Source: Thiohalobacter thiocyanaticus
GTDB lineage: Bacteria > Pseudomonadota > Gammaproteobacteria > Thiohalobacterales > Thiohalobacteraceae
Assembly: GCF_002356355.1 (NCBI RefSeq)
Contig: NZ_AP018052.1
Coordinates: forward strand, 1-64,000
Length of the DNA stretch: 64,000 nucleotides
Direction: 5' to 3'
Both the position numbers and the translations under genes were made by a program. The notes beneath the pieces were generated by a model. That model did no database searches. It worked only from the letters and a program-made list of their open reading frames with translations, and was not told the origin of the DNA. How positions within the stretch are numbered: the stretch's first letter is position 1; each line of letters starts with the position of its first letter. Below are positions 1 through 64,000 of the stretch, piece by piece.

Positions 1-630
1 ATCCCAGAAGGTCCAGTGCGCACGCGCGGTCAGGCGGGGTGAATCCTCCACCACCTCATCGCCTTCGCGGCCATCCGAGACCATCACGCGATACTGGAAC
101 TTCGCATCCGCCATGTTGCCCCACATGGCGACACCCGTGTCACGCGTGCCACCAAAGGGCGTGTAGGCCAGTCTTTCCGCACGATCCAGCGTCAGCGGCT
201 CCAGGCAGGCCTCGAGATTCTCGCGGGTGAAGGTGTTCTTGAACCGTCCCGCGATGAAGCGCACGCTGTCCGACCAGTCCAGGGTCAGGTAGGCGTCGCG
301 GTAGAACACGTTCTTGTCATTGACGCCTTCCTTGCTGTCATTGCCCGCCTCGAGTTGGGCATAGAAACCGACATAGTCGTTGTACTGGCCGGAGAGCGTG
401 ATCCGGTTGCGGCGCAGGAACAGGTCGGTGGTTTCACCGGAGTCGGTATTGGAAGTGTAGTCCTGATACTGCCCCCACATCTGCACGGCATAATTCAGTG
501 TCACGAAGCCCTGCTCGCCGTAGGTGATGGTGGGCCCGGCCTGCACGTTGGATACAGCTGCCATCATGACTGCCAGCGGAAGCGCTCCCTGACGGATGCG
601 GCGAAATTGACTGTTCATCGTTTTCTTCAT
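1..630 (-). CDS. extI: ExtI-like outer-membrane porin, 3' end outside the window
   Basis: The frame is open from an ATG at 630 to the window edge, giving 210 residues of the N-terminal part. A basic start (MKKTMNSQFRR) and a hydrophobic stretch ending VQA make a signal peptide. The mature part has alternating aromatic and polar residues typical of a beta-barrel (LFLRRNRITLSGQYNDYVGF, then VRFIAGRFKNTF). This resembles the phosphate-porin-like ExtI proteins of selenite/tellurite reduction loci, which are thought to form the outer-membrane pore of an electron conduit or a solute channel. The gene starts five bases after the triheme cytochrome stop, so it is the last visible gene of that operon. 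The porin class is fairly secure; the ExtI name rests on neighbours and recognition. Confidence 0.75.
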   Translation of the reverse strand, partial: MKKTMNSQFRRIRQGALPLAVMMAAVSNVQAGPTITYGEQGFVTLNYAVQMWGQYQDYTSNTDSGETTDLFLRRNRITLSGQYNDYVGFYAQLEAGNDSKEGVNDKNVFYRDAYLTLDWSDSVRFIAGRFKNTFTRENLEACLEPLTLDRAERLAYTPFGGTRDTGVAMWGNMADAKFQYRVMVSDGREGDEVVEDSPRLTARAHWTFWD

Positions 631-634
631 CTTC

Positions 635-1174
635 TTACTCCCCCGTCGCGTCTGTAAGCTTCCGGTACACATCGACCAGATTCGTCTCATCCGATCCATG
701 GCAGCTGAAGCAGGTGGATTCCGGCTTGGAGGCGGGATTGGCGACCAGCCCCCGGTGTGCAATCGATTCCTTCATGAGGCGCGGATTACCCTGGTGGCAG
801 CCGGCGCAGGAATTGTTCACCTTCTGGTGATGCACATGCCAGGGATCCTGCTCAGGATCCTCGCCGGGCTTTTCTGCGCGGTTGCCGTTATGGCACTTGA
901 AGCAGGAAGAGGCACCCAGACCGCAGGCATTGGCGACACGGATCGGAATGCCGGCCGCGACGTGCTTGTGGATCTCCTCAAGCACCTGATTACCCCAGGC
1001 CGAGGCCTGTACGGCCGTTTCCGCATCGGACTGGGCCAGTGCCCCGACCGCGTCGTCGGAGAGGGTATCGTTCAAATACGACCATGCCGCTCCGCCGGCA
1101 ATGGCCACGCCCGACAGCACCGCCAGCAACCGCATCTGCCGCAACAGGCCGCTCCATATCTTCTTCAACATCAT
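635..1174 (-). CDS. Triheme periplasmic cytochrome c of the Ext-like operon
   Basis: This 179-residue protein has one N-terminal hydrophobic segment (residues about 15-33) that anchors it or exports it, and three haem-binding motifs: CFKCH (91), CAGCH (123) and CFSCH (155). The start is preceded by a strong AGGAGGAGA ribosome site. The pattern of a membrane-anchored tri- or tetrahaem protein suggests electron delivery from the inner membrane or periplasm to the neighbouring pentaheme cytochrome and porin. That role is inference from context. I do not recognise an exact family name; it could be a divergent NapC/NirT-type or a locus-specific cytochrome. Confidence 0.8.
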   Translation of the reverse strand: MMLKKIWSGLLRQMRLLAVLSGVAIAGGAAWSYLNDTLSDDAVGALAQSDAETAVQASAWGNQVLEEIHKHVAAGIPIRVANACGLGASSCFKCHNGNRAEKPGEDPEQDPWHVHHQKVNNSCAGCHQGNPRLMKESIAHRGLVANPASKPESTCFSCHGSDETNLVDVYRKLTDATGE

Positions 1175-1195
1175 CTCTATCTCCTCCTGATTGAC

Positions 1196-1471
1196 TCACT
1201 GATCCCGGATAATGGATTCAAGCTTCTCCGTACCATCTTCACGCCTGCTTTGCGCGGCCTGGATATCCGCCTCGCTCAGCCCGCTCAGGCACATGCAGGC
1301 CGGACCGCGGGAGCGGAACTTCAAGCGCGGGGAGCGCGGCTCTGCCTTCTGCTCCCCACCCGCCGCTGCGGTCGGCTCGGTTTGCTGATCTGCATGCACC
1401 GTCCCATGGACGGGCATCAGCGCCAGAAACGTCACCGCAACCAGAGTCGGCCGCATTGCCGTTTTCCACAT
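1196..1471 (-). CDS. extJ: Small exported ExtJ-like protein
   Basis: The 91-residue product has a signal peptide (MWKTAMRPTLVAVTFLAL to about HGTVHA), an acidic and alanine-rich linker, and a conserved-looking C-terminal part with CMCLSGL followed by EADI. An upstream in-frame ATG (1486) and GTG (1498) exist, but they would put acidic residues in front of the signal peptide. ExtJ proteins are small periplasmic proteins of unknown function found beside ExtI porins, and the size and position here fit. The two cysteines in CMC could bind metal or make a thiol pair, which is a guess. It sits between the pentaheme and triheme cytochrome genes. Confidence 0.6.
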   Translation of the reverse strand: MWKTAMRPTLVAVTFLALMPVHGTVHADQQTEPTAAAGGEQKAEPRSPRLKFRSRGPACMCLSGLSEADIQAAQSRREDGTEKLESIIRDQ

Positions 1472-1615
1472 CGCCTCAATGTCCATCAGCCTGATCACGC
1501 CCCAGTCTAAAGCACATAGCGCGCCAATATATATAACTTACTGTTTTTAAATAATAATCAAGGCAAAGCACCCGCTCGGGACAATTGCAATTCAGGCCTT
1601 TAGCTGCAGCCCGTC

Positions 1616-2869
1616 TCAATTTGCAATCCCGTGTGTCAGCGCCCGCTCGCCCAGGCGCAGGACATACCGGGTGTTCCGCGCCTCCGCCAGCGCGGCCGCC
1701 AGGATGGTGCGCGTCTCCCGGTCCAGCTTCACCTCGCTGTCGTTCAGCACCCCCGCGAACATCCGTTCATAGTGCTCCTTAGGGGCGACATCCACCTGCA
1801 CGTACAGTCGCCACTCGGTCGATCCGATCTCCGGCAACAGGCCCTCGAGCTTCTGTGCCGCATCCGGCGCCAGCCGGGTATCACTGTATTCCTCGCTGAG
1901 CCAGATGTCCGTCTCCCGGCTCACGATCGCCTCGTCCAGGACATGCCGCTCGCCCCCGGCACCGCCCTCGGCGACCAGCTGCAGCCTGACCCTGGGCACC
2001 AGATAGGTGGGGAAATAATGCCCCGCGCCCGTATTGCGGATTTCGGCGCGCACCCGCACCCGGCCCGCCGCTTCCGCCTCGGTCCTGATGCCTGCGCTCA
2101 GCGCCTGGCGGACCATCCCCGGATCGTGGATACCCTTCCATTCATGCCTGCGATCGGGCATGTGACAGGTCTGACACTGCCTGCCTTCCCGGGCATGACG
2201 CGAGGCGCGCCATTCGTTCAGCGTGTTTTCCAGCAGCTTGCCATTGAGCGCCGGGCCGTCCTCCGGAAACTGGTGGCAGCTGGCGCAGAACCGGCTGTCG
2301 GCGAAGGCGGCACTCGCGACAAAGCCGTCGTGGGGCAACCCCGGAGTATCCCCGGCGGGCCGTCCCGGCCCGGGCGGCGGCCCGAAACGCTGGTGGGCAC
2401 GGACATGGCAGGCGGCACAGACCAGGCCCTGCCGGTGCAGATCTGGGCTGACATATTCCGGCGGCGGATCCTGCGGCGCCTCGGGCCAGCCGAGCGACTG
2501 CGCCAGCAGGGCCTTCTGCTCGGCCAGCGGCGCATGGCAGTCCAGGCAGCGCTTGACCTGATCCGAGGGCAGCACCCGCGCCTGCCAGAGGATGCCCTTG
2601 TCCATGGTCCGGCTGTGCAGACTCCCGCTCCAGTCCCGGTGCTGCTCGGCGTGGCACTCGGCGCAGGACTGCGGTGAAAGCGAGGCCTCGCGCGGACTGA
2701 AATGATCGGGGGGCGCGCCCTGCGGCGGCAGCGGCTTGCTCCAGTGGCGCTCCAGGAAGGCATCGACACCCTCGGCGCTGCGACCCTGACCATGACTGGA
2801 AACCATCCACCATGCACCTCCGGCCGCCACCAGGGCGATCAGGAGGAGCGCTGCTGCACCCGGCCTCAT
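1616..2869 (-). CDS. extK: Pentaheme cytochrome c, ExtK-like
   Basis: This 417-residue protein starts with a signal or anchor helix (residues about 5-23). It contains five CxxCH motifs: CAECH (69), CLDCH (108), CAACH (151), CASCH (195) and CQTCH (232). The C-terminal 170 residues carry no haem and look like a beta-rich domain (ETDIWLSEEY, VDVAPKEHYERMF). Multihaem cytochromes of this layout are encoded with ExtI porins and rhodanese-like ExtH in Geobacter, where the clusters support metal or selenite/tellurite reduction. It probably relays electrons across the periplasm to the porin. The haem count is direct; the ExtK name and role are inference. Confidence 0.75.
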   Translation of the reverse strand: MRPGAAALLLIALVAAGGAWWMVSSHGQGRSAEGVDAFLERHWSKPLPPQGAPPDHFSPREASLSPQSCAECHAEQHRDWSGSLHSRTMDKGILWQARVLPSDQVKRCLDCHAPLAEQKALLAQSLGWPEAPQDPPPEYVSPDLHRQGLVCAACHVRAHQRFGPPPGPGRPAGDTPGLPHDGFVASAAFADSRFCASCHQFPEDGPALNGKLLENTLNEWRASRHAREGRQCQTCHMPDRRHEWKGIHDPGMVRQALSAGIRTEAEAAGRVRVRAEIRNTGAGHYFPTYLVPRVRLQLVAEGGAGGERHVLDEAIVSRETDIWLSEEYSDTRLAPDAAQKLEGLLPEIGSTEWRLYVQVDVAPKEHYERMFAGVLNDSEVKLDRETRTILAAALAEARNTRYVLRLGERALTHGIAN

Positions 2870-2890
2870 GATCTGATTTGTCTCCCCTCA

Positions 2891-2925
2891 ACAAAAGAAG
2901 ACCCGGCTACCTGGCGGTAGCCGGG
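2891..2925 (-). terminator. Hairpin with U-rich tail between the rhodanese and pentaheme genes
   Basis: A perfect 10-base inverted repeat (2902-2911 with 2916-2925) encloses a 4-base loop. Read on the minus strand it is followed by TCTTCTTTTGTT. It lies in the 110-base gap after the rhodanese stop, so it may end or attenuate transcription before the cytochrome genes. Confidence 0.6.
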
Positions 2926-2979
2926 GACGTAATGATACGACGTCAAGTGGGGACCCGGACAGTACCGGGCCTGGAGGAG

Positions 2980-4455
2980 TCAGCCCCCACAAGGGTTGGG
3001 CGGAAGGGCGCCGCCGCCACCGCTGCTGCCGCCGTCATCGCTGGAGCTGGAGCCGGTCTTGTAGGCCTTGTCCGCCAGGATGATGGCATTGGTGTTGTCG
3101 GCATAGGCATCGTCGATCTGGCGCGGCTCTACCTCATTCGGATCGGGCTGCTCCTGGTAGAAGGACACCACGTCAGTCCGCCAGGGCGAATCGATGGGCA
3201 GGATGTAGTCGCCGCTCCAGTCCAGCAGATAGGACAGGGAGCTCCACTCCACCATGGCACCGTCGTAGAAGCGGGTCGGCTTACCCAGGATCACCGCACT
3301 GGTCACACCCGTGATCATGGCACGGAAGGTGGTTTCACAGTAGGTGTAAACGGTATCGCCGTCCTGATAGGCATTACCCACACCCACAGGCTGGTAGGTG
3401 TTATCCACGAAGGCCTCGCCCGAATCAGTGGCGCCGCCATTGAGATAGGCCTCCAGTTCAGCCTTGTCCTTGTAACGGTACCCCTGAGTCGAATCCAGGA
3501 AGTTGGTGAAGTTAAGCTGCAGCGCACCCCAGGGATGCCCCTGGCGTGAGCCACTGTTCTGGAAGGTATCCGTGAACGGAACGACCGGCGTACCGGTACC
3601 GTCATCCTCGCCGGCGCTGTACTGATTCATGCCGCGCGCGTCCCAGATGAATACCCCGTCATCCAGCACATTGGTGTCACTGCTTGGCAGCACCGCAAGC
3701 ATATCCTGCACGGTTGCCTGCAACTGGGTATTGTCAGCAGCCAGCGACTTGACGCTGACAATACCACTCTCCGGCGGGGTCGATGCGGTATCGGTAAAAT
3801 CAGCACCCGTCATGCCGTTACCGTTCAACCAACCATTACCGCCGTTGAGGATGGCCAGATGTTCAGCCTCCACGCCCCAATAGCGCAGTGCATACCAGAC
3901 CCGGCCCTGGCGCATGGCATTACCCGTACCACCTGTACCCATGGCAACAACGATCATATCCTTGTGCGGATCGATGTTATATTTCTTGAGTTGGGCATCC
4001 ATAGTGGCCCCGCTGGGGACCATGCTGCGGGTATAGATCACGCCGTTGGAGCGGGTTTCAATCCATTCGTTACCATCAGACAGATAGGTAAATACGTTCT
4101 TATCATCGGGCAGGATGTACTCGGAACCCCCCGGGCCCTCCGTGACCTGCAGAATCACCAGTTTTCCGGTGATGCCCGCCGGCCTCTCATTCAGCCAGTC
4201 ATCCTTCCAGCGCTTCAGGGTCGCACCGGTGATCAGGCCGTTCTCGTTGTCGTTGTAGTCATCCGCGGATTCCTGCGCAATCTGTGCAGGACTGTTGACG
4301 ACGATCGGCGTCGGCTCGCCGCCCGGCGGCGTCACAATACCAGTAGTGCTGTCCTCGCCACCGCCGCAACCCACCAGCACTGATGCGGACAACAGGTACG
4401 CGCCCACCATCGCAGCGGATCGCGGCCATCTCAAAGCATTCAGGTATGTATTCAT
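2980..4455 (-). CDS. extH: Rhodanese-like lipoprotein, ExtH-like
   Basis: The ATG at 4455 has a GGAGGAGAG ribosome site. The N-terminus ends in a lipobox (SVLVGC, then GGG), so the protein should be lipid-anchored. Two rhodanese-type domains follow: a first without catalytic cysteine (about 100-230) and a second (about 270-440) with the active-site loop YCETTFRA. The C-terminus is a Ser/Gly-rich tail ending CGG. ExtH proteins of selenite/tellurite loci have this make-up. The enzyme could move sulfane sulfur or bind selenium or tellurium intermediates outside the inner membrane. It is the first gene of the Ext-like group. The 205-base gap upstream (4456-4660) holds no other clear gene. Confidence 0.78.
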   Translation of the reverse strand: MNTYLNALRWPRSAAMVGAYLLSASVLVGCGGGEDSTTGIVTPPGGEPTPIVVNSPAQIAQESADDYNDNENGLITGATLKRWKDDWLNERPAGITGKLVILQVTEGPGGSEYILPDDKNVFTYLSDGNEWIETRSNGVIYTRSMVPSGATMDAQLKKYNIDPHKDMIVVAMGTGGTGNAMRQGRVWYALRYWGVEAEHLAILNGGNGWLNGNGMTGADFTDTASTPPESGIVSVKSLAADNTQLQATVQDMLAVLPSSDTNVLDDGVFIWDARGMNQYSAGEDDGTGTPVVPFTDTFQNSGSRQGHPWGALQLNFTNFLDSTQGYRYKDKAELEAYLNGGATDSGEAFVDNTYQPVGVGNAYQDGDTVYTYCETTFRAMITGVTSAVILGKPTRFYDGAMVEWSSLSYLLDWSGDYILPIDSPWRTDVVSFYQEQPDPNEVEPRQIDDAYADNTNAIILADKAYKTGSSSSDDGGSSGGGGALPPNPCGG

Positions 4456-4660
4456 CTGCTCTCCTCCGCGAGCTATTTTGGAACCCGCCACGAACACCCG
4501 GTTATCGGGGTCCCAGGGGCGGCACTTCGATCATTCAGTTAGCAGCCTTCGTGCCACAATCTGTTCAGCTGAAAAAACATGAAGTTAGATGGAAGCCATC
4601 CCTTGGCGGCGATTGCAGACTACCCGTTCCGGCGGCAGGCTGTGGAAATTGCAATACTGT

Positions 4661-4873
4661 TCAGGCGCCCTGCTCGCCCCTGAAGACCACGGGCAGGGCG
4701 CCGGCCTCGAACTGATCCAGCAGATAGTCGACCCGTTCGCCGAACGCCAGCGACTCCACCTCGGCCCCACGCGCCCGCAGGGCGTCGGCCAGGCGTGAAA
4801 GATCTATGCTCTCGCCTGCCTTAACAGGCTTGTGCGGCGCATGTATCAGTAGAATCTTCTTGGAATCCGTCAT
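4661..4873 (-). CDS. Small protein of the sulfur-carrier cluster
   Basis: The 70-residue product starts at an ATG preceded by AAGGACAG. It begins with a beta-strand-like stretch (KKILLIHAPHKP), continues with an amphipathic helix and ends FRGEQGA. It contains no cysteine. Its place after two DsrE-like genes mirrors the DsrE-DsrF-DsrH (TusDCB) order, so it may be a degenerate third partner. The sequence alone does not prove this, and no function is assigned. Confidence 0.55.
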   Translation of the reverse strand: MTDSKKILLIHAPHKPVKAGESIDLSRLADALRARGAEVESLAFGERVDYLLDQFEAGALPVVFRGEQGA

Positions 4874-4884
4874 ATTCTGTCCTT

Positions 4885-5151
4885 TCAAATCACGTAGACC
4901 GCATCGGCGCCGATAATGGCATCCGCCAGCCGGCCCATGCCTTCATCGGTTTCCGCCGCAATGCTTTCCACCGGCGCCTCCGCGAATTCCAGCGCCTCCA
5001 TCTGCATCAGCGTATCCTGATCATCGCCAAGCTCACCCAGCACGGCGACCCTGACTTCATCATCCAGCAGCGTCAGCCCGGTCGCCATACGCAGCGCCTC
5101 CGGCTTGTTGTGCTGAGCTATCACCAGAATCGTTTTCTGTGTATTCGACAT
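4885..5151 (-). CDS. DsrE-like small protein
   Basis: The 88-residue product begins with ILVIAQHNKPEALRMATG, the strand-turn-helix opening usual in DsrE-fold proteins, and ends ADAVYVI. The ATG at 5151 has AGGAG six bases ahead. No cysteine is present, so it probably cannot carry sulfur itself and may be a structural partner of the DsrE-like protein encoded just upstream. The stop is 12 bases before the start of the next small gene. The assignment is by fold impression only. Confidence 0.55.
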   Translation of the reverse strand: MSNTQKTILVIAQHNKPEALRMATGLTLLDDEVRVAVLGELGDDQDTLMQMEALEFAEAPVESIAAETDEGMGRLADAIIGADAVYVI

Positions 5152-5159
5152 TCCCACTC

Positions 5160-5471
5160 CTAAAGCACCAGGACACAGTCACTGTTCTGCACGAGTTCGG
5201 CATCCTGGTACTGACCGCCGATCACCACATGTTCATCAATAGAGGAAACCTTGAGCCCCTCGTTTTCGTAGCGCTCGACACTGAGCTCACACACCGCCAC
5301 CTGCGTAGCCCTGAAGGCATCCGATTGCGTGAAACCGTTGTCCATCAACAGCAATGCCCCCCTGTCGTTGAGAAAGCATCTGCATTCCCAACCCCGGCCC
5401 TGGGCCGTGGCGAGAATGGATACCGCCTGATCGCGATAGCGCTCGTCGGTTACCACCAAGCCAAAACGCAT
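5160..5471 (-). CDS. DsrE/TusD-like sulfur-relay protein
   Basis: This 103-residue protein starts after AAGGAG. It has an ILATAQGRGWECRCFLNDRG segment and a single cysteine in VAVCELS, at about the place of the persulfide cysteine of DsrE/TusD. Those proteins accept sulfur from TusA. A TusA-like gene lies 67 bases upstream on the same strand. It probably takes part in cytoplasmic sulfur or selenium transfer. No dsrAB or dsrC is in the window, so a link to reverse sulfite reduction cannot be shown. Confidence 0.6.
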   Translation of the reverse strand: MRFGLVVTDERYRDQAVSILATAQGRGWECRCFLNDRGALLLMDNGFTQSDAFRATQVAVCELSVERYENEGLKVSSIDEHVVIGGQYQDAELVQNSDCVLVL

Positions 5472-5538
5472 GCATACTCCTTAATCCATTACAATCACTT
5501 GATCATAGCCGCCTCCGAAAGGAGTCAGCCGGCGGTCA

Positions 5539-5790
5539 TCAGGCCTTGCGGATCAGCCACTTCGAGGCACCGTCCTCATTCGTCTTTTCGATGAGTTCGT
5601 TGCCCTCGGATTCACACATCGCCACGATCGACTCACCGGATGACGGATTGTCAAACAGCAGGGTAAGCACATCGCCGCTCGTCAGCTTGCCCATGGCCTT
5701 CTTGGTATACATCTGCGGATGCGGGCAGACGTATCCGGTGACATCCAGCAGGAAGTCGTGATCACCAACCTTCTCGAATTTGACAGCCAT
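5539..5790 (-). CDS. TusA-family sulfur carrier
   Basis: The 83-residue product has the TusA signature DVTGYVCPHPQMYTKKAM, in which the cysteine of CPHP carries the persulfide. The end (ASKWLIRKA) is also typical of the small TusA/YeeD fold. It starts 46 bases downstream of the YeeE/YedE transporter. YeeD-YeeE and YedF-YedE pairs of this type bring in thiosulfate or are linked to selenium. That a carrier and transporter work together here is inference from the pairing. Confidence 0.85.
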   Translation of the reverse strand: MAVKFEKVGDHDFLLDVTGYVCPHPQMYTKKAMGKLTSGDVLTLLFDNPSSGESIVAMCESEGNELIEKTNEDGASKWLIRKA

Positions 5791-5836
5791 AAGGTATTAC
5801 TCCTCCATTTCTCAACAACTCAAAATCCCGACCCGG

Positions 5837-7306
5837 TCAAAGCGCCAGGTCATCATCACCAGCGCGCCATTCCATCCACATATTGAATGCCTTGACGCCC
5901 AACCAGCCGCCGGCAGCCATGCCGGCCAGGAACACCCAGCCCGACAGATCGCCGTTGGTAACCGTTGCGAAGAAGGCGCCGATATTACAGCCCATCGCGA
6001 TTCGCGCCCCCAGCCCCATCAGGGCACCACCGATGATGGCGAACATCGCAGTCTCCAGACTCGGCACCTTCCATTTGAATTCCCGCCGGGACAGGGCAAT
6101 GATCGCCGCGCCGAAGATGATACCGATGGACATCCAGCCGGGCGCGTTGATGATCGGATTCGGAATACCGTTCTCCAGTCCGAAGAAGATGTTGTCGGTC
6201 ATCTCGATGCCGACCTTGTCCATGGCCCAGGCGCCCCACTGCGCCTCCTGGGTGGTGATGTACCAGTAGCCGGGATCGAAGACCGTATCCTGCATCGACA
6301 GGCCATCTGTGTATTCCATCTCGGCGAGCAGCTCACCGAAGTTGAAGATCTCGTATTTCTCGCGCAACTCGCCGGTCGCCCACATATGGCCGCCAGCCAG
6401 CAGTCCCAGACACAGGCCGGCGATGGCGGTGTTGCGCGAAGAGGTGACCATCGCCCAGATACCGCGCAGGTGATCACCCATACGCGGCGCCTCAATCTTG
6501 GCGCGGCGCAGATAGCCCTTCTTGAACGCCGAGTTATACAGGTACAGCATCAGCAGCAGGGAGGGGATGATCGCGCCCAGCAATGCATTGCCGATGAACG
6601 GACCCGTGAACATGCCGTCAATGCCCAGCTGGCCGGCCAGCTGGCCGCCCTGCAGGTCCCAGACATAGCCGGCAACGAACTGGTCGAACCAGCCTTCCGT
6701 GACGCTCAGTTCTTCCGGCATCATCTTCTCGGCGGCGGAACTCGTCCAGGCGGCGGGCACCAGCTTGTCCAGCCAGCCGGACTGGGCCACGTAGATGGCC
6801 TGGGAGAAGGAGATGGAGATCACCACCAGCAGCGAACCGAGGTTGCCCTCACCGGTCTTGTACAGCGAACCCGACGCGCAGCCGCCGGTGAACACAATGC
6901 CGAAACCGAAGATCAGCGCACCGACGAGGATATGCCAACCCATCGGATGGGGATGGAAGGTATTCACACCCATAACCTGCACGGCGGCTGCCGTGAGCGA
7001 GAACAGCATGACCGCGATCAGCATGCCCACCGCCATGCGTGGCACGCCCACCGCGAACAGGTCGCGCACCGCAGAGGCCATACAGAAACGCCCGTACTGC
7101 AGGAAGATCCCGTAGCCGAGGCCGAACCACACATACACCAGCAGGTAGATCCACCGGCTGTCCAGCGCCAGCGCCCATACCGAACCCAGCGCCACAAGCG
7201 CGACGATGATCATCGCGTACAGATTACCCTTGTGACCGTACCAGGCCCTGTCCGCCACCGCCGAGCCTACCGCGCCCGCCGTCGCAGCCTTAGCATCATT
7301 CGCCAT
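5837..7306 (-). CDS. YeeE/YedE-family thiosulfate or selenium-linked transporter
   Basis: This integral membrane protein of 489 residues has many hydrophobic helices. It contains the three conserved cysteine sites of the family: YGRFCMASAVRD, VFTGGCASGSLYKTG and AMGCNIGAFF. In TsuA (YeeE) such cysteines line the path for thiosulfate. An unusual soluble insert of about 60 residues (near 300-360, MWATGELREKYEIF onwards) and another near 190 make it longer than short YeeE proteins and closer to YedE-type double-repeat proteins. It lies between two TusA-like genes. Substrate cannot be decided from sequence; thiosulfate and selenium species are both plausible. Confidence 0.85.
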   Translation of the reverse strand: MANDAKAATAGAVGSAVADRAWYGHKGNLYAMIIVALVALGSVWALALDSRWIYLLVYVWFGLGYGIFLQYGRFCMASAVRDLFAVGVPRMAVGMLIAVMLFSLTAAAVQVMGVNTFHPHPMGWHILVGALIFGFGIVFTGGCASGSLYKTGEGNLGSLLVVISISFSQAIYVAQSGWLDKLVPAAWTSSAAEKMMPEELSVTEGWFDQFVAGYVWDLQGGQLAGQLGIDGMFTGPFIGNALLGAIIPSLLLMLYLYNSAFKKGYLRRAKIEAPRMGDHLRGIWAMVTSSRNTAIAGLCLGLLAGGHMWATGELREKYEIFNFGELLAEMEYTDGLSMQDTVFDPGYWYITTQEAQWGAWAMDKVGIEMTDNIFFGLENGIPNPIINAPGWMSIGIIFGAAIIALSRREFKWKVPSLETAMFAIIGGALMGLGARIAMGCNIGAFFATVTNGDLSGWVFLAGMAAGGWLGVKAFNMWMEWRAGDDDLAL

Positions 7307-7339
7307 CTGTCGTTTCCCCCGGATATCTCGAATCGCTCA

Positions 7340-7675
7340 TCAATTTTCCGCGTCCATTGCGCCCTTACGCACGTAGATACGCCAGCAGCCATCATCCCGC
7401 ACCGTGATCAGGTGGGTACTGCCCAGCGTCATATCCATTGCCGGAATCGCCTCGGCCGTGCTGGGGTTGTCCACCACCAGCTCCAGTACTTCGCCTGGCT
7501 GCATGTGATCAAGCGCCCGCATGCACAACAGCTGCGGACGCGGACAGACCGCGCCCAGGCAGTCGATCTGCACATTCACATGCAGAGACCCATAACCGGA
7601 CAGCGTTACCGTGCGTCCACTTTGCCTGATCGGGGACACCTGTCGCTGCCTTTGCCTGCTGAACCACCACATCAC
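7340..7675 (-). CDS. Second TusA-family sulfur carrier
   Basis: The core is QIDCLGAVCPRPQLL with the persulfide cysteine in CPRP, and the end is CWRIYVRKGA. The frame opens at GTG-ATG (7675/7672) after GGAGAGG. This would add about 30 basic and aromatic residues before the TusA core. A GTG nearer the core (about 7579) has no ribosome site, so the longer start is kept. It is the first gene of the minus-strand sulfur cluster, 33 bases before the YeeE/YedE gene. Confidence 0.8.
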   Translation of the reverse strand: MMWWFSRQRQRQVSPIRQSGRTVTLSGYGSLHVNVQIDCLGAVCPRPQLLCMRALDHMQPGEVLELVVDNPSTAEAIPAMDMTLGSTHLITVRDDGCWRIYVRKGAMDAEN

Positions 7676-7949
7676 GCAGCCTCTCCACGGCAGGACGAGT
7701 CAGCAGTGACGGCACCCGCCTGCCCACTCTGTTTGCACGTTTCGTGCCGATTTGAATTAAATATAAAAAACATTGTGTTACCCCTCATTGCACGATTGGC
7801 TTCCGGTTCATATTGCAAATCACGGCCTGACGGCAGAGCCAGAGCAAGATTTTGCAATCCCGCCGCCACCCCTGTTCACCGCTTAGTTGTAGACCACCCT
7901 GCCGGCACCGCGACGCCGGACGCGGGAAAATACAGCACGGCGGGCGTGC
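7676..7949. other. Intergenic region between divergent sulfur cluster and peroxiredoxin
   Basis: No gene was seen. The part at 7755-7775 is AT-rich (ttaaatataaaa) and could hold the minus-strand promoter of the sulfur cluster. A short palindrome GCACG-TTT-CGTGC lies at about 7736-7748. Two ATTGCAA-type sites (7812-7818 and 7852-7858) recur in other gaps of the locus. Confidence 0.4.
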
Positions 7950-7978
7950 TTGTTTCGACTCTGCCGGCATAGGATAAT
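7950..7978 (+). promoter_or_regulatory. Probable sigma-70 promoter of the peroxiredoxin gene
   Basis: TTGTTT at 7950-7955 and GATAAT at 7973-7978 are separated by 17 bases. The -10 box matches the consensus at five of six positions; the -35 box is weak. The start codon follows 45 bases later. Confidence 0.45.
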
Positions 7979-8023
7979 ACCAAGCAATTCAGTCAACTTA
8001 AGTGCTTTTCAAGGAGTATCAAG

Positions 8024-8629
8024 ATGGGTGTACTGGTAGGACGCGAAGCCCCGGATTTCACCGCCCCGGCCGTACTGGGCAATGGCGAGATCACCGACAA
8101 CTTCAATTTCAGGACCGCCACCAAGGGCAAGTATGCCGTGGTGTTCTTCTACCCGCTGGACTTCACCTTCGTGTGCCCGTCCGAACTGATCGCCTTCGAT
8201 CACCGCCTGGACGAGTTCAAGAAGCGCAACGTCGAGGTCATCGGCGTGTCGATCGACTCGCACTTCACCCACAACGCCTGGCGCAACACCCCGGTGGACA
8301 AGGGCGGCATCGGCCAGGTCAATTACACCCTGGTCGCCGACATGACCCACCACATCTGCCGCGCCTTCGATGTCGAGACCCCGGACGGCGCCGTCGCCTT
8401 CCGCGGCTCCTTCCTGATCGACGAGGCCGGCGTGGTGCGCCACCAGGTGGTCAACGACCTGCCGCTGGGCCGCAACATCGACGAGATGCTGCGCATGGTC
8501 GACGCCCTGCAGTTCCACGAGCAGCACGGCGAGGTCTGCCCGGCCGGCTGGAACCAGGGTGCGAAGGGCATGAAGGCCAGCCCTGAGGGCGTGGCCGAGT
8601 ACCTGGCCGAGGAGGCGGAGTCGCTGTAA
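8024..8629 (+). CDS. Typical 2-Cys peroxiredoxin (AhpC/Prx1 type)
   Basis: The 201-residue protein reduces hydrogen peroxide and organic peroxides in the cytoplasm. The peroxidatic cysteine is in DFTFVCPSE (about residue 50) and the resolving cysteine in GEVCPAGW (about 170), so both are present. The ATG follows CAAGGAG at proper distance. It is transcribed alone, divergent from the sulfur-carrier cluster, and has its own terminator. No AhpF or thioredoxin reductase gene is adjacent, so its reductant is unknown. It may protect the sulfur/selenium locus from oxidative by-products, which is only a contextual idea. Confidence 0.93.
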   Translation: MGVLVGREAPDFTAPAVLGNGEITDNFNFRTATKGKYAVVFFYPLDFTFVCPSELIAFDHRLDEFKKRNVEVIGVSIDSHFTHNAWRNTPVDKGGIGQVNYTLVADMTHHICRAFDVETPDGAVAFRGSFLIDEAGVVRHQVVNDLPLGRNIDEMLRMVDALQFHEQHGEVCPAGWNQGAKGMKASPEGVAEYLAEEAESL

Positions 8630-8653
8630 GGCTTACGGCCATCGCCCAAAAGA

Positions 8654-8677
8654 AAGCCGCCTGCGGGCGGCTTTTTT
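8654..8677 (+). terminator. Rho-independent terminator of the peroxiredoxin gene
   Basis: AAGCCGCC (8654-8661), loop TGCG, then GGCGGCTT (8666-8673) running into a T tract. It lies 25 bases after the stop codon. Confidence 0.9.
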
Positions 8678-8719
8678 ATTGTTGTCACCACAAAGGACAC
8701 GAAGACAATAATCAAGCTT

Positions 8720-8752
8720 GTAGGTTGGGCTGAACCACGTGAATCCCAACAT
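8720..8752. repeat. Partial copy of the GTAGGTYGGG palindromic repeat
   Basis: GTAGGTTGGGCTGAAC and GAATCCCAACATG form a degraded short copy of the repeats found near 21.8, 31.7, 45.7 and 58.2 kb. A fragment of another common repeat (caccacaaaggacacgaaga) lies just before it at about 8686. Confidence 0.5.
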
Positions 8753-8781
8753 GTGATTACGCAGCACCATCACATGCCGCA

Positions 8782-9006
8782 TTATCCCCACTTGATCTTC
8801 AGATCCCGATTGCGTTCCGCGCAATCCCGAAGATACAGATTGATCAGGCTCTGATACGGAATACCCTTCTGCTCGGCCAGCGCCTTGAAATAGGCGACCG
8901 TATCCTCGTCGAGCCTTATCGTAATCTGCTTCTTCAGTTTTTTGGTATAGGGATTTTTCTTCGATTTAGAAAAGTCGTAGTGATCACGCATCTCTGAAGC
9001 CCTCAT
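8782..9006 (-). CDS. brnA: BrnA-type antitoxin
   Basis: The 74-residue product starts MRASEMRDHYDF and contains KKQITIRLDEDTVAYFKA, a ribbon-helix-helix DNA-binding segment, followed by GIPYQSLINLYL. This is the BrnA antitoxin pattern, which binds BrnT and represses the shared promoter. The start lies within the last codons of the toxin gene (overlap 8984-9006), so the two are translated together. A second ATG five codons on (8991) is possible. Confidence 0.85.
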   Translation of the reverse strand: MRASEMRDHYDFSKSKKNPYTKKLKKQITIRLDEDTVAYFKALAEQKGIPYQSLINLYLRDCAERNRDLKIKWG

Positions 9007-9286
9007 ATTGACGCCGCTCCGAGCGGCTTGCCTTACGGGCTGAAATGATTCGAATGGTTTCCTGCTCTTCCCTGCAGCAGTGACAGACAACAAGCAGTCG
9101 CAATTGCGAACTCAGGCCCAGCAGAACAAACCGATCCTCTTCATCCGAGTGATCCGGGTCCGCCATGAAACGCGCATTTTCATCGAAAAATGCCGTCCTC
9201 GCCTCCTCGAAAGAAACGCCGTGCTTCTTCCGGTTTGCCGCATCCTTGCGGCTATCCCACTCGAAGTTGAGCCCATCCATAGCCAT
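8984..9286 (-). CDS. brnT: BrnT-type ribonuclease toxin
   Basis: The 100-residue protein has the BrnT layout: FEWDSRKDAANRKKHGVSFEEA at the start, a central RFVLLGLSS strand pair, and IRIISARKASRSERRQYE near the end. BrnT is a RelE-like ribonuclease that blocks growth until bound by BrnA. The AT-rich stretch just upstream (9290-9312, tatataattac) probably holds the promoter. It sits next to, but apparently outside, the attC cassette array. Confidence 0.88.
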   Translation of the reverse strand: MAMDGLNFEWDSRKDAANRKKHGVSFEEARTAFFDENARFMADPDHSDEEDRFVLLGLSSQLRLLVVCHCCREEQETIRIISARKASRSERRQYEGFRDA

Positions 9287-9401
9287 ATATTGTAGTTATT
9301 ATATAATTACATTCAACCCTGGCCTGTAAGGCTCTGTATTTTCGCGTATTCACAATTGCTGCATTTTAACTCTGACCCGGCTATCTGAAATATCAGGCGT
9401 T

Positions 9402-9929
9402 TCAGTATGCGGGGGCACCACTCGACCACCGACCCATCAGCAACTGACACGCAACCTGACCTGGCCACACTGTCTCCGATCGCGCGCGCCCCGAGAGGCA
9501 CGGAGTTTCGCCCAGCCGATCTTCCACCAAGCGAAGCGTCGATTCGTCCCATTCGTCTACCGGAAGATAGTATGGAATTGCTCTTGCGAAATCGACCATT
9601 TGACCAGTAATTGAGCGGTCGCGTGTACGCCCCACTCGAACAATCTCCATCGCACCCACCTCCGCCCTAATCAAGTTGTCTTCGAGCCCCAATCGAGCAA
9701 GGCGATCAGCAATCAGCTCTCCAACCCAGCAAGGAAGGTTCTTTACATCTCGGGCGGGTGTAAGAATCGCGAGCCTCGATCGCGAACTGACAAGAAGCAG
9801 CATGGGTTTTCGGTCTACTACAATGCGGTTTACGTACCAATCACCCAGCGCCGTATCAGAGGCATCAGTTTCCGTTGCCGACTCCTTCAACGTCTTCAGG
9901 ACTTTAGTTGTCGCCCTCAGCACCAGCAC
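9402..9929 (-). CDS. DUF6933 family protein, cassette-borne
   Basis: The GTG start at 9929 gives MLVLRATTKVLKTL, the usual opening of DUF6933 proteins, and then VNRIVVDRKPMLLLVSSRS. The family has no known function that I can name. The gene starts 14 bases after an attC site, as integron cassette genes do. However, no attC is visible after its stop, so this cassette has either lost its end or marks the edge of the array. The C-terminus (GRWSSGAPAY) may be altered by that junction. The 115 bases from here to brnT hold nothing clear. Confidence 0.72.
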   Translation of the reverse strand: MLVLRATTKVLKTLKESATETDASDTALGDWYVNRIVVDRKPMLLLVSSRSRLAILTPARDVKNLPCWVGELIADRLARLGLEDNLIRAEVGAMEIVRVGRTRDRSITGQMVDFARAIPYYLPVDEWDESTLRLVEDRLGETPCLSGRARSETVWPGQVACQLLMGRWSSGAPAY

Positions 9930-9942
9930 TTACGCGATCACC

Positions 9943-10014
9943 CTCTAGCGCTGGAGCTGTGCGGCGCAAACGAAGCGCAGCGTAGTTTGCGTCCGAACTA
10001 GCGTATTGTTAGAG
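9943..10014 (-). other. Integron attC site, degenerate
   Basis: Read on the minus strand, CTCTAAC (10014-10008) and GCTAGAG (9949-9943) are complementary end boxes with one mismatch. Between them lies an imperfect hairpin with GACGCAAAC paired to GTTTGCGCC. The recombination core GTT is changed to GCT, so the site may be inactive. It directly follows the PD-(D/E)XK-like gene. Confidence 0.7.
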
Positions 10015-10017
10015 CGT

Positions 10018-10425
10018 TTACGTAATGAGATGCCACGCATCTTTGTATTTTTTTGCATTTTTCCTAAGAGTGCCAAGAGGGACCACTTTTCTTTTCCCAT
10101 TTGGTGAGTGGTACGTAAATTTGTGAACCTGGCCTGATGGGACTACATATACTTCGGGTAATACCTCCGGCTCTGATATTTTTCCAAGGTAGCTCACGAA
10201 TACTAAATAATGATTTTTCTTTGCATCCTTTACATTATCAACTGGCCAACTCGTTTTCCCAGCAAGCCCCTTTACGTCTACAGTGATCGAGTTTCCGGCA
10301 TCTCTGACTACTGCTATATCAACTGACTTTTTGTTACCCAACGTCAGATTTGCGTCTGCACCAAACCGATGCAGCATAGAAAGCACATAAAATTCGGATG
10401 CAAGATTTGTGTTGTAGTGACTCAT
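10018..10425 (-). CDS. PD-(D/E)XK-like protein, cassette-borne
   Basis: This 135-residue protein of unknown function has an early glutamate (NTNLASEFYVL), then KKSVDIAVV and ITVDVKG. The spacing of D35, D48 and K50 matches the catalytic core of PD-(D/E)XK nucleases, so it may be a small nuclease or group-I-intron-like fold protein. The rest is rich in Lys and Tyr. The gene is AT-richer than the housekeeping genes nearby and lies alone between two attC sites, the usual state of an integron cassette. A nuclease function is inference; it could also be an inactive member of the fold. Confidence 0.65.
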   Translation of the reverse strand: MSHYNTNLASEFYVLSMLHRFGADANLTLGNKKSVDIAVVRDAGNSITVDVKGLAGKTSWPVDNVKDAKKNHYLVFVSYLGKISEPEVLPEVYVVPSGQVHKFTYHSPNGKRKVVPLGTLRKNAKKYKDAWHLIT

Positions 10426-10436
10426 ATTATTTTTCG

Positions 10437-10496
10437 CTCTAACGCCTCAAACACCGGCGCAGCTTTGCTGCGTCAGAGTGCTTTGACTTGTTAAGC
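10437..10496 (-). other. Integron attC site
   Basis: On the minus strand GCTTAAC (10496-10490) and GTTAGAG (10443-10437) are the R boxes. Inside, TCAAAGCAC pairs with GTGTTTGA leaving one unpaired G, the extrahelical base typical of attC. The 60-base length is the short attC class. It overlaps the end of the TIR cassette. Confidence 0.88.
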
Positions 10497-10498
10497 GC

Positions 10499-11023
10499 TT
10501 ACCCATTTCTTTGCCTCAGCGCGCGATTATTATTGATAAGAAAGGCGGGCTTTGAATTAGCTTGCTCAATGAACCCTTGTACGGACTGGATACTTTGTGT
10601 AAATGATGCCCAGTTGGTCCAGATTGCAAACCCAGATTCAATGTTGTCATGCAGCCTGTCTGGAACGATATATTTCGAGTTTGCACTTAACGGATTGCTA
10701 GGAAGATTTACACCAATTAAACCATGCTGCTTATCTAAAGTGGCTTTGATTTCCCAGTCAACGAACTTCCGGTAAGGAGTTTGCGCGCCGCAAAGTACAA
10801 TTGTAGAGGAGCTGCCTGTTATAAAATTCTCTCTAATTCTGCGAATGACGTAATCTGTATTTGAACTGTCTATTGCTCGCTCTACAGAATTATCATGTAT
10901 AACATCGTAGGCATTGGAAAAGGCATTTATAAAAGCGTCATAGTATGCTTTGTCGCCACCGTGATGATAGCTAACAAATACCTTTCTCTTTATGCCTAAA
11001 CCGGAAAGTAACCCATTAGCCAT
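10499..11023 (-). CDS. ThsB-like TIR domain protein
   Basis: The ATG at 11023 follows AAGGAG and gives 174 residues. The TIR-like (DUF1863/ThsB) pattern is clear: KRKVFVSYHHGGDKAYYDAF as first strand and loop, SSSTIVLCGAQTPYRKFVDW as the central strand, the probable catalytic Glu in VDWEI, then HGLIGVNLP. In Thoeris defence, ThsB senses phage and makes a cyclic-ADP-ribose-type signal for an effector. The start is one base after the stop of the SLATT gene, so the two are coupled. No ThsA gene is present; the SLATT protein would have to be the effector. The enzymatic activity is inferred from family. Confidence 0.82.
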   Translation of the reverse strand: MANGLLSGLGIKRKVFVSYHHGGDKAYYDAFINAFSNAYDVIHDNSVERAIDSSNTDYVIRRIRENFITGSSSTIVLCGAQTPYRKFVDWEIKATLDKQHGLIGVNLPSNPLSANSKYIVPDRLHDNIESGFAIWTNWASFTQSIQSVQGFIEQANSKPAFLINNNRALRQRNG

Positions 11024-11024
11024 A

Positions 11025-11471
11025 CTATGCTCCTTGCTCGTTTTTTGATTTTTCAATTGCTGCTTGGGTGTATTGAGACCACGCACTGTTTTCTTTGGAA
11101 ATTAAGCTCTCCACACGTTGCACAAATAAACGAAAAGGGTTTTCTTCGTGGTATGGCTCTGCCTTTGTGAGATAGAGGAATTTTTCGTGCTTAAGAGATT
11201 CACAGGTAGTTCGGTATTCCGTCCAGTTTTCTTGAAACTGATTTAAGCTAACAACCGAAGATATGACGGCAATTAGCGCACCCAACAGACCAACAACCAA
11301 AGTCACGGGGAAAGGATCTTTAGCAAAGCCCGCTATTAGTGGTATGGATGCTGCCGAGAGAATCTCTATACCCCGGAGCCATTTAAACCAACACTGGGCT
11401 TTTTGGCTTTTCGTGTCATACCAATCTATTTGGTCGTCAACTCTCGACGAAATGTACTCTTCTTCATTCAT
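11025..11471 (-). CDS. SLATT/DUF4231 two-helix membrane protein
   Basis: The 148-residue protein opens YISSRVDDQIDWYDTKSQKA, a DUF4231 hallmark. Two transmembrane helices follow (about residues 36-50 ILSAASIPLIAGF and 58-75 LVVGLLGALIAVISSVVS), then a long helical C-terminus. SLATT proteins are predicted pore-forming effectors of nucleotide-signalling conflict systems. It starts 21 bases after an attC site and is the first gene of a two-gene cassette with the TIR gene. Base composition is clearly AT-richer than the flanking core genes. It has no obvious sensor domain, so a TIR product would have to act on the membrane part or the helical tail. Confidence 0.8.
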   Translation of the reverse strand: MNEEEYISSRVDDQIDWYDTKSQKAQCWFKWLRGIEILSAASIPLIAGFAKDPFPVTLVVGLLGALIAVISSVVSLNQFQENWTEYRTTCESLKHEKFLYLTKAEPYHEENPFRLFVQRVESLISKENSAWSQYTQAAIEKSKNEQGA

Positions 11472-11491
11472 GCACTGAATCTCATTGTGCG

Positions 11492-11599
11492 CTTAACGTT
11501 TTAGTTGAGCCGCCGCCCTCCGGCCAAAAATTTTTCATCCATCCCACTTGGCGGGGACCACCCAATGCCTGTACGGTCGGCTCGAACGCCTTGTTGCAC
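11492..11599 (-). other. Integron attC site inside the transposase gene end
   Basis: On the minus strand GTGCAAC (11599-11593) and GTTAAGC (11498-11492) are the outer boxes. GTTCGAGCCG near one end pairs with CGGCTCAAC near the other with one extra C, the standard attC bulge. The roughly 108-base site has a long central part. Its orientation agrees with the two downstream sites. Confidence 0.85.
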
Positions 11600-12733
11600 A
11601 AGCCCCACCTCGTGCGCGGCCGGCGAGGGACTCTTTATATAGGATTTTTTGCGACGGGTGCTGCGATAGTGCAGTAGGGCCGCGCCGCAATCCGGACAAA
11701 CCCGCGTTGCCTTGGGCGGAAGTATGACCTCCTCACCCCGAGGCCGTCCCAGCTGCTCGCGGACGCAATCGCGCTTGTCGCGCGCTCCGGGCACGTAGAG
11801 CCCATAGTAGCGCAGATTATGCTGGCCTTTCACGGGAACATGCCACAGCAGCCGTCGGATAAACTCCTCAGTCTTGAGCGTTATTGACTTGTCTTTCCCA
11901 TCCCGATGATCGCGATAGCGAAAGCTCACCTGCTCGTCGTCATAACGGATCAACCGCGCATCCTTGATCGGCCCGCCACGGAGGTAGCGGGACAGATAGT
12001 TGGTCACGCCGCTGCCGTGATCGTAGGGCCCCTGGATACATACATTCCACCCTTTACGTGCCACCCGGGCAAGCACACGCCGCCAGTCACGGTCCTGCCA
12101 ATGTCTCGGCAGTCTCAGGTCTCCCTTAGCATAGGCCACGTTCAACCAATTCAGCCATTTCCCCCGGAACTTGGCTTTGAGTACGCCAACGGGTAGCAAA
12201 AAGGGCTTCTTCAGTTCGCGCCAGTCCTCACCCGACACGCCGCCTCCTGTCACCAGCATGTGGACATGCGGATGAAACGACGCTGTCCGCCCCCACGTGT
12301 GCAGCGCGGCCAGGATCCCCACCTCAGCGCCGAGGTAACGCTCATCGCGTAGCAGCTCCCGTAGCGTTTCCGCCGCTGCCTTGAATAAATGATCGGCGCT
12401 CCATTGGCGATTGTATTGCCAAAGCTCATTCAACTCATGCGGCAATGTGAATACCACATGGTAGTGCGTGCACGGCAGCAGCCTTGCACGCGTCTTGTCC
12501 AGCCATTGCTGATTGTAGGCATGCTGACACCGTGGGCAGCTGCGATGACGGCAGGCATGGGCCTGTTGCTCAATATGCCCGTCCCGTTCACACAGCCATT
12601 CCTCATAACCCAATTCATTCTCACAGCATTGCATTATTGCCATGGCTGCGTGATGTTGGTCGACACTCACTCCATGCTTATCCCGGTAGCACGCATAACT
12701 CTGTGCCAGGATGTTCTTCAGGGTCGCCTCCAT
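11501..12733 (-). CDS. IS91-family (Y2/HUH) transposase with attC-encoded C-terminus
   Basis: From an ATG preceded by GGAGGAGG the gene encodes 410 residues. The N-terminal zinc-binding part has CRHRSCPRCQ. The HUH motif is in FHPHVHMLVTGGG, and YDHGSGVTNYLSRYLRGG contains the catalytic tyrosine region. A zinc-ribbon-like VCPDCGAALLHY lies near the end. The last 30 or so codons (from about 11599) are encoded by the attC site, so the native C-terminus is probably replaced. Family members move by rolling-circle transposition and can take flanking genes along. No clear element ends were found. Confidence 0.88.
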   Translation of the reverse strand: MEATLKNILAQSYACYRDKHGVSVDQHHAAMAIMQCCENELGYEEWLCERDGHIEQQAHACRHRSCPRCQHAYNQQWLDKTRARLLPCTHYHVVFTLPHELNELWQYNRQWSADHLFKAAAETLRELLRDERYLGAEVGILAALHTWGRTASFHPHVHMLVTGGGVSGEDWRELKKPFLLPVGVLKAKFRGKWLNWLNVAYAKGDLRLPRHWQDRDWRRVLARVARKGWNVCIQGPYDHGSGVTNYLSRYLRGGPIKDARLIRYDDEQVSFRYRDHRDGKDKSITLKTEEFIRRLLWHVPVKGQHNLRYYGLYVPGARDKRDCVREQLGRPRGEEVILPPKATRVCPDCGAALLHYRSTRRKKSYIKSPSPAAHEVGLVQQGVRADRTGIGWSPPSGMDEKFLAGGRRLN

Positions 12734-13236
12734 GCGATCCTCCTCCGTGTTTTTTTTATGTGCTATTATCTTGTAATCGCTCGCCAATGTACGTTAGCGA
12801 TCACTTCTCTTAACCTTCCTTTTATTTGTGCAACAGTGTGTTAGACGGAATCCGTATTATTGGTAATAGTGCGGATTCCATCTATCATGCAATACTCCCG
12901 ATTCCGCCTATTCTGGCGCATCCACACCCGAATCTTCACCTAAAATACCACACGAATCAACGATGTCACCCTGCCCGATCCGTATTGCATCGTATCGTGA
13001 TAGGCCGCCAGAACCAAACCCGGCAGGGTTATTTTGACGACATATTAAATGATAGACGGAATATCGAATCGCCCAGCGCACAGAATTCCGCTGAGTCAGA
13101 AAACGGACATTAAGTTTATGATTTCCTTCGCCGACACAATTCGGCTACATCAGCTATCAAGAAATCACTAATAGAAGCACGTAATTCTGGCTATACCGGA
13201 TCTTGTCGGTCTTTATTCTTCTGGTAGCCGAACCGA
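12734..13236. repeat. Gene-free region with inverted repeats upstream of the transposase
   Basis: No convincing gene was seen in these 503 bases. Arms 12843-12854 and 12872-12883 form an inverted repeat with one mismatch. A 20-base segment at 12875-12894 recurs in inverted form at 13043-13062 (about 17 of 20 bases). These could be the oriIS-type end of the IS91-like element or a small separate palindromic element. Confidence 0.5.
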
Positions 13237-15699
13237 TCAGAACCGCCGCAACCGCAGGGAGTTCAGCACCACGATCAGGGAGCTGGCGGACATGCCGATG
13301 GCGGCCATCCAGGGGGCGATGAAGCCCATCACCGCCAGCGGCAGGGCGCACAGGTTGTAGGCGATGGCCCAGCCCAGGTTCTGGCGGATCAGGCGCAGGG
13401 TCTTGCGCGCGGCGCGTACGGCCTCGGGCAGGTGGGGGAGTTGTTCCGAGAGCAGTACCATGTCGGCGGCGGCGTGGGCCAGCTGGGTGCCGCCGCCCAT
13501 GGCGATGGAGACCTGGGCGCCGGCCAGGGTGGGGGCGTCATTCACGCCGTCGCCGACCATGGCCACGATGCCGCCCTGGGCCTGGATGGCCTTGAGGTGG
13601 GCCAGCTTCTGCGGCGGCTTCTGCTGCCCCAGCGCCGCCTCGATGCCGAGTTCCTCTGCCACCCGGCGGACCGCCCGGTCCTCGTCGCCGCTGAGCAGGC
13701 GCACCTCGATGCCCAGTTCGCGCAGCCCCTGGACCGCCTCGCATGCGCCGTCACGCAGACTGTCCTCGAACACGAGTACGGCCAGCAGTTCGCGCGCATC
13801 CGCCAGATAGACAAAGGTGCCGCTCAGATCGGCGAACTCCTCCGGTAATGCCTTGTCAGCACCGCCCAGTTCGAGCACGAACTCGCGTGTGCCCAGGCGG
13901 TAGACCCGCCCCTGCACCTCGCCTTCCACACCCTCGCCCGGCGTGGCGATCAGGTTGCCCGCGGCCGGCGTGCGGTCCGCCGCCTGCAGGATGGCCCGCG
14001 CCAGCGGATGCTCGGAGGCCTGCTCCAGCCCGGCGGCGATGGTGAGCGCGCGGTCGCGGGTCTCGCGGCCCAGCCGCACCACCCGGGTCAGCTGCAGCCG
14101 GCCTTCGGTGAGGGTGCCGGTCTTGTCCAGTACGATATGGGTGATCCGGGCCAGGGTCTCCAGTGCATGACTGCGGGTGGTGAGCACGCCCATGCGGGTG
14201 AGCGCGCCGGTGGCGGCGGTGAGCGCGACCGGAGTGGCCAGCGACAGGGCGCAGGGACAGGTCACCACCAGCACCGACAGGGTGATGGCGAAGGCACGCG
14301 CCGGCTCAATCTGCCACCAGTACGCCGCCACGCCGACGGCCAGCAGCAGGATGGCGGCGACGAACCAGCCGGCCACGCGGTCGGCCAGACGCGCCACGCC
14401 CGGCTTCTCGGTCTGGGCGCGATCCAGCAGCCGGCTGATGGCGGAGAGCACCGTGTCCTGGCCCACCTTGACCACTTCCATGATCAGCGGGCTTTCGATG
14501 TTGACCGTACCGCCGACCAGGTCCTGCCCCGGCCGTTTCGCCTGCGGCAGACTCTCGCCGGTGAGCAGGGACTCGTCCACCGAACTGCGTCCCTCGCTCA
14601 CCCGGCCGTCGGCCGGCACCGTCTCGCCGGGCTTGATGCGCACCCGGTCGCCGGGGCGCAGTTCGGCCACGGCAACGCGCGCTTCTTCGCCTGCCGCATC
14701 CAGCCGGCTGGCGGTGGCGGGCAGCAGCCGCACCAGCTCCTCGGCGGCCTGGCCGGCCTTGTGCCGGGCCAGCATCTCCAGATAGCGGCCGGTGAGCAGG
14801 AAGAAGGTGAACATGGCCACCGAGTCGAAGTAGACGTCCTCGCCGCCGACCGCGGTGGACCAGCCGCTGGCGATGAAGGCGCCGCCGATGGCGAGCGAGA
14901 CCGGCACGTCCATACCGAGCTGGCGCCGGCGCAGATCGCGCCAGGCGCTGACGAAGAAGGGCTTCGCCGAATAGACCACCACCGGCAGGGCGATCAGCAG
15001 GCTGACCCAGCGCAGGAAGTCACGCAACGCGGCATCCATGCTGCCGTCGGCCTCGCCGGCATACAGGGCGACGGCGATCATCATCACCTGCATCATGCCC
15101 AGACCGGCCACGGCGATGCGACGCAGGGCCTGGCTGCGTTCGCGCTTGTGCACCGCCTCCTGGCGGCCGGAATCGAAGGGGTGGGCCAGATAGCCGATGT
15201 CGCTGATGGCGCGCAGGATGTCGGACAGGTGAATGCGGCTGTCGTCCCACTTCACCCGGGCGCGGTGGGTGGAGTAGTTGACCTGGAACTCCACCACGCC
15301 GGGCAGGCGGCCGACATGGCGCTCATTGAGCCAGACGCAGGCCGCGCAGGTGATGCCCTCCAGGATCAGCGACGCCTCGCGCAGGTTGCCTTCATCCACA
15401 CTGACGAAGCTCTGCTGCAGTTCGGGCCGGTCGTAGAGTTCGATGTCCCGCAGTGCCTCGGGCACCAGGTCCTGGGCCGTGCGCGATTTCTCGGTGCGGT
15501 AGCGGTAGAAGTCCTCCAGGCCGGCGGCGACGATGCCCTCGGCCACGGCCTTGCAGCCGGGGCAGCACATGCGCCGCGGCCGGTCCTCGATCTGCACCAC
15601 ATAGTCGCTGCCGGGCGGGTTGGGCAGGCCGCAGTGGAAGCAGCGGGTGTCGTCGTCCTGCTCCGGGACGGGGGGCTGGGAGGCGGCGGTGTCGGTCAT
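13237..15699 (-). CDS. ccoI: Copper-exporting P-type ATPase for cbb3 oxidase assembly
   Basis: The 820-residue protein starts [10 protein letters not shown]. In order it shows a cysteine cluster ([10 protein letters not shown] and [12 protein letters not shown]), a metal-binding HMA domain with GITCAACVW, membrane helices, the TGES loop in [10 protein letters not shown], the ion-site CPC in VVTCPCALS, the phosphorylation site DKTGTLTEG and the hinge GDGVNDAP. CcoI (FixI) moves copper toward the periplasm for the CcoN active site. It is the last gene of the ccoNOQPGHI cluster, 50 bases after ccoH. Confidence 0.95.
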
Positions 15700-15749
15700 G
15701 GCTGCACAGCTTAGCGCTATCGGAAGGATGGATACAGGCAACGCCTGTC

Positions 15750-16577
15750 TCAGGGACTCTCCGGGGCCGCCTCCACGGTGGTCCGCGCCCGCAGCTGATG
15801 CACCGCCTCGCCCCTGCGGATGGTCAGGTCCAGTTCCCACACGCCGGTGGCCGGCAGCACGACCTCGGCCCGATAGATGCCGGGACTGGCCGTCTCCTGC
15901 ATGCGGAAGGCCTGGTCCAGGCGGGTGTCGGACGGACGCAGGAAGTTCCCCCCGACGTCGGCACCGCTGACCGGATTGCCATCACGGTCGAGTACCCGCA
16001 CCTGGAACAGGCTCGCCCGGTCCGCCACTGCCGGGCCGATCCAGCCGCGGTCCACCTGCCAGCCGCGTTCGCTCTGCTCGCGCCGCTGCTCCAGGTAGCG
16101 GTTGAAGTGGCTCTGCTTCTCCTGGTAGTCGCGTGCGGCCACGCCGGGGAAGTTGGTGGTGACCTCGCCCCGGTCGCGCGCCGGCAGCAGCCACTCGGCC
16201 ACCGGTTCGGGCAGACCCTTCTGGGAGATGATCACGAAGGCGGTATCGAACAGCACGAGAAAGACAAAGAAGCCGATGATGATGGCCGGCCCCCAGTGGA
16301 ACCAGCCCTCGCTGCCGCCGTGCTGGCGCAGACGCGCCTCGCGGTTGGCGATGATCAGGCCCAGGCCGTAGGCGGTCACGGCATACAGGGCGACATGCAT
16401 GGCCACCACGTCGCCCCCGGGCCAGTACAGAATGGCATAGGGGATGTAGATGCCCAGCGCCAGCAGCCCGATGACGGCAGCGGCGGACCTGGCCCCCATG
16501 CCGGCAAAGCGACGCAGAGCGATGAACAGCAGCACCTGCAGCACAATACCCAGCGGGATGGTGATCAGCTGCTCCAT
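15750..16577 (-). CDS. ccoH: FixH/CcoH-family cbb3 assembly protein
   Basis: The 275-residue protein is longer than a simple CcoH (about 150-180). It has three N-terminal membrane helices (residues about 5-90), then a FixH-type single helix ([20 protein letters not shown]) and a periplasmic beta domain ending in [11 protein letters not shown]. FixH helps put copper or keep CcoI stable during cbb3 assembly. The extra N-terminal membrane part is a fusion-like extension. It starts three bases after the ccoG stop. Confidence 0.85.
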
Positions 16578-16580
16578 ACT

Positions 16581-17993
16581 TCAGTCGTCCGGGTGATAGA
16601 AGACCGAGGGCCATTTCACCTGCGGGATATCCCCGGCCCCGACAGGTTCGACCACGAAGTAGAAATCCTTCTTCTCGGGCTGGTTGGCATGCGGCCGCAT
16701 TCTCACCTTGACGAACAGCTGCAGCCGTTGATCCGGGTGCAGCACGATGTGTTCGAGCTGACCCAGATCGAGTTCCGCCCCGCCCAGTCCGCTGACATCG
16801 AGCCTGACCTCGTAACTGAGATCGGCCTTGTTGTTGAGCTTGATCTCATAACTGTTCTGGATCCGGCCATCGGAGAGGCGCACATACAGCGGCTGACGCA
16901 CCTGCGAGACGGAGATGTCCAGCGGCACCTGGTTCAGCATGCTGACGATCAGGGCCGTGGCTGCCGACAGCAGGATCACGCCGTAGCCGATGGTCTTGCC
17001 CTTGAGCAGGCGGGTCTTCTCGCCGTGCTGGGCCTTGTCGGAGGTGTACTTGATCAGCCCGCGCGGCCACTCCATGGAATCCATGATGGTGTCGCAGGCA
17101 TCGATGCACAGGGCGCAGGAGATGCACTGGTACTGCATCCCGTTGCGGATATCGATGCCGGTGGGACACACCTGCACGCAGTAGCCGCAGTCGATGCAGT
17201 CACCCACGCCCTGCGTCTGGCGTTCCTCGCGTGTCTTCAGGCCCTTGGCCACCTTGTGACGGCCGGCACTGCCCTCGCCGCGGGCCTCGTCATAGGCCAC
17301 GATCAGGGTGTCGCGGTCGAACATCGCCCCCTGGAAGCGGGCATAGGGGCACATGTAGGTGCAGACCTGCTCCCGTGCCAGCCCGGCCATGACATAGGTG
17401 GTCGCGGTCAGGAACAGGGTGGTGGCATAGGCGGGGAACGGCGCCTGGCCGGTGAAGAAGCCCGTGAACAGTTCCGGCGCATAGCCCCAGTAGAGGGTGA
17501 AGCTCAGACCGGTAAGGAAGGCCACCAGCAGCCACAACAGATGCGTGGTTCCCTTCTTGAGCAGTTTCCCGCCGCCCCAGGGCTGCTTGTCCAGACGGAT
17601 GCGCGCCGGACGCTCGCCCTGGACCAGGCGCTCGATCAGGATGTAGACATCGGTCCACAGGGTCTGGAAACAGAAGTAGCCGCAGAATACCCGCCCGGCG
17701 ATGCCGGTGACGAAGAACAGCAGGAAGGCCCCGATGACCAGGAAGCCGGCCAGCCAGAAGATGTCCTGGGCGTGGACGGTCAGATCGAACAGATAGAAAC
17801 GGCGGCCGTGGATGTCGAAGGACACGGCCTGCTGGGGACCGGCCACCCGATCCCATGGCAGCCAGGGGAGCAGGAAGTAGACACCGTAGGCCAGTGTCAG
17901 GATGCCCCATTTGAGGCGACGAAACCGCCCCTTGACCGAGCGGGGATAGATCGGTACGCGTTTCTGGTAGAGCTGGACGTCGGTTTCGGTCAT
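16581..17993 (-). CDS. ccoG: CcoG (RdxA/FixG) ferredoxin-like cupric reductase
   Basis: The 470-residue protein has several membrane helices, then two 4Fe-4S motifs: CIDCGYCVQVCPTG and CISCALCIDACD. A C-terminal immunoglobulin-like domain follows. The membrane part also shows RVFCGYFCFQT and CTYMCPYARFQ. CcoG reduces Cu(II) to Cu(I) for delivery to cbb3 oxidase. It lies between ccoP and ccoH in the usual order. Confidence 0.95.
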   Translation of the reverse strand: MTETDVQLYQKRVPIYPRSVKGRFRRLKWGILTLAYGVYFLLPWLPWDRVAGPQQAVSFDIHGRRFYLFDLTVHAQDIFWLAGFLVIGAFLLFFVTGIAGRVFCGYFCFQTLWTDVYILIERLVQGERPARIRLDKQPWGGGKLLKKGTTHLLWLLVAFLTGLSFTLYWGYAPELFTGFFTGQAPFPAYATTLFLTATTYVMAGLAREQVCTYMCPYARFQGAMFDRDTLIVAYDEARGEGSAGRHKVAKGLKTREERQTQGVGDCIDCGYCVQVCPTGIDIRNGMQYQCISCALCIDACDTIMDSMEWPRGLIKYTSDKAQHGEKTRLLKGKTIGYGVILLSAATALIVSMLNQVPLDISVSQVRQPLYVRLSDGRIQNSYEIKLNNKADLSYEVRLDVSGLGGAELDLGQLEHIVLHPDQRLQLFVKVRMRPHANQPEKKDFYFVVEPVGAGDIPQVKWPSVFYHPDD

Positions 17994-18067
17994 GGACGGA
18001 TAATGATGGCTCCCGGCCCCCGGCTGACGGCTGTCCGCCGCCGGCCGGCCGGATGCATCATCGGATG

Positions 18068-18997
18068 CTACTGCCCTCCGCCGAGTTCGTGCACGTAGAC
18101 GGTCAGCAGCTTGATTTCGTTGTCGCTGAGGCGCTCATCCCACGCCGGCATCACGCGCTCGATGCCATTCTCGACCACCTCACGCACCTCGGCAAGCTTG
18201 CCCTCGAGGCTGTCCTGGCCCGGCACATTGGCAACGGTCCAGATGCTGTCGGTGAGGTTGGCCGCACCCTGTGACTCCAGGCCGGTGCCTGCCTGCGTGT
18301 GGCAGTAGAAGCAGCCGCCTTCCTTGCCGTTGAAGATCTGCATGCCGCGCTGCGCCATGTCGCCGTCGACCTCGTGGCCGGACAGGCTGAGCACATAATG
18401 GGCCACGGCATCGATCTGGCCATCGTCCAGGCTGCGGCCGAAGGCCGGCATGAAGCCGTGACGGCCCTCGGTCAGGGTTGTTTCGATCTGCTCGACAGTG
18501 CCGCCCCACAGCCAGGCGTCATCGACCAGGTTGGGGAACAGGCCCATCACGCCGGCGCCGCCGGAGCCGTGGCAGGCCGCACAGTTGTCGCCGAACAGGC
18601 CCTTGGCCACGGCGCGGGTGAAGGCCAGCATTTCCTCGTCGGCCAGGATGTCGTCGTAGCTGGCGGCGGCGACCTTCTCCATATAGGCCTGCATCTTCTG
18701 CGCATCCTGGCCGCTCTGCATCTCCTTCATCAGCAGCGCCCGGGTATTCCAGTGCGTGGTGCGCTCCTCGCCGTTGACGGTATAGGTGATGGTGTTGGCC
18801 ACACCCTTGGTGTAGGACTCGCCCACCGGCCAGGCCGGATAGATGACCCAGTAGATCACGGCGAAGATCACCGTCAGATAAAAGCCCCACAGCCACCAGG
18901 TCGGCAGCGGGTTGTTGAACTCCTGCAGGTCACCGTCCCAGGAATGACCCGTGGTCTGTACTGCGCCCTGTTGCTTGTTCGCTTCACTCATCGTCAT
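18068..18997 (-). CDS. ccoP: cbb3 oxidase diheme subunit CcoP
   Basis: The 309-residue subunit has an N-terminal FixP-type helix (PTWWLWGFYLTVIFAVIYW) and two cytochrome c domains with CAACH and CFYCH. It takes electrons from soluble cytochromes and passes them to CcoO. The start overlaps the end of ccoQ by 14 bases. A second in-frame ATG lies two codons on. Confidence 0.95.
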   Translation of the reverse strand: MTMSEANKQQGAVQTTGHSWDGDLQEFNNPLPTWWLWGFYLTVIFAVIYWVIYPAWPVGESYTKGVANTITYTVNGEERTTHWNTRALLMKEMQSGQDAQKMQAYMEKVAAASYDDILADEEMLAFTRAVAKGLFGDNCAACHGSGGAGVMGLFPNLVDDAWLWGGTVEQIETTLTEGRHGFMPAFGRSLDDGQIDAVAHYVLSLSGHEVDGDMAQRGMQIFNGKEGGCFYCHTQAGTGLESQGAANLTDSIWTVANVPGQDSLEGKLAEVREVVENGIERVMPAWDERLSDNEIKLLTVYVHELGGGQ

Positions 18998-19190
18998 TTA
19001 CCTTGCGCTGCGTCCGGGACTCGTTTTCATCGTCCTCGAACGGGATGTACTTGTAGGATTCCAGCCGCTGCTTGCGCCGCTTGCCGGTGAACACGTAGAT
19101 GATGATGGCGCAGAAGGTCACGAAGAAGATCAGCAGAGCAACGATCTTGCTGTTCTCGAACTGACCGATCCAGCGCAGCAGTTCAGACAT
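18984..19190 (-). CDS. ccoQ: cbb3 oxidase subunit CcoQ
   Basis: The 68-residue protein has one membrane helix (VALLIFFVTFCAIIIYVFTG) followed by a basic then acidic tail. This is the usual CcoQ form, which stabilises the oxidase. Position between ccoO and ccoP supports it. Confidence 0.92.
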   Translation of the reverse strand: MSELLRWIGQFENSKIVALLIFFVTFCAIIIYVFTGKRRKQRLESYKYIPFEDDENESRTQRKVNDDE

Positions 19191-19212
19191 ATCGATTCAC
19201 CCGGCCAGTGCC

Positions 19213-19956
19213 TCAGCGGAACTCGGCGAAGTGGCCTTCCTCGTACTGACTGAAATCGACCAGCGTGCCGAGCATCTGTAGATAGGCGACCAGGGCATCC
19301 ATCTCGGTCAGCCGCGCGCGGTCACCGTCGAAGTTTCCGGCCTGGGCCTCGGCAATGAGATTCTGCTCGGCGGCGAGGATATTGAGCCTGTCGGCAGCCT
19401 CCCGGCCGAACTTCTCGACGTTGGCCTGGTATTCCTCCCGGGTCTCGGAGTAAGGCACGCCGGCCTTCTTCAGCGCCCGCATGCGGTCGGCGACGTCGGA
19501 GTATTCGAGCTCATTCTCCATCAGCCAGGGGTAACTGGGCATGATGGACTCGGGCACCACGTCACGCGGGTTGATCATGTGCGCGACATGCCACTCGTTG
19601 GAGTATTTGCCACCCACGCGCGCCAGGTCCGGGCCGGTGCGCTTGGAGCCCCACTGGAAGGGATGGTCGTACTGCGACTCGGCCGCCAGCGAGTAATGCC
19701 CGTAGCGCAGCATCTCGTCACGGAAGGGCCGGATCATCTGCGAATGACACAGGTAGCAGCCTTCGCGCTGGTAGATATCACGCCCGCGCAGTTCCAGCGG
19801 CGTGTAGGGGCGCACGCCCTCGACCTTCTCGATGGTGTTCTTGATATAGAACAGCGGCACGATCTCCACCAGGCCGCCGATGCTGATCACCACCATGGTC
19901 AGTGCGATCAGAAGGCCGGCATTGATCTCGATGCTTTCGTGTTTGAAGAAGCTCAT
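19213..19956 (-). CDS. ccoO: cbb3 oxidase monoheme subunit CcoO
   Basis: The 247-residue subunit has an N-terminal helix ([20 protein letters not shown]) and one haem site in [13 protein letters not shown], the CcoO signature. The C-terminal half ends in [14 protein letters not shown]. It passes electrons from CcoP to the CcoN centre. It lies 26 bases after ccoN. Confidence 0.96.
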
Positions 19957-19982
19957 TGTTCAAAACTCTCCGCTGCTCTATA

Positions 19983-21443
19983 TCAGGCGCGTGCCAGCTT
20001 GGACGCGATCTTGGCCTCGATGGCGGCCTGCTCGACCTTGGCCTGACGAATGGTCATGGCGATATTGATGGCCATCAGTACGACACCGCTGACGAAGAAG
20101 GCGCCACCCAGTGCACGCACCACATAGGGCTTGTGCAGGAAGGTCACCGTCTCGATGAAGGTGTAGGCCAGGGTGCCGAACTGGTCGTCGAAGGCGCGCA
20201 GCAGCAGGCCCTGACCGATGCCGGCCACCCACATGGCGGTGATGTAGAGCACGATGCCGATGGTGGCCAGGAAGAAGTGGGCATAGACCAGGCGCAGGCT
20301 CCACAGTTTGGTGTCATACAGGCGCGGCACCATGTGATAGAGCGAGCCGAAGGAGATCAGCGCCACCCATCCCAATGCGCCGGAGTGCACATGGCCGATG
20401 GTCCAGTCAGTGTAATGCGACAGCGCATTCACGCTCTTCAGCGACATCAGCGGACCCTCGAAGGTCGACATGCCGTAGAAGGACAGTGCGGTGATCATGA
20501 ACAGCATGATCGGGTCGGTGCGCAGTTTGTGCCAGGCGCCGGACAGGGTCATGATGCCGTTGATCATGCCGCCCCAGGACGGCAGCAGCAGCATCACGGA
20601 GAAGGTTGCGGCCAGAGTGGAGGTCCAGTCCGGCAGCGCGGTCCAGTGCAGGTGGTGCGCGCCCACCCACATGTAGAGGAAGGCCAGCGCCCAGAAGTGG
20701 ATGATGGACAGGCGGTAGGAGTACACCGGGCGCCCGGCCTGCTTGGGCACGAAGTAGTACATCATGCCCAGGAAAGCGGCGGTGAGGAAAAAGCCGACGG
20801 CGTTGTGGCCGTACCACCACTGGGTCATGGCGTCCTGCACGCCGGAGAACAGCGAGTAGGACTTGAGGCTGAACAGGTTCACCGGGATGGCCAGGTTGTT
20901 GAAGATGTGCAGGATCGCAGTGGCCAGGATGAAGGAGATGTAGAACCAGTTGGCCACGTAGATGTGCGGCTGGGAGCGCCGCCGCAGGGTCTGCACATAG
21001 ACCCAGAAATAGGCCACCCAGGTCAGGGTGATCAGGATGTCGATGGGCCATTCGAACTCGGCGTATTCACGCGACTGGGTGATGCCGAACATGTAGCTGA
21101 GCGCGCCCAGGCCGACCGACAGCTGCCAGCCCCAGAAGGTGAAGTTGGCGAGACCGTCGCCGTACAGGCGGGCCTGGCTGGTGCGCTGCACCACATAATA
21201 GGAAGTCGCGAACAGGGCGCTGCCGCCGAAGCCGAAGATCACCAGGGTGGTATGCACCGGACGCAGACGGCCGAAGGTGATCTCGGGGATGTTGAAATTC
21301 AGGAAGGGATAGGCCAGTTCCAGCGCGGCGTACAGTCCGGCAGCCATGCCCAGCACGCCCCAGACCAGGGCCATGATGGAGAATTTCTTGATAATCGCAT
21401 AGTTGTACTGCTGCTGCGTACCCACTGCTGCACTCTGCGCCAT
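19983..21443 (-). CDS. ccoN: cbb3 oxidase catalytic subunit CcoN
   Basis: The catalytic subunit has 486 residues from [12 protein letters not shown], which has GAGG at good distance. A GTG 12 codons upstream (21479) is less likely. It has about twelve helices and the haem and copper histidine regions, including [13 protein letters not shown]-type and [19 protein letters not shown] segments. CcoN reduces oxygen with high affinity and pumps protons, supporting microaerobic life. It is the first gene of the ccoNOQPGHI operon. I saw no good FNR box ahead of it. Confidence 0.95.
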
Positions 21444-21483
21444 GACTCGCCTCGTTGCTACCTGTTGGAATTCCGGCACGAGG

Positions 21484-21524
21484 GCCCGTGCCCGAGGAAA
21501 TTGCGGTGCCCGTGCCCGAGGAAA
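21484..21524. repeat. Two direct copies of a 17-base unit in the ccoN leader
   Basis: GCCCGTGCCCGAGGAAA occurs at 21484-21500 and again at 21508-21524, a 24-base period. It lies just upstream of ccoN and could be regulatory or a chance duplication. The wider gap 21444-21922 contains no gene. Confidence 0.6.
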
Positions 21525-21827
21525 ATATCAGGACATTCTAATATGACGGCACTCCCTGACGCAAGATTCGTATGGGATTTGCCGCACCCATGTCCCGTAG
21601 TTGCGCCCTGATCCAAGCGCAGAACGCTAGGCTCCAGTATCGGACGAAATTCTGAAAAATCGAGTACGGAAGCCGCTGGAGGGACGCCGGGGACAGCCGG
21701 CTTATTCCCCCGGCCGGCGGCAGCGGCCGGGGATCACTGCCCGGAACGGTGTCAACGCACTGATCCCGGACGGGTTTCGGTTCAGCCCGGAAGACCGCCC
21801 AGGGTCTGCCACAGGCCGGGCAGTCCA

Positions 21828-21910
21828 GTAGGTCGGATTAGCCTGAAGGGCGTAATCCGACATCAGGCCGCGGCGCCCGTCGGGTTACGCTTACGCTAAC
21901 CCGACCTACG
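21828..21910. repeat. GTAGGTCGGGTTA-type palindromic repeat
   Basis: The outer arms (GTAGGTCGG and CCGACCTAC) and inner copies of the TCGGRTTACG motif form a long imperfect hairpin between ccoN and cyoE, which are both on the minus strand. The same family recurs near 31.7, 45.7 and 58.2 kb. Confidence 0.8.
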
Positions 21911-21922
21911 GAAGCTGTTGGC

Positions 21923-22840
21923 TCAGACGACGAGGCTGCGCCACAGGCCGGGCAGGTGGTGGTCCAGCAGCAGCAGGGCGAAGATGCCCATGAGATAGAG
22001 GATGGAATACCCGAAGGCGGGCATGGCCGCGGCATCGCTGCGCATCAGCCGCAGGGCGTGATACAGGAACCCGCCGCCCAGGGCCAGCGCCCCCACCAGA
22101 TAGAGCATGCCGCTCATGTGGGTGGCATAGGGCAGCACGCTCACCGCCACCAGCAGCACGGTGTAGAGCAGCACCTGAACGCGGGTGAAATCCACGCCGT
22201 GGGTGACCGGCAGCATGGGGATGTTCACCCTGGCATATTCGCTGCGGCGATGAATGGCCAGGGCCCAGAAGTGCGGCGGCGTCCAGACGAACACGATCAG
22301 GAACAGCAGCAGCGCATGCGGGTCGACCTGACCGGTCACCGCGGTCCAGCCCAGCACCGGCGGCGCGGCGCCGGCGGCCCCGCCGATGACGATGTTCTGC
22401 GGCGTGGCCCGTTTCAGATACAGGGTATAGATGACGGCATAGCCGATCAGCGACAGGAAGGTCAGCACCGCGGTCAGCGGGTTGACCAGCAGCCACAGCA
22501 TGGCCAGTCCGGCGCTGCCCAGGGCGAGCGCGAAGTACAGGCAGTTGCGCGGATTCATGTGGCCGGTGGGCAGGGGCCGGTTCTGGGTGCGCGCCATGCA
22601 GGCATCGACCTTGTGATCGACCAGGTGATTGAGCGCGGCGGCCGAGGCCGCGGCCATGCCGATGCCCAGGCTGCCGAAGACCAGGGCATCGAGCGGCACC
22701 AGCCCCGGCGTGGCCATGAACATCCCCACCACCGCGGTGAACACGATGAGGGCGACCACCTTGAGCTTGCACAGGCCCAGATAGTCGCGCCAGGCCGCCC
22801 CTTCGGCCTGCAGGCTTGTCAGCACGTTGACGTTTGCCAC
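21923..22840 (-). CDS. cyoE: Protoheme IX farnesyltransferase
   Basis: The 305-residue UbiA-type membrane prenyltransferase makes haem O from haem B. It shows the Asp-rich site in [20 protein letters not shown] and the HFWALAIHR region of this subfamily. It starts at GTG after GGAGAG. It belongs with the caa3 cluster upstream. The haem A synthase gene (ctaA) often found between surf1 and cyoE is not here. Confidence 0.95.
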
Positions 22841-22889
22841 TTGTCTCTCCCCCGGTGTTGGTTGCGCCCCGCCATGCAGGCGGTGTCAT

Positions 22890-23516
22890 TCATCCTACGT
22901 AGGATATCCGCAGCAGACGCTCCAGATCCTCGATCATCCCCGCGGGCTCGGCCTGCAGCGGGTATTCCATCATCAACTGACCCAGTGGATCGATCAGATA
23001 GACCCGGCCGGCCGCCGGGAAGGGCGTCAGTGCAGCCGCCCCCTGCTGCCGCGGCCGCGCGATCTGCATGCCCGGATAGTGCCCCCGGGCCTCGCGCGCC
23101 CAGTCGGGCGTGACCGGCTCGGCCAGCAGCAGCAGCCGTTGCACCCGGTCGATGTTCTTGCCCTGCGCCAGCCGCACCTGGCGCAGCTTGTACAGGGTGT
23201 TGTAGCAGGTCTCGTCGCAGGCACCGCGGTGCAGATAAACCAGGGTCCAGTCATCGGCCAGCCGCGCCGGGTCGAAGGCCTCGCCATCCAGACCCACCAG
23301 CCCCTGCAGTTCGACCGGCCGTACCGGCTGGATCAGGGTGCCGTGATTGGCCGAGGCCTGCGGCACCCAGTCACCGGCAAAGTTCATCACCCAGGCCACC
23401 ACCAGCGGCAGGGCAAAGAACGCAAAAATCAGCACCAGGACCAGGCGGCCGCGTCGCGGTGAGGCCGCATCCGCGGGATTGTTCGCCATCGTTCCGGACT
23501 CCATCACACCACTCAT
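22890..23516 (-). CDS. SCO-like membrane-anchored thioredoxin-fold protein
   Basis: The 208-residue protein has one N-terminal helix (LVLVLIFAFFALPLVVAW) and a periplasmic domain with CDETC, the copper-binding CxxxC of SCO proteins, after WTLVYLHRGA. It ends with a strand (AAGRVYLIDPLGQLMMEYP) also as in SCO. Such genes between surf1 and cyoE are common in gammaproteobacterial oxidase clusters and probably help CuA site assembly. The start overlaps surf1 by four bases; an ATG at 23489 is also possible. The distal SCO histidine is not obvious. Confidence 0.78.
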   Translation of the reverse strand: MSGVMESGTMANNPADAASPRRGRLVLVLIFAFFALPLVVAWVMNFAGDWVPQASANHGTLIQPVRPVELQGLVGLDGEAFDPARLADDWTLVYLHRGACDETCYNTLYKLRQVRLAQGKNIDRVQRLLLLAEPVTPDWAREARGHYPGMQIARPRQQGAAALTPFPAAGRVYLIDPLGQLMMEYPLQAEPAGMIEDLERLLRISYVG

Positions 23517-24262
23517 TCTCTGTCTGCTCCGTCTTCAGCGGGCCGCCGTACGGCCCAGTAGAACAGAATCACCAGGGCCAGGGCCAGGGCGAACCACTGC
23601 ACGGCATAGCCCACATGCCGCGCGGGACCGAACCGCTCCGGGATCGGCGCCCACTGGCGCACGAAACCGTCTGACTGCGCCGGATCGAGCAGCAGTATCA
23701 GCGGCAGCAGACGCGCATCCAGCTGCCGCGACTGCAGTTCGAAATCGATCTGCTGCAGCACCTTGGGCCACCCCGGCGCGCGGGCCTCGCCTTCGCCGAG
23801 GCTGAAGGGGTCCTCGGGCGGATAATCGATCATGCCCTCCACCGTAATGACGCCCTCGCTCTGCACCGGCAATGGCGGCAGATCGGCGCGGGTCCGGCCC
23901 TGCGGCACCCAGCCCCGGTTGACCAGCACCGCCGCATCCGTGTGGGCCAGGCGCAGCGGTGTCAGCACCTGGTAACCGGCCCGGCCCTGATGCACCCGGT
24001 TGTCCAGCAGAAACTGGTGCGCCGGATCGTAGCGCCCGCGGACCCAGGCCTGGCGGTATCGCAGTTCCGGCTCCAGCCTCACCGCGGCATCCAGCCGGAC
24101 TGCGGCCTGCTGCGGTCGGTGTTCGTATTCCTCCAGCAGCGCGCGCTTCTGCTCGGCCCGGTCCAGCTGCCAGAAGCCCAACCCCACCAGCAGGACCAGC
24201 AGGACGGCGACAATCAGGCTGGGCCACAGGCCGGGACGGAAGGCGCGGCGCTCCGGCCTCAC
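23513..24262 (-). CDS. SURF1-family oxidase assembly protein
   Basis: The 249-residue protein has two membrane helices at the ends (LIVAVLLVLLVGLGFWQLDR and HVGYAVQWFALALALVILFY) around a periplasmic domain with VLVNRGWVPQGRTR. This is the SURF1 layout. SURF1 helps insert haem A into subunit I of aa3/caa3 oxidases. It lies convergent to the DUF2909 gene. Confidence 0.93.
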   Translation of the reverse strand: MRPERRAFRPGLWPSLIVAVLLVLLVGLGFWQLDRAEQKRALLEEYEHRPQQAAVRLDAAVRLEPELRYRQAWVRGRYDPAHQFLLDNRVHQGRAGYQVLTPLRLAHTDAAVLVNRGWVPQGRTRADLPPLPVQSEGVITVEGMIDYPPEDPFSLGEGEARAPGWPKVLQQIDFELQSRQLDARLLPLILLLDPAQSDGFVRQWAPIPERFGPARHVGYAVQWFALALALVILFYWAVRRPAEDGADRE

Positions 24263-24369
24263 TCGCCCCGTCCGCGCGCCGGCGTGTATACTGAACCGCC
24301 CCGCCGCTGCGCTCGTGCGCCTGCGGCCTGGCTTACATCAAACCCGGCTATACAGGGCGCCTTCATTCC

Positions 24370-24633
24370 ATGCTTCCAAAACTGTTCATCGTACTGGTGC
24401 TGCTCGTCATTCTCGGCAGCCTGGCCAGCGGCCTCGTATTTCTGATCAGGGACAGGGGCGGTTCGGACCGCACCGTCAAGGCGCTGACCTGGCGCATCGG
24501 CCTGTCCATCACCCTGTTCCTGCTGCTGATGCTGGGCTACGCCACCGGGGTGCTGCAGCCCCACGGTGTCTATCCGCAGCCACCCGCAGAGGCTGTGCAG
24601 GACCATGCACCCGGCCCGGGGGAGCGGCCGTAA
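24370..24633 (+). CDS. DUF2909 twin-transmembrane protein
   Basis: This is an 87-residue protein with two helices (LFIVLVLLVILGSLASGLVF and LSITLFLLLMLGYATGVL) and a proline-rich tail. DUF2909 proteins sit in caa3 oxidase clusters between coxC and surf1, usually on the opposite strand as here. Their function is not known; an assembly role is likely from context. Confidence 0.85.
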   Translation: MLPKLFIVLVLLVILGSLASGLVFLIRDRGGSDRTVKALTWRIGLSITLFLLLMLGYATGVLQPHGVYPQPPAEAVQDHAPGPGERP

Positions 24634-24708
24634 AACCGCCACGGAATCAATGAACAACACCAACTGGCTTGCCGCGCCTTGCCGTGGCCATGATCCCGAT
24701 CAGCCGCC

Positions 24709-25569
24709 TCAGAGCCAGTAGACGAACACGAACAGCCCCAGCCATACCACGTCCACGAAGTGCCAGTACCAGGCCACCGCCTCGAAGGCGAAGTGGCGGT
24801 CGGGCGTGAAGTGTCCCTTGATGCTGCGCAGCATGATGATGGCCAGCATGATGGCACCGATGGTGACATGCATGCCGTGGAAACCCGTGAGCATGTAGAA
24901 GGTGGAACCGTACACGCCCGACTCCAGGGTCAGGTTCAGATCGGAGTAGGCATGGCCGTACTCATAGGCCTGCAGCCCGATGAAGAGAAAACCCAGGGCG
25001 ACCGTGGCGAACAGCCAGCCCACCAGCGCACCGCGGTTGTTCTTCTTCAGCGCCCAGTGGGCAAAGGTCACGGTCACGCCGGAGGTCAGCAGGATCAGGG
25101 TGTTGATCGCGGGAATGCCCCAGGCACCCACGGTCTCGAAGACCCCGCCCATGGCGCCCGGGCCATTGGTGGGCCAGGCGGCGGAATATCCCTCCCAGAG
25201 CAGCGCATGGGTGCTGGCATCCTCGCCGCCCAGCCACGGCACGGACAGTATCCGGGCATAGAACAGGGCGCCGAAGAAGGCGGCGAAGAACATCACCTCG
25301 GAGAAGATGAACCAGCCCATACCCCAGCGGAAGGACTTGTCGACCTGCTCGTTGTACATGTGGGATTCGCTTTCCCGGATCACGGTGCCGAACCAGCCGA
25401 ACATCATGATCAGCACGATGGCGATGCCGGCGAACATCGTGCTCAGCCCGATGTCCGAACCGTTGAGGTGCATCGCAAAGCCGACCACCAGGGTGGTCAG
25501 ACCCACGGACCCCACCAGCGGCCAGTGACTGCCGTGGGGGACATAGTAGCCGCCATGTGCTTCAGTCAT
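24709..25569 (-). CDS. coxC: Cytochrome c oxidase subunit III
   Basis: The 286-residue, seven-helix protein has the subunit III pattern (GWFIFSEVMFFAAFFGALFY, GFHGMHVTIGAIML, and AVAWYWHFVDVVWLGLF at the end). It stabilises the caa3 oxidase and its proton uptake. It follows ctaG at 68 bases on the same strand. Confidence 0.95.
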   Translation of the reverse strand: MTEAHGGYYVPHGSHWPLVGSVGLTTLVVGFAMHLNGSDIGLSTMFAGIAIVLIMMFGWFGTVIRESESHMYNEQVDKSFRWGMGWFIFSEVMFFAAFFGALFYARILSVPWLGGEDASTHALLWEGYSAAWPTNGPGAMGGVFETVGAWGIPAINTLILLTSGVTVTFAHWALKKNNRGALVGWLFATVALGFLFIGLQAYEYGHAYSDLNLTLESGVYGSTFYMLTGFHGMHVTIGAIMLAIIMLRSIKGHFTPDRHFAFEAVAWYWHFVDVVWLGLFVFVYWL

Positions 25570-25637
25570 ACCTCAATCCTCTCTGGTTTATTCAGCAATT
25601 TGTTTTTTTGTTCCGAGCATCCAGTACATGGACCCTG

Positions 25638-26237
25638 TCAGTTTGTCTGCGTCGACGGATGCACCGCCTCCAACCCCTTCGGCGCGGCCGCCGTACGCGC
25701 CCCGGTATCGAAAAAGGTGTAGGACAGGGTCAGTTCGTTGTGCTTGTCCGACAGTTCCGGATCCACCATGAATCGCACCGGCATCCAGCGCCCCTCGTCG
25801 GCGCCGAACCTCTGCTCGGTGAAACAGAAGCACTCGGTCTTGTGGAAGTGCTTTGCCGCCAGCCCCGGTGCGACGCTGGGCACGGCATGGGCAACCACCT
25901 CCCTGCCGCTGTTGTTGTGCGCATAGAACCTGACCGTATAGGCCTTGCCCGGCTGCACCTGCATCTTGTTCACCTCGGGCCGGAACTCCCAGGGCATGGC
26001 CTGATTGAGATTGGCGATGAACTCCACGGTAACCGTTCGATCGCTGTCGATCCGGCTTTCCTGCAACGTCTGCGCCGGCCCGTCCGCGGTCTTGCCGTTC
26101 AGCCCGGTGATATCGCAGAACACGTTGTAGAAGGGCACCATGGCGAAGCCGAAGCCGAACATGCCGACGGTCACGAACAGCATGCGGCGCAGGGTACGCC
26201 GGGTGGCCTGCTGGCGCGGGTCGTCCTGCGTGCTCAT
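25638..26237 (-). CDS. ctaG: Cytochrome c oxidase assembly protein CtaG (Cox11)
   Basis: The 199-residue copper chaperone has one N-terminal helix (MLFVTVGMFGFGFAMVPFY) and the metal site TECFCFTEQRF, the Cox11 signature. It delivers copper to CuB of subunit I. Its start overlaps the stop of the 39-residue membrane protein upstream. Confidence 0.95.
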   Translation of the reverse strand: MSTQDDPRQQATRRTLRRMLFVTVGMFGFGFAMVPFYNVFCDITGLNGKTADGPAQTLQESRIDSDRTVTVEFIANLNQAMPWEFRPEVNKMQVQPGKAYTVRFYAHNNSGREVVAHAVPSVAPGLAAKHFHKTECFCFTEQRFGADEGRWMPVRFMVDPELSDKHNELTLSYTFFDTGARTAAAPKGLEAVHPSTQTN

Positions 26238-26353
26238 TGCGCGCTTCCCGCCGTGGTCCAGACAAAACCGACGAAGACCCCCAGCGCGATCAGCGCCAGG
26301 ATCAACGCCAGACGGATGTTGCTGCGTTTCTGTTGTGGTGTCTGCTGCGACAT
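26234..26353 (-). CDS. 39-residue single-helix membrane protein between coxA and ctaG
   Basis: The frame begins ATG (26353), has a polar start (MSQQTPQQKRSNIR) and one helix (LALILALIALGVFVGFVW), and ends TTAGSAQ. Its TGA overlaps the ctaG ATG by four bases. Small single-helix proteins at this place are common in gammaproteobacterial caa3 clusters and may be a minor subunit or assembly factor. It has no recognised domain; the position, overlap and clean helix make it likely to be real. Confidence 0.75.
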   Translation of the reverse strand: MSQQTPQQKRSNIRLALILALIALGVFVGFVWTTAGSAQ

Positions 26354-26408
26354 TTACACCTCGCGGCGCGGAACCGGCGCGGACACCTCTGTCCGCGCCG
26401 GCCCTGCC

Positions 26409-27986
26409 TTACTTGACCTCGGGCGCCGTCGTGAAGCTGTGATAGGGCGGCGGCGAGGACAGCGTCCACTCCAGGCCCTCGGGGTTGTCCCATACCTTGT
26501 CGGTCGCCTTGGCGCCACCGCGGATGGTACTGATCACGATATAGGCGAACAGCAGCTGGCTCAGACCGAAGGCGAAGCCGCCGAGCGAGGAGATCATATT
26601 GAACTCGGCGAACTGGATGGAGTAGTCCGGGATGCGGCGCGGCATACCGGCCAGGCCCAGGAAGTGCTGCGGGAAGAACAGCACATTGACCGAGATGGTC
26701 GACAGCCAGAAATGCCATTTGCCGAGCGTCTCGTTGTACATGTTGCCGGTCCACTTGGGCAGCCAGTAATAGGCGCCGGCCATGATGGCGAACACGGCGC
26801 CGGTCACCAGCACATAGTGGAAGTGCGCCACCACGAAGTAGGTATCGTGGTACTGGAAGTCCACCGGCGCGATGGCCAGCATCAGGCCGGAGAAGCCGCC
26901 GATGGTGAACATGACCACGAAGCCCAGTGCGAACAGCATCGGCGTCTCGAAGGTCATGGAGCCACGCCACATGGTGGAGACCCAGTTGAACACCTTCACG
27001 CCCGTGGGCACGGCGATCAGCATGGTGGCATACATGAAGAACAACTCACCGGCCAGCGGCATGCCCACCGTGAACATGTGGTGCGCCCACACGATGAACG
27101 ACAGGAAGGCGATGGAAGCCGTGGCGTAGACCATCGAACTGTAGCCGAACAGCGGCTTGCGGGCGAAGGTCGGGATGATCTGCGAGACGATGCCGAAGGC
27201 CGGCAGGATCATGATGTAGACCTCGGGATGCCCGAAGAACCAGAAGATGTGCTGGAACATGACCGGATCGCCACCGCCGGCCGCGGTGAAGAAGCTGGTA
27301 CCGAAGTACTTGTCGGTCAGCAGCATGGTCACCGCGCCTGCCAGCACCGGCATCACCGCGATCAGCAGATAAGCGGTGATCAGCCAGGTCCAGACGAACA
27401 GCGGCATCTTCATCATGGTCATGCCGGGTGCACGCATGTTGAGGATCGTCACCACCACGTTGATCGCACCCATGATGGAGGAGATGCCCATGAGGTGGAT
27501 GGCGAAGATCAGGAACGGAAACGCGTCTCCGGTCTGCAGCACCAGCGGCGGATAGATGGTCCAGCCGCCGGCCGGCGCGCCGCCCTCCATGAAGAAGGTC
27601 GACAGCAGCAGGGTGAAGGCGAAGGGCAGGATCCAGAACGACCAGTTGTTCATGCGCGGCAGCGCCATGTCGGGCGCTCCGATCATCATCGGGATCAGCC
27701 AGTTGGCCAGGCCGACGAAGGCCGGCATGACCGCGCCGAAGATCATGACCAGCGCATGCATGGTGGTCAGGGAGTTGAAGAACATGGGGTTAACGAACTG
27801 CAGCCCCGGCTCGAACAGCTCGGCGCGGATGGCCATGGCCATGGCACCGCCGATGAAGAACATCAGCAGCGAGAACAGCAGGTAGAGGGTGCCGATATCC
27901 TTGTGATTGGTGGTGAACAGCCAGCGCGACAGACCCCGGGCCGGCCCGTGATCGTCGTGTGCCTCGTGTGCGGTTGCGGTAGTCAT
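26409..27986 (-). CDS. coxA: Cytochrome c oxidase subunit I
   Basis: The 525-residue, twelve-helix protein carries the haem and CuB site, including [27 protein letters not shown] and [12 protein letters not shown]. It is the catalytic and proton-pumping subunit. The N-terminus is His-rich ([15 protein letters not shown]). It lies directly after coxB. Confidence 0.97.
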
Positions 27987-28010
27987 CTGCTCTCTCCTCC
28001 TCGGAATCCG

Positions 28011-29137
28011 TTAGCGCGCCGCCTTGATATCGGCCGGTTGCACCACATCGCCGGTATCATTGCCCCAGGCGTTTCGCTCATAGGTAACCACTGCCGCGAG
28101 ATCGGCATCGCTGAGCTGCCCCCGAAGGCGGCCATGGCGGTGCCGGCAGAGCCGTTGAGTACGATATCGATATGGCCGGCGACCGGGCCGGTGGTGATAG
28201 CGCCGCCCTTGAGCGAGGGGAAGGCCCCGGGGAGTCCCTCGCCGTTCGCCATGTGGCAGGCCACGCAGTTGGAGGTGTAGACCTCCTCGCCCCGGGTCAT
28301 CAACTCATCGCGCGTCCATTCACGCTCGGATTCAGCGGCCACGGCCACCTGGCCCTGCTTCTGCTCAGCCACCCACTGGTCATACTCGGCCTGCTCCTTG
28401 GCCACCACCACGATGGGCATGAAGCCGTGGTCCTTGCCGCACAACTCGGCGCACTGGCCGCGGTAGACGCCGGGCTCGTCGATGCGGAACCACATCTCGT
28501 TGACGAAGCCGGGGATGGCGTCCTTCTTCATGCCGAGTTCCGGCACCCACCAGGCGTGGATCACATCGCTGGCGGTGATCAGCAGGCGGACCTTGCTGTC
28601 CACCGGCACCACGACCGGATTATCCACTTCCAGCAGATAGTGCTCGTTTTTGGCGGCCTTGTTGAAGATCTCGTCCCTGGGCGTGGACAGGGTACTGAAG
28701 AAGCCGATGCCCTCGTCCAGATACTCGTACTGCCACTTCCACTGATACCCGGTGACCTTGATGCTCACATCGGAGTTGCTGGTGTCCTCCATGGCGATCA
28801 GCGCCTTGGTGGCCGGGAAGGCCATGCCGACCAGGATCAGGAAGGGGATGATGGTCCAGAGGATCTCGATGGTCGTGCTTTCATGGAACTGGGCCGCGAC
28901 CGCGCCTTTGCTCTTGCGGTGCTTGATGATGGAATAGAACATCACCCCGAACACCACCACGCCGATGGCGACGCAGATCCACAGAATCAGCATGTGCAGG
29001 CTGTAGGCCTCGTTGGCGATCGGGCTCACACCGACAGGCAGATTCAACCCCCATTCCGCCGTCGCGCTGCCGGCGGCCGCCATCAGGCCAGCCCCGGCAA
29101 GCAGCCGACGCCCCCTCAGTTTCATACTCGCTGACAT
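28011..29137 (-). CDS. coxB: caa3 oxidase subunit II with cytochrome c domain, frameshifted near the end
   Basis: The start at 29137 gives a signal peptide, two helices, the CuA domain (HAWWVPELG and YRGQCAELCGKDHGFM) and a C-terminal cytochrome c domain with SNCVACHMANGEGLP. The first frame runs to 28119-28123, a run of five C on the plus strand. As written the protein then goes out of frame and stops at 27983, overlapping coxA. One added base in that run restores GGQLSDADLAAVVTYERNAW and a stop at 28011, the expected family ending. Either the base was lost in sequencing or the gene truly is shifted; only the last 37 residues are affected. Confidence 0.85.
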
Positions 29138-29196
29138 GCCCCTTCTCTCCTTTGGTCCAGATGCATTGTTTCTTGTGTGATTCTGATTCTCAGCAC

Positions 29197-29736
29197 TCAG
29201 GCCGGTGCCGGACCTGGATGGATCCAGTCGCGCAGATCCGTCGCCAGCCGATCGCGTTCCTGATCGTTCAGACAGTGCCCGACCTCCTGGGCCTGACCGT
29301 GACTGCGGATCAGCAGCCGGCTGGGGTACCCGGGCCGGGCGGCGCGCGCCAACTCCACCCGGGCCCAGCCGCGGGGAAAGCGGATGATCTCCCGGCAACG
29401 GCGACGGCCGCGCTCGATGGCGACCGTATCCCCCTCGATCCGGATCACCTCGCGCTCGCTCGTCCGCAATGCCCCGAGATACAGCCCGGCGGCCAGCATC
29501 AGCATCTCCAGGCCGGCGAAGGGCAGAACCAGCCACAGCCCCTGACTCCAGAAGCCCAGGGCTATACTCATCGAGACCAGGAAGATGCCGCAGAAGACGA
29601 GTACCGACCCCCGCCACGTCAATGAACAGTTGGGCCGGATCAGGACATAACACTCCGCCAGATTGGCGTCACACTGCGCTGCTACCACCTCGCCCTCTTG
29701 GAATGCAGCCTGCTTTATATAATGTATTAGTTGCAT
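29197..29736 (-). CDS. DUF2244 membrane protein
   Basis: The 179-residue protein has two central helices (VLVFCGIFLVSMSIALGFW and LVLPFAGLEMLMLAAGLYLG) and a soluble end with REIIRFPRGWARVEL. DUF2244 genes regularly neighbour coxB in proteobacterial oxidase clusters. Its role is unknown. It is the first gene of this cluster, 59 bases before coxB. Confidence 0.85.
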   Translation of the reverse strand: MQLIHYIKQAAFQEGEVVAAQCDANLAECYVLIRPNCSLTWRGSVLVFCGIFLVSMSIALGFWSQGLWLVLPFAGLEMLMLAAGLYLGALRTSEREVIRIEGDTVAIERGRRRCREIIRFPRGWARVELARAARPGYPSRLLIRSHGQAQEVGHCLNDQERDRLATDLRDWIHPGPAPA

Positions 29737-30079
29737 CCGCCTGTGTTTTGACGCACAGACTGTGTTATTTCACCTGTTCCGGATGCTACCCGATGCACCT
29801 GCACGGCGCAAGCAAACTCGCTCCAACAGCGTTATAAAACTTTGCGATAACAGGCTATTGTAAAACCTATACACAAACTATTATAAATTTATAATATTAG
29901 CTCTTCGCTAATATTGCGGCGCCCGGATGAAACATCTGGCTGTTCTTTCCGCATACGATAAAGGGAGTTTATTGCGCATCACGTCGCCCCGTCGACATAC
30001 CTAACAGTATCTGTAAGGCAGACTGACATAACTCGCATTGGACCGCCGCGTTGAGGCAAGGCTCGACGGGTGCGATCGA
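29737..30079. other. AT-rich intergenic region, no gene seen
   Basis: These 343 bases between DUF2244 and bioD (both minus strand) hold no convincing open frame. Part 29835-29915 is very AT-rich (attataaatttataatatt) with a short palindrome around TTAGCTCTTCGCTAA at 29897. It may carry the promoter of the oxidase cluster on the minus strand. Confidence 0.45.
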
Positions 30080-30757
30080 TTACAGGGAGGAAGGATTCAG
30101 GTGCTCGGCCGCTGCCCGCGGATCGACGGTTTCGGCGTAATGCGGCAGGCATCCCAGGCAGGGCGCACCGAGTCGCGCCGCCAGCGTGGCGAGATTCGCC
30201 TCGGGCTGGTCCATGCCCGGATCGATCCGGTTCGCGATCCAGCCCAGCAGCGGAAGCGCGTCGGCCTCGATCGCCTGGGCGGTCAGCAGGGCATGATTGA
30301 TGCAACCCAGGCGCAGCCCCACCACCAGTATGACCCCGGCCTGCAGCTGCCGCGCCAGATCGGCGACCTCTTCCGCGTCGGTCAGCGGCACACGCCAGCC
30401 GCCCACCCCCTCGACCACCAGTACGTCGCACTGGGCGGCCAGCTCCCGGGCCGTGGCAATGATGTCCGGCAGCGGGATCCGCACCCCGGCCCGGGCAGCG
30501 GCGATGTGCGGTGCGATGGCGGGTGCAAAGGCACAGGGATTGACCCGGTCGTAGGACAGCAGCGTGGACGCCGCCGACTGCAGCGCCAGCGCATCGCTGT
30601 TGCGCAGACCGTCCGGCGTCATCTCGCAGCCGGAGGCGACCGGCTTCATTGCCAGCACCTGCCGACCCCGGGCACGCAGGGCATGAATCAACGCGGTGCC
30701 GGCAAAGGTCTTGCCGCAGCCGGTATCGGTGCCGGTGACGAAAAGTATCCGACCCAT
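30080..30757 (-). CDS. bioD: Dethiobiotin synthetase
   Basis: The 225-residue enzyme has the P-loop in VTGTDTGCGKTFAGTAL, VLAMKPVASGC and VVEGVGGWRVPL, the BioD motifs. It closes the ureido ring of biotin from diaminopelargonic acid. It is the last gene of the biotin run, six bases after bioC. Confidence 0.95.
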   Translation of the reverse strand: MGRILFVTGTDTGCGKTFAGTALIHALRARGRQVLAMKPVASGCEMTPDGLRNSDALALQSAASTLLSYDRVNPCAFAPAIAPHIAAARAGVRIPLPDIIATARELAAQCDVLVVEGVGGWRVPLTDAEEVADLARQLQAGVILVVGLRLGCINHALLTAQAIEADALPLLGWIANRIDPGMDQPEANLATLAARLGAPCLGCLPHYAETVDPRAAAEHLNPSSL

Positions 30758-30763
30758 CCGGTC

Positions 30764-31633
30764 TCAGCGCCCCTTCAGCATATCGAGCGGCACCCGCACC
30801 TCGTCACCGCTGCGCTGCTGCCGCACCCCGGTCGGCGCCCAGGCATGACCGTAGATGACCTCGTAGCTCAGCGGCAGAACGCCGTCGCGACGGCGCGACT
30901 CATACGCCTGTTCGAAGGCTCGCCAGCGCGCCCGGCCGGTGAGGCTGCGCGCCCGCCCCCGGGTGACATTGTGCGCACCCAGTTCCTTGATCTCCCGCAC
31001 CAGCGTGGGCAGTTCGCGGTAGGTCAGGGTCAGCATTTCCATGTCCATCACCGGCTCGGCCAGCCCGGCCCGTACCAGCGCATCACCGATGTCATGCAGA
31101 TCAATGAAACGATTGGTATGCGAATGCCCGTCGACCTCGGCCCAGCTCTCGCGCAGCTCGCGCAGGGTGTCAGGGCCGAAGGTGGTGAAGAACAGCGCTC
31201 CGCCGGGACGCAGCACCCGGCGGAACTCGGCGAAGGTCTGTTCCAGGCTGTTGCACCATTGCAGGGTGAGATTGGAGACCAGCAGATCCACCGAGGCATC
31301 GGCCAGCGGCAGCTGCTCGGCGTCGGCGCAGACCAGCCGCGGCCGCCGCCACCAGCCGGCGCTGCGGCGGGTATGCGTCAGCATGGCCTCGGCCAGGTCC
31401 AGTGCCACCACCCGGCTGCCGCGGTAACGCTTGAGCAGCCCGCGGGTGATCTGCCCGGTGCCGGCGCCGAGATCCAACGCCCACTGCGGTTCCAGCCGGA
31501 TCAGTTCCAGCCGCTCGAGCAACCGCTCGCCGACCTCGCGCTGCAGGACCGCGACGCCGTCATAACTGTCCGCCGCCCGGTTGAAGGCGATGCGGACCTG
31601 GCGCTTGTCCAGTTGTTGCTGCGGTTTATCCAT
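30764..31633 (-). CDS. bioC: Malonyl-ACP methyltransferase BioC
   Basis: The 289-residue protein starts MDKPQQQLDKRQVR. It has the SAM site ALDLGAGTGQI and the BioC segments SNLTLQWCN and FFTTFGPDTLRELR. It methylates malonyl-ACP to start the pimelate chain. A TTG- or ATG-type start seven codons upstream would add MCTETDL and is less likely. Confidence 0.94.
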   Translation of the reverse strand: MDKPQQQLDKRQVRIAFNRAADSYDGVAVLQREVGERLLERLELIRLEPQWALDLGAGTGQITRGLLKRYRGSRVVALDLAEAMLTHTRRSAGWWRRPRLVCADAEQLPLADASVDLLVSNLTLQWCNSLEQTFAEFRRVLRPGGALFFTTFGPDTLRELRESWAEVDGHSHTNRFIDLHDIGDALVRAGLAEPVMDMEMLTLTYRELPTLVREIKELGAHNVTRGRARSLTGRARWRAFEQAYESRRRDGVLPLSYEVIYGHAWAPTGVRQQRSGDEVRVPLDMLKGR

Positions 31634-31659
31634 CAAATCGGTTTCTGTACACAACCTTC

Positions 31660-31739
31660 GTAGGTCGGGTCAGCCCACAGGGCGTAACCCGACGTTGCCG
31701 CCGTCTGTGTCGGGTTACGCTGCGCTAACCCGACCTACG
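31660..31739. repeat. GTAGGTCGGGTTA-type palindromic repeat
   Basis: Arms GTAGGTCGGG and CCCGACCTAC enclose internal GGCGTAACCCGAC and GTCGGGTTACG copies. It lies between bioH and bioC, interrupting the otherwise tight biotin operon. Confidence 0.8.
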
Positions 31740-31806
31740 GAGTTGTGGTGTCTCGTCCATCATTCAATGCGTATCTGTCGCGCGAATCCCGGAATCCCTG
31801 TGCGCA

Positions 31807-32553
31807 TCATTTCGCCAGCCGCCCTAACCATTGATTGAATATTTTTGGATGCGACAGGAACGGCGCATGGCCGGCGCCCTCGATCCGCGTCACCGACTCC
31901 GCCCCGGTCAGGCCGGCCAGGCCGTCCGCCGTCGCTGCCGGCACCAGCGCATCCGCCGTCCCCAGCAGCCAGTGCACCGGCACACAACAGCCGGCGGTCG
32001 TCGGGCGTGCGTCCGTGTGCGCCAGCAGTTCGAGCCCCTGCACCAGAGCGTCGGTCGCCGGCGGGAACTCGCCCGCCGTCCGGCGCAGGCTGCGCAGGAC
32101 CTCGCGCTGGCCGTCCCCCTGGGCAACCAGCGCGAGAAACCGTTTCCAGGTCGCGCCGGGGTCACCGCGCACGCCGGCGACAAACGCCTCGAACACCTCC
32201 GGCGCCATCCCCGGCCAGTCCGGACGCTGCACGAAACAGGGGTTGCAGCCCACCAGGCCCAGCCGGACAAACCAGGCCGGGCGCAGTGCACAGAGTTGCA
32301 GCGCCAGCAGCCCGCCCAGCGACCAGCCGACCCAGCACGCCGGCGGCTCCAGTACCGCCTCCAGCTCCGGGATCAGCGCATCGGCGTCCAGCTGCGTCGC
32401 ATCGCGACTGCGGCCATGCCCGGGCAGATCCGCCCGGATCACCCTGAAGCGCTCACGCAGGGAACCGACCAGGCCATCCCACACCTCCAGCCGCAGCCCC
32501 CAGCCGTGCAGCAGCACCAGATCCGGCCCGACGCCCTCGATCTCCAGATGCAT
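31807..32553 (-). CDS. bioH: Pimeloyl-ACP methyl ester esterase BioH
   Basis: The 248-residue alpha/beta hydrolase shows LLHGWGLRLEVWD, the nucleophile elbow VGWSLGG and the catalytic histidine in GAGHAPFLS. BioH removes the methyl group from pimeloyl-ACP methyl ester. It lies between bioF and bioC, the order of many gammaproteobacteria. Confidence 0.94.
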   Translation of the reverse strand: MHLEIEGVGPDLVLLHGWGLRLEVWDGLVGSLRERFRVIRADLPGHGRSRDATQLDADALIPELEAVLEPPACWVGWSLGGLLALQLCALRPAWFVRLGLVGCNPCFVQRPDWPGMAPEVFEAFVAGVRGDPGATWKRFLALVAQGDGQREVLRSLRRTAGEFPPATDALVQGLELLAHTDARPTTAGCCVPVHWLLGTADALVPAATADGLAGLTGAESVTRIEGAGHAPFLSHPKIFNQWLGRLAK

Positions 32554-32556
32554 CGC

Positions 32557-33711
32557 CTAACGTCTCATTACCGAGCCGAGCGCCTCCAGCAGCCGGTCCA
32601 CATCGGCCTGGGTGTGCGCGGCGGAGAAACTGATCCGCAATCGCGCCTCACCCTCCGGCACGGTCGGCGGACGGATGGCCGGCACCAGGATGCCGGCGGC
32701 CTCCAGCGCCTCGCTCATCCGGGTCGCGGCGCGGGTCTCACCGATCAACAGCGGCTGAATCGGCGTGGACGATTCCATCAGCACCAGATCCAGCTCGGCC
32801 GCGCCGGCGCGGAACCGCGCAACCAGGCTCTGCAGATGTTCACGACGCCAATTCTCGTCACGGCACAGCTGCAGCGCGGCCCGGGTCGCCTCGGCCACGG
32901 CCGCCGGCGGCGCGGTGGTGTAGACATAGCTGCGCGCCTGCTGGATCAGGGTCTCGATCAGCGCCTCGCTGCCGGCGACAAAGGCCCCGAAGGTGCCCAG
33001 CGCCTTGCCCAGCGTGCCCATCAGCATGATGTCAGCGTCGGGCGTCAGTCCGGCCTGCGCCAGGGTGCCGCGCCCCTGCGGACCGAGCACCCCCAGGCCG
33101 TGGGCATCGTCGAGCAACAGCCCGGCCGCGTGCTCCGTGGCCAGCGCGGCCAGCGCCTCGACCGGCGCACAGTCGCCGTCCATGCTGAAGACGCCGTCGC
33201 TGGCGATCAGCCGCTCCCCTGCCGGGGCCATGGCCAGGCGCCGCTGCAGATCCTGCATGTCGAGATGGGCATAGCGCACCAGCCGGGCACCGCTGATGCG
33301 TGCCCCGTCGAGCAGGGAGGCATGATTGAGCCGGTCCTGGAACAGCCGGCCGGCCCGTCTGGGCAGCGCGGCCATTACCCCGAGGTTGGCCATGTAGCCG
33401 GTGGAGAACAGCAGGGCGCGCGGCGCACCGACGAAGTCGGCCAGTTCTTCTTCCAGGGCATGATGGGCCGCGGTGTGTCCGGCCAGCAGATGGGCCGCGC
33501 CGCTGCCGGCGCCCCAGCGCTGCGCCCCGGTCTGCAGGGCCGCGACCACCTGCGGATGCGCCGCCAGGCCGAGATAGTCGTTGCTGCAGAAACTCAGGCA
33601 GTCGCGGCCGTCAATGCGGCGTTCGGGCCGTTGCGGGGATTCGGCGAGGCGGCGGCTGCGGTAGAGACCGTCGCGGCGGCGCTGCTCCAGGGCGGTGCGC
33701 AGGTCCTTCAC
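32557..33711 (-). CDS. bioF: 8-amino-7-oxononanoate synthase
   Basis: A GTG at 33711 gives 384 residues, the length of E. coli BioF; upstream frame extends further without an ATG that fits. The PLP lysine lies in LMGTLGKALGTFG, with LDDAHGLGVLG and SYVYTTAPP also typical. It joins pimeloyl-ACP and alanine. It starts 14 bases after bioB. Confidence 0.95.
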   Translation of the reverse strand: MKDLRTALEQRRRDGLYRSRRLAESPQRPERRIDGRDCLSFCSNDYLGLAAHPQVVAALQTGAQRWGAGSGAAHLLAGHTAAHHALEEELADFVGAPRALLFSTGYMANLGVMAALPRRAGRLFQDRLNHASLLDGARISGARLVRYAHLDMQDLQRRLAMAPAGERLIASDGVFSMDGDCAPVEALAALATEHAAGLLLDDAHGLGVLGPQGRGTLAQAGLTPDADIMLMGTLGKALGTFGAFVAGSEALIETLIQQARSYVYTTAPPAAVAEATRAALQLCRDENWRREHLQSLVARFRAGAAELDLVLMESSTPIQPLLIGETRAATRMSEALEAAGILVPAIRPPTVPEGEARLRISFSAAHTQADVDRLLEALGSVMRR

Positions 33712-33725
33712 CGGGATGGCCCGGC

Positions 33726-34703
33726 TCAGACCGGGCGCAGGCCCAGCCGCTCGAACAGGCGCCGGTCGTGGTCGGCGTCCGGGTTGCCGGTGGTCAGCAG
33801 CTTCTCGCCGTAGAAGATGGAATTGGCGCCGGCCAGGAAGCACAGCGCCTGCAGTTCGTCGCTCATGGCCTCGCGGCCGGCGGAAAGGCGCACATGCGAC
33901 TGCGGCATCAGGATGCGGGCCACGGCAATATTGCGGACGAAATCGAAGGGATCCAGGTCCTCGACCTCGCTCAGCGGCGTGCCTTCGACCTTGACCAGCA
34001 GGTTGATGGGCACACTCTCGGGGTGGCGCGGCAGATTCGCCAGTTCCTGCAGCAGACCGGCCTGATCGGCCCGGTCCTCGCCCATGCCGACGATGCCGCC
34101 GGCGCAGACGTGGATGCCGGCGTCGCGGACGTGGCCCAGGGTCTCCAGCCGATCCTGATAGGTGCGGGTGGAGATGATCTCGCCATAGAACTCCGGCGAG
34201 GTGTCGAGATTGTGATTGTAGTAGTCGAGCCCGGCCTCTTTCAGACGCTCCGTCTGGGCCTCGGTCAGCATGCCCAGGGTCACGCAGGTCTCCAGCCCTT
34301 CGGCCTTGACCGCCCGGATCATGTCCAGCACCGGCTCCAGATCCTTGTCGCGCGGCCGCCGCCAGGCCGCGCCCATGCAGAACCGGCTGGCGCCTCTGGC
34401 GCGGGCGGCACGGGCGGCCTCGACCACCTGCTCCAACGGCAGCAGCCGCTCGACCTCGAGTTCGGTCTTATAATGGGCGCTCTGGGGACAGTAGGCGCAA
34501 TCCTCCGGACAGGCGCCGGTCTTGATGGACAGCAGGGTACTGACCTGCACCTCGCCGGGGTCGAAGTGCGCACGATGGACCTGCTGGGCCTCGAAGATCA
34601 GGTCATTGAAGGGGCGGGCAAACAGGGCCAGCACCTCGTCCCGGCGCCAGTCGTGGCGCAGACCATCGCCGGCGGCCACCTCGAACGCCGGCTGGCCGCT
34701 CAT
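33726..34703 (-). CDS. bioB: Biotin synthase
   Basis: The 325-residue radical SAM enzyme has the CxxxCxxC in [14 protein letters not shown] and the family segments CMGAAWR and [13 protein letters not shown]. It inserts sulfur into dethiobiotin. Its ATG overlaps the stop of the small membrane protein upstream. Confidence 0.97.
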
Positions 34704-35095
34704 TCCTGCGGCTCCGCCAGGATCTCCATGTCCTCCCAGGACTCGCGGCGGATGCGGGCCAGGTCGCGCAGGGTCAGCGGCAGCAGGATGGCGGCGCCGA
34801 CGGCCCAGGCGATGAGGTAGTAGTTCAGATTGACCGGCAGGAACATGGCCACGGCGACGAAGAAGCCGGTCACACCGTAGAACCGGTAGGCGGCCTGCTG
34901 GGTGTAGTGGCCGACCTTCTCGTTCGGGTGATGCCGGTTCATGCAGTAGACGAACATGGACGCCCCCAGCCAGAAGATCATCAGCGGGAAGGGCGCCAGC
35001 AGGGAAATGATGTTGCCGTAATTGAACGCGGCCGCGCTGAAGCGCGCGCTGCGGGCCGTCACCAGGTGAGTGGCAGTGGTCGCGGTCTCGGACAT
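34700..35095 (-). CDS. Two-helix membrane protein of unknown function
   Basis: From [11 protein letters not shown] the product has 131 residues with two or three helices ([49 protein letters not shown]). I do not recognise the family. It overlaps bioB by four bases and so is in one transcript with it. A link to biotin metabolism is not implied by the sequence. Confidence 0.8.
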
Positions 35096-35182
35096 GGGAC
35101 TGGATTCCGGTATACTGAATTGATCGAAGGGCCCGGAATCATCGCCTTTCCCACCCCGATTGTCAACCGGCAGGGACGCCAT

Positions 35183-35875
35183 ATGGTTAACAACTGGTGG
35201 AATTTCATACAATTCCGACTATTCCCCCCGACCTGCATCCTGTGTCATCGACCCGGGGCCGGCGAGCTTGACCTGTGTGCCGGCTGCCGGGCGGAGCTGC
35301 CGCGGCCCGGGCCGGCCTGCCGCCGCTGCGCCGAGCCGCTGGCCAGCGATGCCGGATGGGTGTGCGGGCGCTGCCAACGTCGGCCGCCGGCCTTCGACCG
35401 TACGCTCACTCTGTTCCGCTACGCCTCCCCGGTCGACCGCCTGATCCTGGATCTCAAACACCACCGCCGCCTGGCCAATGCCCGGCTGCTGGGCCAGTTG
35501 CTGCATCTGGCCGCCACGGACTGGCCCGCCTGCGACCTGCTTGTGCCCGTCCCCCTGCATCCGCGCCGCCAGTGGCGGCGCGGTTTCAATCAGTCGCTGG
35601 AAATCGCCCGCTTCGCCGCCCACGGCCTGAAACTGCCGCTCGACAGCCGACGCTGCCGGCGGCTGCGCTGCACCGACACCCAGGCCGAACTCTCCGCCCG
35701 GGCACGGCGGGCCAACGTGCGCGGCGCCTTCCGGGCGGAGGGAGACTGGCGCGGTCGGCGGGTGGCGATCATCGACGATGTCATGACCACCGGCGCCACG
35801 GCGGACGCCCTGGCCCGTGCGCTCAAGGCACGGGGCGCGTTGGAGGTGCAGGTGTGGGTGTGCGCGCGGGCGTGA
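35183..35875 (+). CDS. comF: ComF-family phosphoribosyltransferase-like protein
   Basis: The 230-residue protein has an N-terminal zinc-binding part with CILCHRPGAGELDLCAGC and CRRCAEP, then the phosphoribosyltransferase motif RRVAIIDDVMTTGAT. The start at 35183 was chosen because upstream frame is antisense to the membrane protein. ComF proteins help natural transformation or purine salvage-like reactions. It is divergent from the biotin operon. Confidence 0.9.
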   Translation: MVNNWWNFIQFRLFPPTCILCHRPGAGELDLCAGCRAELPRPGPACRRCAEPLASDAGWVCGRCQRRPPAFDRTLTLFRYASPVDRLILDLKHHRRLANARLLGQLLHLAATDWPACDLLVPVPLHPRRQWRRGFNQSLEIARFAAHGLKLPLDSRRCRRLRCTDTQAELSARARRANVRGAFRAEGDWRGRRVAIIDDVMTTGATADALARALKARGALEVQVWVCARA

Positions 35876-35878
35876 GGG

Positions 35879-36706
35879 TCAGCGGTCGTCCCAGGCCACC
35901 AGGTCCCGGTAGCCGTGCCACATGGCCAGGCCCAGCCAGGGGAAGACCACCACCAGGGCAATGAAGGCGGTCAGGGCCGAGAGCGCGAACAGGCCCGTGA
36001 TCAGGGCGGCCCACAGCAGCAGCGGCCGGGGATTGTCCCGGAACGCCTTGAAACTGATGGCGATGGCATCGACCAGCGAGCAGTGCCGGTCGAGCAGCAC
36101 CGGCAGGGTCACCAGGCTGAGCGAGAACACCGCCAGCGCCAGCACTGCCCCGGCCACCAGCAGGCCGGCCAGGGACACGATGCCGGCGGCACTGGACAGG
36201 AACGCCAGCAGCATCTGGTCGACACTGCCCAGCACCCCGGCACTGCCGACGTTCAGCACCCCGAGCCACAGCCAGATGTAGCTGGCCCAGACATTGAACA
36301 GCACGATCAACAGGCCCGCGAACAGCCACAGCGGCCAGCCCAGGCGCATCAACGCATCCAGGCCGGCGGCGTGGCCGAGCGCCACACCGGTATCCAGCCG
36401 CCGGGCCAGTTCATTGACCCCCACCGACAGCACCGGCGCGATGAGCAGAAAGCCCGTGACCAGGGAAAAACTCAGCCAGGGTTGGGACCAGGTCAGCCAC
36501 ACCGAGACCAACCCGACCAGGGCCACGACCAGCCCGTCGATCAGCGCCACCGGGGCACGGCGCAGATCCTGCCATCCCTGCGCCAGCCAGTGGAGGGGCC
36601 GGCGCATATCGATGCGGTTGATCGGCGGGGTATCGCTGTCCAGGGTCTCCTTCGGCTGAATTTCCCGGATGTCCTCGGGGTAGAGACGATTGAGCAGTCC
36701 GGCCAT
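35879..36706 (-). CDS. DUF2189 membrane protein
   Basis: The 275-residue protein starts MAGLLNRLYPEDIREIQ, typical of DUF2189, and has six helices, with GWQDLRRAP before the first. Function unknown. It ends convergent to comF, three bases apart. The gap 36707-36891 upstream holds nothing clear. Confidence 0.82.
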   Translation of the reverse strand: MAGLLNRLYPEDIREIQPKETLDSDTPPINRIDMRRPLHWLAQGWQDLRRAPVALIDGLVVALVGLVSVWLTWSQPWLSFSLVTGFLLIAPVLSVGVNELARRLDTGVALGHAAGLDALMRLGWPLWLFAGLLIVLFNVWASYIWLWLGVLNVGSAGVLGSVDQMLLAFLSSAAGIVSLAGLLVAGAVLALAVFSLSLVTLPVLLDRHCSLVDAIAISFKAFRDNPRPLLLWAALITGLFALSALTAFIALVVVFPWLGLAMWHGYRDLVAWDDR

Positions 36707-36891
36707 GCCTGCCTCCTTCGCCCGTACGGGCGTTCAGAATCCTCTGCCGTTCCCGTGTTATCTAGTTCGTCGGGGGCCGTATTTCAAGCCGGGAAATTCA
36801 GGGGATTCTTCGGCAGGCAATCACCCGATTACACGCAGCTCGATCGGCACGACGACGACCCGCTCAGGAAAACCCGGGCGTCGGCGGCTGC

Positions 36892-37449
36892 TCAGGTCTG
36901 GTCGGTGGGGTCAGCGCCCTGCTGCTGCAGCGCCCGCCGCGCCCGCCGCCGGCGGTCACGGGCGGCATGCCGACGGCGCTGCCAGACCTCGGCCCCGCCC
37001 AGGGTAGCGAGATAGCCCAGCACCGCGGCGGGTATGGCCACCATCAGACTGCCCAGCGCGGTGCAGGACAGGTCGATCATGGCCTCGCCCAGCCAGTCGG
37101 TATGACTGATGACCCGTTCCAGCCAGGCGCCGAAGGCGTATTCGCCCAATTCGTGAAAGGCCAGGTACAGCGGGGTCATGGTCAGCGGGTTGCTGACCCA
37201 GGAGACCAGGAAGGCAGCGGGGAAGTTGCCGCCCACCAGCAGACAGCCGCCGAGCATGAGCAGAGTCTGGAACCCGACCGTGGGCGTGAACCCGACCAGC
37301 AGCCCCACTGCGACCCCGCGCGCCACCTGCTCGCGGCGAAAGGTCAGACAGCCCGAGCGGATGACCCAGTCGCGCAGCCGGTGGTTCTCGCCCCACAGCG
37401 GGTGCCGGCGGCTGACCGAAGGGCGATGACGGAGCAGGAAGCGACGCAT
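36892..37449 (-). CDS. DUF2062 membrane protein
   Basis: From MRRFLLRHRPSVSRRHPLWG the 185-residue protein shows the DUF2062 core VARGVAVGLLVGFTPTVGFQ and FLVSWVSNPLTMTPLY. Members are predicted small-molecule or cell-envelope membrane proteins. The C-terminus is Arg-rich. Its ATG overlaps the haemoglobin stop. Confidence 0.85.
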   Translation of the reverse strand: MRRFLLRHRPSVSRRHPLWGENHRLRDWVIRSGCLTFRREQVARGVAVGLLVGFTPTVGFQTLLMLGGCLLVGGNFPAAFLVSWVSNPLTMTPLYLAFHELGEYAFGAWLERVISHTDWLGEAMIDLSCTALGSLMVAIPAAVLGYLATLGGAEVWQRRRHAARDRRRRARRALQQQGADPTDQT

Positions 37450-37874
37450 CAGCCCCCTGCCAGCGGAAAGGGATGGGATTTCGGATCGAAGCGGTTGCGC
37501 ATGTGGTCGGCCATCTGGAAGAAGGTGGCGACCAACTGGTCGCGAAAGCCCGGCTCCAGTCCCAGGCTGTCGATGGCGCGGGTCATGCACAGCATCCACT
37601 GGTCGCGCTCGGCTTCGCCGATGGGAAACGGCAGGTGGCGGGCGCGCAGGCGCGGATGCCCGTATTTCTCGATGTACAGCGGCGGTCCGCCCAGCCAGCC
37701 GGACAGGAACAGGTACAGCTTCTCGCGTGCCTCAGCGAGATCCGGCGCATGCAGATCGCGGATGCCGCGCGCCTCGGGCAGGCGGTCCATCTCGTCGTAG
37801 AACCGCTCGACCAGTGCCCGCACGCCGGCGTCGCCGCCGAGGCGTTCATAGGCGGTGGGGTTGTTTCCCGTCAT
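37449..37874 (-). CDS. Group II truncated haemoglobin
   Basis: The 141-residue protein opens TAYERLGGDAGVRALVERFY and has KLYLFLSGWLGGPPLYIEKYGHP, with the proximal His in PRLRARHLPF and the group II Trp in DQWMLCM. Such globins bind oxygen or nitric oxide and often serve redox stress tolerance. It overlaps the DUF2062 gene by one base. Confidence 0.92.
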   Translation of the reverse strand: MTGNNPTAYERLGGDAGVRALVERFYDEMDRLPEARGIRDLHAPDLAEAREKLYLFLSGWLGGPPLYIEKYGHPRLRARHLPFPIGEAERDQWMLCMTRAIDSLGLEPGFRDQLVATFFQMADHMRNRFDPKSHPFPLAGG

Positions 37875-37936
37875 ATCAACTCCCTGTCACACAGCATCGA
37901 AATGAACCCCAAGGCGCCCTGGCGGTTCCGGCGACA

Positions 37937-38806
37937 TCACCCGGCGAAGGACCGGTTCAGGTAATCCAGCACCAGCCCGGCGAACACTGCTCCCCCGAAC
38001 CAGTTGTTGTTGAGGAAGGCACGGAAGCAGCCCTCACGCTCGCGGCCGCGGATCAGATACTGCTGGTACAGGGCCAGCGCCGCGGCCACCGCCAGGCCGA
38101 GATAATAATACAGCCCCAGCTGGGCCATGCTGCCGACCAGCCCCAGGCCCAGCAGCACCAGCAGCTGCAGCATGGCGATGATCAGCCGGTCGGCCTCGCC
38201 GAACAGAATGGCGGTGGATTTCACCCCGATCTTCAGGTCATCGTCGCGGTCGACCATGGCGTACTGGGTATCGTAGGCCGTGGCCCAGAGGATGTTGACC
38301 AGAAACAGCAGCCAGGCCAGGCGCGGCAGTTCGCCGGTCTGGGCGGCGAAGGCCATGGGGATGCCCCAGCCGAAGGCCGCGCCCAGCACCAGCTGCGGCA
38401 GATGGGTGAAACGCTTGGTGAAGGGATAGATCGCCGCCAGCGCCGCCCCCACGAAGGCCAGCTTGATGGTGAGCGGATTCATCAGCAGCACCAGGGCAAA
38501 GGCGATCAGGCACAGCACCGCGAACAACGCCAGCGCCTCGCGCGGGCTGACCTTGCCGCTGGCGATGGGCCGCTCCCGGGTGCGTTTCACATGCGGGTCG
38601 AACTCCCGGTCGGCATAGTCGTTGATGACACAGCCGGCCGAGCGCATCAGCACCACACCGGCAACGAATACGGCCAGCACCAGCGGGTCGGGGAATCCCT
38701 CCGCGGCCAGCCACAACGCCCACAGGGTCGGCCACAGCAGCAGCAGGGTGCCGATGGGCCGGTGCAGGCGGGCGAGCAGGTAGTACTGGTACAGGCGGTC
38801 GAGCAT
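37937..38806 (-). CDS. ubiA: 4-hydroxybenzoate octaprenyltransferase
   Basis: From [19 protein letters not shown] the 289-residue protein shows the two Asp-rich sites, [16 protein letters not shown] and [17 protein letters not shown], and about eight helices. It attaches the polyprenyl tail in ubiquinone synthesis. ubiC lies directly upstream, with a repeat between the two. Confidence 0.95.
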
Positions 38807-38841
38807 AAACACTGATTCCAGCCGCAGGGTTGCATGGGCCA

Positions 38842-38923
38842 GTAGGATGGGTGGAGGCGCCCTGCGCCGCAACCCATCGCCCGGACAGTACCGATGGGTT
38901 GCACCAGGTTTCACCCAACCTAC
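38842..38923. repeat. GTAGGATGGG-type palindromic repeat
   Basis: A variant of the GTAGGTCGGG family with arms GTAGGATGGGTGGA and TTTCACCCAACCTAC. It fills the gap between ubiC and ubiA and reaches the last bases of ubiC. Confidence 0.7.
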
Positions 38924-39486
38924 GCCCGGTGTTGAAGGTTGAGAAAAATCTCGCTGACCAGCAGCGGCTTGCGCCCCAGCCAGAATACCGAACGCCGGCC
39001 CCAGATGGCATCCCTGTCCGGGCCGGCATCGCCCAGGGCATGGGCATGCAGGGCGGTACCGGGCTCGATGCGGGCGATCTCGACCTCGTCGCGCTGCATG
39101 CGCGGATCGGCGAACAGGACGGCACCCAGCGGCCGTTCGCCCAGGTGCGCCAGCCGCCGCCCCCGGCCGTGCAGACTGGCACGCGGGATCACTGTGCGCG
39201 CGAATACCCAGGGGCGATCGTCACACAACAGATGCACCTCGCGGATCAGGGCCCGCTGGCGCCGGCGCAGGCCCAGCGCCCGGCACTCGTCCAGGCTCGG
39301 CCGGGCCCAGCCCTGCCAGTCCAGCCGTACCCGGAAGCGGCCGGGACAACATGCCTGCAGCCGCCGGGTCAGGGAGGAGGTGTCCAGCAGCCAGTCGCGC
39401 AACACCGGATCGAGTTGCGCGCGCCGCCAGCGACGGCCGGCGTGCCAGGGATTTTCCCAATGATTGTGCAGACGCGGGTGGGACAA
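38920..39486 (-). CDS. ubiC: Chorismate lyase
   Basis: The 188-residue protein begins with a probable TTG start ([10 protein letters not shown]). It has [20 protein letters not shown] and the C-terminal region [20 protein letters not shown], the UbiC pattern. It cleaves chorismate to 4-hydroxybenzoate for UbiA. The unusual start codon should be checked. Confidence 0.9.
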
Positions 39487-39556
39487 GATCTCAGGACTCG
39501 GACCAAAGACCGGGGATTATCGCATGAATGGCTGCAACCGGAACAAACGCGGACCG

Positions 39557-41662
39557 TCAGACCGAGCCGTAGCGTACGTTCTCGGCCAGCCAGCGGCGGA
39601 TCAACCGCGGCACCAGTTCCGGATGGTCACGGTTGAGCCGCTCGGCCAGCCGCTCCACCTCGGGCAGCAGCGCCTCGTCGCGCACCAGGTCGGCGATGCG
39701 CAGATTCATCATGCCGGTCTGGCGCGTCCCCAGCACCTCGCCCGGACCGCGCAACTCCAGGTCCTTGCGGGCGATCTCGAAGCCGTCGCTGGTGGCGCGC
39801 ATCACCCCCAGGCGTTCCCTGCCCTGCCGGGAGAGCGGGGTATGGTAGAGCAGCACACAGTGGCTTTCCGCCGCCCCGCGCCCGACCCGGCCGCGCAGCT
39901 GGTGCAGCTGGGCCAGTCCCAGCCTTTCGGCGTTCTCGATGATCATCAGCGAGGCGTTGGGCACGTCCACCCCGACCTCGATCACGGTGGTGGCCACCAG
40001 CAGGTCCAGCGCCCCGGCCTTGAACCGCTGCATGATGTCCGCCTTCCCGGCGGCCTTGAGCCGGCCGTGGACAAGTCCCACCCGCAACTCCGGCAGCGCC
40101 TCGCGCAGCTCGGCGGCGGCCTCCTCGGCCGCCTGGCACTGCAGGCTCTCGGATTCCTCGATCAGGGTACAGACCCAGTAGGCCTGACGCCCCTCGGCGC
40201 AGGCCCGGCGCACCCGCTCGACCACCTCGGGCCGGCGGCTGTCGGGAATGACCACAGTACTGATCGGTTTGCGCCCGGGCGGCAGTTCGTCGATCACCGA
40301 GGTGTCCAGGTCGGCATACACCGCCATCGCCAGGGTACGCGGGATGGGGGTGGCGGTCAGGGTGAGCTGGTGCGGCAGCTGTGCCTCCTGTCCACCCTTG
40401 TCGCGCAGGGCCAGGCGCTGGTGCACCCCGAAACGGTGCTGCTCGTCGATGATCACCAGGCCCAGGCGCTCGAAGGCGACCTCCTCCTGGAACAGGGCAT
40501 GGGTGCCGACCACCACCCGGGCCTCGCCGTCGCGGATGCGCGCCAGCATGTCCCGGCGCGCCGCACCCTTGAGCCGGCCCGACAACCAGGCCGGCTCCAG
40601 TCCCAGCGGGCTGAGCCAGGCGCTGAAGTTGCGCAGGTGCTGCTCGGCCAGCAGCTCGGTGGGCGCCATCAGCGCCACCTGCAGGCCGGACTCGACCGCC
40701 GCCAGCGCCGCCAGCGCCGCCACCACCGTCTTGCCCGACCCGACATCGCCCTGCACCAGCCGCAGCATGGGATGGGCGCGGGCCAGATCGGCCTCGATCT
40801 CGGCCACCACCCGCTCCTGGGCCGCGGTCAGGGGAAAGCCCAGCTGCCCGCGCAACGCCTGGCGCAGCCGGCCGTCGCCGCGCAGCACCGGCGCCTGCAG
40901 GGACTGCGCCCGCCAGCGCAGCACCCGCAGGCTCAGGTGATGGGCGATGAGCTCTTCCAGCACCAGCCGCCGCTGGGCCGGGTGTTCGCCCAGTTCCAGC
41001 GCAGCCAGATCCACCTCCGGCGGCGGCCGATGCACCAGCCGGATCGCCGCGCGCAGCCCGGGCAGCGCGGCGGGTGCAGTGGCGCTGTCGCCCAGCCAGT
41101 CGGGCAGGCTGTCGGGAGACGCCTCCAGCCAGGCCAGCGCCTGGTCGGTGAGATTGCGCAGTCCGAGCTGATGCACGCCCTCGGTGGAGGGATAGATGGG
41201 GGTGAGACTGGCTGCGTCCGGATCGGATGTGTCGGCATCCACCCGACGGTATTCGGGATGTACCATTTCGAGTTGCGCCGGTCCGCTGCGCACCTCGCCG
41301 AAGCAGCGGATGCGCATCCCGCGCGCCAGCGCGGCCTGCTGGGCGGCGTTGAAGTGAAAGAAGCGCAGAATCAGGGCGCCGGTGCCGTCACTGAGGTGCA
41401 CCAGCAGCATGCGCCGGCGGCCGAATTTGATCTCGGCATGATCGATCCCGCCCTCGATAACCGCGCGCCTGCCCGGCTGCAACGCCCCGATGGGCACCAC
41501 CCGGGTGCGGTCCTCGTAGCGCAACGGCAGGTGGAACAGGGCATCCTGGACCGTGGCGATGTTCAGCCGCGCGAGCTTCTCCGCCAGCCGCGGGCCTACG
41601 CCCTTCAATGCCGTGACCGGCACCCGGTCCAGCGTCTCGTCATTATGCGTACGCGCATCCAT
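39557..41662 (-). CDS. recG: ATP-dependent DNA helicase RecG
   Basis: From MDARTHNDETLDRVPVTAL the protein has 701 residues, close to E. coli RecG (693). The wedge domain is N-terminal, followed by Walker A in LVQGDVGSGKTVVA, DEQHRFGVHQ as the DExH site, and the C-terminal GLAQLHQLRGRVGRG and TRQTGM motifs. It reverses stalled forks. An ATG at 41689 would add nine residues. Confidence 0.96.
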   Translation of the reverse strand: MDARTHNDETLDRVPVTALKGVGPRLAEKLARLNIATVQDALFHLPLRYEDRTRVVPIGALQPGRRAVIEGGIDHAEIKFGRRRMLLVHLSDGTGALILRFFHFNAAQQAALARGMRIRCFGEVRSGPAQLEMVHPEYRRVDADTSDPDAASLTPIYPSTEGVHQLGLRNLTDQALAWLEASPDSLPDWLGDSATAPAALPGLRAAIRLVHRPPPEVDLAALELGEHPAQRRLVLEELIAHHLSLRVLRWRAQSLQAPVLRGDGRLRQALRGQLGFPLTAAQERVVAEIEADLARAHPMLRLVQGDVGSGKTVVAALAALAAVESGLQVALMAPTELLAEQHLRNFSAWLSPLGLEPAWLSGRLKGAARRDMLARIRDGEARVVVGTHALFQEEVAFERLGLVIIDEQHRFGVHQRLALRDKGGQEAQLPHQLTLTATPIPRTLAMAVYADLDTSVIDELPPGRKPISTVVIPDSRRPEVVERVRRACAEGRQAYWVCTLIEESESLQCQAAEEAAAELREALPELRVGLVHGRLKAAGKADIMQRFKAGALDLLVATTVIEVGVDVPNASLMIIENAERLGLAQLHQLRGRVGRGAAESHCVLLYHTPLSRQGRERLGVMRATSDGFEIARKDLELRGPGEVLGTRQTGMMNLRIADLVRDEALLPEVERLAERLNRDHPELVPRLIRRWLAENVRYGSV

Positions 41663-41699
41663 GCGCTTGGTATCCGTTTTTTGATTCATAGAACTTTTC

Positions 41700-41863
41700 A
41701 ACGCAGAGGCGCAAGGGCGCAGAGAACGCAAAGAGTATTAATGTTTGTTACGGTTCGGTTGTTCAATGCCGCTTGCGATCAGACTGCAGCGCAATGGCTC
41801 CTGCCAGACACCTGAAGCAATAATTATTTCTCTGCGTCCTCTGCGTCTCCGCGCCTCTGCGTT
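41700..41863. repeat. CGCAGAG-type inverted repeat element
   Basis: Arms AACGCAGAGGCGC (41700 on) and GCGCCTCTGCGTT (41851-41863) enclose about 110 bases. The left arm enters the region just upstream of recG. Related elements are at 50.2 and 56.7 kb. Confidence 0.7.
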
Positions 41864-41877
41864 GGATCTTCAAATCC

Positions 41878-42258
41878 TCAAACCACCATGATCGCGTCCA
41901 TTTCCACCGCCGCCCCCTTGGGCAGGCTGGCCACGCCGATGGCGGCGCGCGCCGGATAGGGCTCGCTGAAGTATTCCTGCATGATCTCATTAACCAGCGG
42001 GAAATGGGACAGATCCGTGAGAAAGATATTGAGCTTGGCGATATCATTGAGTGAACCGCCAGCGGCTTCGCACACGGCACCGAGATTATCGAACACCCGG
42101 CGCACCTGGGCGGCCATGTCGCCGGTGACCAGTTCCATGGTCTCCGGCACCAGCGGGATCTGACCCGAAAGATAAACGGTGTCGCCGTATCTGACGGCCT
42201 GGGAATAGGGGCCGATGGCCTGCGGCGCCTTGTCGGTGGCGATGATTTCTCTACTCAC
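41878..42258 (-). CDS. ridA: RidA-family enamine/imine deaminase
   Basis: The GTG start at 42258 follows CAGGAG and gives 126 residues. The family core is [20 protein letters not shown] and ends [20 protein letters not shown] with the catalytic Arg. RidA removes reactive 2-aminoacrylate. It lies downstream of spoT, a common order in gammaproteobacteria. Confidence 0.95.
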
Positions 42259-42287
42259 GGATGACTCCTGATCATTGGTTGTTTGAA

Positions 42288-42367
42288 CGTCATTGCGAGC
42301 GAAGCGCGGCAATCTCTACCGGCTTTCCTGCGCATCAGGAGATTGCCGCGCTTCGCTCGCAATGACG
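42288..42367. repeat. CGTCATTGCGAGCGAAG palindromic repeat
   Basis: CGTCATTGCGAGCGAAGCG at 42288 and its complement ending at 42367 form a long hairpin of about 27-base arms. It sits between spoT and ridA. This repeat is frequent in many proteobacterial genomes. Confidence 0.85.
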
Positions 42368-42383
42368 GACTGACCGTCCACCA

Positions 42384-44567
42384 TCAGCCCCGGCCGCGCG
42401 ACAGCCGCAGCACCAGCTTGATGTGGCGGATACGGCGCATCACGCTGGCCAGATGCCGGCGGTTCTTGACAGTAATGGTGAATACCATGGTGGTGTTCAT
42501 GCCGTCGCGCTCCTCGATACCGACATTCTCGATATTGGAACCCATATCGGCGATCACGGCGGCGACCGTGGCCAGCACACCGCGCTGATTGGCCACCTCG
42601 ATGCGCAGTTCGGCGGGGAACTCGCCCTCCACATCGGGCTCCCACTCGACGTCGATCCATTTCTCCGGCTGATTGCGGTAGTCGGCAACGTTCTTGCAGC
42701 TCTCCACATGAATGACGATGCCGCGCCCGGCGCTGACAAAACCGATAATGGGATCGCCGGGGATGGGGCGGCAGCACTTGGCATAACTGACCACCATGCC
42801 CTCGGTGCCCTTGATGGCCAGTGGCGTGGTCACCTGCGCGGCGTCGCCGGACGCCCCGGCCTCGACCTCCTCGCTGCGACCGGCAAGCTGGCGGGCAACC
42901 AGGATGGGAAAGCGGTTGCCCAGACCGATATCGTCGAGCACCGCCTCCAGGGACTCCGCCCCGCAGTCGCTCAGGAAGGCCTCGATGCGCGCCTGCGGCA
43001 GTTCGCCCAGGCTGGTCCCCAGGCTTGCCAACGCCTTGTCCAGCAGCCGCCGGCCCAGGTTGACCGCTTCCTCGCTGCGCAGGTTCTTCAGGTGATGGCG
43101 GATATTGGAGCGGGCCTTGGCGGTGATGACGAAGTTCAGCCAGGCCGGGTTGGGGTGGGCGCCGGGGGCGGTGATGATCTCCACTGTCTGACCATTGAGC
43201 AGCGGTGTACGCAGCGGCGAGAGATGGCGGTCGATCTTTGCGGCGATGCAGGTGTTGCCGACCTCGGTATGCACGGCATAGGCGAAGTCCACCGCGGTGG
43301 CCCCGCGCGGCAGTTCCATGATCTCGCCCTGCGGGGTGAACACATAGACCTCGTCGGGGAACAGGTCGATCTTGACGTTTTCCAGGAACTCGAGCGAATT
43401 GCCGGCGTTCTTCTGCATCTCCAGCAGTTCGCGCAGCCACTCGCGCGCGCGCTGCTGGGCGCTGTTGGCGCCGCCCTCGCCGGCCTTGTACAGCCAGTGC
43501 GCGGCAATGCCGGCCTCGGCCACCCGATCCATGTCCTCGGTGCGGATCTGTACCTCGATGGGCACGCCGTAGGGCCCGAACAGCACCGTGTGCAGCGACT
43601 GATAGCCGTTGGCCTTGGGGATGGCGATGTAGTCCTTGAACTTGCCCGGCACCGGCTTGTAGAGATTGTGCACGATGCCCAGCGCCCGGTAGCAGGTATC
43701 GGGCTTGTCGACGATGATGCGGAAGGCGTAGACGTCGGAGACGTCGGCAAAGGACACGCCCTTGCCGCGCATTTTGCGGTACAGGCTGTAGAGGTGCTTC
43801 TCGCGGCTCTTGATCTCACCGTCGATGTGCTCCTGGCGCAGGCGGCGCTTGATGGCGGTCTCGATCTTGTTGAGGATCTCCTTGCGATTGCCGCGGGCGC
43901 GGCGCACCGCCTCCTCCAGCACCCGCGAGCGCATCGGATGCAGGGCGGCAAAGCCCAGGTCCTCCAGTTCCAGGCGCATCTGGTTCATGCCCAGCCGGTT
44001 GGCGATGGGGGCATAGATCTCCAGGGTCTCGCGGGCGATGCGGCGGCGCTTGTCCGGGCGCATCACGCCCAGGGTGCGCATGTTGTGCAGGCGGTCGGCG
44101 AGCTTGATCAGGATGACGCGGATGTCGCGCACCATGGCCAGCATCATCTTGCGGAAATTCTCGGCCTGCTGCTCGGCCTTGGATTCGAACTGGATCTGGG
44201 TGAGCTTGCTCACGCCGTCGACCAGTTCGGCCACCTCGGCGCCGAAACGCGACTCGACCTGCTCCTTGGCGGTGGGAGTGTCCTCGATGACATCGTGCAG
44301 GATGGCCGCGACGATGCTCTGGTGATCCATGTGCATCTCGGCCAGGATCCGGGCCACGGCGATCGGGTGGTAGATATAGGGCTCACCGGACATCCGGTGC
44401 TGGCCCTCGTGGGCCTCGGCGCCGAACAGGTAGGCACTGTAGACCTCCTGCACCGCATCATGGGGCAGGTAGGAATCCAGCAGATTGCACAGATCGCTGA
44501 TCAGGAACCGCTCGTTGTCGGTATCCCTGGCCTTGGCCACCATCGACTGCCCCGCCTCCTCACTCAT
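42384..44567 (-). CDS. spoT: Bifunctional (p)ppGpp synthetase/hydrolase SpoT
   Basis: From MSEEAGQSMVAKARD the 727-residue protein shows the HD hydrolase site in AAILHDVIEDTPTAKEQ, the synthetase region with YQSLHTVLFGPYGVPIEVQI, a TGS domain (FTPQGEIMELPRGATAVDFA) and a C-terminal ACT domain. It makes and degrades the starvation signal. The rpoZ and gmk genes are just upstream, the conserved order. Confidence 0.96.
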   Translation of the reverse strand: MSEEAGQSMVAKARDTDNERFLISDLCNLLDSYLPHDAVQEVYSAYLFGAEAHEGQHRMSGEPYIYHPIAVARILAEMHMDHQSIVAAILHDVIEDTPTAKEQVESRFGAEVAELVDGVSKLTQIQFESKAEQQAENFRKMMLAMVRDIRVILIKLADRLHNMRTLGVMRPDKRRRIARETLEIYAPIANRLGMNQMRLELEDLGFAALHPMRSRVLEEAVRRARGNRKEILNKIETAIKRRLRQEHIDGEIKSREKHLYSLYRKMRGKGVSFADVSDVYAFRIIVDKPDTCYRALGIVHNLYKPVPGKFKDYIAIPKANGYQSLHTVLFGPYGVPIEVQIRTEDMDRVAEAGIAAHWLYKAGEGGANSAQQRAREWLRELLEMQKNAGNSLEFLENVKIDLFPDEVYVFTPQGEIMELPRGATAVDFAYAVHTEVGNTCIAAKIDRHLSPLRTPLLNGQTVEIITAPGAHPNPAWLNFVITAKARSNIRHHLKNLRSEEAVNLGRRLLDKALASLGTSLGELPQARIEAFLSDCGAESLEAVLDDIGLGNRFPILVARQLAGRSEEVEAGASGDAAQVTTPLAIKGTEGMVVSYAKCCRPIPGDPIIGFVSAGRGIVIHVESCKNVADYRNQPEKWIDVEWEPDVEGEFPAELRIEVANQRGVLATVAAVIADMGSNIENVGIEERDGMNTTMVFTITVKNRRHLASVMRRIRHIKLVLRLSRGRG

Positions 44568-44683
44568 CCACAGGCACCTGTCATACGAACCCACCGGTAA
44601 GCGCGCAGGCGCAGACCGGCCTTCGGATCATAGGCCAAAGGGGACCCGCCCCACAACGCCGGGCGGAACAGGCTGGAACGGGG

Positions 44684-44953
44684 TTATTCAGTCGCGGGCG
44701 GCAGGGCGTCGGCTTCTGCCTCGGCCTCGGCGGCAGGCTCTTCCGGCGGCTTGACCAGGGAGTCGACATTGCTCGGCAGAACGAGGGAATCGGCGATCTC
44801 GCGCAGGGCCATCACGGTGGGCTTGTCATTCTCCCAGTCCAGTTTGGGCTCGGCGCCGCGCGCCAGCTGGCGGGCCCGCTTGGCGGCCAGCAGGACCAGC
44901 TCGAAGCGGTTATCGACATTATCGAGGCAATCTTCCACCGTGATGCGTGCCAT
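44684..44953 (-). CDS. rpoZ: RNA polymerase omega subunit
   Basis: The 89-residue protein starts [20 protein letters not shown], the omega signature, and ends in an acidic Ala/Glu-rich tail. It stabilises the beta' subunit and mediates ppGpp response. It lies between gmk and spoT. Confidence 0.97.
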
Positions 44954-45005
44954 AAGGAGTTTCCTGCTCAGAATCGTTGCTGCGAGGCGGGCAAGTCTAC
45001 CCAAT

Positions 45006-45635
<630 letters not shown>

Positions 45636-45698
45636 CTACCTTATTACAAAATAATTGTTGACATTAATATTTTACAAAAATCTTGCATTATCAGCTCT

Positions 45699-45775
45699 GT
45701 AGGCCGGGTTAACGCAGCGCAATCTGACATCACGGTGGTACGTCGGGTTACGCTCTTTGGGCTAACCCGACCTGC
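45699..45775. repeat. GTAGGTCGGGTTA-type palindromic repeat
   Basis: Arms GTAGGCCGGGTTAACGC and GGGCTAACCCGACCTGC with an inner CGTCGGGTTACGC. It lies between yicC and gmk. Confidence 0.75.
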
Positions 45776-45811
45776 GATGCTGATTAAGGAAGCTCTGATT
45801 ATTCCTCTTCC

Positions 45812-45880
45812 CGTCATTCCCGCGAAGGCGGGAATCCAGTGGTTTCAGGGGCATGGATGCCCGCCTCCGCGGGCATGACG
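45812..45880. repeat. CGTCATTCCCGCGAAGGCGGG palindromic repeat
   Basis: Two small hairpins in tandem: CCCGCGAAGGCGGG and CCCGCCTCCGCGGG, with outer CGTCATTCC and GCATGACG. This is a widespread proteobacterial intergenic repeat. Confidence 0.85.
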
Positions 45881-45941
45881 AATTAATCAGGGGTTTCTCA
45901 AACTGTTCCTGGCGTGCCTGGCGCCCTGGCGGTTCAGAACA

Positions 45942-46808
45942 TCACTCCACATTCTGCACCTGCTCGCGCATCTGCTCGATCAGCACCTTGAGCTCGACCG
46001 AGACATTGGTCGTCTCGCTGTCGGCGGACTTGGAACCCAGGGTGTTGGCCTCGCGGTTGAGCTCCTGCATCAGGAAGTCCAGTCGCCTGCCCACCGGCTC
46101 GTCGCGCTCCAGCACCCGGCGCACCTCGTCGAGGTGACCGTCGAGTCGATCCAGTTCCTCATCCACGTCGAGTTTCTGGAACAGGTAGACCAGTTCCTGC
46201 TCCAGCCGCTCCGGATCCGGGGACGCGACCAACTCCTCGACCCGGGCCCTGAGCTTGTCCCGGAGGCGTTCACGTATCTGCGGCAGGCGTTCGCGCGCCG
46301 ACGCCAGCAGCGGCTGCATGGCGTCCAGCCGGGTGCTGAGCAGTTCCCGGATCTGAGCGCCCTCGCGGGCACGCGTCTCGACCAGTTCGGCCAGGGCGCG
46401 CTCGAACAGTTCAACCGCGGCCGCCTGCACCGGGGCCAGGTCGGGCTGACGATCCTGCACCACGCCGGGCCAGCGCAGCACCTCCAGCGGGCTGACCGGG
46501 GCCGGGTCGGGCAGTCCCGCGGCCACCGCCTGCAGGGTTGCGCCCAGGCGCTCCAGCAATCCGCTGTCCAGCGCCAGTTCGCCGGCCGCGCCGTCCCCCG
46601 GACGGTAGCGCAGGTTGATCTCGACCTTGCCGCGCCGCAGGCCCTGCGCGGCACGCTCGCGCAGGCCGGACTCCAGCCCACGCAATTCCTCGGGCAGGCG
46701 CAGACTGAGCTCCAGGTAGCGATGGTTGACCGAACGCAGTTCGCAGACCAGTGCGCCCCAGTCGCCGCCGGCTTCCTGCCGGGCAAAGGCCGTCATGCTC
46801 CGAATCAT
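45942..46808 (-). CDS. yicC: YicC-family endoribonuclease
   Basis: From MIRSMTAFARQEAGGDW the 288-residue protein shows SVNHRYLELSLRLPEELR and the C-terminal GRRLDFLMQELNREANTLGSKS (YicC pattern). Members act as RNases on small RNAs. It starts the yicC-gmk-rpoZ-spoT run. The gap to the divergent kinase (46809-46960) should hold both promoters. Confidence 0.94.
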   Translation of the reverse strand: MIRSMTAFARQEAGGDWGALVCELRSVNHRYLELSLRLPEELRGLESGLRERAAQGLRRGKVEINLRYRPGDGAAGELALDSGLLERLGATLQAVAAGLPDPAPVSPLEVLRWPGVVQDRQPDLAPVQAAAVELFERALAELVETRAREGAQIRELLSTRLDAMQPLLASARERLPQIRERLRDKLRARVEELVASPDPERLEQELVYLFQKLDVDEELDRLDGHLDEVRRVLERDEPVGRRLDFLMQELNREANTLGSKSADSETTNVSVELKVLIEQMREQVQNVE

Positions 46809-46960
46809 CTCAACTCCTTGTATTTCAAGCACTCAAAGGGCGTGCACCTCAAGTCCGGCGCGGACCTGCCGAACCATATTACTAACCCAGCGCCGGTTAA
46901 CACTACCCCAGCACGGCACTGACAGGCCCCGACACCACCAACCGACACGGATTCCGACAG

Positions 46961-47914
46961 GTGCTGAAAAAATCTCCGCAGGCCCTGGCTGCCGGCACCC
47001 GGCTCGATCGTTACCACATCGTGAAAACCCTGGGCGGCGGCGGCTTCAGTCTGGTCTACCTGGCCCGCGACGCCGACAGCGGCACCCAGGTGATCATCAA
47101 GGAATACATCCCCTCGAAACTCGCACGCCGCGCCCGCGACGGCCAGGTGGCCCCGCGCAGCCAGGCCGAGGCGGATCGCTTCAATCGCGGCCGCATGCTG
47201 TTCCTGCAGGAGGCCGGCGCGCTGGCCCGGCTCAAGCACCCCAACATCGTCAACGTCTTCACCTTCTTCAATGCCAACGGCACCGTCTACATGGTGATGG
47301 ACTACCACGACGGCAGAAACCTGCAGACCTATCTCACCCGGCGCCGCGGCCGTTTGAGCGAGCGCTTCCTGCGCACCGTCTTCCCGCCCCTGCTCGATGG
47401 CCTGGAGGTGATCCACCACCAGGACCTGCTGCATCTGGACATCAAGCCGGGCAACATCCACATCCGTCCCGGCGGCCATCCGCTGCTGCTGGACTTCGGC
47501 GCCGTGCACGGCTTTCCGCAAAGCCGCCAGACGCAGCCGGGACAGGTCATCAGTCCGGGCTTCTCCCCCATCGAACAGTACGAGTCCAACGGCTACGTCG
47601 GCCCCTGGACCGATATCTATTCCTTCGGGGCGACCATGCGCGCCTGCATCGAGGGCAAGCCACCGCCGTCGGCACGCGAGCGCCACGAACGCGACACGCT
47701 GAAAAGCGCGGCCTCCAGTTTCCGCCGTGACTATTCCGTCCCCCTGCTGGAGTTGATCGACTGGTGCATGGAGGTCGATCCCGAACTGCGGCCGCAGAGC
47801 GTGGCGCAACTGCGCCCGGCCTTCTATGCTGAGTCGGAGGCGCCGGCGACAGGCGGGGAGCCGGAATCCACCTTCGACCGTCTGGTCGGCAGTCTTCCGT
47901 GGGCCAAAGGGTGA
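46961..47914 (+). CDS. Ser/Thr protein kinase-like protein
   Basis: GTG start; 317 residues. The kinase core is complete: glycine loop LGGGGFSLVYLARD, lysine in VIIKEYIPS, catalytic HLDIKPGNIHI (His-Leu-Asp in place of HRD) and LLDFGAV. It has no membrane helix or sensor domain. A PP2C phosphatase gene follows 18 bases later, so the pair probably sets one phosphorylation state. The substrates are not known. Confidence 0.88.
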   Translation: MLKKSPQALAAGTRLDRYHIVKTLGGGGFSLVYLARDADSGTQVIIKEYIPSKLARRARDGQVAPRSQAEADRFNRGRMLFLQEAGALARLKHPNIVNVFTFFNANGTVYMVMDYHDGRNLQTYLTRRRGRLSERFLRTVFPPLLDGLEVIHHQDLLHLDIKPGNIHIRPGGHPLLLDFGAVHGFPQSRQTQPGQVISPGFSPIEQYESNGYVGPWTDIYSFGATMRACIEGKPPPSARERHERDTLKSAASSFRRDYSVPLLELIDWCMEVDPELRPQSVAQLRPAFYAESEAPATGGEPESTFDRLVGSLPWAKG

Positions 47915-47932
47915 GGGATCAGGGTACCTGCC

Positions 47933-48841
47933 ATGCGCTTCACCTCCAGACAGACCAGCCGGATCGGCAACCGCAGCAGCAACCAGGACCGCAGCCTGGT
48001 CCTGGCCGACAGCGACGGCGTCCTGCTGGCCGTGGCCGACGGCATGGGCGGTCATGCCCGCGGGGACCTGGCCGCCCAGGCCTTTGTCGACAGTCTGGCC
48101 CGCCGCTTCCGCCAGCGTGACCCGCTGCAGGACCCGGCGGAATTCCTGACCGAGGCCCTGGCGGCGGCCCACCGCACCATCATCGCGGTCGGCCAGGCCC
48201 AGCGGCCGCCCATCGCGCCGCTGACCACCGGCGTGGTGTGCCTGATCAGCGGCGAGACCGCGCACTGGGCGCACGTGGGCGACAGCCGCCTGTACCTGCT
48301 GCGCCAGGACACGGTGGCGTTCCAGACCCGGGACCACACCCCGCTCGCCGACATGATCGACGCCGGCCTGCTCAGCGAACGCCAGGCACGCAGTCACCGG
48401 CTGCGCAACCAGGTCAGCCGCTGCCTGGGTGATGCCACCGTTGTGCCCGAACCCACCCTCGGGCCCACCGCCTGGCTGCAGCCCGGCGACGTGCTGCTGC
48501 TGTGCTCGGACGGCCTCTGGTCGCCGCTGGAGCCGTCGCAGCTGCAGACACTGACCGCCAGCGAGAATCTTGCCGACTGCCTGGAGACCCTGGCCGTCAC
48601 CGCCGAGGCACGCAGTTATCCGCACAGCGACAATGTCACCGCCGTGGCCCTGCGCTGGGAGGGCGCAGACAGCGGCAGCGAACCGGCACCGGAGAGCGGG
48701 CAACGGACCGGAAACGGGAACGATACCGGGTCTCTGTCCAGCCTCGACCGCGCCATCGCCGCCATCGAACAGGCCATGGCCGATTATGCCGATGAAATCC
48801 CCACCGACGCCCCTGCCCAGGACCGCTCGCAGTCAGTATAA
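47933..48841 (+). CDS. PP2C-type protein phosphatase
   Basis: This is a 302-residue protein with the PP2C metal sites in [33 protein letters not shown] and SDNVTAVAL. It also has a disordered, polar C-terminal tail (about 240-302). It should remove phosphate from the product or targets of the neighbouring kinase. The pair lies ahead of rph, a layout seen in related gammaproteobacteria. Confidence 0.9.
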
Positions 48842-48891
48842 TCCCGGGCTTTCCCCGCCCTGCGGTCGATCACGACAACCAAGGATTTCCC

Positions 48892-49611
48892 ATGCGCCCC
48901 AGCCACCGCGCGCCCGACGAACTGCGCCCTGTACGCCTGACCCGCAACTACACTATGCACGCCGAGGGCTCGGTGCTGGTGGAGTTCGGCAACACCCGGG
49001 TGCTGTGCAACGCCAGCCTGGAGCCCCGCGTACCGCCCTGGCTGCGCGGCCAGGGCCAGGGCTGGGTCACGGCCGAATACGGCATGCTGCCGCGCTCGAC
49101 CCATTCCCGCATGGGCCGTGAGGCCGCCCGCGGCAAACAGGGCGGGCGCACCCTGGAGATCCAGCGCCTGATCGGCCGTTCGCTGCGGGCCGTGGTGGAC
49201 ATGAAGCAGCTGGGCGAACGCACCCTGACCCTCGACTGCGACGTACTGCAGGCCGACGGCGGCACCCGCACCGCCAGCATCACCGGCGGCTATGTGGCCC
49301 TGGCGGACGCCATCCAGCACCTGCTCGATCGCGGCGAACTGAAGCAGAGCCCGCTCACCGGCCTGGTGGCCTCGGTCTCGGTCGGCGTCTACCAGGGCAC
49401 CCCGGTACTGGACCTGGACTATGCCGAGGACTGCAACGCCGAGACCGACATGAATGTGGTGATGGACGACCAGGGCAACTTCATCGAGGTGCAGGGCACG
49501 GCCGAGGGCCATCCCTTCAGCCGCGACGAACTCATGCGCATGCTGAACCTGGCCGAGGGCGGCATCTTCCGCCTGATCGAGGCCCAGAAAGCGGCCCTGG
49601 GCACGGCATGA
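48892..49611 (+). CDS. rph: Ribonuclease PH
   Basis: The 239-residue phosphorolytic exonuclease has [14 protein letters not shown]-like opening, [19 protein letters not shown] and [18 protein letters not shown], all typical. It trims tRNA 3' ends. AAGGA lies ahead of the ATG. Its stop overlaps rdgB. Confidence 0.97.
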
Positions 49612-50207
49612 GCGGAATGAAACGCGTGGTGCTGGCCAGCGGCAACCCGGGCAAGGTGCGCGAGATCAACGCCCTGCTGGAAGGGCTGGGCATCGAGGTG
49701 CTGCCGCAGTCCGAATTCGGCGTCCCCGAGGCCGACGAGACCGGGCTGACCTTCGTCGAGAACGCCCTCCTCAAGGCGCGCAACGCCGCCGAGCATACCG
49801 GTCTGCCGGCCATCGCCGACGACTCCGGCATCGAGGTCGACGCCCTCAACGGCGCCCCCGGCATCTACTCGGCCCGCTATGCCGGCCCCGGCGCCAGCGA
49901 CGCGGACAACTGCGACAAGCTGCTCGCGGCCCTGCAGGACACGCCCGAGCATCAACGCGGCGCCCGCTTCCAGTGCCTGCTGGTGTACCTGCGCCACGCG
50001 GCCGACCCCACCCCCCTGATCTGCCAGGGCACCTGGGAGGGCCGTATCCTGCACGCCCCGCAGGGCGAGAACGGTTTCGGCTATGACCCGCTGTTCTACG
50101 TTCCCACCCACGACTGCAGTGCCGCCGAACTGGCGCCGGCAGAGAAGAACGCCATCAGCCACCGCGGCCAGGCCCTGCGGCGGCTGCTGGAAGCATTGCG
50201 GGCCTGA
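49608..50207 (+). CDS. rdgB: XTP/dITP pyrophosphatase
   Basis: The 199-residue HAM1 family protein has [31 protein letters not shown] and [14 protein letters not shown]. It removes non-canonical purine triphosphates. ATGA overlap with rph shows translational coupling. Confidence 0.97.
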
Positions 50208-50223
50208 TCGGCACAAACACCTA

Positions 50224-50380
50224 AACGCAGAGACGCAGAGGCGCAAAGTAAATCCGGGTATGCGTTGCCGCGGCGCTGCGCGCCCGCGGCATCGGAAAAG
50301 CCAGGGCTGCATCATTTGTCAGCAGCGAAAGGTGTTCAGCCCTATACTCAATATACTTTGTGCCTTTGCGTCTCTGCGTT
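50224..50380. repeat. CGCAGAG-type inverted repeat element
   Basis: A left arm AACGCAGAGACGCAGAGG and a right arm CCTTTGCGTCTCTGCGTT are about 25-base inverted arms around roughly 105 bases. Inside are a GC-rich hairpin (GCCGCGG/CCGCGGC near 50265) and an AT-rich half. It lies between rdgB and hemW. Confidence 0.75.
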
Positions 50381-50406
50381 AGTGCAGTTGTTACCGACAC
50401 TACACC

Positions 50407-51573
50407 ATGTTCAATTTCACCGCCCCGCCGCCGCTCGCGCTCTATGTGCATATCCCCTGGTGTGTGCGCAAGTGTCCCTACTGCGATTTCAACTCGCACG
50501 AATTGCGTGACGAGCTGCCCGAGCGCGACTACATCGCCGCCCTGATCCGCGATCTGGACCAGGACCTGCCCATGGTCTGGGGCCGGACGGTGGAGAGCAT
50601 CTTCATCGGCGGCGGCACGCCCAGCCTGTTCAGCGCCGAGGCCATTGCACGGCTGCTGTCGGAACTGCGCGGCCGGCTGCCGCTGAAACCGGACCTGGAG
50701 GTCACCCTGGAGGCCAACCCCGGCACGGTGGAACAGCAGCGCTTCGCCGACTTTCGCTCCGCCGGCATCAATCGACTGTCCATCGGCATCCAGAGTTTCG
50801 ACGATGACCAGCTGCAGAAACTCGGCCGCATCCACGGTCGGCGTGAGGCCATCCGTGCCGCCGAGGCCGCGCACGCGGCCGGTTTCGACAATTTCAACCT
50901 CGACCTCATGTTCGGGCTGCCGGACCAGCGCCCGGACCAGGCCCTGGCCGATCTGAACACGGCGCTGGATCTCGAACCGTCCCACCTGTCCTGGTACCAG
51001 CTCACGCTGGAGCCCAATACCTGGTTCTACAGCCATCCGCCCCGGCTGCCGGATGATGACACTTTGGGGGATATCCAGGAGGCAGGCCGGGGGCGCCTCG
51101 CCAGCAGGGGCTATACTCAATACGAGGTCTCGGCCTTTGCCCGCAGCGGCCACCTGTGCCGGCACAATCTGAACTACTGGCGTTTCGGGGATTATCTGGG
51201 CATCGGTGCCGGCGCCCACGGCAAGCTCACACTCGCCGCCGAACAGCGCATCCTGAGGCGGTGGAAATGCAAACACCCGCGCGACTATCTCGCCCATGCC
51301 GGAACCGCCGCCGGCATCGGCGGCAGCCAGACACTGGGCGCGGCCGACGCGCGGTTTGAATTCCTGCTCAATGCGCTACGCTTACAGGAGGGGTTCACGC
51401 CGGAGCTTTATACGGCACGCACCGGCCTGGCCTTCGCCGACCTGGCGCCCGCGCTCGACCCACTGATCGAACGCGGGCTGCTGGAACTGGACACGCATAT
51501 CCGGGCCACCCCAACGGGTTACAGATTTCTCAATGATGTGTTAGCGGACATGCTTCCCGATGACGCGCTCTGA
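50407..51573 (+). CDS. hemW: HemW-type radical SAM protein
   Basis: The 388-residue protein has the 4Fe-4S site HIPWCVRKCPYCDFNSHE, then IFIGGGTPSLFSAEAI and INRLSIGIQSFDD. HemW is now viewed as a haem chaperone, formerly annotated as coproporphyrinogen oxidase. The two respiratory clusters give it clients. It overlaps the next gene by 14 bases. Confidence 0.95.
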   Translation: MFNFTAPPPLALYVHIPWCVRKCPYCDFNSHELRDELPERDYIAALIRDLDQDLPMVWGRTVESIFIGGGTPSLFSAEAIARLLSELRGRLPLKPDLEVTLEANPGTVEQQRFADFRSAGINRLSIGIQSFDDDQLQKLGRIHGRREAIRAAEAAHAAGFDNFNLDLMFGLPDQRPDQALADLNTALDLEPSHLSWYQLTLEPNTWFYSHPPRLPDDDTLGDIQEAGRGRLASRGYTQYEVSAFARSGHLCRHNLNYWRFGDYLGIGAGAHGKLTLAAEQRILRRWKCKHPRDYLAHAGTAAGIGGSQTLGAADARFEFLLNALRLQEGFTPELYTARTGLAFADLAPALDPLIERGLLELDTHIRATPTGYRFLNDVLADMLPDDAL

Positions 51574-51760
51574 CCTGCAACAGCACGCCGACATCTGCCC
51601 CTACTGCGGAGAGCCGATCGAGGTTACGCTTGACCTGTCCGCCGGCTCCGCACGCTTCATAGAAGACTGCCCGGTGTGCTGCAAGCCCATCGAGCACCGC
51701 CTGCAACTGGATCCGCTGGACGAGAGTTACAGCCTCACGCTGCATCGTGACGATGAGTAA
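51560..51760 (+). CDS. CPXCG-motif zinc-ribbon-like protein
   Basis: The 66-residue protein has two cysteine pairs, ICPYCGEPIEV and DCPVCCKPIEH, as in the small CPXCG family. A zinc-binding role is likely; function unknown. It overlaps hemW and the rof-like gene, so the three are coupled. Confidence 0.85.
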   Translation: MTRSDLQQHADICPYCGEPIEVTLDLSAGSARFIEDCPVCCKPIEHRLQLDPLDESYSLTLHRDDE

Positions 51761-52010
51761 CGGCGACCACTACACGCCCATCGACTGCGGCCTCTACAGC
51801 AACTTTGAACTCGCTATCCTGCGCGGCTGGCGCCTGCAGGTCACCTGGCAGGACAACTCCGGGCTCGATCACATCGAGTTGCTGCGTCCGCGCGACCTGC
51901 AGACCCGCGACCACGCCGAATATCTGATCGCCGAGCGCGGTGACGGCGAGCGCATCGAGATCCGCCTGGACCGCATCCGCGAGGCGCAGCGGCGGGAGGA
52001 AGGGAACTGA
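51753..52010 (+). CDS. rof: Rho-binding antiterminator (Rof-like)
   Basis: The 85-residue protein starts MSNGDHYTPIDCGLYSNFEL. YTPIDC, then GLDHIELLRPRDLQTRDHAEYL, match the Rof/YaeO family, which binds Rho and blocks termination. It overlaps the CPXCG gene. Confidence 0.82.
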   Translation: MSNGDHYTPIDCGLYSNFELAILRGWRLQVTWQDNSGLDHIELLRPRDLQTRDHAEYLIAERGDGERIEIRLDRIREAQRREEGN

Positions 52011-52013
52011 ACA

Positions 52014-52140
52014 AAGAGCGCCACGGAATACACGGAAAGCACGGAAAATTGCATGCATGCAACGCATGTTCTGCTGCCCGGCGCGCAGCGCCAGGGCAGC
52101 AGATTGATAGTTTTATGTCCGTGTATTCCGTGGCGCTCTT
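52014..52140. repeat. Perfect 23-base inverted repeat between convergent genes
   Basis: Arms at 52014-52036 and 52118-52140 are exact complements. The inside includes GCTGCCC and GGGCAGC forming a smaller hairpin. It lies between rof and rimO, which converge, so it could stop transcripts from both sides or be a mobile palindromic unit. Confidence 0.85.
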
Positions 52141-52154
52141 GATCTTGAGATCCG

Positions 52155-53468
52155 TCACCCCAATAGCTCCGCCCACAGGTCGTGTTCGCTGGCATCGGTA
52201 ATACGCACGTCGAGGAACTCACCGGGCCGCGCATCGGTGGTATCGACGAACACCAGGCCGTCGATCTCGGGAGCGTCGGCCGCGCTGCGGGCGATGGCGC
52301 CCTCCTGATCCACTTCATCCACCAGTACCCGCAGCTCGCGGCCGATCTTCGCCTGCAGGCGGGCGGCACTGATCTCACCCTGCACCTCCATGAACCGGGC
52401 CAGGCGTTCCTGTTTGACGGCTTCTGGCACCGGATCAGGCAGGGCGTTGGCGGCCGCACCCTCGACGGGTGAATAGGCGAAGGCGCCCACCCGGTCCAGC
52501 TGGGCGGCGCGCAGGAAGTCCAGCAGTTCCTCGAACTGCGCCCCGGTCTCGCCGGGGAAGCCGACAATGAAGGTACTGCGCAGGGTGATGTCGGGGCAGT
52601 CGCGACGCCAGGCCTCGATGCGTTTCAGGGTGTTGTCGGTCGCCGCCGGACGCTTCATCGCCTTGAGCACCGGCAGGCTGGCGTGCTGCAGCGGGATGTC
52701 CAGGTAGGGCAGGATCAGCCCCTCGGCCATGAGCGGAATCAGCTCATCGACATGGGGATAGGGATAGATGTAATGCAGCCGCACCCAGGCATCCAGCCGG
52801 CCCAGTTCGCGCGCCAACTCGGTCAGGCGGGTCTTCACCGGCCGCCCGCCCCAGAAACTCATGGGATATCTTTTATCCACGCCATAGGCACTGGTGTCCT
52901 GGGATACCACCAGCAGTTCCCGCACCCCGGCGCTGACCAGGTTCTCGGCCTCGGTCAGCACCTCGCCGGCCGGGCGGCTGTCCAGATCCCCGCGCAGGCT
53001 GGGGATGATGCAGAAGCTGCAGTGATGATTGCAGCCCTCGCTGATCTTGAGATAGGCGTAGTGGCGCGGGGTGAGCTTGAGCCCGCCCGGCGGCAGCAGC
53101 TGGGTGTAGGGCTCGGCCGGCGGCGGCAGGTGTTCATGCACCCTGGCCATGACCTCTTCGTAGGCATGCGGACCGGTCACGGCCAGCACCGCCGGATGGA
53201 GTTCACGGATCTTGCCGGCCTTGCCGCCCAGACAGCCGGTCACGATCACCCGGCCGTTGTCGGCCACGGCCTCGCCGATGGCCTCCAGCGACTCGGCCTC
53301 GGCGGCGTCGATGAAGCCGCAGGTGTTGACCACCACCAGGTCGGCCCCGGCATAGTCCGGGACGATGCCATAGCCCTCGGCCCGGAGCTGGGTGAGGATG
53401 CGCTCGGAGTCGACCAGGGCCTTGGGGCAGCCCAGACTGACGAAGCCGATATTGGGGGTACGGGACAT
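52155..53468 (-). CDS. rimO: Ribosomal protein S12 methylthiotransferase RimO
   Basis: From [20 protein letters not shown] the 437-residue enzyme has the N-terminal UPF0004 domain ([16 protein letters not shown]), the radical SAM site [18 protein letters not shown], and a C-terminal TRAM domain. It adds a methylthio group to Asp89 of S12. Confidence 0.96.
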
Positions 53469-53729
53469 GGAACTCGCTGCCGAAGCGGGAAGCGGCGCGT
53501 GGCCGGGGCTCGGCATCATAGGCCAAAACCTGCCGGCCGGGAATGCCCGCCGCTGACGAGCGCATGCGTCAAAAGCACTTTCAGATCAAAAACAACAGGT
53601 TGAAATCGATGATTTGAAATCCGTCATATTCCAGGCGCCAAAAGCATGACATCCCCTACCCCGCGTGCTAGAGTCAATTACAGAACAATAAATAACGCCG
53701 CCCGGGCGGCGCTGAACGGGAGAAGGCCC

Positions 53730-54080
53730 ATGCAACAGGCGCATCACTCCACTTTCGACTTCGACCGCTGGTCCGAACTGGCCAGCCGTGACCCCGAGGG
53801 CTTCGAGGCCCGCCGCACCCAGGCCATCGAGGCCGCGATCCGCCAGGCCCCCGTCCGCACCCAGGCCCGGCTGCGGCGTCTGCAGTGGAAGCTGGACCAG
53901 GTCCGGCGCACTTCAGGCACCCCGCTGGCGGCCTGCATCCGCATGCACAACCTGATGTGGGACTCGGTCTATGGCCGGGGCGGGCTGCTGGAGAGTCTCA
54001 ACCGGGATCCGCGCCAGGGGCTGCCGGCGCGCCCGGGCAATGTGGTGAACTTCGCCCGCCGCGACGCAAAGGGCTTGTGA
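53730..54080 (+). CDS. DUF3135 protein
   Basis: The ATG at 53730 follows GGGAGAAGG. The 116-residue product begins with [20 protein letters not shown], the DUF3135 pattern, and is helical and Arg-rich. Function unknown. The 261-base gap upstream (53469-53729) has no other gene. Confidence 0.8.
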
Positions 54081-54156
54081 GCCCGGTCCGATTTCCGTAT
54101 CATTGCCGGCCTTTCCGCCACCCAGACGGTGGCGCGGTATCGCCGAGGACCCAGAA

Positions 54157-54360
54157 ATGAAAGCGGAAATCCATCCCGAATACAACGTGATAACCGTGAC
54201 CTGCAGTTGCGGCAACAGTTTCCAGACCCGCTCGACCGTGGGCCGCGACCTCAGCGTCGAGGTCTGCTCCAGCTGCCACCCCTTCTACACCGGCAAGCAG
54301 AAGATCCTGGACACCGGTGGCCGTCTGGACCGGTTCCGTCGCAAGTACGGCATGAAATAA
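54157..54360 (+). CDS. rpmE: 50S ribosomal protein L31
   Basis: The 67-residue protein has the zinc-type cysteines TCSCGNSF and [13 protein letters not shown]. It is a large-subunit surface protein. GAGGA precedes the ATG. Confidence 0.97.
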
Positions 54361-54371
54361 GGCTTCAACCC

Positions 54372-55217
54372 GTGCTGCCACGGGTTGGATCACTGACAGC
54401 GAGGGCGCGCCGGGTGACCGGCTGCGCCCTCGTTGCGTTCGGCCTGCTGACGGCGCTCGCCGCGCCTGCCGCCGACACCGACGGCTGCCTGACCGAACGC
54501 ATCGACGAGCGGGTGCGGGTCAGCCAGACACTGGACGGCGACACCCTGGCCCTGCAGGACGGCCGGCGGCTGCGCCTGATCGGCATCAATGCGCCCGAAC
54601 TGGGCCACGACGGCGCCCCCCACGAGCCCGGCGCCCTGGCGGCGCGGGATGTCCTGCGCCGGCTGGTCTTTCTCAACCGCAATCAACTCGGTCTGCGCCT
54701 CGGGCGCGAACGCGAGGACCGCTACGGCCGACTGCTGGCCCACGCCTTCCTCGATGACGGCCGCAATCTGACCGCGCTCATGCTCGAACAGGGCCAGGGC
54801 TTCGCCCTGACCGTCCCGCCGAACACCTGGCAGGCCACCTGCTATCACGCCACCGCGGCCCGGGCCCGCAGTGCCGGCAAGGGGCTGTGGCGCCGGCCCG
54901 ACTTCCGCCCCCGGCCGGCCGCCGACCTGCCGATCTCCACCGAAGGTTTCCGGTTTATCTGCGGCCGGGTCACCCATGTGAGCGACGGGCAGTATAATCG
55001 GTGGATCAACCTGCAGGGCAATGTCGCCCTGCGCATCGCCCGGACCGACCTGAAGGCGTTCGGAGGGCTGGACTGGAAGGCATTGCCCGGCCGCGAGATC
55101 GAGGCCAGCGGCTGGATCTATCAGCGCCGCGGCCAGCTGCGGCTGCAGATCCGCCATCCGCTGATGCTGACCGTCCTCGGCCCGCCCCCGGGCAGGAATG
55201 AACACGCACCGGACTGA
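54372..55217 (+). CDS. Exported thermonuclease-family protein
   Basis: A GTG at 54372 gives 281 residues; a second GTG at 54414 is possible. A signal peptide (VTGCALVAFGLLTALAAPA) is followed by an SNase domain with LDGDTLALQDG, LIGINAPELG and REREDRYGRLLAHAF. A beta-rich C-terminal part follows. It probably degrades nucleic acid outside the cytoplasm. It starts 11 bases after rpmE. Confidence 0.85.
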   Translation: MLPRVGSLTARARRVTGCALVAFGLLTALAAPAADTDGCLTERIDERVRVSQTLDGDTLALQDGRRLRLIGINAPELGHDGAPHEPGALAARDVLRRLVFLNRNQLGLRLGREREDRYGRLLAHAFLDDGRNLTALMLEQGQGFALTVPPNTWQATCYHATAARARSAGKGLWRRPDFRPRPAADLPISTEGFRFICGRVTHVSDGQYNRWINLQGNVALRIARTDLKAFGGLDWKALPGREIEASGWIYQRRGQLRLQIRHPLMLTVLGPPPGRNEHAPD

Positions 55218-55221
55218 GATC

Positions 55222-56694
55222 ATGCTGACACTGCTGCCGCGACTGCCCCTGCTGATCCTGACGCTTCTGCTGGCCGGACCGACCCTGCTCGCCGGCTGCG
55301 CCACCAACCCGGTCACCGGCGACAAGGATCTGGTGCTCATGTCCGAGGAGCGTGAAATCGCCCTGGGGCGGGAACTGAATCCCCAGATCCTGGAGCAGAT
55401 GGGCCGGTATGAGGACCCCGAACTGCAGGCCTATGTACAGCGCGTCGGCGAGCGGCTGGCCACCCAGAGCCACCGGCCCGATCTCGTCTACCGCTTCACC
55501 GTGCTCGACAGCCCGGACGTGAACGCCTTCGCCCTGCCCGGCGGCTATATCTACATCACCCGCGGCCTGCTGGCCTACCTCAACTCCGAGGCCGAACTGG
55601 CGGCGGTGCTGGGCCACGAGATCGGCCATGTCACCGCCCGCCACACGGTGCGCCAGCACAGCGCGGCCACCGTCACCGGGATCCTGGCCACGGTGATCGC
55701 CGGCAGTACCGGCGTGCAGGGCGCCGGGGACCTGGCCAACATCGCCGGCACCGCCCTGGTGCGCGGCTACGGCCGCGAGCATGAACTGGAAGCCGACCGC
55801 CTGGGCGCCGAGTACCTGGCCCGGACCGGCTACGCCCCCGGCGCCATGCTGGGGGTCATCGAGGTACTCAAGGACCAGGAACAGTTCGAGATCCGGCTGG
55901 CCGAGGAGGAGGGCCGCGAACCGCGCGTCTACCACGGCCTGTTCTCCACCCATCCCAGCAACGACCAGCGGCTGCAGGAGGTGGTGCATGCCGCCGAGGC
56001 GCACACCCGCAACGGCGGCCGCATCGAGCGCGACGCCTTCCTGCAGCGCAGCGACGGGCTGGTCTTCGGTGACAGCGAGGCCGAGGGCATCCGCCGCGGC
56101 AACCGCTTCTATCACGCCCCGCTGGACCTGGCCATCAGCTTTCCGTCGGGCTGGAAGGTCGAGAACCTGCCCGACCGGGTCGTGGCCACCACCCGCAGCG
56201 GCGACGGCATGATCCAGTTCACCATGGCCGATCTGAACAAGCGCATCCCGCCGCGGGACTTCCTGCTCCAGCGCCTGAAGCTGGCGAACCTGGAACACGG
56301 CGAGGCGATCACGCACCAGGGCATGCAGGGCTACACCGCCATCGCCCGCCAGGATACGACCAAAGGCCGGCTGCCGGTGCGCCACGTGGTGCTGTATCGC
56401 AACGACAAGGCGCTGCTGTTCGCCGGCGCGGCCGATACCAGCGGCGACCCCTTCCGCTACGACCGCCTGGTACTGGAAACCGCGCGCAGCTTCCACCCCC
56501 TGACCGAGGCCGAACGCCAACTGGCCCGTGCCCTGCGCATCCGGGTCATCCGCGCCGGGAGCAGCACCCGTATGGCCGACCTGGCCCGGGAATCCAGCAT
56601 CCCCAACCATCCCGAGGCGCAGCTGCGACTGCTCAACGACCTCTACCCCGACGGCGAGCCCGCCGCCGGCAACCTGATCAAGACCGTGCCCTGA
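55222..56694 (+). CDS. M48-family metalloprotease lipoprotein
   Basis: From MLTLLPRLPLLI the protein has 490 residues with a lipobox (LLAGC, then ATNPVTG). The zinc site is in AVLGHEIGHVTARH, with HELEADRLGAEYL later. The second half (about 300-490) has no clear zinc residues and may bind substrate. It resembles BepA-like outer-membrane quality proteases. An upstream ATG (55198) would overlap the nuclease gene and has a poorly placed ribosome site. Confidence 0.88.
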   Translation: MLTLLPRLPLLILTLLLAGPTLLAGCATNPVTGDKDLVLMSEEREIALGRELNPQILEQMGRYEDPELQAYVQRVGERLATQSHRPDLVYRFTVLDSPDVNAFALPGGYIYITRGLLAYLNSEAELAAVLGHEIGHVTARHTVRQHSAATVTGILATVIAGSTGVQGAGDLANIAGTALVRGYGREHELEADRLGAEYLARTGYAPGAMLGVIEVLKDQEQFEIRLAEEEGREPRVYHGLFSTHPSNDQRLQEVVHAAEAHTRNGGRIERDAFLQRSDGLVFGDSEAEGIRRGNRFYHAPLDLAISFPSGWKVENLPDRVVATTRSGDGMIQFTMADLNKRIPPRDFLLQRLKLANLEHGEAITHQGMQGYTAIARQDTTKGRLPVRHVVLYRNDKALLFAGAADTSGDPFRYDRLVLETARSFHPLTEAERQLARALRIRVIRAGSSTRMADLARESSIPNHPEAQLRLLNDLYPDGEPAAGNLIKTVP

Positions 56695-56718
56695 GCCTCA
56701 CCTGAACTGCGCGGCTAT

Positions 56719-56828
56719 AACGCAGAGGACGCGCAGGCATTTATGCCCTGCGGGTACGGAGACGCAGAGACAACGATGGGCTGAACCCAATATACTTCGC
56801 GCCTCTGCGCCTGCGCGTCCTTTGCGTT
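56719..56828. repeat. CGCAGAG-type inverted repeat element
   Basis: AACGCAGAGGACGCGCAGG and CCTGCGCGTCCTTTGCGTT-like arms enclose a short centre with GCAGGCATTTATGCCCTGC. It fills the gap ahead of the malic enzyme and is related to the elements at 41.7 and 50.2 kb. Confidence 0.7.
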
Positions 56829-56877
56829 ACCATTGCCCAACCCCGAACGCACCCGCCAAAACAAAGGACCGAACCGG

Positions 56878-58143
<1,266 letters not shown>

Positions 58144-58191
58144 GCTGTCGCAGGCCTGATCCGAACTCACATTGGTTTGAACAGGTCAGCT

Positions 58192-58270
58192 GCAGGTCGG
58201 GTCAGCGCAGCGTAACCCGACCCAGGCGCGGGCAAGGTCGGATTACGCCCTGCGGGCTAACCCGACCTGC
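58192..58270. repeat. GTAGGTCGGGTTA-type palindromic repeat
   Basis: Arms GCAGGTCGGGTCAGCGCAG and CTGCGGGCTAACCCGACCTGC-type complement, with internal GCGTAACCCGACC. It separates the malic enzyme from the convergent nucleotidyltransferase-like gene. Confidence 0.8.
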
Positions 58271-58298
58271 ACACCCGGATACCGCGAAGCCTGATGGA

Positions 58299-58919
58299 TC
58301 AGGACTCGACCGGCTCGGACTCCTCCAGCAGCGCCTCCACCCGCGCCAGCCCGGCGCGTTCCATCGGCCGGCTGTCGATGGGCGAGCGCGGCGGCTGGCG
58401 GATACCCTCTTCCGGGAAGATCGCCGCCTCGATCGGCACCTCGCCGGCCATGAACCGCACCACCGGCACGGTATGCTGCTCGTCGCGGCCGAAGCGGAAC
58501 CGGCGCTGCCCCTCTTCGAACGGCAGCTGGTTCTCCATCAGGTAGAGGAACACCTCCTCGGGGGTGGCCGCGAACAGATGCAGATTGACGTCCGAGTGCT
58601 TGTCGGCGGTGCCACTCAGCACCGAGCCGGTCAGCCGCGGACGAAAGCGGGCGAAAAAGCTCATCGCCTGCACCGCGGCGCGGCGCAGGGCCTGCAGGTG
58701 CAGCGGCTGTTCGTCACGCTGGAACAGCGACTGGTAGCTCACCAGTTCGGCCTCGATCTCGGTGTTGCGCGGCATGTTGCGGGTATCGGGCGCGCCCAGG
58801 CGCTCGGCCGCCTTGCGCTTGGCGGCGCCATAATCGCGCACCCCTTCGGTGGCGATCAGGCGCGCCGCTTCCTGGGCGATGCGCTGGCGCATCTGTTGAT
58901 CGCGGGTCGAGTGTCGCAT
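58299..58919 (-). CDS. Nucleotidyltransferase-like protein of unknown function
   Basis: The 206-residue protein has a helical N-terminus (IATEGVRDYGAAKRKAAERL) and LTGSVLSGTADKHSDVNLHL, which looks like the GS...SDxD/N site of nucleotidyltransferases, though the second acidic residue is Asn. A beta-rich C-terminus follows. It is conserved-looking but I do not recognise a named family. It lies between the malic enzyme and mrcA. Confidence 0.7.
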   Translation of the reverse strand: MRHSTRDQQMRQRIAQEAARLIATEGVRDYGAAKRKAAERLGAPDTRNMPRNTEIEAELVSYQSLFQRDEQPLHLQALRRAAVQAMSFFARFRPRLTGSVLSGTADKHSDVNLHLFAATPEEVFLYLMENQLPFEEGQRRFRFGRDEQHTVPVVRFMAGEVPIEAAIFPEEGIRQPPRSPIDSRPMERAGLARVEALLEESEPVES

Positions 58920-58959
58920 CCCGTGCTCCCCCCTGTGGTGTTATGGCCCAGGGCCTGTT

Positions 58960-61398
58960 CTAGAACAACGGCTCAACCGTTTCGGCCTGCGGATCGCCCC
59001 CGTCTTCACTGACCGCATCCTGGCGGCTGTAGCGGGTCGGCACCTGCTCCTGGCGGAAGGTCTCGAAGATGGCACCGTCCCGGCCGCTCGGCGCCAGCAG
59101 GCCGGTAACCGGATCGATGCGCACCGTCACCAGCCCGGACGGCGGATCCCGGCGCTGTTCGGGTATGCCCTCGAGCGCGCTGCGCATGTAGTCGATCCAC
59201 ATCGGCAGGGCGGCGCGGCCGCCGGTCTCGCCCCGACCCAGGGGTTCCAGTTCGTCGAAGCCGACCCAGGCAATGCTGACCAGCCCGGGGACGAAGCCGC
59301 AGAACCAGGCGTCGCGCTGGTCATTGGTGGTGCCGGTCTTGCCGCGCAGATCCCCGCGGCCCAGCTGCAGCGCCCGGCGGCCGGTGCCGCGCTTGACCAC
59401 GTCCTGCAGCAGGCTGTTCATCAACCAGCTGTTGCGCGGCTCCAGCACCCGTTCGGCCCGGGGCGGGGGCGGCGGTTCGGGCGGACCGACCAGAACGGCA
59501 TCGATGCCCTCCGGCGCCGGCCCGGCCTCAGCCGCGTCCTCGCCCCCGTCCCCGGCTGCGCAGTCCCGGCACACCGTCGGCGGACGAGCCTGGTACACCG
59601 TCTCGCCGTCGGCATCCAGGATGCGCTCGATGAAATAGGGTTCGATGCGATAGCCACCGTTGGCGAACACGGCATAGCCGCGCGCCATCTGCAGCGGGGT
59701 CACGCTGCCGCTGCCCAGGGCCAGGGACAGGTTGGCGGGCAATTGGTCGGCCTCGAAGCCGTAGCGTTTCACGAAGTCGATGGCATAACGCACACCGATA
59801 TCCTGCAGCAGCCGGATCGAGACCAGGTTGCGCGAGTGGGTCAGTGCCTCGCGCAGACGGGTCGGGCCGTAGAAGCGGCCGCTGTAGTTCTCCGGCCGCC
59901 AGTGCGCCTCCAGGCCCGGATCGTCGAACACCACCGGTGCGTCGTTGATGATGGTGGCGGCGGTGAAGCCCTTGTCCAGGGCGGCGGAATAGATGAAGGG
60001 CTTGAAGCTCGAACCGGGCTGGCGCCGGGCCTGGACCGCGCGATTGAACTTGGAGCGGAAGTAATCCAGACCGCCGACCAGGGCCAGGATGGCGCCGTCA
60101 TCGGGCCGCAGCGAAACCAGCGCGCCCTCGACCGCGGGCAGCTGCGCCAGCCGCCAGCCCGCCCCGGCTTCCTGCAGGCGCACGATGTCACCCGGCTGAA
60201 CCACATCGGCCGCAGCCGTCGGGGCCTTGCCACGGCGGTCATGACTGAGATAGGACCGGGCCCATTCGATGCCGTCCCACGCCACTGTCACCTCGCGGCC
60301 ATCCGCGAGCAGGGCCGTGAAGGCCTGCTCCTCCAGCGCCAGCACCACCGCCGGGGCCAGCCCGGCCAGTGTGCCGTAGTCGTCGAGCGCCTCGTATGCC
60401 GCCTCGGCCGGTGCCGTCTCCGGCAGACTCACCCGCCCTTCGGCACCGCGGTAGCCGTGGCGCTGGTCGTATTCCATCAGCGCCGCTCGCAATGCCCGGC
60501 TCGCGGCCCGCTGGCGGCTCGAATCCAGGGTGGTCCGCACCTGGTAGCCCTCGGTATAGGCCCCTTCCCCATAGCGCTCGACCATGTGTGCGCGGACCAT
60601 CTCGGCCACATAGGCGGCCTCCAGCTCACTGGATCGGGCATGCACCCGGGCACTGATCGGCGCGGTCAGGGCCTGGCGGTACTGCTCGGCGTCGATATGG
60701 CCCAGGGTATACATCCGCCCCAGCACATAGGTGCGGCGCTGCTCGGCCCGCAGCGGGTTGGACACCGGATTGTCGCGCGACGGCGCCTTGGGCAGGCCCG
60801 CGATCATCGCCATCTGCGCCAGGCTCAATTCCTCCAGTGGCACGCCATAGTAGATCTGCGCCGCCGCCCCCACCCCGTAGGCGCGCTGACCGAGATAGAT
60901 CTTGTTCAGATACAGTTCCAGGATCTGCTGCTTGGACAACTCGCGCTCGATCTTCAGCGCCAGAAAGATCTCGGTGAGCTTGCGCAGATAGGTCTTTTCA
61001 CTGCTGAGAAAGAAGTTGCGCGCCACCTGCATGGTGATGGTGCTGCCGCCCTGGCGCTTCTCGCCGGTGCGCAGCAACTCGAACGCGGCCCGCAGCAGAC
61101 CCTGATAGTCCACCCCGGGATGCTTGAAGAAACGGTCGTCCTCGGCGGCCAGGAAGGCCTGGATCAACGGCTGCGGCAGCTGTTCGTAGGTCACCGGAAT
61201 CCGCCGTTTCTCGCCGTACTCGGCGATCAGCTGGTCATCGGCGCTGTAGATCCGCAGCGGCACCTGGAATTGCACGTCCCGCAACGCTTCAACGGAGGGC
61301 AGCTGGGGAGTGATATAAAAATAAAGGCCAGCGGCAAGCACCAGACCCGCCATCGCGAGGCCCAGCGTCCCGTACAACAAGAAACGCATAATCTTCAT
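58960..61398 (-). CDS. mrcA: Penicillin-binding protein 1A
   Basis: The 812-residue class A PBP has one N-terminal helix, the GT51 transglycosylase domain (EDDRFFKHPGVD and RQGGSTITMQVARNFFLS), an OB-like insert, and the transpeptidase domain with the SxxK serine in GSSFKPFIY and KTGTTNDQRDAWF. It polymerises and cross-links peptidoglycan. It is divergent from pilM, a fixed pattern in gammaproteobacteria. Confidence 0.96.
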   Translation of the reverse strand: MKIMRFLLYGTLGLAMAGLVLAAGLYFYITPQLPSVEALRDVQFQVPLRIYSADDQLIAEYGEKRRIPVTYEQLPQPLIQAFLAAEDDRFFKHPGVDYQGLLRAAFELLRTGEKRQGGSTITMQVARNFFLSSEKTYLRKLTEIFLALKIERELSKQQILELYLNKIYLGQRAYGVGAAAQIYYGVPLEELSLAQMAMIAGLPKAPSRDNPVSNPLRAEQRRTYVLGRMYTLGHIDAEQYRQALTAPISARVHARSSELEAAYVAEMVRAHMVERYGEGAYTEGYQVRTTLDSSRQRAASRALRAALMEYDQRHGYRGAEGRVSLPETAPAEAAYEALDDYGTLAGLAPAVVLALEEQAFTALLADGREVTVAWDGIEWARSYLSHDRRGKAPTAAADVVQPGDIVRLQEAGAGWRLAQLPAVEGALVSLRPDDGAILALVGGLDYFRSKFNRAVQARRQPGSSFKPFIYSAALDKGFTAATIINDAPVVFDDPGLEAHWRPENYSGRFYGPTRLREALTHSRNLVSIRLLQDIGVRYAIDFVKRYGFEADQLPANLSLALGSGSVTPLQMARGYAVFANGGYRIEPYFIERILDADGETVYQARPPTVCRDCAAGDGGEDAAEAGPAPEGIDAVLVGPPEPPPPPRAERVLEPRNSWLMNSLLQDVVKRGTGRRALQLGRGDLRGKTGTTNDQRDAWFCGFVPGLVSIAWVGFDELEPLGRGETGGRAALPMWIDYMRSALEGIPEQRRDPPSGLVTVRIDPVTGLLAPSGRDGAIFETFRQEQVPTRYSRQDAVSEDGGDPQAETVEPLF

Positions 61399-61529
61399 AA
61401 GATATGGAAATAACAGGGGAGTGTGATTCCCGTCTCAGCTTGTTCACGCCATAGACCCGTCACTATAAAGGAAATCAGGTTGGTTCCGATACCCTGATTC
61501 GACACCTGAAGGCGCAGCCAGAACTTTTG

Positions 61530-61558
61530 TTGACAAACAGTTGGGGTTCCCTTCTAAT
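61530..61558 (+). promoter_or_regulatory. Sigma-70 promoter of the pilMNOP operon
   Basis: TTGACA at 61530-61535 is a perfect -35 box. After 17 bases comes TCTAAT at 61553-61558, five of six matches to TATAAT. The pilM GTG is about 60 bases on. Confidence 0.8.
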
Positions 61559-61599
61559 GCAAGAGTCGATGTTTTAGGCGCAAGCTCAGGATAAAATAA

Positions 61600-62697
<1,098 letters not shown>

Positions 62698-62714
62698 AGG
62701 GGGAGCACAAGGAA

Positions 62715-63293
62715 ATGGCACGCATCAATCTATTACCCTGGCGCGAGGAACTGCGCGCTCAGCAGCAGAAGGACTTCGTGGTCCAGGTGGTGCTGGCCGC
62801 CGTGTTCGGCGCCGCCATCTGGGGGCTGTGGCACATGCAGATGGCCCAGACCATCGAGAACCAGAACAGCCGCAATGGTTTCCTCCAGGCCGAGATCAAG
62901 AAACTGGACAAGGAAATCAAGGAAATCAACGATCTCGAAAAGACCAAGGCCAACCTGCTGGCACGCATGAACGTGATCCAGGAACTGCAGAGCAACCGCC
63001 CCATGAGCGTCCACCTGATGGACGAACTGGTGCGCACCCTGCCCGAAGGCGTGCATCTGACCAGGCTGCAGCAGAGCGAAACCAAGCTCAGCATCGACGG
63101 CGTGGCCCAGTCCAATGCGCGGGTCTCGGCCTACATGCGCAACATCGATGCCTCTGACTGGCTCGCCAATCCGGGGCTGCAGGTCATTGAGACCAGGAAG
63201 CAGGAACGCTCCCGCTCCGCCGAGTTCACCCTCACGGCGAAGCAGAAGAACGCCGACGCGGAAGCCAACAAGGATGCCGGGGGTGATTCATGA
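62715..63293 (+). CDS. pilN: Type IV pilus assembly protein PilN
   Basis: The 192-residue protein starts MARINLLPWREELRAQQQK, the PilM-binding motif, followed by one helix (VVLAAVFGAAIWGLWHM), a coiled coil and a periplasmic domain. It pairs with PilO. The stop overlaps pilO. Confidence 0.95.
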   Translation: MARINLLPWREELRAQQQKDFVVQVVLAAVFGAAIWGLWHMQMAQTIENQNSRNGFLQAEIKKLDKEIKEINDLEKTKANLLARMNVIQELQSNRPMSVHLMDELVRTLPEGVHLTRLQQSETKLSIDGVAQSNARVSAYMRNIDASDWLANPGLQVIETRKQERSRSAEFTLTAKQKNADAEANKDAGGDS

Positions 63294-63907
63294 ACCTGGA
63301 TCTGAGCAAGATCAATGAACTCGACTTCAGCAACATACACAACTGGCCGCTGCCGGCGCGCATCTTCGTCATTGTGTTGGTGGCCGTGGCCGTGGCCTTC
63401 CTCGGTTACTGGTTCGACATCAAGGACCAGCAGGCCAACCTGCAGAAGGTCGAGCGCAAGGAACAGGAACTGAAGTCCGAGTTCGAGACCAAGGCGGCCA
63501 AGGCGGCCAATCTCGAGGCCTACAAGCAGCAGCTCGAAGAGATGCGCCAGAGCTTCGGTACCATGCTGCGCCAGCTGCCGAACAAGACCGAGGTCGCCGA
63601 ACTGCTGGTCGATGTCTCCCAGACCGGCCTGGCCAGCGGCCTCGAGTTCGAACTGTTCAAACCCGAGAACGAGATCCCCAGGGATTTCTATGCCGAACTG
63701 CCCATCAGCATCCGCGTACGCGGCAGCTATCACGAGTTCGGCAACTTCGTCAGCGGCGTGGCCGCGCTGCCCCGCATCGTCACCATTCATGACATCGGCA
63801 TTGCGCCGTCCAAGGATGGGCAGGAAAGCCAGGGCCAGCTGATCATGGAACTGACGGCCAAGACCTATCGCTACCTGGACGAGGATGAAGAGGAGGCGGG
63901 CAAGTGA
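63290..63907 (+). CDS. pilO: Type IV pilus assembly protein PilO
   Basis: The 205-residue protein has a short cytoplasmic start (MNLDLSKINELDFSNIHNWP), one helix (ARIFVIVLVAVAVAFLGYW), a coiled coil and the PilO core with YAELPISIRVRGSYHEFGNF. It forms the alignment complex with PilN. Confidence 0.95.
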   Translation: MNLDLSKINELDFSNIHNWPLPARIFVIVLVAVAVAFLGYWFDIKDQQANLQKVERKEQELKSEFETKAAKAANLEAYKQQLEEMRQSFGTMLRQLPNKTEVAELLVDVSQTGLASGLEFELFKPENEIPRDFYAELPISIRVRGSYHEFGNFVSGVAALPRIVTIHDIGIAPSKDGQESQGQLIMELTAKTYRYLDEDEEEAGK

Positions 63908-64000
63908 AATTGACTATGGAACGCCCCGCCCGGATTGCCTGGCTGCTGAGTGTATCCGCACTGGTTGCCGCCTGCAGCGGCGGCCAGACCGATGATCTGC
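63904..64000 (+). CDS. pilP: Type IV pilus lipoprotein PilP, 5' end only
   Basis: A GTG overlapping the pilO stop opens a frame with a signal peptide and a lipobox (LVAAC), then SGGQTDDL at the window edge. PilP links PilNO to the PilQ secretin. The gene is cut by the window end. Confidence 0.9.
   Translation, partial: MKLTMERPARIAWLLSVSALVAACSGGQTDDL

Follow-up and report, generated by a model that had tools for sequence, protein, structure and literature searches.

A conserved gene cluster proposed to carry outside sulfur to cytoplasmic oxidation in Pseudomonadota

The first 7,675 positions of a 64,000-nucleotide stretch of Thiohalobacter thiocyanaticus DNA, hereafter the window, hold a gene cluster that on balance probably works as one regulated unit bringing oxidisable outside sulfur to the cytoplasmic enzymes of sulfur oxidation. 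Zero-valent sulfur, polysulfide or some other form of sulfane sulfur is the likeliest substrate. What we read from the sequence is the gene content and conserved order, regulatory sites common to both halves, thiols and heme sites that do not vary, and the joint occurrence with Dsr and Sox systems.

Gene content, linkage and regulatory sites

On the minus strand (1-7675), the order is tusA-yeeE-tusA, three DsrE-like genes, and then genes for an ExtH-like rhodanese lipoprotein, a pentaheme cytochrome, an ExtJ-like protein, a triheme cytochrome and an ExtI porin:

7340..7672, minus: tusA1, TusA/SirA-type sulfur carrier, gene 1 of the YTD half (PF01206, 57 bits; frame open to 7675)
5837..7306, minus: yeeE/yedE-family inner-membrane sulfur transporter, 489 aa (PF04143, 162 bits)
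5539..5790, minus: tusA2, sulfur carrier (PF01206, 68 bits)
5160..5471, minus: DsrE-like subunit (a), DsrEFH type II-like by its place after yeeE-tusA and its Cys61
4885..5157, minus: DsrE/F-fold subunit (b), by AlphaFold2 model and VIA fold match
4661..4888, minus: third small subunit (c), in the DsrH position, present in 58 loci
2980..4497, minus: ExtH-like rhodanese lipoprotein, likely start ATG 4455 (NF040901, 100 bits; conservation; tail)
1616..2869, minus: periplasmic pentaheme c-type cytochrome, ExtKL-like, with five conserved CXXCH
1196..1498, minus: small secreted ExtJ-like protein with an invariant CxC (GPACMCLSGLSE), 56 loci
635..1174, minus: membrane-anchored triheme cytochrome, three CXXCH
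1..631, minus: extI porin, N-terminal 210 aa (NF040900 match of the joined protein)
about G000:C1:3232894-3233441, at the other contig end: remainder of extI, 182 aa

The porin is truncated at base 1 because the window begins at the contig origin. Its reading frame spans that origin and is followed by genes for a sensor kinase (PAS/HisKA) and an NtrC-type, sigma-54 response regulator. Contrary to the gene list of an earlier sequence-only reading of this DNA, the cluster extends beyond the porin, and the two-component pair adds to it. The genes which that reading had named, among them two TusA proteins, a YeeE/YedE protein, a rhodanese domain and five plus three CXXCH motifs, all lie on the minus strand in the order and at the coordinates listed above.

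The arrangement is kept in most of the 58 loci collected: 50 are collinear and six have the YTD half inverted, still adjoining the Ext half. All 13 genes are found in 44 loci, and genes missing from the others are almost all at contig ends. Beyond the 13, no conserved gene was found, the top clusters of unassigned ORFs being shadow frames or host-specific. In a sample of 369 genomes of the class, drawn evenly, ExtI exceeds its cut-off in nine, all of them among the 29 genomes with a DsrE/F-type subunit; the subunit lies within about 7 kb in seven of the nine, and contig ends split the other two. Linkage outside Pseudomonadota (Geobacter, Desulfobacterota) is taken from papers, not from the loci counted.

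Regulatory sites are also common to the two halves. We predict three sigma-54 promoters, each with TTGCAA sites upstream:

7813..7857, minus: two TTGCAA sites upstream of the tusA promoter (7852-7857, 7813-7818)
7734..7750, minus: predicted sigma-54 promoter of the YTD half (TCGGCACGAAACGTGCA), such a site at this position in 37/52 loci
4649..4654, minus: TTGCAA site, 97 bp before the -24 box of the ExtH-like gene promoter
4541..4557, minus: predicted sigma-54 promoter before the ExtH-like gene (GTGGCACGAAGGCTGCT), 15/58 loci
1585..1626, minus: two TTGCAA sites before the ExtJ-like gene (1621-1626, 1585-1590)
1511..1527, minus: predicted sigma-54 promoter before the ExtJ-like gene (TTGGCGCGCTATGTGCT), 31/56 loci

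The background of sigma-54 sites in shuffles is 1-2%, and across loci no such site was found before the tusA2, dsrEa, pentaheme, porin or kinase genes. TTGCAA was spotted by eye and counted afterwards: it precedes tusA in 42/53, extJ in 54/56 and extH in 19/59 loci, dsrEa in 5/56, and yeeE, pentaheme and porin genes in 0-1 of about 56. Its spacing to the -24 box is fixed, at about 107, 97 and 97/119 bp; the outer copy of tusA lies about 107 bp before the box in most loci, and TTGCAA before extJ mostly 95-99 bp. The combined pattern has five matches in the host genome, three of them at the locus, and the cluster codes for its own NtrC-type activator. An enumeration of gapped palindromes yielded nothing informative for the regulatory sites.

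The sequence-only reading had taken the two halves as a single system, a view to be given up if they did not occur together in relatives; it stands, since the pair is found together across both Beta- and Gammaproteobacteria and has regulatory sites in common. A chance neighbourhood is excluded by the arrangement kept in 58 loci together with the common promoters. As judged from gene order and predicted sites, the YTD half and the Ext half are one unit.

Transporter, sulfur carriers and host metabolism

The known YTD cluster (yeeE-tusA-dsrEFH type II) makes up the first half: yeeE, tusA, a dsrE-like gene and two small genes stand in the synteny of that module, with the content and order described earlier (Umezawa 2020; cable bacteria, PMC13293266, PMC13047784), the active-site cysteine of the DsrE subunit and the DsrE/F fold of the second subunit. 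It differs in its second tusA upstream, in the joined and co-regulated Ext half, and in its hosts, which carry a canonical dsrAB-EFH-C operon with DsrEFH type I, whereas type II has been reported mainly with reductive dsrAB. Type II (subtype 1) of Pseudomonadota was counted in the cable-bacteria work, where porin, rhodanese and cytochrome are not mentioned (PMC13293266).

Cysteines are strongly conserved throughout this half. The catalytic-type cysteine of TusA1 is invariant (53/53 loci), TusA2 has Cys22 in 55/55 and Cys59 in 54/55, and YeeE keeps Cys75, Cys143 and Cys440 in 54-56 of 56. The DsrE-like label given to three small proteins in the sequence-only reading holds for two of them. Subunit (a), for which no Pfam match was found, keeps Cys61 in 56/56 and Cys32 in 54/56 loci; Cys61 is the DsrE-position cysteine, its equivalence to Cys67/Cys78 being one of position, not of subunit structure. 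Subunit (b) has no conserved cysteine and, by its AlphaFold2 model (pLDDT 93), has a DsrE/F fold: VIA matched it to the DsrE/F-like 3mc3 (Z 10.2; 2.4 A, 85 residues), YchN (Z 9.5) and DsrE of 2hy5 (Z 7.7). The fold was resolved by VIA; Foldseek gave generic Rossmann matches only. Subunit (c) is a candidate DsrH-like member of a putative heterotrimer; its model (pLDDT 79) has a best Z of 5.2, to unrelated folds. A profile search of the PDB returned no match for subunits (a) and (b) or the porin.

The nearest characterised YeeE proteins import thiosulfate, and the locus could be read as a system for import and cleavage of thiosulfate (or another sulfur oxyanion), which ExtI would admit and the rhodanese and YeeE/TusA would take in, with the cytochromes as accessories. 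A rhodanese fold can use thiosulfate, and the porin family is anion-selective. We nevertheless consider this reading distinctly unlikely: YeeE falls below both TsuA models (113 bits, cut-off 400; 88 bits, cut-off 645), SoxB, which serves to oxidise thiosulfate in the periplasm, is present in nearly all carriers, and the TusA/DsrEFH II proteins of a cable bacterium took no sulfur from thiosulfate (PMC13293266). With SoxT1A and TsuA (PMC11582611) our YeeE shares its family, three conserved cysteines and a TusA partner; it differs in length (489 aa vs 330-350), in falling short of the TsuA cut-off and in its linkage to an outer-membrane part.

The locus is carried by sulfur oxidisers of the rDsr, sHdr and Sox types, with dsrA in 49/56 and soxB in 54/56, as the sulfur side of the sequence-only reading would have it. 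DsrC/rDsr as obligatory acceptor is not general: three carriers (G036, G245, G413) are without dsrA and have an HdrB-like protein. DsrEFH has been reported absent in T. thiocyanaticus HRh1 (PMC6504805); that type II replaces a missing DsrEFH is ruled out by the DsrE type I found behind dsrAB in 25/30 genomes, including the host and HRh1.

Porin, rhodanese and cytochromes

The second half resembles Geobacter extHIJKL, and the Ext labels of the sequence-only reading hold to different degrees. Joined from both contig ends, the porin (392 aa) scores 365 bits against NF040900 (porin_ExtI; curated cut-off 150), and its lone cysteine is invariant in 54/56 loci. The rhodanese lipoprotein, at 100 bits over 393 residues against NF040901 (cut-off 200), is by its score a distant ExtH relative and not an equivalog; the pentaheme reaches 45 bits against NF040886 (ExtKL; cut-off 250). 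The ExtJ label stands for size, place and a conserved CxC (Cys68 and Cys70 in 56/56 loci), no family match having been found.

Like Geobacter extHIJKL(MNOPQS) (PMC5877670, PMC6148476), this half combines a rhodanese lipoprotein, an ExtI porin, a small protein of about 100 aa and a pentaheme cytochrome. Unlike it, the gene order is different, a triheme is added, ExtM/N/O/P/Q/S are lacking, control is by a sigma-54 two-component pair rather than LysR, and the pentaheme frame is open with no internal TGA, and so without selenocysteine. The ExtH-like protein carries a lipobox Cys44, a rhodanese Cys387 and a C-terminal LPPNPCGG arm, before which the Geobacter ExtH model ends. This tail reads PCG/PCGGG/PCGG in 56/59 loci, and SoxY of the same genome ends in GGCGG. 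Both are exported proteins ending in a Gly-linked cysteine; the likeness is one of analogy only, the ExtH-like fold being an unrelated, lipid-anchored rhodanese. Its PDB profile search gave one weak match, 8k55 'sulfur transferase' (E 0.004).

NCBI names the Geobacter ext operon for selenite and tellurite, and the locus might accordingly serve reduction or detoxification of these oxyanions, with YeeE/TusA handling selenium. In favour, the porin belongs to the ExtI family, and Geobacter deleted for extI reduces less selenite and tellurite (PMC5877670). Yet the homologues of ExtH and ExtKL fall far short of their cut-offs, YeeE is below both selenium YedE models (143 bits, cut-off 350; 49 bits, cut-off 200) and both TusA proteins below YedF (29-30 bits, cut-off 110). 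selD exceeds its cut-off in only 14/30 carrier genomes, whereas dsrA and soxB are nearly universal, and only one non-Geobacter ExtI carrier was known to Jahan et al. to reduce selenite. The selenium link drawn in the sequence-only reading finds no support: family cut-offs and selD distribution speak against a selenium system, and oxyanion reduction as the function is very improbable. Selenite or tellurite side reactions may occur, by analogy with Geobacter ExtI.

A porin and two multiheme cytochromes conserved in the cluster also recall an outer-membrane electron conduit, in which the ExtI-cytochrome part would exchange electrons with an acceptor or donor outside the cell (metal oxide, mineral, other cells) while sulfur is oxidised, and the YTD half would simply feed the electron-yielding pathway. 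In Geobacter, extHIJKL by itself can sustain as much as 50% of the reduction of Fe(III) oxide and 75% of that of Mn(IV) oxide (PMC6148476). The conserved set, however, has no outer-surface or lipoprotein cytochrome, no plug of 10 hemes like that of MtrCAB or Omb/Oma/Omc (5 + 3 hemes only) and, in any locus, no ExtOPQ-like quinol-cytochrome module; ExtI is a Porin_O_P barrel. What is conserved is not more hemes but invariant free thiols, in every compartment from the porin through the cytoplasm; the triheme itself has an extra invariant Cys84, beside invariant His113, His116 and His140. A conduit is thus unlikely, and electron disposal across the outer membrane, proposed in the sequence-only reading, finds neither a surface multiheme cytochrome, a large barrel-filling cytochrome nor a quinol-cytochrome module.

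A candidate route for outside sulfur

The reading that we prefer is sulfur import; for it we infer what is taken up, which way electrons flow, how sulfur is handed on at each step and what the sensor responds to. The ExtI porin would admit sulfur species, which the ExtH-like outer-membrane rhodanese would bind as a persulfide on Cys387 and hand on through its flexible C-terminal cysteine arm (PCGG), as SoxY does with GGCGG. The ExtJ-like CxC protein, pentaheme and triheme would carry electrons to open or rearrange periplasmic S-S bonds. Sulfur would cross the inner membrane past the three cysteines of YeeE and travel on, by way of both TusA proteins and the DsrEFH type II-like complex, to reverse Dsr (or sHdr). 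The sensor kinase, with hardly any periplasmic loop but with conserved cytoplasmic cysteines, would read sulfur status, and the sigma-54 regulator would turn on both halves.

Parts of this route have precedents: in vitro, DsrEFH type II accepts sulfur from TusA and transfers it to DsrC (PMC13293266), and the YeeE-type SoxT1A imports sulfur for oxidation (PMC11582611). In sulfur-disproportionating Desulfurivibrio dismutans (Desulfobacterota), a porin lies beside lipoprotein sulfurtransferases and YeeE (RS05145-RS05170), and polysulfide import was suggested in one sentence (PMC12142623). That account covers no cytochromes, DsrEFH, regulation, conservation or thiols, and our hosts differ in being oxidative Dsr/Sox organisms. 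Two published points count against the proposal: the known substrate of characterised YeeE/TsuA proteins is thiosulfate, not sulfur (PMC13047784, PMC11582611), and cysteine-to-cysteine passage of sulfur in YeeE has been doubted (PMC11582611). The need for a second route is also not obvious in hosts that already have DsrEFH type I (25/30) and Sox, and the merely candidate status of the third DsrE-like subunit is a further point against. We put forward only tentatively, as a plausible reading, a dedicated trans-envelope importer of Pseudomonadota in which porin, surface rhodanese with SoxY-like arm, CxC and heme proteins and YeeE-TusA-DsrEFH, under one sigma-54 switch, bring zero-valent sulfur from outside the cell to its oxidation in the cytoplasm.

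No outer-membrane protein for sulfur transport has been confirmed by experiment (PMC10045233), and for dissimilatory sulfur oxidisers SoxT1A has been described as the one inner-membrane importer of sulfur that has been demonstrated (PMC11582611). The locus offers a complete, co-regulated candidate set for the entry of outside elemental sulfur or polysulfide, testable by deletion, and it occurs in cultured organisms (Thiohalobacter) and many Thiobacillus-like genomes. It extends the occurrence of DsrEFH type II from reductive Dsr to genomes in which a canonical rDsr operon includes DsrEFH type I, and proposes a sulfur role for ExtI and ExtH, so far known only from Geobacter metal and selenite work. 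If true, this would be the first defined outer-membrane-to-cytoplasm sulfur route in dissimilatory sulfur oxidisers.

Gene content and conservation of the locus

On the minus strand, from window position 7675 to 1, the order of genes is tusA1, yeeE, tusA2, three small DsrE-like genes (103, 90 and 75 aa; the first is termed dsrEa here), an ExtH-like rhodanese lipoprotein (505 aa), a pentaheme cytochrome, a secreted ExtJ-like protein (100 aa), a triheme cytochrome and the ExtI porin. The window begins at base 1 of a single contig of 3,233,441 bases, and its edge interrupts the porin gene; once the other contig end (L022) is joined, the porin is complete at 392 aa and is followed, across the junction, by a PAS/HisKA sensor kinase and then an NtrC-type sigma-54 regulator. 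T. thiocyanaticus HRh1 has the same cluster, its ExtH-like protein being 80% identical to that of the host. Other genes in the window include the following:

8024-8629, plus: peroxiredoxin (AhpC-like), divergent from tusA1
8782-9286, minus: BrnT/BrnA type II toxin-antitoxin pair
10499-11471, minus: ThsB-type TIR-domain protein adjoining a SLATT/DUF4231 two-TM protein
11501-12787, minus: IS91-family (Y2) transposase, with the sulfur locus on one side and a P-type metal ATPase on the other

The peroxiredoxin gene is not kept as a cluster member in relatives; the TIR and SLATT/DUF4231 genes together look like a small anti-phage defence pair of the TIR-SLATT kind.

The first half, from tusA1 to the DsrE-like genes, is the known YTD cluster. 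Recent work has shown that it encodes a type II, DsrEFH-like sulfur transferase, which in vitro moves sulfur from TusA on to DsrC (PMC13293266; see also PMC13047784, PMC12998232). The second half is similar to extHIJKL of Geobacter (PMC5877670, PMC6148476), and an electron conduit remains a rival interpretation of the locus. Jahan et al. had earlier named Thiohalobacter, Thioalkalivibrio, Desulfurivibrio and Desulfocapsa as genera with ExtI homologues.

We collected 58 loci. The ExtH-like protein, used as query against GTDB species genomes, retrieved 55 of them, and a whole-genome search added three. The full set of 13 genes, regulators included, occurs in 44, and a collinear order on one strand in 50 (45 recognized by script, and five in which small ORFs, called from a far-upstream start, only seemed displaced). 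Six Burkholderiales loci have the YTD half inverted yet adjacent, and the L023 locus is divided by a contig break. In Rubrivivax gelatinosus IM 151 (L069, 9938-16626) the cluster is rearranged, with no DsrE-like genes and no regulators, and the genome has no dsrA; this would fit a need for DsrEFH only in cells that have Dsr (or Hdr). Genes absent from the other incomplete loci lie beyond contig ends; the one exception is L080, where the third DsrE-like gene is missing. Across the locus proteins the median pairwise identity is 43-65%, which excludes a recent spread. Correlations between the distance matrices of different gene families are 0.7-0.9, with lower values for ExtH (0.4-0.7).

Linkage and shared regulation of the two halves

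To assess linkage, 369 genomes were sampled evenly across the class, with ExtI scored by its curated cut-off. Nine genomes exceeded this cut-off, and all nine fall within the 29 that carry the second of the DsrE-like proteins, a count to be read knowing that the DsrE-like profile was made from cluster members and that the sampled genomes are related to each other. The two genes lie at most about 7 kb apart on the same contig in seven of the nine, and a contig end falls between them in the other two. The converse fails: 20 genomes have weaker DsrE-like matches without ExtI. Several of those fetched (L142, L143, L149, L155 and L156) show another DsrEFH type II-like context: YeeE is split into two PmpAB-like halves and is accompanied by TusA, DsrE-like genes, two rhodaneses (one in the membrane, one short and secreted) and a two-component pair of the sigma-54 type, with neither ExtI nor cytochromes.

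Strong sigma-54 sites, defined as matching 11 or more of the 13 consensus positions, lie upstream of tusA1 (37/52 loci), extJ (31/56) and extH (15/58), over a shuffled-sequence background of 1-2%. None was found in the loci scanned upstream of tusA2, dsrEa, the pentaheme, porin or kinase genes, and near yeeE and near the triheme gene the matches are those already counted for tusA and extJ, seen from further downstream. The motif TTGCAA has a similar distribution: it precedes tusA1 in 42/53 loci, extJ in 54/56 and extH in 19/59, with few occurrences at yeeE (1/56), dsrEa (5/56), the pentaheme gene (0/57) or the porin gene (1/56). It was spotted by eye and counted afterwards, but its nearly constant spacing to the -24 box across diverse loci is an independent check: about 107 bp at tusA (second copies near 68 or 46), 95-99 bp at extJ, and 97 or 119-120 bp at extH. 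The combined pattern has five matches in the host genome, three of them at this locus. We infer that the cluster-encoded regulator would bind these sites. The sensor kinase itself (L022, 12307-13803) has almost no periplasmic loop and conserved cytoplasmic cysteines at 137, 339, 344 and 360; it is perhaps a thiol or metal-cluster sensor.

The sequence-only reading had suggested that the two halves could form one system, and their co-occurrence in relatives bears this out: the YTD and Ext halves very likely form one functional unit.

Conserved thiols and heme sites

Alignments across loci reveal invariant or near-invariant cysteines in YeeE (75, 143, 440), TusA1 (44), TusA2 (22, 59) and the first DsrE-like protein (61, 32). 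The ExtH-like protein conserves Cys44 (lipid), Cys387 (rhodanese loop) and Cys503, and further conserved thiols are found in the ExtJ-like CxC motif, the triheme protein (Cys84), the porin (one) and the kinase (several). The triheme protein has three extra invariant histidines (113, 116, 140) beyond its heme motifs; on the alignment, these would suffice for bis-His ligation of all hemes and thus would leave Cys84 free.

Of 59 loci, 56 encode an ExtH-like protein with a C-terminus of PCG, PCGG or PCGGG, the remaining three being truncated or frameshifted; host SoxY ends in GGCGG. Because the NCBI ExtH model stops before the tail (its last position aligns 20-24 residues short of the tail end in two members), Geobacter ExtH may lack it.

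Metabolism of carriers and interpretation

DsrA was found in 49 of 56 carriers searched (46 above cut-off), a SoxB match in 54 of 56 (50 above cut-off), and DsrE type I above cut-off in 25/30; three DsrA-less carriers have an HdrB-like protein. An operon matching dsrABEFHCMKLJOP in order and gene sizes lies at 2.04 Mb in the host, which also has a solitary second dsrAB at 1.38 Mb (G000:C1:1380489-1382749, L161), without other dsr genes. selD exceeds its cut-off in just 14/30 carriers. On all these counts the locus tracks sulfur oxidation rather than selenium use, and the proposed selenium link is not upheld. Selenite reduction remains a rival, as does thiosulfate import.

For Desulfurivibrio dismutans, a single sentence in a paper from 2025 mentions a porin next to lipoprotein rhodaneses and YeeE, with polysulfide import as a suggested role (PMC12142623). 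A search of published papers, chiefly open-access ones, found neither the combined cluster nor its regulon nor the PCGG tail described. What is new is the co-regulated combination of known modules, together with the PCGG arm as a new feature, and we favour, with moderate confidence, trans-envelope sulfur uptake as the best explanation of the locus.
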